Part shown: positions 1-42,649 of the stretch, piece by piece
Layout: each line of letters starts with the position of its first letter
Numbering within the stretch: the stretch's first letter is position 1
Source: Streptomyces sp. NRRL S-350
Lineage (GTDB): Bacteria; Actinomycetota; Actinomycetes; Streptomycetales; Streptomycetaceae
Assembly: GCF_000719705.1 (NCBI RefSeq)
Contig: NZ_JOHO01000060.1
Span: 1-42,649, forward strand
Reading direction: 5' to 3'
DNA: 42,649 nt
Translations under genes and position numbers: made by a program
Notes under the pieces: generated by a model
What the model saw: the letters and a program-made list of their open reading frames with translations, nothing else
Told to the model about the DNA's origin: nothing
Database searches by the model: none

Positions 1-350
1 AGGCCGGGGATGTCAACATATCTGGCGTTGACTTTTGGCACGCTGTTGAGTTCTCAAGGAACGGACGCTTCCTTCGGACCGCCTTCCAGCGGACCCTCCA
101 GGCTTCGTTCTTTCGTGTTTCCAGCTTACCAGATCCATTCGGCCGTTCTTACCGGCTTCGTTTTCCTGGATTCCCGCTGGCGGGATTTCCTGCGAACTTC
201 GTTCCGAAGCTTATCAAAGCTTTCGGAGTGTTCTGTCCGCGGGATTTGCTTCGTCGGAGAGGGTGCATTTCGCTGAAATGCACTCGCCTCGATTCGGCGG
301 TGTCGTAGACACTAGCGCCCGGGACCGACCGTTGTCCAGTCCGTCCCAAC
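1..350 (-). promoter_or_regulatory. rRNA operon 5' leader with boxA-like antitermination element
   Basis: Read on the minus strand this stretch has the hallmarks of a Streptomyces rrn leader. A TTGAGAACTCAACA block followed by GCGTGCCAAAAGTCAACG lies at 58-32, and upstream of it comes GGTAAGCTGGAAACACGAAA (about 128-109). Such blocks precede 16S genes in actinobacteria and contain the boxA-like antiterminator and RNase III processing region. The 16S gene itself would begin left of position 1 and is not visible. The leader also holds a perfect 8-bp hairpin at 263-283 (GTGCATTT / AAATGCAC, 5-nt loop). No protein gene is supported here. Identification rests on remembered leader motifs, not on an alignment. 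Confidence 0.7.
309..338 (-). promoter_or_regulatory. Possible second rrn promoter (TGGACA-18-TAGTGT)
   Basis: On the minus strand TGGACA (338-333), an 18-base spacer and TAGTGT (314-309) give a second promoter-like pair downstream of the first. Streptomyces rrn operons usually carry several tandem promoters, so a second start is plausible. Confidence 0.4.
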
Positions 351-356
351 CGTTCA

Positions 357-385
357 AACCTACTAGTCCGCCCCCACCACGTCAA
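357..385 (-). promoter_or_regulatory. Upstream rrn promoter (TTGACG-17-TAGGTT)
   Basis: On the minus strand TTGACG (385-380) is separated by 17 bases from TAGGTT (362-357). This is a near-consensus vegetative (HrdB-type) promoter pointing toward the rRNA leader. It lies just past the stop of the spoIIM-like gene, which reads the same way. Confidence 0.6.
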
Positions 386-442
386 TGGTTTGGCCGGGTT
401 GGGAGGAGACTACCAGGTCAGAGGGCTGTTGATCACATCGGC

Positions 443-1447
443 TCAGGCTGCGACCGGCTGCAGGTCCGCCCGATCGGCCGCATCCACATCGCCGAACTCT
501 CCGTCTTCCGCCGCCTTGCGGCCCAACACCAGGGCGTACAGCAGGAAGGCCGCCTCGGCGAGCACGCCGATGGCGATCCGGGCCCAGGTCGGCAGACCGG
601 AGGGAGTCACGAAGGCTTCTAGGACACCGGATACGGCCAGCACCGTCGCCAGCCCCATGGACATTCCGATGATCGAGCGGCCCTGTTCCGCCAGTGCCAC
701 CGCGCGGGTGCGCGGTCCCGGGTCGATGACGGTCCAGCCGAGGCGCAGTCCGAGACCGCCGGACACGAAGACGGCGGTCAGCTCCAGCAGGCCGTGCGGA
801 ATGAGCAGGCCGAGGAAGACGTCGAGGCGGCCGGCGGAGGCCATCAGCCCGACGCCGATGCCGAGGTTCACCGCGTTGGTCCACATCACGTAGATGACCG
901 GGATGCCCAGTGCGATCCCGTACAGCAGGCACTGCACGGCGATCCAGGCGTTGTTCGTCCAGACCTGGGCGGCGAAGGAGCCGGCCGGCCGGTCCGAGTA
1001 GTACGCCTCGTACTGTCCTCCGGGGCGGGTCAGGTCCCGCAGACGGTCGGGGGCGACCAGGCTGTTGCGGACCTCGGGGTGGGTGGCCATCCACCACGCG
1101 AGCAGGGCGGTCGCGAGCAGCGAGACGATCGCGACCGGCACCCACCAGCGGCGCGCGCGGTAGAGCGCCGCGGGGAAGCTCACCGTGTAGTAGCGGGCGA
1201 CGTCCTGCCAGCCGTTGGTCCGGGCGCCGGTCACCGCGCTGCGGGAGCGCGAGACCAGACCGGTCAGCCTGCTGAGGAGTGCCGGGTCCGGCGCCGCGGC
1301 CTGGACCTTTGCGAGGTGGCCGGTGGCGCGCTGGTAGAGGGCGACGAGCTCGTCCGCCTCCTCGCCGCTCAGTCGGCGCCTGCGGGCGAGGGCGTCCAGC
1401 CGGGCCCACTCCCCCTGGTGGGTGGCGACGAAGACGTCCAGGTCCAT
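443..1447 (-). CDS. Stage II sporulation protein M (SpoIIM)-like membrane protein
   Basis: The 334-residue protein starts MDLDVFVATHQGEW and has a soluble N-terminal helical part (about 1-100). Several hydrophobic segments follow, at about 102-120, 168-190, 193-230 and 255-310. An IPHGLLELTA segment (His218, Glu222) is the conserved motif of the SpoIIM / integral membrane DUF95 family. In Bacillus SpoIIM belongs to the engulfment peptidoglycan-degrading complex; in actinobacteria these paralogues sit beside RDD proteins and their function is not settled. That pairing is present here: an RDD gene is divergent at 1846. The ATG at 1447 is chosen because the family N-terminus begins there and GGAG lies upstream. 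The C-terminus is charged and cytosolic. Confidence 0.85.
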   Translation of the reverse strand: MDLDVFVATHQGEWARLDALARRRRLSGEEADELVALYQRATGHLAKVQAAAPDPALLSRLTGLVSRSRSAVTGARTNGWQDVARYYTVSFPAALYRARRWWVPVAIVSLLATALLAWWMATHPEVRNSLVAPDRLRDLTRPGGQYEAYYSDRPAGSFAAQVWTNNAWIAVQCLLYGIALGIPVIYVMWTNAVNLGIGVGLMASAGRLDVFLGLLIPHGLLELTAVFVSGGLGLRLGWTVIDPGPRTRAVALAEQGRSIIGMSMGLATVLAVSGVLEAFVTPSGLPTWARIAIGVLAEAAFLLYALVLGRKAAEDGEFGDVDAADRADLQPVAA

Positions 1448-1504
1448 TCGGCGGCTCCATGGTCAGCGGTGGGCACTAGGTGCGTGCGCACGGGTGGGCG
1501 GCGG

Positions 1505-1630
1505 GCAGTTCCGGGCGGGCACTTGCGGCCGGACGGGTACGGGTCGGCAGTGACGGCCGGACAGGTACGGCCGGACAGGTACGGGTGGACAAGTACGGGC
1601 GGACAAGTACGGGCGGACAGGTGCCGACCA
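1505..1630. repeat. Phased 14-bp tandem repeat array between divergent genes
   Basis: About nine consecutive 14-bp units, starting at 1505, 1519, 1533, 1547, 1561, 1575, 1589, 1603 and 1617, fit the consensus ACAGGTACGGGCGG. The four central units (1561-1616) are nearly identical and the flanking ones decay while keeping register. The array occupies most of the 398-base gap between the spoIIM-like start (1447) and the RDD start (1846), where both promoters must lie. The rest of the gap (1631-1845) shows no other feature except GGACAGG just before the RDD start. Confidence 0.85.
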
Positions 1631-1845
1631 GCATGCCAGCAGCGGCCGAAGCCCCGGCCTCCGGGGATCTCACTTCCCGTGTGCCCACCGGGAGTCGTAT
1701 GTTTGCGGCTGCGGATCAGACTGCGGAGAGCGGGTCCTGGGGGCCGATCCGGACCGAATCCCTCCCCCGGCGCTGCCGCCCTCGGCGGCCCCGGATCTCC
1801 ATGGGTGAGCCGTACGGGCTCCAAGAGCGTGAACGGACAGGTGTC

Positions 1846-2826
1846 TTGAGCGACCTGGTGACGGGTGAGGCGGTCGTCCTCGGCCTGCAGACGGCGAAGC
1901 TTCCGAGCCGGGCGCTCGCGATCGTGCTCGACCTGCTGGTGGAGTTCGCCGCCTTCCTGGTGTTCACGCTGCTGCTGAGCGTCGCCCTGATCGACCTCGA
2001 CGGCGCGGCGCTGGCCGCCACCATGATCGGCCTGATGGTGTTCTTCCTGGTCGCCGTCCCGGTGATGGTGGAGACCCTCAGCCACGGGCGCTCGCTCGGC
2101 AAGGCCGCGCTCGGCCTGCGGGTGGTGCGCACGGACGGCGGTCCGGTGCGGTTCCGGCATTCGCTGGTGCGCGGGCTGGTCGGCTTCTTCGAACTGATCG
2201 CGCTGTCCGGGTCCCCGGCCTTGATCACCTCGGCGGTGAACGCCGAGGGCAAGCGGCTGGGTGACATCTTCGCCGGGACGGTGGTGGTCCGCGAGCGCAC
2301 TCCGGGCGGCTCCGGTTCCCCGCTGCCGCCGGTGCACCCGCACCTGCTGCAGGCGATGGGCCGCGAACTGGTCGCGATGGACCTGTCCGCCGTTCCGGAG
2401 CCGCTCTGGCTCGCCGTTCGCCAACTGCTCGGCCGAATCGGCCAGTTGGATCCTTCGGTGATGAACCGGATGACCGCGCGGCTGGCCGGGGACCTGTCCG
2501 ACAGGATCGGCCACCCGATGCCGCCGGGGCTGCACCCGGCGGCCTACCTGGGCGCGGTGCTGACCGAGCGCCAGCGGAGGGAGTGGGTGCGGGTCCAGGA
2601 ACAGCTGTGGGCGGCAGGGCCGATACCCGGGCAGGTGCCCGCGCACCGCCCGGCCTTCGGCGCGGCGCCCGGCGCGGCCCCCGGTCCCGCACCCACCGCA
2701 CCCACCGTCCCCGTGCAGTCCGCCCCGGCCCCGGCCGCGCCGGCATCCCCGGTCACACCGACCGCCCCGACGGCACCGTCCCTCCACAAGCCCGCCGCCG
2801 ACACCGGCTTCGCCCCGCCCGCCTGA
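1846..2826 (+). CDS. RDD family membrane protein
   Basis: This 326-residue protein begins at a TTG preceded by GGACAGG, giving an N-terminus reading (M)SDLVTGEAVVLGLQTAK, which fits the family better than the upstream in-frame ATG at 1801. The RDD domain covers about residues 10-155: SRALAIVLDLLVEF opens it with the Arg and Asp that name the family, followed by hydrophobic helices LVFTLLLSVALI and MIGLMVFFLVAVPV and the GRSLGKAALGLRVV segment. The C-terminal half is soluble, and about 75 terminal residues are Ala/Pro rich. It is divergent from the spoIIM-like gene; this SpoIIM/RDD pair recurs in actinobacteria, probably as partners in membrane or envelope work. Exact function is unknown. Confidence 0.8.
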   Translation: MSDLVTGEAVVLGLQTAKLPSRALAIVLDLLVEFAAFLVFTLLLSVALIDLDGAALAATMIGLMVFFLVAVPVMVETLSHGRSLGKAALGLRVVRTDGGPVRFRHSLVRGLVGFFELIALSGSPALITSAVNAEGKRLGDIFAGTVVVRERTPGGSGSPLPPVHPHLLQAMGRELVAMDLSAVPEPLWLAVRQLLGRIGQLDPSVMNRMTARLAGDLSDRIGHPMPPGLHPAAYLGAVLTERQRREWVRVQEQLWAAGPIPGQVPAHRPAFGAAPGAAPGPAPTAPTVPVQSAPAPAAPASPVTPTAPTAPSLHKPAADTGFAPPA

Positions 2827-2921
2827 GGACCGCCCGCCTGAGGACCGCCCGACGAAGGCGCCGCGGGCCCGCCCGCGACCGCCCCGCCGACCCCGGCCCC
2901 CGGCCCCGCCCTTCGGCCCCG

Positions 2922-3557
2922 CTACTCCTCGGCCCCCACCCGCCAGGCGTTCGGCGGCGACTCCAGCTCCTCCAGCTCGATCCCGCCGGCCGCGAGCACC
3001 ACGTCCCCCGCCAGGTGCACCACCTGCTGCTCCCCGGTCTCCAGGTCCGCGACCTGGTACCGCTCGACGAGCAGCGGCCCCGAGTCCGTTTCGTGCGTGT
3101 CGGCGCCCTCCAGCAGCCACCCCTGGTCGAGGGTGCGCGGCGCCAGCACCGGCTCGGTGAACGCCACCAGCCGCACCCGCGCGCTCGCGCCCTCCCGCAG
3201 CCGGAGCAGCCGGGCGGTGGCGACCAGGAATCCCGGCGAGCGGCCGGTGAAGGCGTGCGCCCGGTCGTGCCCCTCCACCGTGTGCTCGCCGCCCGGGTCG
3301 GCCGCGTCGGTCCGCACCCAGGCCACCCCGTCCACCGCACCGCCGCGCACCTGCCAGCCCCCGGCCCGCAGTTCCATCCGCAGCGGCCGGGCCCGCGAGT
3401 CCAGCGTGAGGTCGACGCTGCCGAGGACCCGGCCGTCCGGCGCGTAGGTCTTGGAGACGTACCGCCAGCCGGCCGGCCCGGGCGCGCAGCTGAAGCGCTC
3501 CTCGCCGAGCAGGACGTGGTCGTGCGTGTCATGGAGCGAGTACCGGCCGTTGGGCAT
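2922..3557 (-). CDS. Conserved hypothetical protein
   Basis: A 211-residue protein starting MPNGRYSLHDTHDHVLLGEE and ending NAWRVGAEE. I do not recognise a named family. It has no signal peptide or membrane helix, is rich in Trp, Val and Arg with alternating hydrophobic residues, and looks beta-rich. The frame stays open to 3716, but that extension is encoded by the 25-bp repeats and reads as low complexity, so the ATG at 3557 is preferred. It lies downstream of ahcY on the same strand but behind a strong hairpin at 3701-3741, so it is probably transcribed separately. Confidence 0.65.
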   Translation of the reverse strand: MPNGRYSLHDTHDHVLLGEERFSCAPGPAGWRYVSKTYAPDGRVLGSVDLTLDSRARPLRMELRAGGWQVRGGAVDGVAWVRTDAADPGGEHTVEGHDRAHAFTGRSPGFLVATARLLRLREGASARVRLVAFTEPVLAPRTLDQGWLLEGADTHETDSGPLLVERYQVADLETGEQQVVHLAGDVVLAAGGIELEELESPPNAWRVGAEE

Positions 3558-3625
3558 GCCCGAAAGCCTACGTGCGCGGCCCCGCACGACGGTCCCTGGT
3601 GGCCCGGTCGCACCGCCCGGAGCCA

Positions 3626-3725
3626 CGCCGGTGGTCGGCACCCGCGGGCATGCCGGTGGCCGGCGCCTCCGGACACGCCGGTGGCCGGCGCCTCCGGACA
3701 CGCCGGTGGCCGGCACCCCGCTCGG
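3626..3725. repeat. 25-bp tandem repeat, four copies
   Basis: Units starting at 3626, 3651, 3676 and 3701 share CGCCGGTGGCCGGC with an exact 25-base period; the two middle copies are almost identical. The array lies between the ahcY stop and the start of the hypothetical gene. The last unit doubles as the left arm of a long hairpin. Confidence 0.85.
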
Positions 3726-3741
3726 GTGCCGGCCACCGGTG
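3701..3741 (-). terminator. Hairpin terminator after ahcY
   Basis: The left arm at 3701-3718 (CGCCGGTGGCCGGCACCC) and the right arm at 3724-3741 (GGGTGCCGGCCACCGGTG) pair over 18 bases, with one G-U pair in the RNA and a 5-base loop. No U tract follows, which is common for streptomycete terminators. It is placed 35 bases past the ahcY stop. Confidence 0.7.
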
Positions 3742-3775
3742 TTCGTGCTCGCCGCTCCGGCGGCGGGTCACCGCA

Positions 3776-5585
<1,810 letters not shown>

Positions 5586-6563
5586 TCAGTGCGCGGCGTC
5601 GGGGCCCGGCCCGCCCGGGGTGGCGGCCGGGTCCTCGCCCGCCGCGGCCTTCTCGGCGCTGTAGACGTCGGGCTCCAGGTAGATCGCCCGGGCGATCGGG
5701 ACGGCGGCCCGGACCCGCTCCTCCGCCGCGTCGATCGCCTCCGCGACCTGTGCGGCGCTGTCCTCCGCGTTGACCGCGATCTTCGCGGCGACCAGCAGTT
5801 CCTCGGGGCCGAGGTGCAGGGTCCGCATGTGGATCACCCCGGTGACCGACCGGCCGTCCACCAGCGCCTCGCGGATCCGCCGCACCGACTCCTTCCCGGC
5901 GGACTCGCCGAGCAGCAGCGACTTGGTCTCCAGGGCGAGCACCACGGCGATGACCACCAGCAGGACGCCGATGCACAGGGTGCCGATGCCGTCCCAGACG
6001 CCGTCCCCGGTGATCACGGTGAGGGAGACGCCGAACAGCGCGAGCACCAGACCGACCAGCGCGCCGGTGTCCTCCAGCAGGACCACCGGCAGCTCCGGCG
6101 CCTTGGCGGTGCGGATGAACTGCACCCAGTTCTGGGCGCCCTTGACCTTCGCCGACTCGCGCATCGCGGTGAGGAAGGACCAGCCCTCCATCGCGATGGC
6201 GAAGACCAGCACGCCGACCGCCCAGACCCAGGACTCCAGCGCCTCCGGGTGGTTGACCTTGTGCCAGCCCTCGTAGACCGCGAACAGGCCACCGACGCTG
6301 AACAGCACGATGGCCACCAGGAAGCCGTACACGTAGCGCTCGCGGCCGTACCCGAACGGGTGCTCCTCGTCGGCCGCCCGGCGCGCCCGCTTGCCGCCGA
6401 CCAGCAGCAGCACCTGGTTGCCCGAGTCGGCCACCGAGTGCACGCCCTCGGCCAGCATCGAGGAGGAGCCGGTGAAGCCGAAGGCGGCGAACTTGGCCGC
6501 CGCGATCGCCAGGTTCGCGGACAGCGCCGCCACCAGTGCCTTGGTGCCGCCTTCGGTACTCAT
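5586..6563 (-). CDS. Cation diffusion facilitator (CDF) family transporter
   Basis: A 325-residue inner-membrane protein of the CDF family, which exports divalent metals such as zinc, cobalt, iron or manganese in exchange for protons. It has about six hydrophobic segments. The second carries EGVHSVADSGNQ with the metal-site pair His42 and Asp46; the fifth carries GDGVWDGIG with the second Asp pair. The segment DEEHPFGYGRERYVYGF between helices 2 and 3 is diagnostic. A C-terminal cytoplasmic domain (about 215-300) has the usual alpha/beta dimerisation pattern, ending in an acidic Gly/Pro-rich tail. The His/Asp combination is more typical of zinc transporters, but metal choice cannot be fixed here. 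It follows the SIS gene by 91 bases and may share its transcript. Confidence 0.9.
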   Translation of the reverse strand: MSTEGGTKALVAALSANLAIAAAKFAAFGFTGSSSMLAEGVHSVADSGNQVLLLVGGKRARRAADEEHPFGYGRERYVYGFLVAIVLFSVGGLFAVYEGWHKVNHPEALESWVWAVGVLVFAIAMEGWSFLTAMRESAKVKGAQNWVQFIRTAKAPELPVVLLEDTGALVGLVLALFGVSLTVITGDGVWDGIGTLCIGVLLVVIAVVLALETKSLLLGESAGKESVRRIREALVDGRSVTGVIHMRTLHLGPEELLVAAKIAVNAEDSAAQVAEAIDAAEERVRAAVPIARAIYLEPDVYSAEKAAAGEDPAATPGGPGPDAAH

Positions 6564-6654
6564 GCCAGCAGGTCCTCACGGAATCGGTCGGAGTCGGTCG
6601 GAGTCGTCGAGCGCCTACCGTACCGGCCGGGCGCCCGGGCCCGGCCCGGCCGTC

Positions 6655-7899
6655 TCAGGCCTGGGCCGCGGCGAGCCCCAGGTAGACGGCGGCGAAGTCG
6701 GTCAGCGCGACCAGGTCGGCCAGTGCGTGCAGCGCGTCCGGCCGGGCGCTCGCGTACTCCGTCAGCCGGACGTCGTGCGCCGCGGCCAGCCGGTGCGCCC
6801 GGGACACGCCGAAGCTGCGCGGGCCGGCGTCCTCCTCCGGCACCTCGGCCGGGCCGTCCTGCCCGTCCGGCGATCCGGCCGGGCCGGGGACGTGCCGCAG
6901 CAGCAGGACCTGCAGGTGCAACGGGTCCGGCTCGTCGACCCGGTCGCGGAAGAAGTCGTCCGGGTCCGCGCCCGCCCCCAACTGCCCGGTGAACATGCCG
7001 CGGTGGGCGGTCAGCACCTGCGGCAGCTCCCCGGCCAGGGCGGGGCGCCCGGCCCGGTCGGCCAGCTGGGCGGCGAAGCGGGCGGCGGCGGCCCCGGCGA
7101 TCGGGCCCTCCGCCCACAGCAGCGGAACCGTGCCGGCCAGCCGCGCGGCCAGGCCCTTCCCGGGGTTGGTGTACGCGGCGGCGTCCGGGCGGCAGCGCAC
7201 GGCGGTGTCGTCCAGGAGGTCGGCGACGCCCGGCAGCGCGTCGTACGGCAGCTGGGTGAGGCCGATCTTCTGGGCCAGCGCCAGCAGCGGGGTGAGGTGG
7301 GACCAGAGCGCGGCCGGGTCCTCGGCCGGCAGGTCCGGCTCGGCGGCCGCCACCGGCGGGGCGTCCTCGGGCGGCGCCGAGGGCACGTACGGCAGTGGCA
7401 ACGCCCGGACCTGCAGCGCGGCCCCGGCGAGCGCACTGCCCGTCGGGGCGGTGACGACGATCGCGCAGCCGCGCGCGTAGGCCTGTTCGGCGAGGGTGAC
7501 CAGGCCCTGCTCGCCGCCGTCGGCGGAGCTGATCACCAGCAGGTCGAGGGGGCCGACCCAGCCGGGCAGCTGCCAGCCGAGCCCGGCGGTGAACACGGGC
7601 GGGGCACCGGCCCGGTCGCCGCGCGGGGCGGCCGCCTCGGTCGGTGGCAGCGGGACGACCAGGCTCGCGGTGCCGGCCAGCGCGGCCAGCATGTCGGCCG
7701 CGGTCAGCGCACTGCCGTGCCCGGCGACCAGGACGGCGCGCGGACGGCCGTCCGGCCGCAGCCGGTCGAGCCCGGCCGTGTCGGCCTGCCGCAGCGCGGT
7801 GCGGACCCGGGCACCGGCACCGGCCAGGGCCAGCAGGGCGCGGTCCTGGTCGGCGCGCTGGAGGGCGGCCGGGTCGTCGAGCAGGGTGTCGTCGAGCAT
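6655..7899 (-). CDS. SIS domain protein (TobH / phosphoglucose-phosphomannose isomerase-like)
   Basis: A 414-residue protein starting MLDDTLLDDPAALQ. The N-terminal half holds a SIS-type sugar phosphate fold (RAVLVAGHGSALTAADMLAALAG, then LDLLVISSADGGEQGLVTLAEQAYARGCAIVVT). The C-terminal half resembles bifunctional phosphoglucose/phosphomannose isomerases (WAEGPIAGAAAARFAAQLADRAG and LLLRHVPG). In actinobacteria this protein sits between manB and manA and is often named TobH. The key Glu/His pair of active isomerases is not obvious, so activity is uncertain. The start at 7899 is the first ATG inside the conserved part; the open frame continues to 8184 only as shadow sequence. Trm112 and manB lie immediately upstream on the same strand. 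Confidence 0.8.
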   Translation of the reverse strand: MLDDTLLDDPAALQRADQDRALLALAGAGARVRTALRQADTAGLDRLRPDGRPRAVLVAGHGSALTAADMLAALAGTASLVVPLPPTEAAAPRGDRAGAPPVFTAGLGWQLPGWVGPLDLLVISSADGGEQGLVTLAEQAYARGCAIVVTAPTGSALAGAALQVRALPLPYVPSAPPEDAPPVAAAEPDLPAEDPAALWSHLTPLLALAQKIGLTQLPYDALPGVADLLDDTAVRCRPDAAAYTNPGKGLAARLAGTVPLLWAEGPIAGAAAARFAAQLADRAGRPALAGELPQVLTAHRGMFTGQLGAGADPDDFFRDRVDEPDPLHLQVLLLRHVPGPAGSPDGQDGPAEVPEEDAGPRSFGVSRAHRLAAAHDVRLTEYASARPDALHALADLVALTDFAAVYLGLAAAQA

Positions 7900-7988
7900 G
7901 CGGCGGGCCTCCGGCTGCTGTCCTGGGGCGGCTGGCGGGGTGGAGCGGCTGGCGGTTCGGGCGGCGGGGCGGGGCTTCGCCCCAAGGA

Positions 7989-8171
7989 TCAGGCCGGGCG
8001 GCGCGCCTCGTCCACCAGGAGGACCGGAATGCCGTCGCGGACCGGGTACGCGAGCCCGCAGCCGGTGCCGGTGCAGACCAGCTCGGGCTGCTCCTCGGAG
8101 CCGCTCTCGGTGAGCGCGGCCCGGCACTGCGGGCAGACCAGGATCTCCAGCAGGAAGGATTCGAGCTTCAT
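7989..8171 (-). CDS. Trm112 family zinc-ribbon-like protein
   Basis: A 60-residue protein starting [20 protein letters not shown] (Cys13 and Cys16) and the later pair in [14 protein letters not shown] form the zinc-ribbon-like fold of the Trm112 / YcaR family, followed by [12 protein letters not shown], the conserved end of the domain. In eukaryotes and archaea Trm112 activates methyltransferases; the bacterial single-domain members have no settled role. GGGAGAG precedes the ATG. It lies 89 bases before the SIS gene and 113 bases after manB, from which a strong hairpin separates it. Confidence 0.85.
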
Positions 8172-8203
8172 GGGGCTCTCCCAAAGTTCGGTGGTGGCAC
8201 GGA

Positions 8204-8243
8204 GGTGCCCCGGCCGATAGGCAACCCTACCGGCCGGGGCACC
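8204..8243 (-). terminator. Strong hairpin between manB and Trm112 gene
   Basis: GGTGCCCCGGCCG (8204-8216) pairs perfectly with CGGCCGGGGCACC (8231-8243). The stem continues after one mismatch with TAGG / CCTA around a CAAC loop. It lies about 40 bases after the manB stop and 30 bases before the Trm112 start, so it should end or attenuate manB transcripts. Confidence 0.7.
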
Positions 8244-8284
8244 GGGCGCTTCGGTCAGGCGCGGACGGCTCAGGGCCGCCCGGC

Positions 8285-9670
8285 TCAGGCGCGGACGATG
8301 GCGAGCACGCCGTCGCGCACCTCGGCCATCTTCGCCGGGTCCTTGGCCTCGACGTTCAGACGCAGCAGCGGCTCGGTGTTGGAGGCGCGCAGGTTGAACC
8401 ACCAGTCCGGCCCGGCCACGGTCAGGCCGTCCAGCTCGTCCACGGTGGTGCCGTCCAGCTCCGCGTAGGCGGCGCGGACGGCCTGGGTGCTGGCAGCCTG
8501 GTCGGCGACGGTGCTGTTGATCTCACCGGAGGCGGCGTAGCGGTCGTACTCGGCGGTGAGCGCGGACAGCGTGCCCTCCTGCCCGCCGAGCGCGGCGAGC
8601 ACGTGCAGCGCGGCCAGCATGCCGGTGTCGGCGCGCCAGAAGTCGCGGAAGTAGTAGTGGGCGGAGTGCTCGCCGCCGAAGACGGCGTCGGTGACGGCCA
8701 TCTCCTGCTTGATGAAGGAGTGGCCGACCCGGGTGCGCACCGGCTTGGCGCCGAGTTCGCGGACCACCTCGGGGACGGTCCAGGAGGTGATCAGGTTGTG
8801 GATGATCGTCGGCTCGGCCTCGCCGGCGGCCTTGGCCCGGGCGATCTCGCGGGCGGCGACCAGGGCCGTGATCGCGGACGGGGAGACCGGCTCGCCGCGC
8901 TCGTCCACGACGAAGCAGCGGTCGGCGTCGCCGTCGAAGGCCAGGCCGACGTCGGCTCCGACCTCGCGCACCTTGGCCTGGAGGTCGACCAGGTTCTTCG
9001 GGTCGAGCGGGTTGGCCTCGTGGTTGGGGAAGGTGCCGTCCAGCTCGAAGTACATCGGGACGAGCTCGACCGGCAGGCCGTCGAAGACGGTCGGCACGGT
9101 GTGGCCGCCCATGCCGTTGCCGGCGTCCACCGCGACCTTGAGCGGGCGGATCGCGGTGAGGTCGACCAGGCCCAGCAGGTGGTCGGCGTAGCCGCGCAGG
9201 GTGTCCTGGGCGGAGAGCGCACCGGGCTGCACGTCCTTGGTCGGGACGGTGACGGTGCCGTCCTCGGCGCTCCAGGACTCGACCAGTTCGCGGATCTCGG
9301 CCAGGCCGGTGTCCTGGCCGACCGGGGCGGCGCCGGCCCGGCACAGCTTGATGCCGTTGTACTGGGCCGGGTTGTGGCTGGCGGTGAACATCGCGCCGGG
9401 CAGGTCGAGCTTGCCGCTGGCGTAGTAGAGCTGGTCGGTCGAGCAGAGCCCGATCTGCACCACGTCGGCGCCGTAGGCCGCGGCGCCCTCGGCGAAGGCC
9501 AGGCTCAGCGACGGGGAGGAGGGCCGCATGTCGTGGCCGACCACGATCGCGGTCGCGCCGGTGACCTGAACGAACGCGGCACCGAAGGCCCGGGACAGGC
9601 TCTCGTCCCACTGGTCCGGGACGACGCCTCGGACGTCGTACGCCTTCACGAGCTGCTTGAGGTCGCGCAC
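8285..9670 (-). CDS. manB: Phosphomannomutase / phosphoglucomutase
   Basis: A 461-residue alpha-D-phosphohexomutase that interconverts mannose-6-phosphate and mannose-1-phosphate, the precursor of GDP-mannose for mannolipids and glycoprotein mannosylation; many members also accept glucose phosphate. The four signature regions appear in order: the catalytic phosphoserine loop [14 protein letters not shown] (Ser98), the metal loop DGDADRC (Asp246, 248, 250), the sugar-specificity loop [11 protein letters not shown] (GEHS), and the phosphate-binding loop [16 protein letters not shown]. The GTG at 9670 with GGAG five bases upstream fits the family N-terminus [15 protein letters not shown]. Hairpins bound the gene on both sides (9715-9743 and 8204-8243), so it looks like a separate transcription unit. 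Confidence 0.93.
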
Positions 9671-9714
9671 TGCGGCTCCACCCTGGTCTCTGGACTGGTC
9701 ACGATACGTCGGAG

Positions 9715-9743
9715 CCACCGCCCGTCCGGTGGACGGGTGGCGG
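9715..9743 (-). terminator. Hairpin after DUF3499 gene
   Basis: CCACCGCCCGTCC (9715-9727) and GGACGGGTGGCGG (9731-9743) form a 13-position stem with one mismatch and one G-U pair around a 3-base loop, 55 bases after the DUF3499 stop and before the manB start. Confidence 0.55.
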
Positions 9744-9797
9744 CGGTAGACGGGCAGCGTACCTGGGCCGGACGAACGCCCCGTGCCGGGTGCGGCG

Positions 9798-10163
9798 TCA
9801 GTTGTCGGGCGAGCGCAGGACCCGCAGGTGGCCGCGGCGGCCGGCCTCGGTGGACTCGCCCTCGGGCGCGCGGCCCTGACGGGGGGTCTGCGGGCGGGCG
9901 GCCTCGCGCACGGCGTTGGCGAGCGCCTCCAGGTCGTCGCTGCTGCGGCGCAGCGGCCCGGCCTCGGCGGCGAGCCGGACGACCTCCCAGCCTCGCGGGG
10001 CGGTGAGGCGCTCGGCGTGCTCGGCGCACAGGTCGTAGCAGTGCGGCTCGGCGTAGGTGGCGAGCGGGCCCAGGACTGCGGTGGAGTCGGCGTAGACGTA
10101 CGTCAGCGTTGCGACGGCCGGCCGGCCGCACGCGGTCCGCGAACAACGACGTACAGAGCTCAC
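9798..10163 (-). CDS. DUF3499 family protein
   Basis: A 121-residue protein with N-terminus (V)SSVRRCSRTACGRPAVATL, which carries an uncharacterised Cys-rich fold: Cys7 and Cys12 near the start and Cys39 and Cys43 in PHCYDLCAEHAERL suggest a zinc ribbon. The YVYADSTAVLGPLATYAEP segment is typical of DUF3499. The family is restricted to actinobacteria and sits next to manB and the zincin gene, as in the mycobacterial Rv3257c-Rv3259 region. The C-terminal 45 residues are basic and low in complexity. The GTG at 10163 is chosen because conservation starts there; the open frame reaches 10307 without a recognisable motif. Function is unknown. Confidence 0.8.
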   Translation of the reverse strand: MSSVRRCSRTACGRPAVATLTYVYADSTAVLGPLATYAEPHCYDLCAEHAERLTAPRGWEVVRLAAEAGPLRRSSDDLEALANAVREAARPQTPRQGRAPEGESTEAGRRGHLRVLRSPDN

Positions 10164-10327
10164 GAGGGTGGACGGTACAGCACTCCTCCCCGGGGAGCGA
10201 AGACCGCCTGCCCGGAGGGTGTGCCGTGTCGGTCTCCGGGCGCCGGGGGCGCGTCCCGGCCGCCCCGGGCGATTCCCCGCCGGAGTGGTCCACTTCCGAC
10301 CGTCCAAGGACTACTCTCGGCAGTGAT

Positions 10328-10780
10328 ATGGACAGCTCCGCACCGCAGTCATCGACAGGCCCCGCGCGCCGCCCCCGGCACCGCGACCGGCACGGCAGGG
10401 GGCTGCGCGGCCCGCTGGCACCGCCGCAGGTGCCGATCTCGCTCACCCGCTCCGAGCTCTTCGACGACTACGTCCGCGAGTCGGTGGAGCGGCTGGAGCG
10501 GCGGTGGCCGCAGCTGATCGAGGTGGAGTTCGCCGTCCAGGAGGTGCCGCTGCACGAGCCGGACGGCGCCGACGCGGAGGACGGCGTGCCGCTGGGCCGG
10601 GTGTCGCCGGGCAAGCAGGGGCGCAAGAGCCAGATCGTGGTGTACCGGCGGCCGGTGGAGATCCGGGCGAAGACCCGGGAGGACCGGGCGGCGCTGGTGC
10701 ACGAGATCCTGATCGAGCAGGTCGCCGAGCTGCTGGGGCTCTCGCCGGACGCCATCGACCCGCGCTACGACGAGGACTGA
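10328..10780 (+). CDS. Metallopeptidase (zincin)-like family protein, degenerate motif
   Basis: A 150-residue protein starting MDSSAPQSSTGPARR with a basic, disordered N-terminus. The fold from about residue 40 (LTRSELFDDYVRESVERL, FAVQEVPLHEP, IVVYRRPVEIRAKTREDRAALVHEILIEQVAELLGL) matches the small actinobacterial metallopeptidase family related to Rv3259 and Pfam zincin_1. Classical members carry HExxH; here the helix reads HEILIEQVAELL, so the second zinc His is absent and zinc hydrolysis is doubtful. It is divergent from DUF3499. A TACTCT -10-like hexamer lies at 10313-10318 with no good -35, which would give a very short 5' leader. A hairpin at 10820-10849 follows. Confidence 0.8.
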   Translation: MDSSAPQSSTGPARRPRHRDRHGRGLRGPLAPPQVPISLTRSELFDDYVRESVERLERRWPQLIEVEFAVQEVPLHEPDGADAEDGVPLGRVSPGKQGRKSQIVVYRRPVEIRAKTREDRAALVHEILIEQVAELLGLSPDAIDPRYDED

Positions 10781-10819
10781 GGCCGGGGCCGCGGCGAGCG
10801 GTCGAGTGGTCGAGCGGTC

Positions 10820-10849
10820 GGGGGCGGTGCCCGGAGAGGCGCCGCCCCC
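10820..10849. terminator. Bidirectional hairpin between convergent genes
   Basis: GGGGGCGGTGCC (10820-10831) pairs with GGCGCCGCCCCC (10838-10849) around CGGAGA, with one G-U pair. It sits between the zincin-like gene stop (10780) and the DUF5719 stop (10859), which converge, so it can serve both. Confidence 0.7.
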
Positions 10850-10858
10850 GTCGGCTGC

Positions 10859-12574
10859 TCAGCGCAGGACGACGCCCGGGTCCTGGGCGGCCTGCGGGAC
10901 CTTGACGGTGCTGTGGTCGTCGCGCAGCGCCTGGACGGTGAACATCGGCACGTCCTTGGCGGGGATGGAGAGCATCCGGGCGGCGACCACCGGGCCGCCG
11001 GAGACGGTCTCCACGGTGAGCGCGAAGACGCCGTTCAGCCCGGCGGGCTCGGGTGCCGGGAGGGCGACCGTCCCGCCGGCCGGGAGCTGGACCTCCTTGG
11101 TGGCCGGGGTGCCGCCGCCGCTGCCGGCCGAGGCGGTGACCCGCACGGTGGCGGCGTCGCCGGTCGAGGTCAGGTAGAGCGTGGAGGCGCCGGCCCGGTT
11201 GTCGGCGACGCTGGCCCGGGCGCCGACCGGGGCGCTGCCGGTGAGCCAGGCCGCGTCGGACTTGCCGTTGCCGCCCGCCCGGTCGACCCGCAGCCCGGCC
11301 ACGATCGGCGTGGGGTGCTTGTCGTCGCTGGGCGACAGCCGCAGCCCGGCGACCTCGTCCCGGGTGATCTTGCCGAGGTCGACGGCGGCCACCATGCCGG
11401 CCTTGACGTGGATGGACTCGTTGCCGGCCGGGGAGAACCAGCCGTTCTTGCCGGAGAGCTGGATCTTCAGGTCGGCGTCGTCCTCCGGCGGCGCCCAGAC
11501 CACCAGGCGGGCGGCGGAGGTGTCGGCGGGAAGGCCGGGCATCACCTGGGTGGCGGCCGGGGCGGCCGAGGCGGGGATCCAGTCGGCGCCCTTGCTGCCG
11601 TCGGCGGCGTGCAGCGCGGCACCGATCCGGCCGGAGCGGACCACCACGTGGACGGCGAGATCGGTCACCGCGCCCTTGGTGAGGGTCGACAGCAGGACGG
11701 ACTGGGAGCTGCCGGGGGCGACGGTGAGGCCGTTGGCGGCGTCGTTCTCGATCAGGCCCTTGTCGCCGTACATCTTGATGTCGACCACGGCGGCGGAGGA
11801 CTCGGTGTTGACCAGGCTCAGGTAGTCGACCCGGTCGCCGGCCGTGCTGGCCCCGGCGAACCAGAAGCCGGTGCCGGCCGGGGTGCAGGTGAGGCCGGAC
11901 AGGCCGAGACCGCGCTGCTCGGTGACCACGGTGGTCTGGGTGACGGTGAAGCCGGGGGCGAGGGCGCCGGTGGCGACGGCCCCGGTGCCGGACGCGGTGT
12001 CCCCGTTGGCCGCCGGGCCGGTGGCCGGGGTACCGGGCTTGGCCACGGTCAGCCGGGCGTCCGGCGGCGCCGCGTTCTTGTCCTGCACCGGGGCGGCCGG
12101 GCCCGTTGCCGCCGGGGTCGCGGGCGCGCTCGCCGGCGGCGGCGCGGGCGTACCGGACGGCTGCGCGGCGGGCACGGCGGGCGCGGCCGCGTCGGACAGC
12201 CAGCCGGCGCCGCCGGTGGCGGAGCCGGTGCCGGGCGGGGTGTAGGCGCTGAGCGTGGTGGAGCCGGTCAGGCCCTGCAGCGGCTGCGGGCAGACCGCCG
12301 CCGTCCGTTCGACCTGCGCGGTGGTCGGGGCCGCTGCCCCGTCCGCGTCGGCCGGGGAGGCCGGCGGGCGCGACTGGGCGATCCCGAACACCGCCGCGAG
12401 CACCACGGCGGCGGCCAGCAGCGACTGGGTGGTCTTCGTTCCGCCGGCCTTCCCGGCGGCCGGGGCGGGCGCGGCGGCCGGGGCGGGCGCGGCCGGATCG
12501 GCCCCGAAGGCGGCCTCGACCGGCTCGGGGGCCTCGTCGGCGCCGGACTTCTTCCTGAATGCGGGCTTCTTCAT
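10859..12574 (-). CDS. DUF5719 family membrane-anchored exported protein
   Basis: A 571-residue protein with a short basic start (MKKPAFRKKSG), an Ala/Pro-rich cytosolic stretch, one transmembrane segment at about 50-66 (SLLAAAVVLAAVFGIAQ), and a long extracytoplasmic part. Residues about 70-210 are Ala/Pro/Gly/Thr-rich linker; the rest is beta-rich with repeated substrate-neutral motifs (VDYLSLVNTESSAAVVDIKM, GLTVAPGSSQSVLLSTLTKG) typical of DUF5719. Its start lies 6 bases beyond the stop of the upstream glycosyltransferase, so the two are almost certainly co-transcribed and probably act together at the envelope. Biochemical function is unknown. Confidence 0.85.
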   Translation of the reverse strand: MKKPAFRKKSGADEAPEPVEAAFGADPAAPAPAAAPAPAAGKAGGTKTTQSLLAAAVVLAAVFGIAQSRPPASPADADGAAAPTTAQVERTAAVCPQPLQGLTGSTTLSAYTPPGTGSATGGAGWLSDAAAPAVPAAQPSGTPAPPPASAPATPAATGPAAPVQDKNAAPPDARLTVAKPGTPATGPAANGDTASGTGAVATGALAPGFTVTQTTVVTEQRGLGLSGLTCTPAGTGFWFAGASTAGDRVDYLSLVNTESSAAVVDIKMYGDKGLIENDAANGLTVAPGSSQSVLLSTLTKGAVTDLAVHVVVRSGRIGAALHAADGSKGADWIPASAAPAATQVMPGLPADTSAARLVVWAPPEDDADLKIQLSGKNGWFSPAGNESIHVKAGMVAAVDLGKITRDEVAGLRLSPSDDKHPTPIVAGLRVDRAGGNGKSDAAWLTGSAPVGARASVADNRAGASTLYLTSTGDAATVRVTASAGSGGGTPATKEVQLPAGGTVALPAPEPAGLNGVFALTVETVSGGPVVAARMLSIPAKDVPMFTVQALRDDHSTVKVPQAAQDPGVVLR

Positions 12575-12580
12575 CGCGGG

Positions 12581-15500
12581 TCAGCTCCCCGATCCGGGCT
12601 GGTGCGGGTACCGGCCGGTGCCGTTGGGGTCGTTCGGGTCGTAGTAGGGCTGCTCGGCCTGCTGTTGTCCCGGCACCCAGGGCTGCTGGTGCTCCGGCTG
12701 CCGGTACGGGTCGTAGCCGTACGGCTGCTGCTCCGGCTGGTACGGCTGTTCGTAGCCCTGCTGTGCCTGGCCCTGTTGCTCGTGGCCCTGCTGGTCGTAT
12801 CCCTGCTGGGGGTAGGCCTGCTGGTGACCGTCGTACCCCTGGCCGTCGTACCCCTGGCCGCCGTACGGCGTACTTGCCGGCTGCTGGGCCGCGTACTGGT
12901 CGTAGCTGTACGGGTCGCCCTGCTGGTACGCCTGGTACGGGTCGGTGTACGGCTCGGCCTCCTGGACGGCGGCGGCCGCCTCGACCGCCTCGGTCGCCGG
13001 CTCGCCGGCCGGCTGCGCCGGGACGGCGCCCGGGCGGCCCTCGTAGACCCCGGCCTCGTCGGTGCCGGGCTCGCCGCCCTCGCCGCGTTCGGCCATCCGG
13101 CGGGCCCGGCGGCTGCCGGGGAGGGGGGCCTGTGCCTGGGCGGCGGCGGCCAGCGCGGCGGCGGCGACCACCTCCTCCGGCAGGTCGTCGTCCTTGTGGC
13201 TGCGGCGGCCGGGCAGGGCCAGCACCAGGACGGTCAGGCCGAGCAGCACCTGGGCCCAGATCCAGCCGGTGTGGGCGAGGCTGCCCTCACGGGTGACGGT
13301 CACCTTGCCGCCCCCGGCCGGGAGCTTGAAGCCCTGCGCCCAGCCGTCGACGGTGGTGGGCTCCAGCGCGGCGCCGTCCACGGTGGCCTTCCACTCGGGG
13401 GCCGCGGACTCGGCGAGCCGCAGCACCCGGCCGTCCGGGCCGGCCGGGACGGTGGCGGTGAGGTCGCGGGTGCCGGACGGCACGGCCACCGGGTTGGCGC
13501 CCGGCGCGGTGATCACCGCGCGGACCGCGGGGGCCCCGTTGACCTGCCAGAGCGCGGTGCCGTTGTCCTGGTTGGCCTTGACCAGGCCGGGGGTGGTGTC
13601 CAGGACGTCCTTGTAGGTGTCGATCACCGGCTGCCGGACCAGCACGTAGGCGATGCCGTAGCCGGCCAGGGCGTCGGCCTGGTCCGCGCCGGAGCCCGCC
13701 AGCAGGCTGCCGACCATCCGGTTCAGGCCGTCCTGGGTGCCGGTCGCCGGGTCGACGGTGGACTCGGCCTGGCCGAGCGTCAGGCCGGCGCCGCGCAGCA
13801 CGGTGTAGCGGACGGCGCCGCCGCCCTTCTCCCCCGTGACGACGAGGGTGCGGGCCCGGTCGGTGGTGCCGGCCTCCTCCGCGATGAACGCGGGCACCTG
13901 GCCGGCCGCGGCGCGGTGCAGCGGCTTGCCGGCGCCGGTCAGCGCCCACCACAGGCCGGTGCCCAGCGGCGCCAGCACGGCGGAGACCACCACCAGGGCG
14001 GCGACCGGCTGGCGCCAGCCGAAGGCGATCCCGGCCACGCGGGCGTTCGCGCCGTCGGCGCCGATCGCGGCCGCGGCCAGCAGGGCGATCCCGGCGATCA
14101 GGGTGGCCGGGCCGGCCCAGGCGGGCACCGTCGGGCCGCCGGAGGCGGGGGTGACGGCGGTGCCCGCCACCACGACCGCGAAGACCAGGCCGGCGGCGGC
14201 CGCGCCCCACGCGACGAGCACCGCGCGGCGGCGGTCGGCGCGCAGCAGCGCGGCGAGCGCGGCGAGGACGACACCGGCCGACAGCCAGACCGGCGGCACT
14301 CCGGCGCCACCGGGGTTGACCAGCAGCAGGCCGGCCGCGCTCGCGCCGGTGCCGTGCAGGCCGGGCAGCCCGGCCTCCAGCAGCAGCGACTGCGGGTGCG
14401 AGAGGACCTTGAGCGACCACGGGGCGAGGACGCCGATCGGGGCCGCGAGGATCACCAGGACGCGCAGGCCGAGCAGCCGCAGCGCGGTGGCGCCGGTGCC
14501 GAAGGCGCCGCCGCGCAGCACCGCCACGACCAGCATCGCCAGGCCGAGGGGCACCGCGAGGGCCCAGGTCAGCGGAACGAAGGCGGTGGCCAGGGTGAGC
14601 AGCAGGACGGCCATCCAGACCGGCCGCCAGCCGGGGCGGGCGCCCTTGGCGGCGCTCTCGTCCCGGATGCCGAGGCCGGCCGCGATCGCGGCGGCGCGGG
14701 CCAGCGGCGGCAGCAGGACGGCGAGGACGGCGGTGCCGATCCGGCCCTGGGCGAGCGCACCGGTGGCGGCGGGCAGCAGCGCGTAGGTGGCGCTGGCCCA
14801 GGCGCGGACCAGCTTGGAGTCCAGCAGTGGCCGGGACACCAGGTAGGCGCTGACGGCGGCGAGCGGGACGGTGAGCACGACGAGCAGGGTGAGCGCGAAG
14901 TCGGCGTTGCCGAACAGCAGCCAGGACAGCACGGCGAGCACGCCGAGGTACGGCGGTCCGGCGGCGGCCGAGCCGGTGCCGACCGGGTGCCAGGCGTCCG
15001 CGTACATCGACCAGAGGCCGCCGGCGCCGTCGGAGGCGGGCAGCAGGGCGCCGCCGAACAGCTCGCCGCTGCCGAACAGGCCGCGGCAGGCGACCAGGGC
15101 GAACACCAGCAGGGCCGCGAACAGCACCGGCGCCGGGCGTCGGGCGAGCTTCTTGATCAGCGCGAACTGCTCGACGACCAGGTCCTCGGAGTCCTCGTCG
15201 CCGCCGGCCTCGACGGTGCCGTGCCGGCCGCCGGTGTCGTCGCCGCCCCCTATGCCGAGCGAGCCGATGACGCCCTCGACGGCCAGCCGGGTGGTGGCAC
15301 CGGGCGCGGGGAAGAGCGTGCGGTCGTCCAGGGCGTCCGCCGCCCTGGTCCGGGCGCGGTGTTTGCGCGCGGCCAACAGCCGCGGGAACCGGACGAGTTC
15401 GTGGCCGAGGCCGGCGAGTTCGTCGAAGGCCTGGCGCGGGTCCTTGCCGAGCAGGTTGGTGACGGCCCGCACCAGGGTGCCGAGCACCAGCCGCAACAGG

Positions 15501-16489
15501 ACGTAGGGGAAGAGCAGGCCGCGGCAGTTGGCGAGCAGGGTGTAGACGGCGCCGGCCTTGTCCACCCGGTGCGGGTGGGAGGGGCCGCAGTCGATGGCCC
15601 GGCGCTCGCGGGCGGCCGCCTCGGCGTGCCGCAGCACGGCGTCGGGGGCGATCACCACGCGGTGGCCGGCGGCGTTGACCCGCCAGCAGAAGTCGGTGTC
15701 GTCCCGCATCAGCGGGAGGGCCTTGTCGAACCCGCCGAGTTCCTCGAAGACGTCCCGGCGCACCAGCATGCCGGCGCTGGAGACGGCGAGCACCGGACGG
15801 ACCTGGTCGTGCTGGCCCTGGTCCTGCTCCCGGCGGTCCAGGCCGGTCCAGCGGCGGCCGGAGCGGGCGATGGTGACGCCGACCTCCAACAGCTGGCGGC
15901 GGTCGTACCAGCTGCGCAGCTTGGGGCCGACCACGGCGGCGCTGGGGGTGGAGTCGGCGACCTGGAGCAGTCGGCGCAGCGCGTCGGTCTGCGGCTCGCA
16001 GTCGTCGTGCAACAGCCAGAGCCACTCGACCGGCTGGGTCTCGCGCGGGCCGCCGCGGCCGAGGTCGTCCTCCTGGGCGAGCGGGTCGCCGAAGTCGTCC
16101 CAGCCGCCGGTGACCGGGTCGTAGCCGGAGGGGTCGAGCCGGTAGGGCAGGTCTTCGGGGCGCAGCGGCGGGCTGTTGAAGACGGCTTCGGCGACGGCGG
16201 TGCCGAAGCCGGCCCGGCGGCCGAGGATCAGGGGGCCGCTCTCGGGCATCCCGTCGGCGAGGCCGAAGTCTTCGAGTGCCTTGGCCAGCAGTTGCGGGGA
16301 GTTGTCGGTGGAACCGGTGTCGACCGCGAGGACGCGCTGGACCTGGCGGTCCTGTCCGAGCAGGCCGGCCAGCGCCTGCGGGAGCCAGCGGGCACCGTCG
16401 TGGGAGACGATCACCGCGGTGACCAGGTGGCGCGGATAGGCGGGCGGCCTGGAAGCGGTGAAGCCGCTCTGGTGGCTGTAGACGGTCAT
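12581..16489 (-). CDS. Large membrane glycosyltransferase (GT2 N-terminal domain) with Gln/Tyr-rich tail
   Basis: A 1302-residue protein. Residues about 20-330 are a GT2 domain: VTAVIVSHDGARWLPQALAG, VDTGSTDNSPQ, the DxD-like LLHDDCEPQTDALRR, and LPLMRDDTDFCWRVNAAGH. From about 440 to 860 there are ten or more hydrophobic helices, resembling polytopic glycosyltransferases that use polyprenyl-linked sugars. An extracytoplasmic domain of about 250 residues follows, then another helix (WIWAQVLLGLTVLVLALPG), an acidic and basic linker, and a 126-residue tail made almost wholly of Gln, Tyr, Pro and Gly. The ATG at 16489 starts MTVYSHQSGFTASRPPAY. DUF5719 follows after 6 bases and whiB lies upstream behind a terminator. 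Likely role: cell envelope glycopolymer synthesis; substrate unknown. Confidence 0.85.
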   Translation of the reverse strand: MTVYSHQSGFTASRPPAYPRHLVTAVIVSHDGARWLPQALAGLLGQDRQVQRVLAVDTGSTDNSPQLLAKALEDFGLADGMPESGPLILGRRAGFGTAVAEAVFNSPPLRPEDLPYRLDPSGYDPVTGGWDDFGDPLAQEDDLGRGGPRETQPVEWLWLLHDDCEPQTDALRRLLQVADSTPSAAVVGPKLRSWYDRRQLLEVGVTIARSGRRWTGLDRREQDQGQHDQVRPVLAVSSAGMLVRRDVFEELGGFDKALPLMRDDTDFCWRVNAAGHRVVIAPDAVLRHAEAAARERRAIDCGPSHPHRVDKAGAVYTLLANCRGLLFPYVLLRLVLGTLVRAVTNLLGKDPRQAFDELAGLGHELVRFPRLLAARKHRARTRAADALDDRTLFPAPGATTRLAVEGVIGSLGIGGGDDTGGRHGTVEAGGDEDSEDLVVEQFALIKKLARRPAPVLFAALLVFALVACRGLFGSGELFGGALLPASDGAGGLWSMYADAWHPVGTGSAAAGPPYLGVLAVLSWLLFGNADFALTLLVVLTVPLAAVSAYLVSRPLLDSKLVRAWASATYALLPAATGALAQGRIGTAVLAVLLPPLARAAAIAAGLGIRDESAAKGARPGWRPVWMAVLLLTLATAFVPLTWALAVPLGLAMLVVAVLRGGAFGTGATALRLLGLRVLVILAAPIGVLAPWSLKVLSHPQSLLLEAGLPGLHGTGASAAGLLLVNPGGAGVPPVWLSAGVVLAALAALLRADRRRAVLVAWGAAAAGLVFAVVVAGTAVTPASGGPTVPAWAGPATLIAGIALLAAAAIGADGANARVAGIAFGWRQPVAALVVVSAVLAPLGTGLWWALTGAGKPLHRAAAGQVPAFIAEEAGTTDRARTLVVTGEKGGGAVRYTVLRGAGLTLGQAESTVDPATGTQDGLNRMVGSLLAGSGADQADALAGYGIAYVLVRQPVIDTYKDVLDTTPGLVKANQDNGTALWQVNGAPAVRAVITAPGANPVAVPSGTRDLTATVPAGPDGRVLRLAESAAPEWKATVDGAALEPTTVDGWAQGFKLPAGGGKVTVTREGSLAHTGWIWAQVLLGLTVLVLALPGRRSHKDDDLPEEVVAAAALAAAAQAQAPLPGSRRARRMAERGEGGEPGTDEAGVYEGRPGAVPAQPAGEPATEAVEAAAAVQEAEPYTDPYQAYQQGDPYSYDQYAAQQPASTPYGGQGYDGQGYDGHQQAYPQQGYDQQGHEQQGQAQQGYEQPYQPEQQPYGYDPYRQPEHQQPWVPGQQQAEQPYYDPNDPNGTGRYPHQPGSGS
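12584..12961 (-). repeat. Low-complexity Gln/Tyr/Pro/Gly-coding tail of the glycosyltransferase
   Basis: The last 126 codons encode short degenerate repeats such as GQGYDGQGYDG, QQGYDQQGHEQQGQAQQGY and YGYDPYRQPEHQQP. By hand count about 31 residues are Gln and 19 are Tyr. The DNA carries matching imperfect 15-base repeats (CTGGCCGTCGTACCC). Confidence 0.85.
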
Positions 16490-16624
16490 CGAGTGCGCGG
16501 GCCCCAGTTCTCGGTGGACACAGCCGGTGAACGGCAACCGGATGGCGCACCACACTAACGGCTCCGGGTGGACGCTTCGTCCGGGGTGCCGTGCGGAGGG
16601 GGTGAAGGAGGGCCCGGGAACACG

Positions 16625-16652
16625 AAAGCGCCCCACCACCGCGGTGAGGCGC
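16625..16652 (-). terminator. Intrinsic terminator downstream of whiB
   Basis: On the minus strand GCGCCTCACC pairs with GGTGGGGCGC (10 positions, one G-U, 5-base loop) and is followed by TTTCG. This is a good rho-independent terminator, 61 bases after the whiB stop and before the glycosyltransferase start, so the two genes are separate units. Confidence 0.8.
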
Positions 16653-16712
16653 CCGTACAGCTGTGCGGTTGTCCGTCGTTGTCGAGAAGTCAGCGGGGGC
16701 CGGGGCCGCCGC

Positions 16713-16985
16713 TCAGACCGCGCTCTTCTTGAGCCGACGGCGCTCGCGCTCGGAGAGGCCGCCCCAGATGCCGAAACGCTCGTCATTGGCGAGGGCGTAC
16801 TCCAGGCACTCCGAACGGACCTCGCAGGCGAGGCAGACCTTCTTGGCCTCGCGAGTCGAGCCGCCCTTCTCGGGGAAGAAGGACTCGGGGTCGGTCTGGG
16901 CGCACAACGCGCGCTCCTGCCAACCGAGTTCCTCCTCGTCCTCCGCGATGCCGTCCCCGATCAACAGCTCAAAGAGCTCGCTCAT
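16713..16985 (-). CDS. whiB: Sporulation regulator WhiB (WhiB2-type iron-sulfur protein)
   Basis: A 90-residue Wbl protein. Four cysteines (Cys28, Cys51, Cys54, Cys60 in ALCAQ and KKVCLACEVRSEC) bind the [4Fe-4S] cluster; GIWGG (72-76) is the conserved turn and SERERRRLKKSAV is the basic DNA-contact tail. The segment from WQERALCAQTDPESFFPEKGG onward is almost identical to Streptomyces WhiB and mycobacterial WhiB2. WhiB acts with WhiA and the principal sigma factor to stop aerial growth and start sporulation septation. GAGGAGGC precedes the ATG. A promoter at 17061-17090 and a terminator at 16625-16652 define a monocistronic unit. Upstream palindromes may be regulator sites. Confidence 0.95.
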   Translation of the reverse strand: MSELFELLIGDGIAEDEEELGWQERALCAQTDPESFFPEKGGSTREAKKVCLACEVRSECLEYALANDERFGIWGGLSERERRRLKKSAV

Positions 16986-17060
16986 GTGGCGCGCCTCCTC
17001 TGCCCCTACTTGGCGTCCCCGTGGTTGCCGTTGCCTCGTGCGGCCGACGACACGAGTGAA

Positions 17061-17090
17061 ATTACAGTTGCGTCACTCTGGCCCCGTCAA
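17061..17090 (-). promoter_or_regulatory. whiB promoter (TTGACG-18-TGTAAT)
   Basis: On the minus strand TTGACG (17090-17085), an 18-base spacer and TGTAAT (17066-17061) form a near-consensus vegetative promoter. The predicted start lies near 17054, about 70 bases before the whiB ATG. Confidence 0.6.
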
Positions 17091-17224
17091 GCCGAGCTCT
17101 GGTATTGGGGCCAGGATTCACTCCCCGGCACCAAGCCGTTACGAATAGTGTGCATATCCGGACACATCGGACCATTCGCCTCAAGGCCCTGAACCGTGCC
17201 CAACCATCCGCAACCAATCGCCGC

Positions 17225-17310
17225 GTGACGCGCGGTCACCGGAACAGGCCGGTCATCGGGCTCCCTTCCCGGCGATCTTCCCATCGAAACGTAGAGAGTG
17301 ATGAATCACC
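17225..17310. promoter_or_regulatory. Two palindromes between whiB and the cysteine leader (BldD-like candidates)
   Basis: GTGACGCGCGGTCAC at 17225-17239 has perfect 5-base arms. By eye it agrees with the TnACnC(A/T)GnGTnA consensus reported for BldD except in the central two positions. AGTGATGAATCACC at 17297-17310 matches the older AGTGA...TCACC description. BldD is reported to control whiB in Streptomyces. Palindromes are seen in the sequence; assignment to BldD is inference. Confidence 0.35.
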
Positions 17311-17361
17311 CCATCCGGGAAAGATCCGGCTCCAACCCACTCGAATGCCGCATCCTCCGGT

Positions 17362-17391
17362 TTGACACCGGCCCTGCGGATGCGGTGTCCT
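17362..17391 (+). promoter_or_regulatory. Promoter for the cysteine leader / cysteine dioxygenase unit
   Basis: TTGACA (17362-17367) is a perfect -35, followed by 18 bases and TGTCCT (17386-17391), a weak -10. A start about 7 bases later falls on or next to the leader ATG at 17399, which would make the leader ORF leaderless, in line with the missing Shine-Dalgarno sequence. Confidence 0.55.
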
Positions 17392-17398
17392 TTTCCCT

Positions 17399-17485
17399 AT
17401 GTCAGAGTTCGCCAGCCCCCGGAGCGGTTCCACGTTCCGCCGTGCCGTGAACTTCTGTTGTCGCCTCTGTTCCTGCTGTATCTAG
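17399..17485 (+). CDS. Polycysteine leader peptide upstream of cysteine dioxygenase
   Basis: A 28-codon ORF, ATG to TAG, too short for usual gene calling. The peptide ends VNFCCRLCSCCI: five Cys within eight residues (Cys20, 21, 24, 26, 27) just before the stop. There is no ribosome binding site, and the promoter places the transcription start at the ATG. Cysteine-rich, often leaderless, short ORFs are known as cysteine-responsive attenuators in mycobacteria and as leader peptides before sulfur genes in Streptomyces. Here the downstream gene, 121 bases away, degrades cysteine. The assignment as a regulatory ORF is inference from composition, position and the partner gene. Confidence 0.75.
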   Translation: MSEFASPRSGSTFRRAVNFCCRLCSCCI

Positions 17486-17606
17486 GCGCCCGCGTCCCAC
17501 CGCGCGCCGCCCCAGGAAGCACAGAGGCCGCCCGCGAGTCCCGTCCCAGGACATCCCGGATCCGGCTGATCCCACGAACCGGCCGACTCATCCGAGGACG
17601 ACTCCC

Positions 17607-18284
17607 GTGCGCATGATCCGCATCCGCAAGCGGAACCGCGACCGCAACAAGCTCACCCGCCGCGGCCTCGCCACCGCCGCCCACCCCGTGGGCGCCCGCA
17701 CCACCGCCGGGGCCGCCCGCTGGGCCGACGGCCTCAGCGACGTCTCCATCGCCGGCGACCCGCTCGCCTTCCCGCACCTGGCCCGCACCGACCTGCCGCG
17801 CCACCCCGCCACCGTCGCCGAGTACGCCCGGCTGGTCCGCGAGATCGCCGCCGACCGCGCGCGCTGGGAGCCGCTGGTCCGCTACGACGCGCTGACCCGC
17901 TGGTACGCCCGGCTGGAGACCGGCCCCGGCTACGAGGTCTGGCTGCTCAGCTGGCTGCCCGGCCAGAGCAGCGGCTTCCACGACCACGGCGGGTCCTCCG
18001 GCGTGATGACCGTCGTCAAGGGCGAGCTCGTCGAGCGCTCCCTCACGCGCGCGGGCGAGGGTGCCCGGGCCCTGAAGCCCGGCGGGCAGCGCGTGTTCTC
18101 GTCCGGCTACCTGCACGAGGTGGTCAACGGCGCGCTCGAACCCGCCGTGTCCATCCACCTCTACACCCCCGGCCTCACCGAGATGAACCAGTACGGTGCG
18201 AGCGCCGTCCCCAGGCAGCACCCGGAACCGCACGCGGAGCAGCACCAGGGGCGGCACCGGCACGCGCAGGCCGAGACGCACTGA
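17607..18284 (+). CDS. Cysteine dioxygenase family protein (cupin)
   Basis: A 225-residue cupin related to cysteine dioxygenase, which uses iron and O2 to oxidise cysteine to cysteine sulfinate. The first cupin motif is GFHDHGGSSGVMTVVKGELVE (His125, His127) and the second gives His170 in SGYLHEVVNG, the expected three-His iron site; YEVWLLSWLPGQ precedes it. The N-terminal 27 residues are strongly basic (RIRKRNRDRNK) and the C-terminus is His-rich (seven His among the last 23 residues or so), both outside the fold. GTG at 17607 with GAGGA eight bases upstream is chosen; an in-frame ATG at 17613 is possible. It follows a polycysteine leader ORF, and fbiA follows 61 bases later. A 3-mercaptopropionate dioxygenase activity is an alternative. 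Confidence 0.88.
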   Translation: MRMIRIRKRNRDRNKLTRRGLATAAHPVGARTTAGAARWADGLSDVSIAGDPLAFPHLARTDLPRHPATVAEYARLVREIAADRARWEPLVRYDALTRWYARLETGPGYEVWLLSWLPGQSSGFHDHGGSSGVMTVVKGELVERSLTRAGEGARALKPGGQRVFSSGYLHEVVNGALEPAVSIHLYTPGLTEMNQYGASAVPRQHPEPHAEQHQGRHRHAQAETH

Positions 18285-18345
18285 GCCGGGCCCGGCCCGG
18301 CCGGACCGCGCTGACGGGCAGTCGGGCCGTGGCAGGATGAACCCC

Positions 18346-19356
18346 ATGCGCATCGTGGCACTGGCAGGCGGAATCGGCGGAGCGCGCTTCCTGCGCGGAC
18401 TCCGCGCGGCGGTCGGCCCGCAGGACGAGATCACCGTCATCGGCAACACCGGCGACGACATCCACCTGTACGGCCTCAAGGTCTGTCCCGACCTCGACAC
18501 CGTGATGTACACCCTCGGCGGCGGCATCCACGAGGAGCAGGGCTGGGGCCGGGCCGACGAGACCTGGTCGATCAAGGCCGAGATGAAGGAGTACGGCGTC
18601 GGCCCCGAGTGGTTCGGCCTCGGCGACCGCGACTTCGCCACCCACCTCGTCCGCAGCCAGATGCTCACCGCCGGGTACAGCCTCAGCCAGGTGACGGAAG
18701 CGCTGTGCGTGCGCTGGCAGCCCGGCGTGCGGCTGCTGCCGATGAGCGACGACCGGGTCGAGACGCACGTGCGGATCACCGACGAGCAGGGCACCCGGGC
18801 GGTGCACTTCCAGGAGTACTGGGTCAGGCTGCACGCCGCCGTGGACGCCGAGGCGGTCATCCCGGTCGGCGCGGACACCGCGAAGCCCGCACCCGGGGTG
18901 CTGGAAGCGATCGCCGAGGCCGACGTCATCCTCTTCCCGCCGTCCAACCCGGTCGTCTCGATCGGCACCATCCTCGCCGTCCCCGGCATCCGGGAGGCCG
19001 TCGCCGCCGCCCCGGCGCCGGTCGTCGGGCTCTCGCCGATCATCGGCGGGGCGCCGGTGCGCGGCATGGCCGACAAGGTGCTCGCCGCCGTCGGCGTCGA
19101 GGCGACGGCCGAGGCGGTGGCGCTGGACTACGGCGGCCGGGCCGCGCTGCGGAGCGGCTCGGACGAGGGCGACGCCGGGCGGCGAGCGGGCCTGCTCGAC
19201 GGGTGGCTGGTCGACACCGCCGACGAGGCCTCGGTGGCCGCGGTCGAGGCCGGCGGGATCGCCTGCCGGGCCGTCCCGCTGCTGATGACCGACGTCGAGG
19301 CCACCGCCGCGATGGCCCGGGCGGCACTGGACCTGGCGGAACAGGTCCGCAGGTGA
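18346..19356 (+). CDS. fbiA: 2-phospho-L-lactate transferase / PEP-type FbiA (CofD) for F420
   Basis: A 336-residue enzyme of the CofD/FbiA family. It transfers the phosphoenolpyruvyl (or phospholactyl) group from the guanosine diphosphate intermediate to the flavin Fo, giving dehydro-F420-0 in actinobacteria. The N-terminus [19 protein letters not shown] is the family glycine-rich loop; [29 protein letters not shown] is the Fo/metal site region with the Asp-Asp pair; [14 protein letters not shown] and [15 protein letters not shown] are further signatures. Start ATG 18346 is preferred over the ATG at 18337 because AGGA sits eight bases upstream and alignment begins at MRI. Its stop overlaps the fbiB start (GTGA), so the two are translationally coupled. 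Confidence 0.95.
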
Positions 19357-20651
19357 CGGCGCGACTGGAGGTCCTCGGCGTCGCGGGGATCCCGGAGGTC
19401 GAGGCCGGAGCGGACCTCGCCGAGCTCATCGCCAAGGCCGGGACCTACCAGGACGGCGACGTCCTGCTCGTCACCTCGAAGATCGTCAGCAAGGCCGAGG
19501 GCCGGCTGCTGCACGCCGCCGACCGCGAGGCCGCGATCGACGCCGAGACCGTCCGGCTGGTCGCCCGGCGGGGCGCGACCCGGATCGTGGAGAACCGCAA
19601 CGGCTTCGTCATGGCCGCCGCCGGGGTCGACGCCTCCAACACCGCCCCCGGCACCGTGCTGCTGCTGCCCGAGGACCCGGACGCCTCGGCCCGCGCGCTA
19701 CGGGCCCGGCTGCAGCAGCTCACCGGCCGCCGGCTCGCCGTCGTCGTCACCGACACCTTCGGGCGGCCCTGGCGCAACGGGCTGACCGACGTGGCGATCG
19801 GCGCCGCCGGGCTCCGCGTCCTGGAGGACCACCGCGGGCGCACCGACGGCCACGGCAACGAGCTGGCGATGACCGTCACCGCGACGGCCGACGAACTCGC
19901 CGCCGCCGCCGACCTGGTGAAGGGCAAGGCCACCGGCGTCCCGGTGGCCGTCGTACGCGGGCTCGGGCACCTGGTCACCGTCGAGGACGGCGAAGGCGTC
20001 CGGCCGCTGGTCCGGCCGTCCGCCGACGACATGTTCCGGCTCGGCACCTCGGAGGCACTGCGGCAGGCCGTCACCCTGCGGCGCACCGTCCGCTCCTTCA
20101 CCGCCGAACCGGTCGACCCGGCCGCCGTCCGCCGCGCGGTCGCGGCCGCCGTCACCGCGCCCGCCCCGCACCACACCACGCCGTGGCGGTTCGTCCTGCT
20201 GGAGTCGGCCGACACCCGCACCCGGCTGCTCGACGCGATGCTCGACGCCTGGCGGCGCGACCTGCGCGACCTCGACGGCTGGGACGAGGCCCGGATCGCC
20301 CTCCGCACCGCCCGGGGCGACGTGCTGCGCGACGCGCCGTACCTGGTGGTGCCCTGCCGGGTGATGGACGGCTCCCACGACTACCCCGACGCCCGGCGCG
20401 CCACCGCCGAGCGGGAGATGTTCACCGTCGCCGCCGGCGCCGCGGTGCAGAACCTGCTGGTCGCCCTCACCGGCGAGGGCTACGGCTCCGCCTGGGTCTC
20501 GTCCACCATGTTCTGCCGCGACACCGTCCGCGCCGCCCTGGACCTGCCCGACAGCTGGGACCCGATGGGTGCCGTCGCCGTCGGCCGGCCCGCAGAGGCA
20601 CCGAGGGAGCGGCCGGAACGCGGCGCCGACGCCTTCATCGAGGTGCGGTAG
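19353..20651 (+). CDS. fbiB: Coenzyme F420:L-glutamate ligase / dehydro-F420-0 reductase FbiB
   Basis: A 432-residue two-domain enzyme. The N-terminal CofE domain (about 1-240; [52 protein letters not shown]) adds gamma-linked glutamates to F420-0. The C-terminal nitroreductase-like FMN domain (about 241-432; [55 protein letters not shown]) reduces dehydro-F420-0. This fusion is typical of actinobacteria; archaeal CofE lacks the second domain. The GTG start overlaps the last codon of fbiA by 4 bases. The product is cytosolic. No clear terminator was found before the convergent glycosylase gene 62 bases further on. Confidence 0.95.
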
Positions 20652-20713
20652 GGGATCCGAGTCCCGGTCGCCCGGGCGTGCGCGGGTCCGGGTCCGTCCG
20701 GGTCCGTTCGCGG

Positions 20714-21655
20714 TCAGCGGTGGCGGTGGTCGTTGGGGGTGAGGCGGGGGCCGTAGCGGGGGGCGTGGCCGGCGGTGGCCAGCAGGAGACGGCAGATCCG
20801 GTGGCGGTGCGGGCGGTAGGGCTCCAGCAGGGCGAGCATCTGGGCGTCGTCGCTGCGGGGGCGGCCGGCCAGGGCCCAGCCGACCAGGTTGGGCAGGTGG
20901 AAGTCGCCGACCGAGACCGCGTCCGGGTCGCCGTTGCTGCGCTGAAGGGTCTCGGCCGCCGTCCAGACGCCGATGCCCGGGACGGCGGTGAGGCGGTCGA
21001 ACGCCTCCTCGTGGCCCATCGCCGAGGCCTCCTCCAGCCGCGGCGCCAGCCGGACGGCCCGCAGGACGGTGGCCGAACGCTTGGGGTCCACGCCCGCCCG
21101 GTGCCACTCCCAGCTCGGTATCAGCGCCCACTCGCGGGCCGACGGCGCCACCCGCAGCCCCTCGGCGGGGCCCGGCGCCGGGGTGCCGAAGTCCCGCAGC
21201 AGGATGCGCCACGCCCGGTAGGCCTCGTCGGTGGTGACCTTCTGCTCCAGGACCGCCGGGACCAGGGACTCCAGCACCAGGCCGGTCCGGACCAGCCGCA
21301 CCCCGGCGGTACGGCGCTGGGCGTCCCGCAGCGGGCCGGGCGGCAGCACCAGCGCCTGCGGCTCGTCCTCCGCGCCCAGCAGCGCGGGGAGGCGGTCGAG
21401 CAGCCAGTCCGCGCCCGGGCCCCAGGCCGTCGCCTCGACCTCGCCCGCACCGGGGCGCGGCAGCACCCGCAGGGTGCCGATGCCCGCAGGCGTGCGGGAG
21501 GCGCGCCAGACGGCGCCGTCACCGGTGGTGCGGTACGCCGGATCGGCGGGGCCGCGGCGCAGCGGCAGCAGGGTCCGGGCCGTGTCCAGCGGGAAGTCCG
21601 GCCGCCAGCGCCGTACCGAGCCGCTGCCGCTCGTCCCGTTCGTCCCGCCCGTCAC
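20714..21655 (-). CDS. DNA-3-methyladenine glycosylase 2 (AlkA-like) family protein
   Basis: A 313-residue HhH-GPD base excision repair protein. The helix-hairpin-helix reads LTAVPGIGVWTAAET (222-236) and the catalytic Asp is Asp251 in SVGDFHLPNLVGWALAG. The N-terminal part (RWRPDFPLDTARTLLPLRRGPADP) is the beta-sheet extension seen in AlkA-like proteins. EQKVTTDEAYRAWR corresponds to the helix with the conserved Gln. The iron-sulfur cluster of MutY/Nth is absent. The GTG at 21655 has GGAGG eight bases upstream. It is divergent from the SgcJ-like gene with only 40 bases between start codons. Likely substrates are alkylated purines. Confidence 0.88.
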   Translation of the reverse strand: MTGGTNGTSGSGSVRRWRPDFPLDTARTLLPLRRGPADPAYRTTGDGAVWRASRTPAGIGTLRVLPRPGAGEVEATAWGPGADWLLDRLPALLGAEDEPQALVLPPGPLRDAQRRTAGVRLVRTGLVLESLVPAVLEQKVTTDEAYRAWRILLRDFGTPAPGPAEGLRVAPSAREWALIPSWEWHRAGVDPKRSATVLRAVRLAPRLEEASAMGHEEAFDRLTAVPGIGVWTAAETLQRSNGDPDAVSVGDFHLPNLVGWALAGRPRSDDAQMLALLEPYRPHRHRICRLLLATAGHAPRYGPRLTPNDHRHR

Positions 21656-21695
21656 TGCCGTCGCCTCCTTCGCTGCTGTCACCGACCATGGGGAT

Positions 21696-22187
21696 ATGAA
21701 CGATACGCGGCTGCCGGAGCTGTCCTCCGAGGACGAGATCGCGGTGCGGGGGCTGTACCACCGGGTGCTGGAGGGGTGGAACCGGCGGGACGGGTCGGCC
21801 TTCGCCGGGCCGTTCGCGACCGACGGGGAGGTGATCGGCTTCGACGGCACCGGGCACCGGGGGCGGTCGGCGATCGCCGCCGAGCTGGGGCGGATCTTCG
21901 TGGACCACGCGACGCCCCGGTACGTGGCCGCGGTGCGGCGGGTGCGGGCGCTGGGCGCGGGGGCGGCGCAGCTGGAGGCCGTCGCCGGGATGGTGCCGGA
22001 CGGCGCGCGGGAGCCGGACCCGGGGCTCAACGCGGTGCAGACGGTGATCGCGGTGAACGCCGGGGCGGGGTGGCGGGTCGCGCTGCTGCAGAGCACCCCG
22101 GCTCGCTTCGACCTCCGGCCGGACCTGGGGGCGGCGCTGACGGAGGAGCTGCGGGGGCTGGCGGAGCGGGGTCTGGTCGTGGGGTGA
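21696..22187 (+). CDS. SgcJ/EcaC family (NTF2/SnoaL-like) protein
   Basis: A 163-residue protein starting MNDTRLPELSSEDEIAVRGLYHR. The pattern of an N-terminal helix pair (VLEGWNRRDGSAFAGPFATDGEVIGFDG), GHRGRSAIAAELGRIFVDH, and C-terminal strands ending WRVALLQSTPARF is that of the SnoaL-like / SgcJ-EcaC family within the NTF2 fold. These are small cone-shaped proteins of varied use; no catalytic residue assignment is safe. The start codon is 40 bases from that of the divergent DNA glycosylase, and its own ribosome binding site is poor. Confidence 0.78.
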   Translation: MNDTRLPELSSEDEIAVRGLYHRVLEGWNRRDGSAFAGPFATDGEVIGFDGTGHRGRSAIAAELGRIFVDHATPRYVAAVRRVRALGAGAAQLEAVAGMVPDGAREPDPGLNAVQTVIAVNAGAGWRVALLQSTPARFDLRPDLGAALTEELRGLAERGLVVG

Positions 22188-22233
22188 GCCGGGGCAGGGC
22201 GCCGGCCGGGCCCGCCGGCCCCCGCACGTGGGT

Positions 22234-22259
22234 CCCCGCGCCCCGGGGAGGGCGCGGGG
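22234..22259. terminator. Bidirectional hairpin between SgcJ-like and amidase genes
   Basis: CCCCGCGCCC (22234-22243) and GGGCGCGGGG (22250-22259) pair perfectly around a 6-base loop. It lies between the convergent stops at 22187 and 22268. Confidence 0.7.
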
Positions 22260-22267
22260 AGCGGGCG

Positions 22268-23428
22268 TCAGGAGTTCTGGAGCCGGGTGGCCGCCGCGCG
22301 GAGGTCGGGGAGCCGGGCGTAGAGGGCGTTGCCGGGGCATTCGGTGTTGAAGCCGTCGCGGTGGCCGGAGACCGCGTCGAAGTCGACGACGGTGCCCTTG
22401 GGGTAGCGGCTGGCGTCCGAGCCGGAGGTGAGCTTGGTGCGGCCGTCCGCGGGCTGGCCGGTGAGGCCGAGCTTCCAGGCGGCGATGGCGGCGAGGCCGT
22501 CGAGGAGGGGCTGGGGCGGCTGGTCGTTGACGAAGGTGCCGATCGCCGCGACGCCGGAGGAGTCGGTGTTGAAGCCGAGGGTGTGGGCGCCGTGGACGGG
22601 CAGGTCGACGCCGCCCGCGCGGCCCTCGTAGATCGTGCCGCAGCGGTCGACCAGGAAGTTGTAGCCGATGTCGCGCCAGCCGCTGGTCTTGACGTGGTAC
22701 TGGTAGATCGCCCGGATCACCTGGGGGGCGTCGCCGCAGGCGTAGTCGGTGGCGGTGGCGGTGTGGTGGACGAAGACCACGCGGACCGGGCCGGTGTACT
22801 CGAAGGACTGGTCGCGCAGCGACTCGTCGGCTCCCCAGCCGGCCCGGGTGACGATGGCCGGGCGCGGGGCCTGGTTGCCGTCGGCGGGCCGGGCGGGTTC
22901 GGCGGGCCGGGTCCGGTCGGCCGGTGCGGCGACGCCCCGGCCGGGGTCGACGAGGTGGAGCCGCAGTCCGGGCGGCGGTCCGGCCGGGCCGGGCCGGACG
23001 TCGACCGCGACGCCGTCGCTGCGGCCGGTCCACAGGGGTGCGGTGGCGCCGTGCGGAGCGTGGTCGGGGCCGTCCTCGCCGCCGGTCTCCAGCAGGTGCC
23101 AGGCACCCCAGCGGCCGGTGGCGGCGTCCCGGGTCCGGACCCGGGCGACGGCGCCGGCGAGCGCGTCGGGCGGGCCGTCCCAGCCGAGGCCCAGGAGCTC
23201 GAACGGCCGGGTGCCGCGCGCGGCGAGGCCCGGGCCGGAGCCGGTGGCGAGGTGGCCCGCGACGAGCGGGATCGAGGTGGTCGAGCCGCCGCCGGCGAAG
23301 TCGCGGCGCTCCGAGCCCGGGGGGTCGGCGGCGGAGGCCGCGGTCGCCACGGCGGCGACGGAGGCGGGTTGGAGGAGCAGGACAGCGGTGCAGCCGGCGA
23401 GCAGCGCGGCCGGTAGTGAGAAGCGCAT
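22268..23428 (-). CDS. Secreted N-acetylmuramoyl-L-alanine amidase (PGRP domain)
   Basis: A 386-residue exported protein. A Sec signal peptide covers about 1-33 (MRFSLPAALLAGCTAVLLLQ, Ala-rich cleavage zone). A middle domain (about 45-165) of the type found ahead of actinobacterial PGRP amidases is followed by a Pro-rich linker. The PGRP/Amidase_2 domain spans about 190-386: zinc ligands are in VFVHHTATATDYAC (His221/222), SGHRDGF (His356) and NTECPG (Cys364), with the catalytic Tyr256 in GWRDIGYNFLVD. It should cut the bond between muramic acid and the stem peptide in the cell wall. Start ATG 23428 opens the signal peptide. It is divergent from the TIGR03089 gene. Confidence 0.92.
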   Translation of the reverse strand: MRFSLPAALLAGCTAVLLLQPASVAAVATAASAADPPGSERRDFAGGGSTTSIPLVAGHLATGSGPGLAARGTRPFELLGLGWDGPPDALAGAVARVRTRDAATGRWGAWHLLETGGEDGPDHAPHGATAPLWTGRSDGVAVDVRPGPAGPPPGLRLHLVDPGRGVAAPADRTRPAEPARPADGNQAPRPAIVTRAGWGADESLRDQSFEYTGPVRVVFVHHTATATDYACGDAPQVIRAIYQYHVKTSGWRDIGYNFLVDRCGTIYEGRAGGVDLPVHGAHTLGFNTDSSGVAAIGTFVNDQPPQPLLDGLAAIAAWKLGLTGQPADGRTKLTSGSDASRYPKGTVVDFDAVSGHRDGFNTECPGNALYARLPDLRAAATRLQNS

Positions 23429-23516
23429 AAACCGGATCGTCGCCGCAAACCGGACCGCTCGCCACGCCGCCCCGCACCCGTTCGGCCGCCCCTCCCGACC
23501 TGCCACCCGAAGGCCG

Positions 23517-23522
23517 TAGGCT
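23517..23522 (+). promoter_or_regulatory. -10 element TAGGCT for TIGR03089 / LCP unit
   Basis: TAGGCT ends 10 bases before the ATG at 23533. It matches the common streptomycete -10 form and would give an almost leaderless mRNA. No good -35 is present 17-18 bases upstream. Confidence 0.45.
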
Positions 23523-23532
23523 GGGGCGCACC

Positions 23533-24324
23533 ATGACTGCGCCTTTCGCTGCCGATGCCCGCACCCCCGTCGAGCTGCTGCACGCATTCCTGCGCGGCGG
23601 CACCCCTTCGGTCGATCCCGCGGCCCCGCTGGTCACCTTCTACGACGACGCCACCGGCGAACGGGTGGAGCTGTCCGCCCGGACCTTCGACAACTGGGTG
23701 GCCAAGACCGCCAACCTCCTGCAGGACGAGCTGAACGCCGGCCCGGGCGACCGCGCGGCGCTGCTGCTGCCCGCCCACTGGCAGAGCGCCGTCTGGCTGC
23801 TCGCCTGCTGGTCGGTCGGGGTGACGGCGGTGCCGGGCGGCGACCCGGCCGCCGCCGACCTGGTGGTCAGCGGCCCGGACGGGCTGGCGGCCGCCCAGGC
23901 GTGCGAGGGCGAGCGGGTCGCGCTCGCCCTGCGCCCGCTCGGCGGCCGCTTCCCGCAACGCCCCGACGGCTTCCTCGACTACGCCGCCGAGGTGCCCGGC
24001 CAGGGCGACCGCTTCGCGCCGTACTCCCCCGTCGCCCCGGACGGGCAGGCGCTGGAGACCGCGGTGGACGGGCTGCCGCTGAAGCTGACGGGCGAGCAGA
24101 CCGTCGCGCTGGCCCGGGAGGGGGCCGTCCGCCTCGGCCTGAAGCCCGGGGACCGGGTGATGTCCGCCCTCTCGTACGACGACTGGGCGGGCCTGGAGGC
24201 CGGCCTGCTGGCGCCGCTGGCGGCCGGCGCCTCGGTGGTGCTGTGCCGCAACTCGCAGGGGCTGGACGCCGGGCAGTGGGAGAAGCGGGTCGAGTCCGAA
24301 CGGGTGACACTGCGCCTCGGGTAA
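23533..24324 (+). CDS. TIGR03089 family protein (truncated AMP-binding-like fold)
   Basis: A 263-residue protein starting MTAPFAADARTPVELLHAFL. It resembles only the N-terminal part of acyl-adenylate synthetases (VTFYDDATGERVELSARTFDNWVAKTANLLQDEL, GDRAALLLPAHWQSAVWLLACWSVGVTAVP). It lacks the ATP-binding P-loop and the C-terminal cap domain, so adenylation activity is unlikely. The same architecture defines TIGR03089, an actinobacterial family found next to LCP genes (as at Rv3267-Rv3268). An LCP gene follows after 36 bases, so the pair likely forms an operon and may act in envelope assembly. Function is unknown. Confidence 0.88.
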   Translation: MTAPFAADARTPVELLHAFLRGGTPSVDPAAPLVTFYDDATGERVELSARTFDNWVAKTANLLQDELNAGPGDRAALLLPAHWQSAVWLLACWSVGVTAVPGGDPAAADLVVSGPDGLAAAQACEGERVALALRPLGGRFPQRPDGFLDYAAEVPGQGDRFAPYSPVAPDGQALETAVDGLPLKLTGEQTVALAREGAVRLGLKPGDRVMSALSYDDWAGLEAGLLAPLAAGASVVLCRNSQGLDAGQWEKRVESERVTLRLG

Positions 24325-24360
24325 CCCCCGGCCCGGGCCCGGCGGGTAGGGATCCCCGCC

Positions 24361-25623
24361 ATGGCCGAGGACGACACCGAGCACCCCCCGACCGAAGTTC
24401 CTCCGACGAACCGTCCCCCGAAGGACGTTCCCCCGAACGAGCCCGGACGCCCGCACCGGCGCCGGCGGTGGCTGATGATCACCGCCGGCGCCGTCGCGTT
24501 CCTGCTGGTCGCGTCGGGGGCGCTGCTCTGGATCGCCTACCGCAAGCTGGACGGCAACATCCGGACCGACTCGGCCACCGACCGGCTGCTCGCCAAGCTG
24601 GAGGCCGACCGGCCCAGCCGTACCGCCGGTGCGAAGGGCGCCGAGAACATCCTGCTGATCGGCAGCGACGACCGCTCGGGCGCGAACGGCTCCTACGGCG
24701 GCGAGGCGGGCACCCAGCGCTCCGACACCACGATCCTGCTGCACCTGTCGGCCGACCGCCGGCACGCGACGGCGGTCTCCGTCCCGCGGGACGTCATGGT
24801 CACCGTCCCCGCTTGCGAGAAGCCGGACGGCACCCGCAGCAAACCGGGACTGGAGCAGTTCAACGCCGCCTTCGAGACGGGCGGCCCGGCCTGCTCGATC
24901 CGCACCGTCGAGCAGCTGAGCGGGATCCGGATCGACCACTACGTGATCCTCGACTTCAGCGGGTTCAAGACGATGGTGGACGCGATCGGCGGGGTCGAGG
25001 TGTGCGTGCCCCAGCCCGTCCACGACAAGGACGCCAAGCTGGACCTGGCCGCCGGCCGGCAGACCCTGCACGGCGAGCAGGCGCTCGGCTACGTCCGGGC
25101 CAGGGAGACCCTGGGCGACGGCAGCGACACCCAGCGGATGGGCCGTCAGCAGCAGTTCCTGGCCGCGCTGGTCCGCAAGGTGGAATCGCAGGGGGTGCTG
25201 CTGAACCCGACCCGGCTGTGGCCGGTGCTGAACGCGGCGACCTCGTCCGTCCGGGCGGACGGCGGGCTGTCCTCGCTCGGCGCGCTGTACGACCTCACCC
25301 AGGACCTGCGCGGCGTCCCCGCGGCGGACGTGGTCCTGCTGACCGCGCCGCGCCGCCCCTACCGCTACGACTCGGACCGGGACGAGTTCGTGCAGCCGCA
25401 GACCACCCAGCTGTTCACGGCGCTGCGGGACGACCGGGCGGTCGCGGTCCGACCGCCCGGATCGGCGCCCTCGCCGAGCGCGGGGGCGGGCCCGGGCGAC
25501 GCGGGTGCGGGCCCGGGTGCCGGGTCGGCCGAGGCGGCGATCGCGGCGGCGTCACCCTCGGCGGGCGGCTCGCCCACCTTCGAGGGACGCACCGCCGACG
25601 TGGACGCCTGCGCGCAGCACTGA
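24361..25623 (+). CDS. LCP family cell wall glycopolymer transferase (first copy)
   Basis: A 420-residue LytR-CpsA-Psr protein. A Pro-rich, basic cytosolic tail (1-36) is followed by one transmembrane helix (37-60, WLMITAGAVAFLLVASGALL) and an extracellular LCP domain (about 90-330): NILLIGSDDRSG, RSDTTILLHLSADRRHATAVSVPRD with the pyrophosphate-binding Arg, IRIDHYVILDFSGFKTMVDAIGGVEVC, and LGYVRARETLGDGSDTQRMGRQQQFL. LCP enzymes move glycopolymers from a lipid pyrophosphate carrier onto peptidoglycan. A low-complexity Ala/Pro/Ser tail follows, ending DVDACAQH. It is probably co-transcribed with TIGR03089. Confidence 0.93.
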   Translation: MAEDDTEHPPTEVPPTNRPPKDVPPNEPGRPHRRRRWLMITAGAVAFLLVASGALLWIAYRKLDGNIRTDSATDRLLAKLEADRPSRTAGAKGAENILLIGSDDRSGANGSYGGEAGTQRSDTTILLHLSADRRHATAVSVPRDVMVTVPACEKPDGTRSKPGLEQFNAAFETGGPACSIRTVEQLSGIRIDHYVILDFSGFKTMVDAIGGVEVCVPQPVHDKDAKLDLAAGRQTLHGEQALGYVRARETLGDGSDTQRMGRQQQFLAALVRKVESQGVLLNPTRLWPVLNAATSSVRADGGLSSLGALYDLTQDLRGVPAADVVLLTAPRRPYRYDSDRDEFVQPQTTQLFTALRDDRAVAVRPPGSAPSPSAGAGPGDAGAGPGAGSAEAAIAAASPSAGGSPTFEGRTADVDACAQH

Positions 25624-25628
25624 GCGGG

Positions 25629-25698
25629 CCGCACGGGGCCGCACGACGCCGCACGGGGCGCACCGAGGCCGCACGAAGCCGCACGAAGCCGCCCGGAC
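25629..25698. repeat. 10-bp tandem repeat between two LCP genes
   Basis: Six to seven units of CCGCACGRRG start at 25629, 25639, 25649, 25659 (degenerate), 25669, 25679 and 25689. The array begins directly after the first LCP stop. The rest of the gap to 25885 is notably AT-richer (about 25730-25830) and probably contains the promoter of the second LCP gene, though no clear hexamer pair was found. Confidence 0.8.
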
Positions 25699-25885
25699 CG
25701 CGCCGCAGATCGGCGTGGGGGCTTGCGACAATGAACGCCATTCAACGGAATTTGCCTGCGCTTTGTCCGGACATGGCAGATGTCACACCCGGCACGATTA
25801 CTCCGTTCGGCTCGTTTACTGTGTCCGGATCGGCCCGTCAGTACGGGTGGGCCGGATCCGTGACGGTCGAAGGCAGGGGATCCCC

Positions 25886-27529
25886 GTGCACGAGGAGCAA
25901 CCGGAAACCGGCCGGTCCCGGGTGGAGTCGGCTCCGGGTGTCCCGCGACAGCACGGCCGCCGGGCCGCCGAGGCAGCCGGGGCCCCGGCCGGGGAGGGCC
26001 GCGGGGAGGGCCGCGGGGAGACCCGCGGGGAAGGCCGCGGGGAGACCCGCCGCCGGGCGGCCGCCCTCGCCAAACGGCACCGGCGCCGACGGGTGCTCAA
26101 GTGGACGGCCGGGACCGGTGCCCTGGTCATGGTCGCGGGCTGCGGCGGGGCGTACTACCTGTACCGGCACTTCAACGACAACCTGACCTCCGTCAAGGTC
26201 CAGCTGGGCGACGAGGCACAACGCCCCCGGGCCGCCGGGGACGCGCTGAACGTCCTGGTGATCGGCACCGACAGCCGGGAGGGCCTCGGGCGCGAGTACG
26301 GCGACGAGGGCAGTGCCGGGCACGCCGACACCACGCTGCTCTTCCACATCGCCAAGGACCGGTCCAACGCGACGGTGGTCAGCCTCCCGCGGGACCTGAT
26401 GGTGCCGATCCCGGAGTGCCAGACTCCCCAGGGGAAGAAGATCCCGGGCTCGTCGCGGGACATGTTCAACAACAGCCTCGGCCAGGACGGGCGCGACGCG
26501 GGCTGCACCTGGAAGACCCTCGAGAAGGCCACGGGGATCCGGGTCGACCACTTCGTGCAGGTCAACTTCGAGGCGGTGAAGACCCTCTCCTCCGCGGTCG
26601 GCGGCGTCGAGGTCTGCGCGGCCAAGAACATCGACGACGAGGGCTCCCACCTCAAGATGACCAAGGGCCGGCACGTCGTCCAGGGTGAGGAGGCGCTGGC
26701 CTTCGTCCGTACCCGGCACGCCGTCGGGCAGGGCGGTGACCTCACCCGGATCCCGCTGCAGCAGCAGTTCATCAGCTCGATGATCCGCAAGATCAAGAGC
26801 GACGACACCCTGACCAGCCCGACCAAGCTCTACAAGCTCGCGGACGCGGCCACCAAGGCGCTCACCGTGGACTCCGGCATCGGCAGCGTGGACAAGCTCA
26901 AGGACCTCGCACTGGACATCAGCAAGGTGGACACCAAGAACATCACCTTCACCACCGTGCCCGTCCTGGACGACCCCAAGGACGTCAACCGGCTCGTGCT
27001 CAAGCAGCCGGACGCCGGGCAGCTGTTCGCGATGATCGCGGGCGACCGCTCGCTGACCGGGACGGCCACCCCGCCCGCGCCCGAGGGCTCCGCCGCGGCC
27101 ACCCCCGCCCCGGCCGCACCTGCCCCGGCCACCCCCGGCGCCACCACCCCGGCGGTGGACGCCAAGGGCGTCCAGGTGACGGTGCGCAACGGCAGCGGCA
27201 GGCGCGGGCAGTCCGGGCCGACCGTGGACAAGCTCAAGGCGAAGGGCTTCGCCCTGGCCGCGGTCGGCAGCGACGCACCGGTCGCGGCGGCCACCACGGT
27301 GTCCTACCCGGCCGGGCAGGAGGCCGCGGCCGACGCGCTGGCCGCCGCCCTCGCGCTGCCGGGCGGCGCCGTCCGGCCGGGCGCGAGGACGGACCCGAAG
27401 GGCGGGCTGCTGCTGGTGCTCGGCAAGGACGTCCTGGCTGCGCCCACCGCCCCGGCGGCGGCGCCGACGGAGGCACCCGAGGACCTCCAGCGGGTGCAGG
27501 CGGACGACACCGACGTCTGCGCCAAGTGA
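25886..27529 (+). CDS. LCP family protein with C-terminal LytR_C domain (second copy)
   Basis: A 547-residue LCP protein. The cytosolic N-terminus (1-70) contains five four-residue repeats GEGR/GETR (36-55) then a run of Arg. The transmembrane helix is at 71-92. The LCP domain (about 110-360) shows NVLVIGTDSREGLG, ADTTLLFHIAKDRSNATVVSLPRDLMVPIPE, IRVDHFVQVNFEAVKTLSSAVGGVEVC and ALAFVRTRHAVGQGGDLTRIPLQQQF. After a Pro/Ala linker comes a LytR_C domain (about 430-520, VQVTVRNGSGRRGQSGPTVDKLKAKGF). The GTG at 25886 with AGGGGA five bases upstream is chosen over the far longer open frame. Role: ligation of secondary wall polymers. Confidence 0.93.
   Translation: MHEEQPETGRSRVESAPGVPRQHGRRAAEAAGAPAGEGRGEGRGETRGEGRGETRRRAAALAKRHRRRRVLKWTAGTGALVMVAGCGGAYYLYRHFNDNLTSVKVQLGDEAQRPRAAGDALNVLVIGTDSREGLGREYGDEGSAGHADTTLLFHIAKDRSNATVVSLPRDLMVPIPECQTPQGKKIPGSSRDMFNNSLGQDGRDAGCTWKTLEKATGIRVDHFVQVNFEAVKTLSSAVGGVEVCAAKNIDDEGSHLKMTKGRHVVQGEEALAFVRTRHAVGQGGDLTRIPLQQQFISSMIRKIKSDDTLTSPTKLYKLADAATKALTVDSGIGSVDKLKDLALDISKVDTKNITFTTVPVLDDPKDVNRLVLKQPDAGQLFAMIAGDRSLTGTATPPAPEGSAAATPAPAAPAPATPGATTPAVDAKGVQVTVRNGSGRRGQSGPTVDKLKAKGFALAAVGSDAPVAAATTVSYPAGQEAAADALAAALALPGGAVRPGARTDPKGGLLLVLGKDVLAAPTAPAAAPTEAPEDLQRVQADDTDVCAK
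25991..26050 (+). repeat. 12-bp coding tandem repeat (GEGR/GETR), five units
   Basis: Units begin at 25991, 26003, 26015, 26027 and 26039 and vary only at positions that switch Gly-Arg to Thr-Arg or a silent base. They encode alternating acidic and basic residues in the cytosolic N-terminus of the second LCP protein. Confidence 0.9.
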
Positions 27530-27680
27530 CCACCGCGATACCGGGGTTCCGTCCGCCTCGCGGTACCGCCCGCCGGTCCGGGGACCGCCGGTGGCCGTCC
27601 CCCTCGGCCGTCCCGATGCGCGCCGACGACAGCGGGCGGGCGGGCGCGGCGGGCCGGCTCCGGGAGCACGGCCCCGCGCG

Positions 27681-28721
27681 TCAGCCGGCCTTCGAGAGCA
27701 CGTCCTTCGAGGACGGGCCGATGCTGCCGATCACCCTGCGCGCCAGCGAGCGCGGCGAGGTGAGGAAGCCGAAGCCCCAGCTGAGGTGCATGGTCGCGAA
27801 CGCCACCGGCAGCATCGCCCGCGCCTTGAACGACAGGCCGCGGCCCTCGGAGACGGCACCGCCGACGATGCCCAGCAGGTAGGCGGCGGGCACGGCGAGG
27901 AAGGCCGGGTGGACGGCGGCGCCGAGCACCAGCCCGAGGGTGACCGCCAGCAGGGCCGTCGGCGGGGCGAGGTAGCGCAGGTTGACCGAGCCCCGGTGGT
28001 AGCGGGTGACCACCCGGCGCCAGCGGCCGTAGTCCTTGTACTGCTTGGCCAGCGCCCGCACCGAGGGCCGGGGCCGGTACGTCACCTTGAGCTGGGGGGT
28101 GAACCAGACCAGGCCGCCGTCCTGGCGGATCCGGTAGTTGAGCTCCCAGTCCTGGGCGCGGATGAACTCCTCGTTGTAGCCGCCGAGCTTCTCCAGCACC
28201 TCCCGCCGGAAGACCCCGAGGTAGACGGTGTCCGCCGGTCCGGCCAGGCCGCCGGTGTGGAAGGCCGCGTTGCCGACGCCGATCTTGGAGGTCATCGCGG
28301 CGGCGACCGCGTGCTCCCACTCGGTCTCGCCCTCGGCGTGCATGATGCCGCCGACGTTGGCCGCCTCCATCTCGCCGAGCAGCCGGACCGCCGTCACGAT
28401 GTAGCCGGGGGTCAGCAGGCCGTGGCCGTCCACGCGCACCACTATCGGGTGGCGGGAACCCCGGATCGCGGCGTTCAGCCCGGCGGGCGTCCGGCCGGTG
28501 GGGTTGCCCACCGTCCGCACCCGCGGGTCCTCGGCCGTCAGTTCGGCCGCGATCTCGTCGGTGCGGTCGGTCGACGGGCCGAGGGCGATCACCACCTCCA
28601 TCGGGCCGGGGTATTCCTGGTCCAGGATGCGGCGGACCGCCGTGCGCAGGTGACGTTCCTCATTGAGCACCGGCATGATCACGGAAACAGCCGGCAGCTC
28701 CTCAGCAGCCTTGGTGTTCAT
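27681..28721 (-). CDS. Glycosyltransferase family 2 protein (ExoA-like)
   Basis: A 346-residue inverting GT-A glycosyltransferase. VSVIMPVLNEERHLRTAVRRI opens the fold, VVIALGPSTDRTDEIAAEL and NPTGRTPAGLNAAI bind the nucleotide sugar, IVVRVDGHGLL carries the DxD-like motif, and GGYNEEFIRAQDWELNYRIRQDGG holds the catalytic base and the (R/Q)xxRW-like region. Two or three hydrophobic helices near 250-330 anchor it in the membrane. It resembles succinoglycan-type ExoA enzymes. ATG 28721 (MNTKAAEELPAV) is chosen; an upstream in-frame TTG at 28730 is the alternative. It converges on the second LCP gene, and a role in envelope polysaccharide synthesis is likely from context. Confidence 0.88.
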   Translation of the reverse strand: MNTKAAEELPAVSVIMPVLNEERHLRTAVRRILDQEYPGPMEVVIALGPSTDRTDEIAAELTAEDPRVRTVGNPTGRTPAGLNAAIRGSRHPIVVRVDGHGLLTPGYIVTAVRLLGEMEAANVGGIMHAEGETEWEHAVAAAMTSKIGVGNAAFHTGGLAGPADTVYLGVFRREVLEKLGGYNEEFIRAQDWELNYRIRQDGGLVWFTPQLKVTYRPRPSVRALAKQYKDYGRWRRVVTRYHRGSVNLRYLAPPTALLAVTLGLVLGAAVHPAFLAVPAAYLLGIVGGAVSEGRGLSFKARAMLPVAFATMHLSWGFGFLTSPRSLARRVIGSIGPSSKDVLSKAG

Positions 28722-29072
28722 CGGGGCCAACCGTACCGGTGCGGACGTGCCTCCGTCTCGTCCCGGTCCGGGCGCCGGAGTGCACCTCGGGGCTCGTCGG
28801 CGGCTCTGTGATCAAGAACACCGGCCTCCCCCGGCGGGGCGGGCCCGGCTCGGGTGGATCCGGTGTCGGTCCGGGGTGGATTCGGAGTGCGTCGCGGGCC
28901 ACCGTGACCACCGCGGCTCCGGGCAGGGCGAGCCGGTTCACCAGGTCACCGGGTGCCGGCCGGACCGGACCGGACCGGACCGGGCACGTGACGCCGCAGG
29001 GGGGGCCGGGTGCTGTGCGCACCCGGCCCCCTGCTCCCCCGGTCTCCCGGCCCGACGCCCCCCGGCGCCGGG
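28722..29072. other. Intergenic region between the glycosyltransferase and the ABC permease
   Basis: These 351 bases hold the ABC exporter terminator (28996-29034), four head-to-tail CGGAC pentamers near 28960-28980, and presumably the glycosyltransferase promoter, for which no convincing -35/-10 pair was found. No short ORF with a plausible start was recognised. Confidence 0.4.
28996..29034 (-). terminator. Hairpin terminator after the ABC exporter operon
   Basis: GGGGGCCGGGTGC (29001-29013) pairs with GCACCCGGCCCCC (29019-29031) around a 5-base loop. The stem extends after a GG bulge with GCA / TGC. It lies 39 bases after the permease stop. Confidence 0.75.
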
Positions 29073-31643
29073 TCAGTCCGTCGCGATGGCCCCGAGGACG
29101 TTCATCCGTCCGGCCCGGAAGGCCGGGACGAGGGCGGCGACCAGGCCGATCACCACCGAGGAGACCAGGGTGACCGCGATCGTGGTGGTGGGGACGGAGA
29201 GCGTCCCGAGGCCCTGGTCCCGCAGGACCCCCTGGGCGGTGACGCCCCAGGCGAGGCCCAGACCGGTGCCGAGGACGGCGCCGAACACCGCGATCACCAC
29301 GGACTCCAGCCGGACCATCCGGCGCAGCTGGCGGCGGGAGAGCCCGATCGCCCGCAGCAGGCCGATCTCCCGGGTCCGCTCGACCACCGACAGCGCCAGC
29401 GTGTTGACCACGCCCAGCACGGCGACCGTGATCGACAGGGCGACCAGGCCGTAGATCAGGTAGAGCAGCGTGTCGATCTGGGACCGCACCAGTTCCTTGT
29501 AGCCGGCCTGGTCCTTGATGGTCAGCTGCGGGTACTCCTTGAGCCCGTCCTGGAGGGCGCTGAGCGTCTTGGCGACGTCGGTGCCGGAGGAGGCCTTCGC
29601 GAAGAACGTCCACACCGGCGGCTGCTCGGCGGCGGGGACCGCCGCAGCCATGGTGTCCATGCCGACGAAGGAGGCGTCGCCGAACAGCCCGCCCTTGGCG
29701 AGGACCGCGCCGACCGGCAGCACCTGGGTGCGGCCCCTGCCGTAGTCGACGGTGACTCGGTCGCCGGTCTTCAGGCCGTGGTCCTTGGCGAAGGCCGCGC
29801 CGATCGCCAGCGAACCGTGCCCGACCGAGTCCACCGCGCCGGAGTCGACGGTCGGCCGGAAGTCGGTGCCGAAGAAGGCGGGCGGCACGGCGACCAGGCG
29901 CGTCTTCGCCGCCTGCCCGTCCGCCGTCCCGACCTTGGCGCCCGGGAAGCCCCGCTGGACGGTGACGTGGTCGATGCCCGGGGTCCGGCGCACGATGTCC
30001 AGCACCTCCGGGGTCACGTCGGTGCGGCCGCCGTCGACGATGTAGTCCACGCCCACCGACCTGTCGATCTGCGAACCGGCCGAGGTGACCGCGGAGGAGC
30101 TGAACACCGCGGAGGCGATCACCAGTGCCAGGCCGATCATCAGCGCGGCAGCGGTGGCGCCGGTACGGCGGGGGTTGCGCATCGCGTTGCGCTGGGCGAG
30201 CTTGCCGGACGGGCCGAACGCCGCCGGCAGCACCGCGCCGAGCACCCGGACGACGGCCGAGGCCAGCAGCGGGCCGAGCACCACGAAGCCGACCAGGGTG
30301 AGCACCACGCCCAGCCCCAGGTACTCGCCGCCGGTGGCCGCCTTCTGCGACCGGGCGCCGAGCACCAGCAGGGCGCCGCCGGCCGCCGTCAGCAGCACGC
30401 CGACGGCCGTACGGACCAGGTTGGCGCGGCCTTCGGCCGGGGTGCCGTGGTCGCGCAGGGCGGCCATCGGCGAGATCCGGCTCGCCCGGCGGGCCGGGAA
30501 CCACGCCGCGACCAGGGTGACCACGATGCCGAGCGCGTAGCCGGCGACGAACACGTCCGGCCCGATCCGCAGGTCGGCCGCCTTGAGGTCCATGCCGATC
30601 GCGTTCATCAGTCTGATCAGGCCGACCGCGACGCCCAGCCCGGCGGCGACCCCGAGGGTCGAGCCGAGCACGCCCAGGATCAGCGCCTCGGCCAGCACCG
30701 AGCCGTTGACCTGCCGGCGGCTGCCGCCGATGGCGCGCAGCAGGCCGATCTCCCGGGTGCGCTGGGCCACCAGCATGGAGAAGGTGTTGATGATCAGGAA
30801 GCCGCCGACGATCGCCGAGACGAAGGCGAAGCCGAGCATCGCGTACTTCATGAAGTCCAGGCCGCTGCCGATCTGCTTGGTGTTCTCGGCCTTCTGCTCG
30901 GCCGCGGTCTTGACCTGGTAGCCGCCGCCGACCGCGGCCACCGCCTCGGCCTTGAGCCGGTCGTTGCTGCGGCTGCCGTCGCCGAACGCCTCGATCGAGG
31001 TGTAGGCGGGCTCGCCGAGCAGCAGCTGCTGGGCGGTGGCGGTGTCCAGGAAGCCGAGCGCCGCGCCCGGGTTGGTGGTGGTGAAGGTGGCGATGCCGGC
31101 GACGGTGAAGTCGTGCCTGCCGGCGGAGTTCTCGACCCGGATCCTGGCGCCGAGGCCGAGCTTGGCCTTCTTCGCGGTGTCCGCGTCCAGCACCAGTTCG
31201 CCGGAGTCCTGCGGCGCGTGGCCGGAGGTGATGGCGACCGGGCTGCGCGGGGTGTCGGTCCAGTTGCCGAGCAGGGTGGGGGCGCCGCTGGTGGGGCCGA
31301 CCAGCTTGTTGGTCGCCGGGTCGACCAGGATCGCGTTGCCGACCATGACCTGGCCGACGGCCTTCTTCACGCCCGGCACGGCGGCGACCCGGTCGGCGAG
31401 CGCGACCGGGACGGTCGGCGGCTTGACGGCGGCCTGCTGCTCCTCGTCCTCGGCCGGCTTGGGCGGCTGGACCGAGACGTCGGAGGCGGTCGCGGCGAAG
31501 AGTCTGTCGAAGGTGCCGGTGGCGGTGTCGGAGAACACCAGGGTGCCGGAGACGAAGGCCACCGACAGCACGACGGCGACGAGCGAGAGCACCATCCGGC
31601 CCTTGTGGGCGAAGAAGCTCCGCAGTGAGGTCTTGAGCAGCAT
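29073..31643 (-). CDS. ABC transporter permease, MacB/FtsX type (two FtsX domains)
   Basis: An 856-residue membrane protein. The first helix is RMVLSLVAVVLSVAFVSGTLVF (about 16-37), followed by a large extracytoplasmic MacB-type periplasmic core domain (about 40-250). The first FtsX domain of three helices spans about 265-390 (MLVAQRTREIGLLRAIGGSRRQV). There are two central helices, a second extracellular domain (about 500-720), and the second FtsX domain (about 730-850, LSVVERTREIGLLRAIGLSRRQLRRM). The duplicated TREIGLLRAIG motif contacts the ATPase. Such exporters act by mechanotransmission and move peptides, lipoproteins or antibiotics. Its start lies 19 bases after the ATPase stop. Substrate unknown. 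Confidence 0.92.
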   Translation of the reverse strand: MLLKTSLRSFFAHKGRMVLSLVAVVLSVAFVSGTLVFSDTATGTFDRLFAATASDVSVQPPKPAEDEEQQAAVKPPTVPVALADRVAAVPGVKKAVGQVMVGNAILVDPATNKLVGPTSGAPTLLGNWTDTPRSPVAITSGHAPQDSGELVLDADTAKKAKLGLGARIRVENSAGRHDFTVAGIATFTTTNPGAALGFLDTATAQQLLLGEPAYTSIEAFGDGSRSNDRLKAEAVAAVGGGYQVKTAAEQKAENTKQIGSGLDFMKYAMLGFAFVSAIVGGFLIINTFSMLVAQRTREIGLLRAIGGSRRQVNGSVLAEALILGVLGSTLGVAAGLGVAVGLIRLMNAIGMDLKAADLRIGPDVFVAGYALGIVVTLVAAWFPARRASRISPMAALRDHGTPAEGRANLVRTAVGVLLTAAGGALLVLGARSQKAATGGEYLGLGVVLTLVGFVVLGPLLASAVVRVLGAVLPAAFGPSGKLAQRNAMRNPRRTGATAAALMIGLALVIASAVFSSSAVTSAGSQIDRSVGVDYIVDGGRTDVTPEVLDIVRRTPGIDHVTVQRGFPGAKVGTADGQAAKTRLVAVPPAFFGTDFRPTVDSGAVDSVGHGSLAIGAAFAKDHGLKTGDRVTVDYGRGRTQVLPVGAVLAKGGLFGDASFVGMDTMAAAVPAAEQPPVWTFFAKASSGTDVAKTLSALQDGLKEYPQLTIKDQAGYKELVRSQIDTLLYLIYGLVALSITVAVLGVVNTLALSVVERTREIGLLRAIGLSRRQLRRMVRLESVVIAVFGAVLGTGLGLAWGVTAQGVLRDQGLGTLSVPTTTIAVTLVSSVVIGLVAALVPAFRAGRMNVLGAIATD

Positions 31644-31662
31644 GGTCGCGTGGTCCCGTCGC

Positions 31663-32451
31663 TCAGCTGGTCCGCTTGCCGTCGAAACGGCGCATGCGTT
31701 CGAGGACGGAGTCGGCGGTGGGGGCGTGCATCTCGTCGACGATCACGCCGTCGGCGAGGAAGAGCACGCGGTCCGCGTAGCCGGCAGCGACCGGGTCGTG
31801 GGTCACCATCACCATGGTCTGGCCCAGTTCGTCCACCGAGCGGCGCAGGAAGGTCAGCACCTCGGCGCCGGCCCGGGAGTCCAGGTTCCCGGTGGGCTCG
31901 TCGCCGAAGATGATCTCGGGGCGGGCGGCCAGCGCCCGGGCCACCGCGACGCGCTGCTGCTGGCCGCCGGAGAGCTGGGTCGGGCGGTGCTTGAGCCGGC
32001 CGGCCAGGCCGACGGTCTCCACCACCTGGTCCAGCCAGGCCTGGTCGGGCTTGCGGCCCGCGATGTCCATCGGCAGCGTGATGTTCTCCAGCGCGTTCAG
32101 GGTCGGCAGCAGGTTGAACGCCTGGAAGATGAACCCGATCTTGTCCCGGCGCAGTCTGGTCAGCTGCTTGTCCTTGAGGCCGGTGATCTCGGTGTCGCCG
32201 ATCCGGATGCGTCCGGCGCTGACCGTGTCGAGCCCGGCCAGGCAGTGCATCAGGGTGGACTTGCCGGAGCCCGAGGGGCCCATGATCGCGGTGAACCGGC
32301 CGCGCTGGATGTCGACGTCGACCGCGTCGAGCGCGGTGACCCTGGTCTCGCCCGAGCCGTACGCCTTGGTGACCTGACGGGCCGAAGCGGCGACGGCGGA
32401 GGCTCCGCCGGGAAGCTGGGGGTCGTACACGGCTGCTGCTGCCGTCGTCAC
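31663..32451 (-). CDS. ABC transporter ATP-binding protein (LolD/MacB type)
   Basis: A 262-residue ATPase. Walker A is GPSGSGKST (58-66), the Q-loop FIFQAFNLLP, the signature LSGGQQQR, Walker B IIFGDEPTGNLDSR, and the switch His MVTHDP. DEPTGNLDS and LPTLNALENITLPM are typical of the LolD/MacB/FtsE subfamily, fitting the downstream FtsX-type permease. The GTG at 32451 has TTAGGAGA six bases upstream, which decides the start. About 22 Ala-rich residues precede the conserved part. It forms an operon with the permease. Confidence 0.93.
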   Translation of the reverse strand: MTTAAAAVYDPQLPGGASAVAASARQVTKAYGSGETRVTALDAVDVDIQRGRFTAIMGPSGSGKSTLMHCLAGLDTVSAGRIRIGDTEITGLKDKQLTRLRRDKIGFIFQAFNLLPTLNALENITLPMDIAGRKPDQAWLDQVVETVGLAGRLKHRPTQLSGGQQQRVAVARALAARPEIIFGDEPTGNLDSRAGAEVLTFLRRSVDELGQTMVMVTHDPVAAGYADRVLFLADGVIVDEMHAPTADSVLERMRRFDGKRTS

Positions 32452-32773
32452 TGGAGTCTCCTAAGGAAGATGCACTCACCCGTCGCCCCCGGCCTCGCGG
32501 GACCGCCCGCCCCGCCGCATGGCGCAGGAGGCGGTCCTCGACCGGGAGTCGGCTCCACCCTCCCGGTGGACGTGGCCACCGGACCCGACGGAACCGGGCC
32601 GCTTCCTGGCGGGCGGGGATGTGTGAACCACGTTAGGAGCGGCCGGCGGACGGCTCGTCATCCGCCGGAATGAAGCCGCTCAACCAGGGTCGTACGGGGT
32701 GCGGGGCGTCTTCCCCTAGGGGTGGCCGCGGCCCGCCTCGGGGACGCCCCGTACGGGCCGCGGCGCCGTTCGC
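32452..32773. other. Intergenic region upstream of the ABC exporter
   Basis: These 322 bases hold a palindrome CCCCTAGGGG (about 32713-32722) and an interrupted inverted repeat GTACGGGG...CCCCGTAC (about 32693-32754), probably the 3' end of the FMN reductase transcript. A -10-like TAACGT on the minus strand near 32634-32629 lacks a good -35. No gene is supported. Confidence 0.35.
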
Positions 32774-33328
32774 TCAGCCGGTCAGCGCCGGTGCGGACAC
32801 CCGCTCCAGCGCGGTGGCGAAGCCCTCCACGACCGGGGACAGCAGGGTTTCCGTCCCGCGCTCCAGCACCGTCGTCCCGTCCTCCCGGGCGGCCACGTCA
32901 CGGTCGAGCACGAACCAGCCCTGGGTGATGTGGCCGGCGCCCATCGAGCTGAGCACCGGGCGCAGCGCGTAGTCCACCGCGAGGACGTGCGCGGGCGAGC
33001 CGCCGGTGGCCAGCGGCAGGACGACCTTGCCCGCGAGGGCGTACTGCGGAAGGACGTCCAGCAGGGCCTTCAACAGGCCCGAGTAGGCGGCCTTGTAGAC
33101 GGGGGTGCCGATGACCACGCCGTCGGCGCGGGCGAACAGCTCGGTGGCGGCGACGATCCCGGGGTGGTCGAAGTCGCCCGACAGCAGCGCGTGCGCGGGC
33201 AGGCTGCGGGCCTCGAGGGGCACGACGTGGTGGCCGCGCTCCGCCAGCAGCGCGTCGACGTGGCGCAGCAGGCGGGTGGTGCGGGAGGTGGGGGACGGGG
33301 AGCCGGAAACGGACAGGACGACGGCCAT
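32774..33328 (-). CDS. NADPH-dependent FMN reductase (SsuE/MsuE-like)
   Basis: A 184-residue flavodoxin-fold protein. The N-terminal phosphate loop is VSGSPSPTSRTTRLLRHVDAL, and GVVIGTPVYKAAYSGLLKALLDVLPQYALAGKVVLPLATGG is the family core that binds flavin and forms the tetramer. Such reductases supply FMNH2 to alkanesulfonate monooxygenases for sulfur scavenging. AGAGGTG lies six bases before the ATG at 33328. A 26-residue cysteine-containing leader ORF lies 121 bases upstream, as expected for a sulfur-responsive gene. No monooxygenase gene is in the window. The SsuE subfamily call is likely but not certain. Confidence 0.87.
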   Translation of the reverse strand: MAVVLSVSGSPSPTSRTTRLLRHVDALLAERGHHVVPLEARSLPAHALLSGDFDHPGIVAATELFARADGVVIGTPVYKAAYSGLLKALLDVLPQYALAGKVVLPLATGGSPAHVLAVDYALRPVLSSMGAGHITQGWFVLDRDVAAREDGTTVLERGTETLLSPVVEGFATALERVSAPALTG

Positions 33329-33362
33329 GGGTTCACCTCTGGCTGGAAGCGGGGCGGCGCTG

Positions 33363-33383
33363 CGCAGCGGGGGAGGCGCTGCG
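33363..33383 (-). promoter_or_regulatory. Hairpin between leader ORF and FMN reductase
   Basis: CGCAGCG and CGCTGCG pair over 7 bases around a 7-base loop on either strand. On the minus strand it lies 35-55 bases before the reductase start and could be one arm of an attenuator that controls the downstream ribosome binding site. No U tract follows. Confidence 0.4.
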
Positions 33384-33449
33384 GTGGGTTGCCGGGGCCC
33401 GACGGGGGGCGCTGCGTCCACGGGACGTGCGGGCTCCGAGGGGCGTGCG

Positions 33450-33530
33450 TCAGCCGCGACAGAGCGAACAGGCCACACCGCTGCGCAGGTCGACGTGCCG
33501 CCGACGCGTGAGTGCCCGACTCCGGTCCAT
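33450..33530 (-). CDS. Cysteine-type leader peptide upstream of FMN reductase
   Basis: A 26-codon ORF, ATG to TGA. The peptide reads MDRSRALTRRRHVDLRSGVA then CSLCRG. The RRHVDLR block followed by a C-terminal Cys pair is the signature of the short leader peptides annotated before sulfur assimilation and sulfonate genes throughout Streptomyces. The reductase start lies 121 bases downstream on the same strand. On the minus strand TTGACC (33568-33563) is followed after 18 bases by TTGCAT (33544-33539), a possible promoter that would place the transcription start within a few bases of the ATG. Regulation by cysteine is inferred. Confidence 0.8.
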   Translation of the reverse strand: MDRSRALTRRRHVDLRSGVACSLCRG

Positions 33531-33707
33531 GCCCGGAATGCAAACACGCTGTGTTCGAGCCGGTCAAGAAACGTTTCGGCAGCCGGAACGCGGAGTGTCG
33601 GGACGTTACGGCGGAACGATCCGGTGCGTGCATCAAAACGGCTACAAGAGGCCTGGTGGGGCCCCCGGGGGGAGTCAGCACGACCGGGGTCGGGCATCCT
33701 CGACGGC

Positions 33708-35030
33708 ATGAACACGTGGCAGGAAGGCCGCCCGGGGGGCGGCGGGAACCCGTACGGCGGCAGCGGCGGAGGCGGCGCGGCGGCCGAGCCGCCGCTGCCG
33801 GCCTCGCTGAACCCTCGTGGGGCCGGGGCGGCCACGCCGCAGCAGCCGGGGCAGCCGGGCCCGTCCCGGCTCGGTGGCGTCCCCCCGCAGGGGGCCGGCG
33901 CGCCCGGCATCCGCCCTGGCGGGGCCGGGGGCCCCGGCGGCCCTGGCGGCCCCGGCGGTTTCGGTGACTCCGGGGGCCAGGGCGGTCCGGGCGGTCCCGG
34001 GGGGCCGGGCGGCGCCTGGTCGACCGCGCCGCAGGCCAAGAGCTGGCCCCCGCGGCGGATCGTCAAGTGGTCGGTCTTCGGGCTGCTGATCGCCGTCATG
34101 GTGACCGCCGTCTCCACCTGGTTCTGGGCGGACTCCAAGCTCAACCACGAGAACGTGCTCGCCGACTACCCCGGCCGCCCAGCCGCGGGCAAGGGCACCA
34201 ACTGGCTGATCGTCGGCTCCGACAGCCGCCAGGGCCTCACCGACTCCGAGCAGGACGACCTGCACACCGGGCACGACACCGAGGGCAAGCGCAGCGACTC
34301 GATGATGATCCTGCACATCGGGGACAACGGGAACACCCTGATGAGCATCCCGCGCGACTCCTGGGTGCCGATCCCCGAGCACGCCGGCAGCAACGGCAAG
34401 CCGGTCAAGGGCACCACCGCGAAGATCAACTCGGCCTTCGGCGCCGGCGGCGGACGCCTGCTCGCCCAGACCGTCGAACTCAACACCGGCATCCGCATCG
34501 ACCACTACGCCGAGATCGGCTTCGCCGGCTTCGTCGGCATCGTCGACTCCATCGGCGGCGTCGAGATGAAGATCGACCAGCCCGTCAAGGACAAGGACTC
34601 CGGCCTCGACCTCCAGGCCGGCGACCAGGTCCTCACCGGCAAGCAGGCCCTGGCCTTCGTCCGCCAACGCCACCAGATGGCCGACCAGGACCTCGGCCGG
34701 ATGCGCAACCAGCAGAAGTTCCTCGGCGCCCTCGCCCACCAGGCCGCCTCCCCGGGCAACGTGCTCAACCCGTTCACCTTCTACCCGCTGGTCGACTCCG
34801 CGCTCGGCACCCTGATCGTGGACGACGACTGCGGACTGACCGACCTCGGCTCGCTCTTCCTCGCCATGAAGGACGTCAACGGCGGCAACGGCAAGTCCCT
34901 GACCGTCCCGATCGGCAACCCGGACTACCGGACCAAGACCGGCGAATCCGCGGTGCTGTGGGACGCCACCAAGTCCAAGCAGCTCTTCGACGCCTTCAAG
35001 AACGACACCGCGGTGCCCGACACCAAGTGA
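33708..35030 (+). CDS. LCP family protein with Gly/Pro-rich N-terminus (third copy)
   Basis: A 440-residue LCP protein. The cytosolic N-terminus (1-117) is extremely rich in Gly and Pro, with collagen-like GGPGGPGG runs at 72-102. A transmembrane helix is at about 118-140 (IVKWSVFGLLIAVMVTAVST). The LCP domain (about 160-400) shows NWLIVGSDSRQGLT, RSDSMMILHIGDNGNTLMSIPRDSWVPIPE, IRIDHYAEIGFAGFVGIVDSIGGVEM, and ALAFVRQRHQMADQDLGRMRNQQKFL. Compared with the other two it lacks both a long C-terminal linker and LytR_C. ATG 33708 (MNTWQEGRPGGGG) is chosen. A terminator hairpin follows. Role: polymer ligation to peptidoglycan. Confidence 0.93.
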   Translation: MNTWQEGRPGGGGNPYGGSGGGGAAAEPPLPASLNPRGAGAATPQQPGQPGPSRLGGVPPQGAGAPGIRPGGAGGPGGPGGPGGFGDSGGQGGPGGPGGPGGAWSTAPQAKSWPPRRIVKWSVFGLLIAVMVTAVSTWFWADSKLNHENVLADYPGRPAAGKGTNWLIVGSDSRQGLTDSEQDDLHTGHDTEGKRSDSMMILHIGDNGNTLMSIPRDSWVPIPEHAGSNGKPVKGTTAKINSAFGAGGGRLLAQTVELNTGIRIDHYAEIGFAGFVGIVDSIGGVEMKIDQPVKDKDSGLDLQAGDQVLTGKQALAFVRQRHQMADQDLGRMRNQQKFLGALAHQAASPGNVLNPFTFYPLVDSALGTLIVDDDCGLTDLGSLFLAMKDVNGGNGKSLTVPIGNPDYRTKTGESAVLWDATKSKQLFDAFKNDTAVPDTK

Positions 35031-35037
35031 CCGCCAC

Positions 35038-35069
35038 CCGCCTCCTGGGCCGCCCGGTCCAGGAGGCGG
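35038..35069 (+). terminator. Hairpin terminator after the third LCP gene
   Basis: CCGCCTCCTGG (35038-35048) and CCAGGAGGCGG (35059-35069) pair perfectly around a 10-base loop, 8 bases after the LCP stop codon. Confidence 0.75.
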
Positions 35070-35141
35070 TCGGTCGCGCTCCACGGCCCGGAGGTGCCGG
35101 CCGCCCGCGAGCTGCCGGGCCCGTCGGCGTTGGGCCTCCGG

Positions 35142-35206
35142 AGCAGGGCCCCCGGCGTCAGGGCCGCCGGGTCAGGACCCCGGCATCAGGGCCCCGGGGA
35201 TCAGGG
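35142..35206. repeat. Imperfect 14-15-bp repeats at the 3' end of a hypothetical gene
   Basis: A TCAGGG/TCAGGA core recurs at 35158, 35172, 35186 and 35201, with a weaker GCAGGG copy at 35143, spaced 14 or 15 bases apart. The last copy contains the stop codon of the minus-strand gene ending at 35201. Confidence 0.5.
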
Positions 35207-35779
35207 CTGTCCTGCGTCGGCCTGGCCGGCGGACGGCAGCAGGCCCGTGCCGCACTCCGGGAAGCGGACCAGCCACTCCCCCTCGTCGCCCCCGGCCTCG
35301 GTGGCGCCCGAGTAGCCGTAGTGGATCGGCTGCCGCTCGCCACCCAGCCAGCGAGCGTGCGCCAGCTGCACCGACAGGGCGGCCGGGCGGTGCGGGGCGG
35401 GCTGCTCCAGCACCAGTTCGTGCTCGGTCTCGCCGGGGCGGAAGGTCACCACGGTCTCCGTGCTCAGACGGCGGGAGAAGGCGCGGACGCCGTCCCCCCA
35501 GGAGGCGGCGACCGTCACGGCGAGCGTGCCGTCCAGACTGCCGGTGCCCGGCCGGACGTACTCCTCGTCGCCCACCCAGCGGGCGTGGTGGCGGACCTCC
35601 TCCCCGCCCCACCGCTCGTCCCAGCGCACCCAGTAGCCCGCCACCCGCTTGACGGTCATGCCCTCGCGGACGACGCGGACCGCGAACCGCGCCGGGCCGA
35701 CCGGCTCGCAGGAGTCCAGGGAGACCACCGTCACCTGCTCGTACGTCACCTCGCCGTCGTCGGCGCTCTGCTCGATCAT
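35201..35779 (-). CDS. Hypothetical protein
   Basis: A 192-residue acidic protein starting MIEQSADDGEVTYEQVTVVS. I do not recognise a family. It has no signal peptide, no membrane helix and only a few cysteines; alternating hydrophobic residues (FAVRVVREGMTVKRVAGYWVRW, LAVTVAASW, TETVVTFRPGETEHELVL) suggest a beta-rich soluble fold with many Trp and Tyr. AAGGTGG lies eight bases before the ATG. It sits alone between the third LCP gene and the N-acetyltransferase gene, which reads in the same direction 127 bases upstream. Confidence 0.65.
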   Translation of the reverse strand: MIEQSADDGEVTYEQVTVVSLDSCEPVGPARFAVRVVREGMTVKRVAGYWVRWDERWGGEEVRHHARWVGDEEYVRPGTGSLDGTLAVTVAASWGDGVRAFSRRLSTETVVTFRPGETEHELVLEQPAPHRPAALSVQLAHARWLGGERQPIHYGYSGATEAGGDEGEWLVRFPECGTGLLPSAGQADAGQP

Positions 35780-35906
35780 CGGTGAACCACCTTGCCGGAA
35801 AGTCGAGTCGGACCGCGGCTTCGGCCGCGTCCGTGGAGAGCCTAGGGCGGGGCCGTTCAGGGGCGGGGGGAATGCGCGGTTCCGGCCCGGGCGGCAGCCG
35901 GCCCGG

Positions 35907-36845
35907 CTACCCTGCCCTTCGGCCGTCCCGGCCTCCGGCTGTTCCGGCCTCCGGCGGTGCCGCCGCTCCCGTGACCTGGCCGGGCAGCCGGTCGAGCGTG
36001 ATGCCGAAGTGCTCGCGGTACGCGGCCGGTGCCTCGGCGTCGGTGAGCTGCCGCTCGGTGCGGGTGCCGTCGGGGGCGGTGCCGATGAGCCGGTTTCCGG
36101 CGAGCGTGATCCGGCCGCCGTCCGCGGTGGGCAGGGAGCAGGTGGTGGAGCGGGTGAAGTGCGAGTCCGGCGACGTGCTCTGCCACCAGCAGGTCGGGGC
36201 GAAGTCGGCGAGCGGGTACGGCCTCGGGTCGAGGCGGTACTGCGGGGCGCCGTCCAGCAGGACGTCCAGCTCTCCGTGCGGGCCGTACGGGACGACGGTG
36301 AAGGTGCCGTCCGGGTCGGGCTGGGGGCCGCGGGCGTCCAGGCGCAGCGGGAGCCGGCTGAACCGGCCGAAACCGACGTCGACCAGCCAGGGCTCGTCCA
36401 GGTCGACCCGCAGCGCGAGGTGGTCGAACGGCGGCCCGGGGCACTCCCCGTCGAAGACGCGGCCGGCCAGCAGGCTCACCCGGTAGCCCAGGGAGCGCAG
36501 CAACTCGGCGAAGGCGCCGTTCAGTTCGTAGCAGAAGCCGCCGCGCCGCCGGTCCACCAGCTTCGCCACCAGGGCCGCCGGGTCCAGGACGACGGGCTCG
36601 CCGAGGTGGACGCTCAGGTTCTCGAAGGGGACGGTCCGCAGGTGCGCCTGCTGCAGCCGCGCCAACGCCAGCGCCGAGGGTTCGCCGGGATCCGGCACCC
36701 CGATGCGTGCCAGGTACGCCGCCCGCGCGGCGGGCGTCAGGCCCTCGTACGCCGTGTCGCGGCCCTCGTACACCGTGTCGCGGCCCTCGTACGCCGTGTC
36801 GTGGTCCATCCGCCCATTCCATCCGGGCCGGGGGCGCCCGGCCAT
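35907..36845 (-). CDS. Arylamine N-acetyltransferase
   Basis: A 312-residue NAT enzyme that transfers acetyl from acetyl-CoA to arylamines and hydrazines. The Cys-His-Asp triad is complete: Cys105 in RRGGFCYELNGAF, His142 in FDHLALRV, Asp156 in WLVDVGFG. HLRTVPFENLSVHLGEP is the conserved N-terminal region. The ATG at 36845 has GAAGG four bases upstream; the in-frame ATG at 36809 (MDHDTAYEG) is a fair alternative, and family length (about 280) does not decide. Just after the second ATG the protein carries a three-fold DTxYEGR repeat absent from typical NATs. The C-terminus is Gly/Ala rich. In actinobacteria NATs act in xenobiotic metabolism or in amide formation in secondary metabolism; no pathway neighbours are visible here. 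Confidence 0.9.
   Translation of the reverse strand: MAGRPRPGWNGRMDHDTAYEGRDTVYEGRDTAYEGLTPAARAAYLARIGVPDPGEPSALALARLQQAHLRTVPFENLSVHLGEPVVLDPAALVAKLVDRRRGGFCYELNGAFAELLRSLGYRVSLLAGRVFDGECPGPPFDHLALRVDLDEPWLVDVGFGRFSRLPLRLDARGPQPDPDGTFTVVPYGPHGELDVLLDGAPQYRLDPRPYPLADFAPTCWWQSTSPDSHFTRSTTCSLPTADGGRITLAGNRLIGTAPDGTRTERQLTDAEAPAAYREHFGITLDRLPGQVTGAAAPPEAGTAGGRDGRRAG
36740..36802 (-). repeat. 21-bp coding tandem repeat at the N-terminus of the N-acetyltransferase
   Basis: Three in-register 21-bp units (36740-36760, 36761-36781, 36782-36802) differ by one or two bases and encode DTAYEGR, DTVYEGR and DTAYEGL. Confidence 0.9.
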
Positions 36846-36955
36846 CGGACCTTCGGCTTAGGACCCGTCGCCGGGAACACCGCCGCCCCGGAGTGGGAGG
36901 TCGGCCGGGCCGACTCTCCGCTCCGGGGCGGTACGCGTGCCGCGGGCAGGAGCGA

Positions 36956-37450
36956 CTACTCCACCACGCCGGACTTGGCGATGCTGATCTTGGCCGAGGT
37001 GCGGCCGCTCTGCGAGCCGAGCGACTCGACCTTCTTCACCACGTCCATGCCCTCGACGACCTCGCCGAAGACGACGTGCTTGCCGTCCAGCCAGTCGGTG
37101 ACGATCGTGGTGATGAAGAACTGCGAGCCGTTGGTGTTGCGGCCGGCGTTCGCCATCGAGAGCAGGCCCGGGCGGTCGTGCTTGAGCTGGAAGTTCTCGT
37201 CCGCGAACTTCTCGCCGTAGATGCTCTTGCCGCCGGTGCCGTTGTGGTTGGTGAAGTCACCGCCCTGCAGCATGAAGGACGGGATCACGCGGTGGAAGCC
37301 GGAGCCCTCGTAGCCGAAGCCGTTCTGGCCGGTGGCCAGCTCGCGGAAGTTGCGGGCGGTCTTCGGGACGACGTCGTCGTACAGCTTGAAGACGATCCGG
37401 CCGGCCGGCTCGTCGTTGATCGTGATGTCGAAGAAAACGTTGGAAGCCAT
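36956..37450 (-). CDS. Peptidyl-prolyl cis-trans isomerase, cyclophilin type
   Basis: A 164-residue single-domain cyclophilin that speeds proline isomerisation during folding. The active-site signature [15 protein letters not shown] (with the key Arg, Phe, Met and Gln), [21 protein letters not shown] and [19 protein letters not shown] are all present. Length is normal for the cytosolic bacterial form and there is no signal peptide. It is divergent from the MerR gene, with 174 bases between starts. No clear promoter hexamers were found for it. Confidence 0.96.
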
Positions 37451-37624
37451 GCAGGGATCATGGCATGTGCGGCAGGGCCCCGCGCGTCGCCCCCCGGGCG
37501 GCCGGGCCCGGGGCCGCTGTGTCGGCGGCGTCCCCGTTCACCCTCCGGCCGGAACCCCGGAAGCTAACATCGGTGCCAGGTCCGAGGCCAGGGCAGCAGG
37601 GACGGGCCGGATCGGGAGGACGGG

Positions 37625-38023
37625 GTGGACGGCATGCGGATCGGCGAACTGGCCCGGCGGACGGGCGTGAGCGAGCGCTCGCTGCGCTACTACGAGCAGC
37701 AGGGACTGCTCGTCGCCCGCCGCACCCAGGGCGGCCACCGGGAGTACCCGGAAGCGGCGGTCGACCGCGTCGTGCACATCCAGGAACTGTTCGCGGCCGG
37801 ACTGCACAGCCGCACGATCCACCGGCTCCTCCCCTGCATGCGGGACTCCGACGGTAGCCCGAACGAGGTCGCGACCCCCCTGCTGGTCGAGGAACTCACC
37901 GCCGAGCGCGAGCGGATCGACCGGATGATCGACGACCTGCTGCGCTCGCGCGAGGTGCTGGACGAGGTGATCGCGACCGCCTCCGGGCAGCCGCAGCAGC
38001 AGCCGTCGCCCGAGGCCGCCTAG
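37625..38023 (+). CDS. MerR family transcriptional regulator
   Basis: A 132-residue regulator. The winged helix-turn-helix at the N-terminus (MRIGELARRTGVSERSLRYYEQQGLLVARRTQGGHREYPE) is the MerR DNA-binding domain, followed by a dimerisation coiled coil (about 95-120, VEELTAERERIDRMIDDLLRSREVL). Only one Cys (in LPCMRDSDG) is present, so metal sensing of the classic type is unlikely; the ligand is unknown. GTG 37625 has GGAGG five bases upstream; the ATG at 37634 is the alternative. The stop overlaps that of the convergent methyltransferase gene. The neighbouring quinone reductase and methyltransferase are possible targets, by position only. Confidence 0.87.
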   Translation: MDGMRIGELARRTGVSERSLRYYEQQGLLVARRTQGGHREYPEAAVDRVVHIQELFAAGLHSRTIHRLLPCMRDSDGSPNEVATPLLVEELTAERERIDRMIDDLLRSREVLDEVIATASGQPQQQPSPEAA

Positions 38024-38673
38024 GCCTTCGGCTTGCGGGCCAGGACGTAGGCCTGCTGGGTCTTCTCCTCGCCGTCCGGCTCACGGACCGTCCGGCTGGT
38101 GACCGGCAAGCCGGCCTCGCGGGCCAACTCCTCGACGCGCTCCGGCCGCAGTCGGCGGAAGTCCAGCGAGACCGGGTGGCCGAAGGGCTGGTCCAGGCGC
38201 AGGGGCTCGTCGCCGACCTGGAAGGCGAGCAGCAGGTAACCGCCCGGGGCGAGCACCCGCGCGAACTCGGCGAACACCTCCGGAAGGCGCTCCGCCGGGG
38301 TGTGGATGATCGAGTACCAGGCCACCGCGCCGGTCAACTCGCCGTCCCGGAAGGGGAGGTCGAAGAGCGTACCGACGCTGAACGGCACCCCCGGGCAGGC
38401 CTCCCGGGCCAGCTCGACCATCCGCGGCGAGAGGTCGATCCCGCACACGTCCAGGCCGAGCCGGTGCAGGTGTCCCGTCACCCGGCCGGGGCCGCAACCG
38501 AGTTCGGCCGTCCTGGCGTCCGCGCGCTCGGCGCGGACCAGGTCGGCGAAGAGCGCGAGAATCGCCCGGTCCGTCGGCATGCTGTCCATCGCGTCCCGGA
38601 AACGGTCGGTGTAGTCGGTGGCGATGGCGTCGTAGAACGCCCTGGTGGCGGTGAGGAATTCCGGCTCGCTCAT
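38020..38673 (-). CDS. Class I SAM-dependent methyltransferase
   Basis: A 217-residue Rossmann-fold methyltransferase. Motif I is AELGCGPGRVTGHL, motif II DVCGIDLSPRMVELARE, then VPFSVGTLFDLPFRDGELTGAVAWYSIIHT and the motif III region VFAEFARVLAPGGYLLLAFQVG. Substrate cannot be inferred; the closest general type is the UbiE/Methyltransf_25-like family. The ATG at 38673 gives MSEPEFLTATRAFYDAIATDY, the usual start of this group. It ends on a CTAG shared with the convergent MerR stop and is divergent from the quinone reductase gene. Confidence 0.87.
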   Translation of the reverse strand: MSEPEFLTATRAFYDAIATDYTDRFRDAMDSMPTDRAILALFADLVRAERADARTAELGCGPGRVTGHLHRLGLDVCGIDLSPRMVELAREACPGVPFSVGTLFDLPFRDGELTGAVAWYSIIHTPAERLPEVFAEFARVLAPGGYLLLAFQVGDEPLRLDQPFGHPVSLDFRRLRPERVEELAREAGLPVTSRTVREPDGEEKTQQAYVLARKPKA

Positions 38674-38757
38674 GGTCCGGCACCCTACCCGGCGCCCGCC
38701 CCGACCACCCCGCCTCACTAGCATTGCCGACGCCAACGAGCCGAAGGGGGACGGACC

Positions 38758-39357
38758 ATGAGCGGCACGATCGGGGTCTACCTGGCGCATCCGCGACCGG
38801 GCAGCTTCAACCACGCGCTGTACGAAGCCGTGGTGGACGAACTGCGGGGGCGCGGCTGCGAGGTCCGGGCGCACGACCTCTACGCGGAGGGCTTCGACCC
38901 GATGCTGACCACCGAGGAGACCGGCACGGTGGCCGCGGCGGACCAGTCCTCGGACCTCCGACTCGCCCTGCACCGCGCCGAGGTGGCCACCCTGGACGGG
39001 CTCGTGCTGATCCACCCCAACTGGTGGGGCATGCCGCCGGCCGTCCTGGCCGGCTGGGTGCAGCGGGTGCTGGTCCCCGGCGTCGCCTACAAGCTCGGCA
39101 CGGCCGACGGCGAACCGGCCGGGCTGCTACGGGCCGGGCGCGCCCTGGTGCTGAACACCTCGGACACCCCCGAGGCCCGGGAGCGCGAGGAGTTCCACGA
39201 CCCGCTGGAACGGATCTGGGGGGCCTGCGTGCTGCCGTACGTCGGCGTCACCGACGTCCGGCGGACGGTGTTCCGCACGGTCACCGACGCCTCCGCCGCC
39301 GAGCGCGCCGAGTGGCTTCGCCAGGCGCGGGAGCAGGCGGCGGCGCTGATCGGCTGA
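38758..39357 (+). CDS. NAD(P)H dehydrogenase (quinone) / flavodoxin-fold oxidoreductase
   Basis: A 199-residue protein of the MdaB/KefF/NQO1 type. IGVYLAHPRPGSFNHALYEAVVDEL binds flavin phosphate, VRAHDLYAEGFDPMLTTEE is the second signature, and LVLIHPNWWGMPPAVLAGWVQRVL is the quinone/nicotinamide site region. It should reduce quinones by two electrons using FAD or FMN. AAGGGGG lies seven bases before the ATG. A -10-like TAGCAT lies at 38719-38724 without a clear -35. It may be controlled by the nearby MerR protein, but this is only positional. Confidence 0.87.
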   Translation: MSGTIGVYLAHPRPGSFNHALYEAVVDELRGRGCEVRAHDLYAEGFDPMLTTEETGTVAAADQSSDLRLALHRAEVATLDGLVLIHPNWWGMPPAVLAGWVQRVLVPGVAYKLGTADGEPAGLLRAGRALVLNTSDTPEAREREEFHDPLERIWGACVLPYVGVTDVRRTVFRTVTDASAAERAEWLRQAREQAAALIG

Positions 39358-39382
39358 GGCCCGGACTCCGGGCCAGGCCTGC

Positions 39383-39438
39383 GGGCGCACGGGTGTAAGG
39401 GCTCACGGGCTCACGGGCTCACGGGCTCACGGGCCCAC
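39383..39438. repeat. 8-bp tandem repeat between convergent genes
   Basis: Seven 8-bp units follow each other: two diverged copies (39383, 39391), four identical GGGCTCAC copies (39399-39430) and a last GGGCCCAC (39431-39438). They fill most of the gap between the quinone reductase and GNAT stops. Confidence 0.9.
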
Positions 39439-39450
39439 GGATCGCCGGGC

Positions 39451-39918
39451 CTACAGCTCCAGCTCCGCCACGGCCTGGTCGCCGCTCAGCTCGCCGGTCG
39501 GGCGGAAGCCGAGGCGGGCGTAGAACCCCGCCGGGCCGTCCGGGCCCGGGACGTGGGTGACCGTGGCGCGGGTGCCGCCCCGGCGGCGGATCTCCGCGCA
39601 GACCTGCTCGACGGCGAAGCGGCCGTAGCCGCCGCCCTGGCACCCGGCGTCGACCAGCAGGCGCCAGAGGCCGGAGCGGGGGCGGTCGTCCGGCTGCCCG
39701 GGGTGGAAGCGGAAGTCGAAGAAGGCCATCACGAAGCCGACCGGCCGCTCGCCGTCCAGGATCAGCCGGGGCCAGGCCGCCTCCCCGTGCGCATAGGCCT
39801 CGGCCAGCGACTTGACCACCGGCGCGACCAGGCCCTCCTGGTCGGGGCGCACCCGCAGGGCGAGGGCGGCGTCGAGGTTCTCGGGGGTGATGGCGGCCAG
39901 GCTGAGCTCGGATGGCAT
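39451..39918 (-). CDS. GNAT family N-acetyltransferase
   Basis: A 155-residue acetyltransferase. ITPENLDAALALRVRPDQEGLVAPVVKSLAEAYAH is the N-terminal pattern of spermidine N-acetyltransferase-like GNATs; VGFVMAFFDF is strand beta-4; LWRLLVDAGCQGGGYGRFAVEQVCAEIRRRG is the acetyl-CoA loop (Q/RxxGxG/A as QGGGYG) and following helix; GFYARLGFRPTGE closes the fold. The acceptor substrate is unknown. The ATG at 39918 is the first good start in the frame; sequence further upstream is a shadow of the SDR gene. Confidence 0.87.
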   Translation of the reverse strand: MPSELSLAAITPENLDAALALRVRPDQEGLVAPVVKSLAEAYAHGEAAWPRLILDGERPVGFVMAFFDFRFHPGQPDDRPRSGLWRLLVDAGCQGGGYGRFAVEQVCAEIRRRGGTRATVTHVPGPDGPAGFYARLGFRPTGELSGDQAVAELEL

Positions 39919-40010
39919 GACGGGCAGCCTACGAAGCGCCGCCGCCCGCCGTCGCCCGGTTTTCCCCGGGCCTGCGGGGCGGCCCCGCAGCCCCGGGGAG
40001 CGCCCCTCGC

Positions 40011-40880
40011 TCAGGCCCCGGCCGGGAAGTCGGTGCCGCGGCCGACCTCCGCCCAGGCCTCGGCTTCCTGTCGCGCGCCGTCGAGGTGGGCCAGGACGGC
40101 GTCCACGGCGTCGCTGCCGAGCGCGAGCCGCAGCGGGGTCGGCTCGGCGTCCAGGGCGGCCAGGATCGCCGCCGCGGCCTTCGCCGGGTCGCCGGGCTGC
40201 TTGCCGTCGGAGTCCGGCAGGCCGGTGCGGACCGGGCCGACCACCGGCTCGTACGCCTCGATCGGGGTGGTCCGGGCGAGTGCGCCGCCGCCCGCGAACC
40301 CGGTCCGGAACGCGCCCGGTTCGACGACCAGCACCTTGATCCCGAACCCGGCGACCTCCTGGGCCAGCGCCTCGGACAGCCCCTCCAGCGCGAACTTGGT
40401 GGCCGAGTAGGCCCCCACGCCGGGGAAGGAGAACCGGCCGCCCATGCTGCTCATCTGCACCACCGCTCCCGAGCCCTGGGCCCGCATGTGCGGCAGGACG
40501 GCCCGGGTCAGTGCGGCCGGGCCGAAGAAGTGCAGGTCCATCAGGTCCCTCAGCTCGCCGTCGGTGTACTCCTCGACGGCGCCGATCAGGCCGCGCCCGG
40601 CGTTGTTCACCAGGACGTCGATCCGCCCGTGCCGCTGCACGGCCTCGGCGACCACGGTGGCCGCCCGTTCCTGGTCGGTCACGTCCAGCCGGACCGGGAA
40701 CAGCCGCTCCGGGTGCGCGGCGGCCGACTCCGCCAGCGCCTCGGGGCGGCGGGCGGCCGCGACGACGGTGTCGCCGGCCGCCAGGGCGGCCTCGGTGATC
40801 GCCTGGCCGAAACCGGAGTTGGCGCCGGTGACCAGCCAGACCCGGCCGGCGGGCTGCTGCTCGGGCGTGCTGCTGCTCAT
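40011..40880 (-). CDS. Short-chain dehydrogenase/reductase (SDR) family oxidoreductase
   Basis: A 289-residue classical SDR. The cofactor loop is VTGANSGFGQAI; AARRP after strand two suggests NADP preference; NNAG is conserved; the catalytic Ser lies in VVQMSSMGG and the YxxxK pair in YSATKFALEGLSEAL. VEPGAFRTGFAGGG follows, as in the large group of oxidoreductases annotated for 3-oxoacyl or aldehyde substrates. The ATG at 40880 is used; an earlier in-frame start at 40931 would add MIVNWQAPQDDHGRPRI and is less likely. An inverted repeat lies just upstream. Substrate unknown. Confidence 0.9.
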   Translation of the reverse strand: MSSSTPEQQPAGRVWLVTGANSGFGQAITEAALAAGDTVVAAARRPEALAESAAAHPERLFPVRLDVTDQERAATVVAEAVQRHGRIDVLVNNAGRGLIGAVEEYTDGELRDLMDLHFFGPAALTRAVLPHMRAQGSGAVVQMSSMGGRFSFPGVGAYSATKFALEGLSEALAQEVAGFGIKVLVVEPGAFRTGFAGGGALARTTPIEAYEPVVGPVRTGLPDSDGKQPGDPAKAAAAILAALDAEPTPLRLALGSDAVDAVLAHLDGARQEAEAWAEVGRGTDFPAGA

Positions 40881-41280
40881 GATCCGTGGTCTCCCGTGAT
40901 CGTCTTGCGGTGCTTGCCAGTTGACGATCATTTATGACACCGGGCGAGCGGATCCGTCCAGGATCGTTCGGCGCCGGGCGGCAAAACGGCACCCGTCCGC
41001 GGAGGTCGCGGCCTGAGGTCGGGACGGGTCGCGCGAGGTCCGCGAGTGTGCGCGAGGTGCACGTGGTCCGCGAGGCTCGCGAGGGATCCCTCACCCCCAC
41101 CGCGGCGAACCGGTCGGCCCCCGTCAGGCCCGGGGCCGGCTACCGCTCGGTAGCAGCCCTGGGGTACCGACCTGCGACCGCCCGGAAGTCCCGCGCGCGC
41201 GGGTGATCCCTGCACGCCAGGACGGGACGGATAGCATCAGGGACGTCCGTACCGGTCGAGTCCGCATCCAGGGAGCACCC
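40881..41280. other. Divergent control region between SDR and sugar dehydrogenase genes
   Basis: This 400-base gap holds the promoters of both genes. Near the SDR gene TGATCGTC (40897-40904) and GACGATCA (40923-40930) form an inverted repeat separated by 18 bases, and ATAAAT on the minus strand just beyond may be a -10. CGCGAG occurs five times at 41032, 41041, 41051, 41069 and 41078. TAGCAT at 41232-41237 is a -10-like hexamer for the sugar dehydrogenase. No gene is supported. Confidence 0.5.
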
Positions 41281-42649
41281 GTGACCCTCCGCATCTCCGT
41301 GATCGGCACCGGCTACCTCGGCGCCACGCATGCCGCGGCGATGGCCGAATTCGGCTTCGAGGTGCTGGGCCTGGACATCGACCCCGACAAGATCGCCATG
41401 CTCACCGCCGGCCGCGTCCCGATGTACGAGCCGGGGCTGTCCGAGCTGCTGCTCAAGCACGTGGCCGGCCACGAGGGCTCCACCGGGCGGCTGCGCTTCA
41501 CCACCTCCGCGCAGGAGGCCGCCGAGTTCGGCGACGTGCACTTCGTCTGCGTCAACACCCCGCAGCGCAAGGGCGAGTTCGCCGCCGACATGTCGTACGT
41601 CGACACCGCGATCGACGACCTCGCGCCGTACCTGACCAGGCCCGTCCTGGTGGTCGGCAAGTCGACCGTCCCGGTCGGCTCGGCGGGGCGGCTGGCCGAG
41701 CGGCTGGCCGCGCTGGCGCCGGTCGGCGAGGGCGCCGAACTCGCCTGGAACCCGGAGTTCCTGCGGGAGGGCTTCGCCGTCCAGGACACCCTGCGGCCGG
41801 ACCGGATCGTGGTCGGCGCCCAGAGCGAGCGGTCGGAGCGGCTGCTGCGCGAGGTGTACGCCGAGCCGATCGCGGCGGGCGTGCCGTTCATGGTCACCGA
41901 CTACGCGACCGCCGAACTGGTCAAGGCCGCCGCCAACTCCTTCCTCGCCACGAAGATCTCCTTCATCAACGCGATGGCAGAGGTCTGCGAGGCGGCGGGC
42001 GCGGACGTCACCCAGCTCAGCAAGGCGCTCGCCTACGACGAGCGGATCGGCGGCAAGTTCCTCAACTCCGGTCTCGGCTTCGGCGGCGGCTGCCTGCCCA
42101 AGGACATCCGCGCGTTCATGGCCCGGGCCGGCGAACTCGGCGCGGACCAGGCGCTGACCTTCCTGCGCGAGGTCGACTCGATCAACATGCGCCGCCGCTC
42201 CAGGATGGTCGAGCTGGCCCGCGAGCAGTGCGGCGGCGGCTTCCTGGGCCGCCGGGTCGCCGTCCTCGGCGCCGCCTTCAAGCCCAACTCGGACGACATC
42301 CGGGACTCCCCCGCGCTCAACGTCGCCGCCCAGATCCAGTTGCAGGGCGCCCAGGTCACGGTCTACGACCCGAAGGCCGTGGACAACGCCCGCAAGATGT
42401 TCCCCTCCCTCACCTACGCCGGCTCCGCCCTGGAGGCCGCCGAGGGCGCCCACGTCGTACTGCACCTCACCGAGTGGGCCGAGTTCCGCGAGCTGGACCC
42501 GGCGGAGCTGGGCGCCGTGGTCGCCGAACGCCGTCTCCTCGACGGCCGCAACGTCCTCGACGCCGACGCCTGGCGCGCCGCCGGCTGGACCTACCGGGCC
42601 CTCGGCCGCCCCGCAGCTCGTACCGATCACCGTCGAAGGCCGTGCGCAC
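41281..42649 (+). CDS. UDP-glucose / GDP-mannose dehydrogenase family protein (3' end outside window)
   Basis: At least 456 residues are visible; the frame is open to the window edge. This family oxidises UDP-glucose (or GDP-mannose) at C6 in two NAD-dependent steps to the uronic acid. The Rossmann motif is SVIGTGYLGATHAAAMAEFG (about 6-25), VCVNTPQRKGEF and GKSTVPVG follow, TAELVKAAANSFLATKISFINAMAE is the dimer/substrate helix, and the catalytic Cys271 lies in GFGGGCLPKD. AAFKPNSDDIRDSPAL begins the C-terminal UDP-binding domain. The GTG start has AGGGAG eight bases upstream. Residues after WTYRALGRP look unlike the family, so the stop codon probably lies shortly beyond the edge or a frameshift lies near the end. 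Confidence 0.9.
   Translation, partial: MTLRISVIGTGYLGATHAAAMAEFGFEVLGLDIDPDKIAMLTAGRVPMYEPGLSELLLKHVAGHEGSTGRLRFTTSAQEAAEFGDVHFVCVNTPQRKGEFAADMSYVDTAIDDLAPYLTRPVLVVGKSTVPVGSAGRLAERLAALAPVGEGAELAWNPEFLREGFAVQDTLRPDRIVVGAQSERSERLLREVYAEPIAAGVPFMVTDYATAELVKAAANSFLATKISFINAMAEVCEAAGADVTQLSKALAYDERIGGKFLNSGLGFGGGCLPKDIRAFMARAGELGADQALTFLREVDSINMRRRSRMVELAREQCGGGFLGRRVAVLGAAFKPNSDDIRDSPALNVAAQIQLQGAQVTVYDPKAVDNARKMFPSLTYAGSALEAAEGAHVVLHLTEWAEFRELDPAELGAVVAERRLLDGRNVLDADAWRAAGWTYRALGRPAARTDHRRRPCA

Follow-up and report, generated by a model that had tools for sequence, protein, structure and literature searches.

A conserved cysteine-codon leader upstream of cysteine dioxygenase in Streptomycetaceae, a candidate cysteine-responsive attenuator

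The window, which is the whole 42,649-nucleotide stretch of DNA that was analysed (contig 60 of the 8.8 Mb genome of Streptomyces sp. NRRL S-350), carries in order a whiB gene on the minus strand, a short leader open reading frame (ORF), a cysteine dioxygenase (CDO) gene, fbiA, and fbiB. The leader ORF (MSEFASPRSGSTFRRAVNFCCRLCSCCI; 17399–17485, plus strand), read directly from the sequence, comprises 28 codons and ends with a TAG stop. Its Cys codon tract, likewise read directly, is UGU UGU CGC CUC UGU UCC UGC UGU (17456–17479, plus strand), in which codons 20, 21, 24, 26, and 27 encode Cys, and is followed by one Ile codon and the stop. No Shine-Dalgarno sequence was found before the leader ATG at 17399, where the sequence is CCTTTTCCCT. 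An earlier note on this DNA had described a 28-codon ORF with five Cys in eight residues before its stop and without a ribosome binding site, and both descriptions hold.

The CDO gene (17607–18284, plus strand; 225 aa, GTG start) begins 121 nt after the leader stop. Its product matches PF05995 (E = 1.2e-18), and its best-matching solved structures are cysteine dioxygenases, in agreement with the earlier claim that a cysteine-degrading gene lies 121 bases downstream of the leader. The Shine-Dalgarno sequence of the gene, GAGGA (17594–17598, plus strand), was read directly. In 112 of 160 relatives, a Shine-Dalgarno-like motif is located no more than 14 nt from the CDO start that was chosen, and in the remaining relatives shown, GAGGAA lies slightly farther from the start, as judged partly by eye. 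The ATG of fbiA (PF01933) is at 18346, 61 nt past the CDO stop at 18284 as had been noted before, and fbiB follows. Because 24 of the 38 closest named relatives of the window CDO (L004–L041) are Kitasatospora, the window locus is called Kitasatospora-type here, within the family Streptomycetaceae. The source genome also contains a third, weaker CDO-family match (29.7 bits, contig 38; L003, L249), near which a scan of both strands found no Cys leader.

Upstream of the leader, a -35 box, TTGACA (17362–17367, plus strand), was read directly, with 37 nt from its first T to the leader ATG, and conservation marks a putative -10 element, TGTCCT (17386–17391, plus strand; T[CG]T[CG]CT), whose spacing fits a start at the ATG. 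In group K (71 loci), positions -13, -11, -9, and -8 are T, T, C, and T in 100% of the loci; the same four positions are at least 90% conserved in group S (48 loci), and are weaker in groups A and P. Although conserved, the -10 region has no A at position 2. An invariant -10 element without this A is odd for a housekeeping promoter. The earlier claim of a TTGACA promoter at the leader is thus borne out for the box and for the leaderless-type spacing, but not by the -10 region lacking the A, nor by a simple scan, which gave 0 matches to a sigma-70-type promoter at the leader. Judging from the sequence, transcription probably starts at the leader ATG, which would make the leader leaderless. An inverted repeat, GACACC..GGTGTC, seen by eye between the -35 and -10 regions of some loci, was dropped.

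For the analysis of conservation, 210 loci were gathered, namely 80 named relatives, 29 loci, 100 stretches from family genomes, and the window; the 200 family genomes surveyed, from 17 genera, all contained a CDO match. Three loci with too little upstream sequence (L040, L054, and L147) and 44 with duplicate upstream sequence were left out, and 163 remained. A leader ORF of this kind was present in 160 of the 163 loci (159 with ATG and one with GTG), at least three Cys were encoded in the last 12 codons in 159 of the 163, with two in L043, and a box with at most one mismatch to TTGACA was located 35–37 nt before the start of all 160 leaders. In ten further genomes, mostly from weaker-matching genera, the leader was found in all ten. 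Combined, the leader precedes CDO in 170 of 173 distinct loci, among which all 17 genera are represented, and conservation of the terminal Cys codons across Streptomycetaceae, which the earlier note had proposed as a check, is therefore observed. The three loci without a leader are L077, L080, and L083, the last of which is a partial CDO match. L077 (Streptomyces sp. 7-21, at about 2966) keeps the TTGACA box, has lost the leader ORF, and is thus a natural leader-free variant; there, an ATG in frame with CDO is located no more than about 70 nt from the box.

Chance occurrence was assessed in 1.09 Mb of sequence (both strands counted) from the window and the loci longer than 5 kb, with the leader itself excluded. 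This control contained four ATG ORFs of 15–50 codons with a TTGACA-like box 35–38 nt upstream, and none of the boxed ORFs in the 1.09 strand-Mb had at least three Cys in the last 12 codons. These results indicate that the leader before CDO is real, conserved, and beyond chance.

The conserved Cys-rich C terminus and the conserved TTGACA box would also suit a functional Cys-rich small protein, involved in metal or redox binding, that is not a regulator. However, the peptides range from 26 to 51 aa, differ in the number and spacing of Cys, with tails as various as CCRLCSCCI, CRCRCRCC, and CCCPSC, and are otherwise poorly conserved (mean column identity 32% in the 36 rows of alignment A3). A protein-level function would, moreover, leave the codon skew described below unexplained, and we regard this alternative as very improbable.

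Outside the family, CDO matches were obtained in 58 genomes, of which the best 17 loci were taken; L277 had too little upstream sequence, and 16 were scored. Two of them (L266 and L268) have an NF042934-like leader with one Cys (MHLEPLHWSNLPVDLRRQASALCTAFAPA type) and TTGACT 36 nt before it. A convincing leader was not found in the other 14 of the 16 scored loci from these best 17 of 58 genomes; among the 14, L276 has an ORF ending in RCCC with no -35 box, and L278 has a VDV-motif ORF with one Cys and no box.

The Cys codons of the CDO leaders are predominantly UGU (588 of 763). Among the 155 distinct ORFs, UGU accounts for 557 of the 698 Cys codons in the last ten positions, compared to 12 of 43 at earlier positions, and in the CDO, FbiA, FbiB, and WhiB genes of the same loci for 135 of 1258. 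The other leader codons that can end in U or C end in U in 440 of 2830 cases. UGU is not the sole U-rich choice in the leaders, since most of their glycine codons likewise end in U (64 of 113). The Fisher p value calculated for these counts takes no account of the shared descent of the leaders and is not to be relied on as it stands. Seven other Cys-type leaders of the source genome provide some independent support: all 11 of their tail Cys codons are UGU and all four inner Cys codons UGC, in a division of tail from inner that was drawn after the codons had been seen. The UGU skew suggests that decoding, or else RNA pairing, has been under selection at the sensing positions, and provides a testable rule for finding further cysteine leaders.

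The base next to the tRNA-Cys anticodon carries a sulfur-dependent modification, ms2i6A37. A more specific reading of the skew is that the sulfur regulon of the family is read through UGU in particular, and that CDO is switched on together with the biosynthetic genes as a step that supplies sulfite or copes with oxidants rather than in ordinary catabolism. The leaders of CDO, sulfite reductase, rhodanese, cysKM, FMN reductase, and probably metNIQ would then place UGU, not UGC, at the sensing positions, where wobble decoding would be sensitive to both Cys-tRNA charging and ms2i6A37. We consider this specific form quite unlikely.

Between the Cys codons and the CDO start, four RNA segments, all on the plus strand, were delineated. 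Segment 1 (GCCUCUGUUCCUG; 17463–17475) overlaps the Cys codons and is complementary to segment 2 (CAGGAAGCACAGAGGCCG; 17513–17530), in which GGCCG at 17526–17530 complements segment 3 (CGGAUCCGGCUG; 17557–17568). Segment 3 complements both segment 2 and segment 4 (CGGCCG..UCCG; 17580–17594), and the CDO Shine-Dalgarno sequence begins with the last G of segment 4. A sub-threshold Rfam match to mir-24 (17464–17529, minus strand; 26.3 bits, gathering cut-off 50) covers the 1:2 inverted repeat and was rejected as a chance family name. A second sub-threshold match, to SAM-IV inside the CDO gene (20.5 bits, gathering cut-off 38), was also rejected.

In the 62 Kitasatospora-type sequences (alignment A2), the 1:2, 2:3, and 3:4 complementarities are kept, are mostly invariant, and show little covariation. 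For the 1:2 helix (GCCUCUG:CAGAGGC), 88.2% of the cells are paired and 0 pairs are changed on both sides. For the 2:3 helix (GGCCG:CGGCU), 99.0% are paired, and this near invariance leaves the helix without covariation. For the 3:4 helix (CGGCUG:CAGCCG), 94.5% are paired, and one pair is changed on both sides in four of the 62 sequences. Over the whole alignment, 92.0% of the cells are paired, compared to at most 54.9% when it is slid; one pair has double changes, and the five measures used are reached by 2, 436, 40, 433, and 29 of 500 shuffles, respectively.

Partition-function folding of the 62 sequences with segment 1 blocked, compared with the 1:2 helix enforced, gave a mean P(2:3) of 0.10 versus 0.00 and a mean P(3:4) of 0.69 versus 0.81. 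In only 11 of the 62 sequences did P(2:3) increase by over 0.1, and blocking of segment 1 made the Shine-Dalgarno sequence more accessible by over 0.1 in 13 of them and less accessible in three. With the block extending up to the first Cys codon, the opening energy of the Shine-Dalgarno sequence changed by a mean of -0.38 kcal/mol in group K (71 sequences, of which 20 became easier and 14 harder to open by more than 0.5) and of -0.47 kcal/mol in group S (40 sequences); with the block extending up to the last Cys codon, it was slightly harder to open in group K (+0.16). Larger effects were obtained in group A (mean -1.71, 22 sequences) and group P (-2.87, 10 sequences). Sequestration of the Shine-Dalgarno sequence by equilibrium folding was therefore set aside as an explanation for groups K and S, where it is small. 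The order 1:2, 2:3, 3:4 is that of a trp-type switch, a model that would predict expression when a ribosome stalls on segment 1, and the partition-function folding bears this out in direction alone. Since the folding effects are small and the covariation is weak, the sign of the attenuator is one that we infer.

Expression data from S. coelicolor bear on this sign. From its gene order next to whiB, SCO3035 is presumably the counterpart of the window CDO in that species. In a study of wild-type S. coelicolor treated with H2O2 (PMC4991794), SCO3035, there called hypothetical, was up-regulated 6.54-fold and SCO5772 8.00-fold at the RNA level; SCO3034 is given as whiB in PMC4255298, and SCO5772 as a putative CDO in PMC3087709. 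Also induced by H2O2 in the same data were cysNDCHI, ssuABC, cysM, SCO4164, SCO2910-2912, and metNIQ, with metQ below the cut-off of the paper (PMC4991794), and several of these operons are counterparts of Cys-leader operons in the source genome. Since SCO3035 is induced together with the cysteine-synthesis genes, this partial record indicates that CDO follows cysteine synthesis in its expression. The H2O2-induced list as available contains neither SCO3036 nor SCO3037 (PMC4991794), which disfavours a strong carry-over to the downstream fbiAB, and the earlier suggestion that control would extend to fbiA and fbiB is accordingly not supported. In the mutant without HbpS-SenS-SenR, no gene was up-regulated according to the same excerpted source (PMC4991794). 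As far as that source goes, this result is no specific sign of cysteine sensing, and the induction of SCO3035 by H2O2 could reflect promoter control.

The sequence-based evidence makes regulation of CDO by the cysteine supply likely. We consider it probable, with considerable room for doubt, that the leader encodes the cysteine-sensing peptide of a ribosome-dependent attenuator with the sign of a biosynthetic leader. Conservation, codon choice, genomic context, the complementary segments, and, from the S. coelicolor study, the co-induction of SCO3035 with the cys genes argue for this reading, which supposes a leaderless start, stalling, the switch itself, its sign at this locus, and the identity of SCO3035 with this gene. 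Transcription would start at the leader ATG, and the ribosome would therefore begin on the first codon. When Cys-tRNA is scarce, the ribosome would halt in the UGU-rich tract and cover segment 1, segment 2 would pair with segment 3, segment 4 and the adjoining Shine-Dalgarno sequence would be free, and CDO would be made. When Cys-tRNA is plentiful, the ribosome would finish and leave, 1:2 and 3:4 would pair, and CDO would stay low. The sign would then be that of the leaders of biosynthesis genes, and CDO would belong to a sulfur regulon responding to cysteine limitation and also induced by oxidants. That CDO would be made while cysteine is scarce is metabolically odd, and counts against this explanation.

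If the attenuator reading holds, a cysteine-degrading enzyme has been placed under a cysteine-codon leader throughout Streptomycetaceae, apparently with the sign of biosynthesis genes. Such an arrangement would be at odds with a simple picture in which bacterial CDO serves to dispose of surplus cysteine, and would suggest that the enzyme has a part to play under sulfur limitation or oxidative stress.

In Streptomyces proper, a hairpin was seen by eye at the stop codon and another that does not adjoin the Shine-Dalgarno sequence. Since this layout differs, the same signal may there operate through termination of transcription, and the C-rich stretch after the stop could serve as a Rho site. The main helix of the stop-codon hairpin of the Streptomyces-type leaders is paired in 83.8% of the cells. 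For the ORF and stop hairpins together (alignment A1, 48 Streptomyces-type rows), 86.2% of the cells are paired, compared to at most 49.5% when the alignment is slid; 0 of 500 shuffles reach the observed pairing or the covariation score, four reach the number of doubly changed pairs, and 303 reach the count of further pair types. Within the ORF of the window, a possible hairpin, HP1 (CGGAGC..GUUCCG; 17420–17439, plus strand), was noticed by eye 16 nt before the first Cys codon, and its counterpart in A1 is paired in 92.9% of the cells, with three of six pairs changed on both sides. Compared with synonymous recoding, the mean z of HP1 was -0.9 in group K, +0.18 in group S, -0.76 in group A, and -1.27 in group P. 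As this signal is weak, and absent in group S, HP1 was not retained as a constraint beyond the protein.

A scan of 16900–18500 found 0 sites resembling an intrinsic terminator (a GC hairpin with a U-tract), and the post-stop hairpins of the Streptomyces-type leaders, which by eye had no convincing U-tract, were rejected as terminators. The region from the leader stop to the Shine-Dalgarno sequence (17486–17593, plus strand) is C-rich and G-poor in base composition. C exceeds G by more than 0.1 after the stop in all 155 leaders scored of the 160, versus 0 of 159 control regions, each consisting of the 120 nt that precede whiB at these loci. A similar skew follows four of the five other leaders examined, those of sulfite reductase, cysKM, the second CDO, and FMN reductase; that after the fifth, the rhodanese leader, is less pronounced (C 0.42, G 0.33). 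The C-rich stretch fits a Rho site, or may only keep the RNA open.

These observations could reflect Rho-dependent attenuation with the same biosynthetic sign, in which the speed of leader translation would decide whether the C-rich stretch is presented to Rho and the RNA segments would only hide or show it. Such a mechanism overlaps the preferred one and differs in its output step. The consistent skew, its recurrence after the other leaders, the lack of an intrinsic terminator in the scan, and the change of SCO3035 at the RNA level in the available data (PMC4991794) are in its favour, but the C-richness may merely keep the RNA unfolded, the skew after the rhodanese leader is smaller, and the distal stretch would lie beyond what a ribosome halted at the Cys codons covers. 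We hold it to be possible, though not probable.

The opposite sign was also considered. In a tnaC-like scheme, high cysteine would cause arrest at or near the stop, or the stop hairpin would be opened, and CDO would be raised. A catabolic target, a Cys tract directly before the stop, the stop hairpin of the Streptomyces-type leaders, and the C-rich stretch as a possible Rho site would all suit such a scheme. Arrest peptides have fixed residues; in the CDO leaders, by contrast, the number and position of Cys vary and the peptide sequence is not fixed. Furthermore, UGU codons are likewise found in the leaders of biosynthetic genes of the source genome, and a C-rich stretch follows four of the five leaders examined. 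A tna-like Rho mechanism has been proposed for mycobacterial cys leaders by Seliverstov 2005 (PMC1262725), but SCO3035 rises with, and not against, the cysteine-synthesis genes in the partial data cited above, in which free cysteine was not varied (PMC4991794). This co-induction lowered the reversed sign from a main reading to an alternative, which we now think rather unlikely. The earlier note had offered two signs, and manufacture of the enzyme under cysteine or sulfur limitation is the better supported one, by the co-induction as far as it is documented and by the segment order. A switch that is on when cysteine is scarce is thus more likely than the reverse.

The source genome has other leaders of this general kind. 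NF042934 scores above its cut-off of 27 bits at five places, the fifth on contig 70. One such leader lies before a sulfite/nitrite-reductase-family gene followed by PAPS-reductase-family genes, and others precede a rhodanese gene, a cysKM-family gene (with a small gene between), and the second CDO gene. The second CDO leader (MESGATLVCRLHVDLRRQASSICAC; contig 6 (L001), 902–979) is of the NF042934 type and has TTGACT 37 nt before its ATG. A leader before an FMN-reductase gene (PF03358; MDRSRALTRRRHVDLRSGVACSLCRG; window 33451–33531, minus strand) has TTGACC 37 nt before its ATG and scores 17.1 bits, below the cut-off, and a further sub-cut-off leader was seen by eye before an oxygenase-like gene on contig 36. 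The -35 boxes of the second CDO and FMN-reductase leaders are thus TTGAC at 37 nt; those of the sulfite-reductase and rhodanese leaders are weaker, and none was found for the cysKM and oxygenase leaders. The earlier analogy to actinobacterial sulfur leaders is consistent with these NF042934 leaders before sulfur genes and the second CDO of the same genome.

The window leader itself did not match any Rfam or NCBIfam family, and in particular neither NF042934 nor NF042936 (Ms4527A) up to E 10. Alignment A3 comprises 33 first-CDO leaders, from 149 distinct peptides, and three NF042934-type leaders; NF042934 matched four of its 36 rows, namely the three added rows and L043, which at 14.5 bits, versus the cut-off of 27, was the best of the 33 first-CDO leaders scanned. 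Because worn versions of the NF042934 motif occur in CDO leaders (LHVELRRAASALC in L043 and RPVDVRRVFSALC in L287), the comparison suggests that CDO and NF042934 leaders are of common descent and that extra Cys codons were gained. The two types share sulfur targets, including CDO, and UGU at the tail Cys codons, whereas most CDO leaders carry three to six Cys within their last 12 codons and the window leader is unmatched by the model.

Among known systems, short leaderless Cys-codon ORFs control the downstream gene by cysteine availability in mycobacteria, according to PMC9031893. These polycysteine attenuators (Canestrari et al. 2020; NF042936) are, as described there, the same short leaderless-type Cys ORF (PMC9031893), and by sequence 159 of the 163 loci have this layout, with a Cys run near the stop and leaderless-type spacing. 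In contrast, the window target is a cysteine-degrading enzyme, the taxon is another, and there is no match to NF042936. The cysteine leaders of the Mycobacterium and P. acnes cys operons and of B. longum cbs, as far as that account is available (Seliverstov 2005, PMC1262725), have the same Cys runs near the stop and no conserved terminator hairpin; the portion consulted gives no Streptomyces cysteine leader and no CDO target (PMC1262725). Classical trp and ilv attenuators, described in S. lividans (PMC8079986), have the same placement of control codons before the stop, and the Kitasatospora-type leaders carry complementary segments in the corresponding order 1:2, 2:3, 3:4. Unlike them, the window leader has no U-tract terminator by the scan, and its segment 4 abuts the Shine-Dalgarno sequence, which makes a translational output more likely in the Kitasatospora-type leaders.

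No report of a leader before CDO was found in the openly licensed papers searched, and none of the eight leader peptides in the available part of the S. lividans reannotation precedes CDO (PMC8079986). The novelty of the leader is its target, CDO, and its UGU-rich tract, for which it counts as a new variation on the known cysteine leaders, and no searched family model matches it. The S. lividans metL peptide contains CMCRRMC and was read by the authors as methionine-dependent (PMC8079986). An ORF on contig 54 of the source genome (L247; 1072–1225), which ends in MCRRMCHR and has UGU as its tail Cys codons, resembles this peptide as given there (PMC8079986). A MetQ-type gene follows about 2.2 kb downstream of the ORF, and metNI presumably occupies the space between them.
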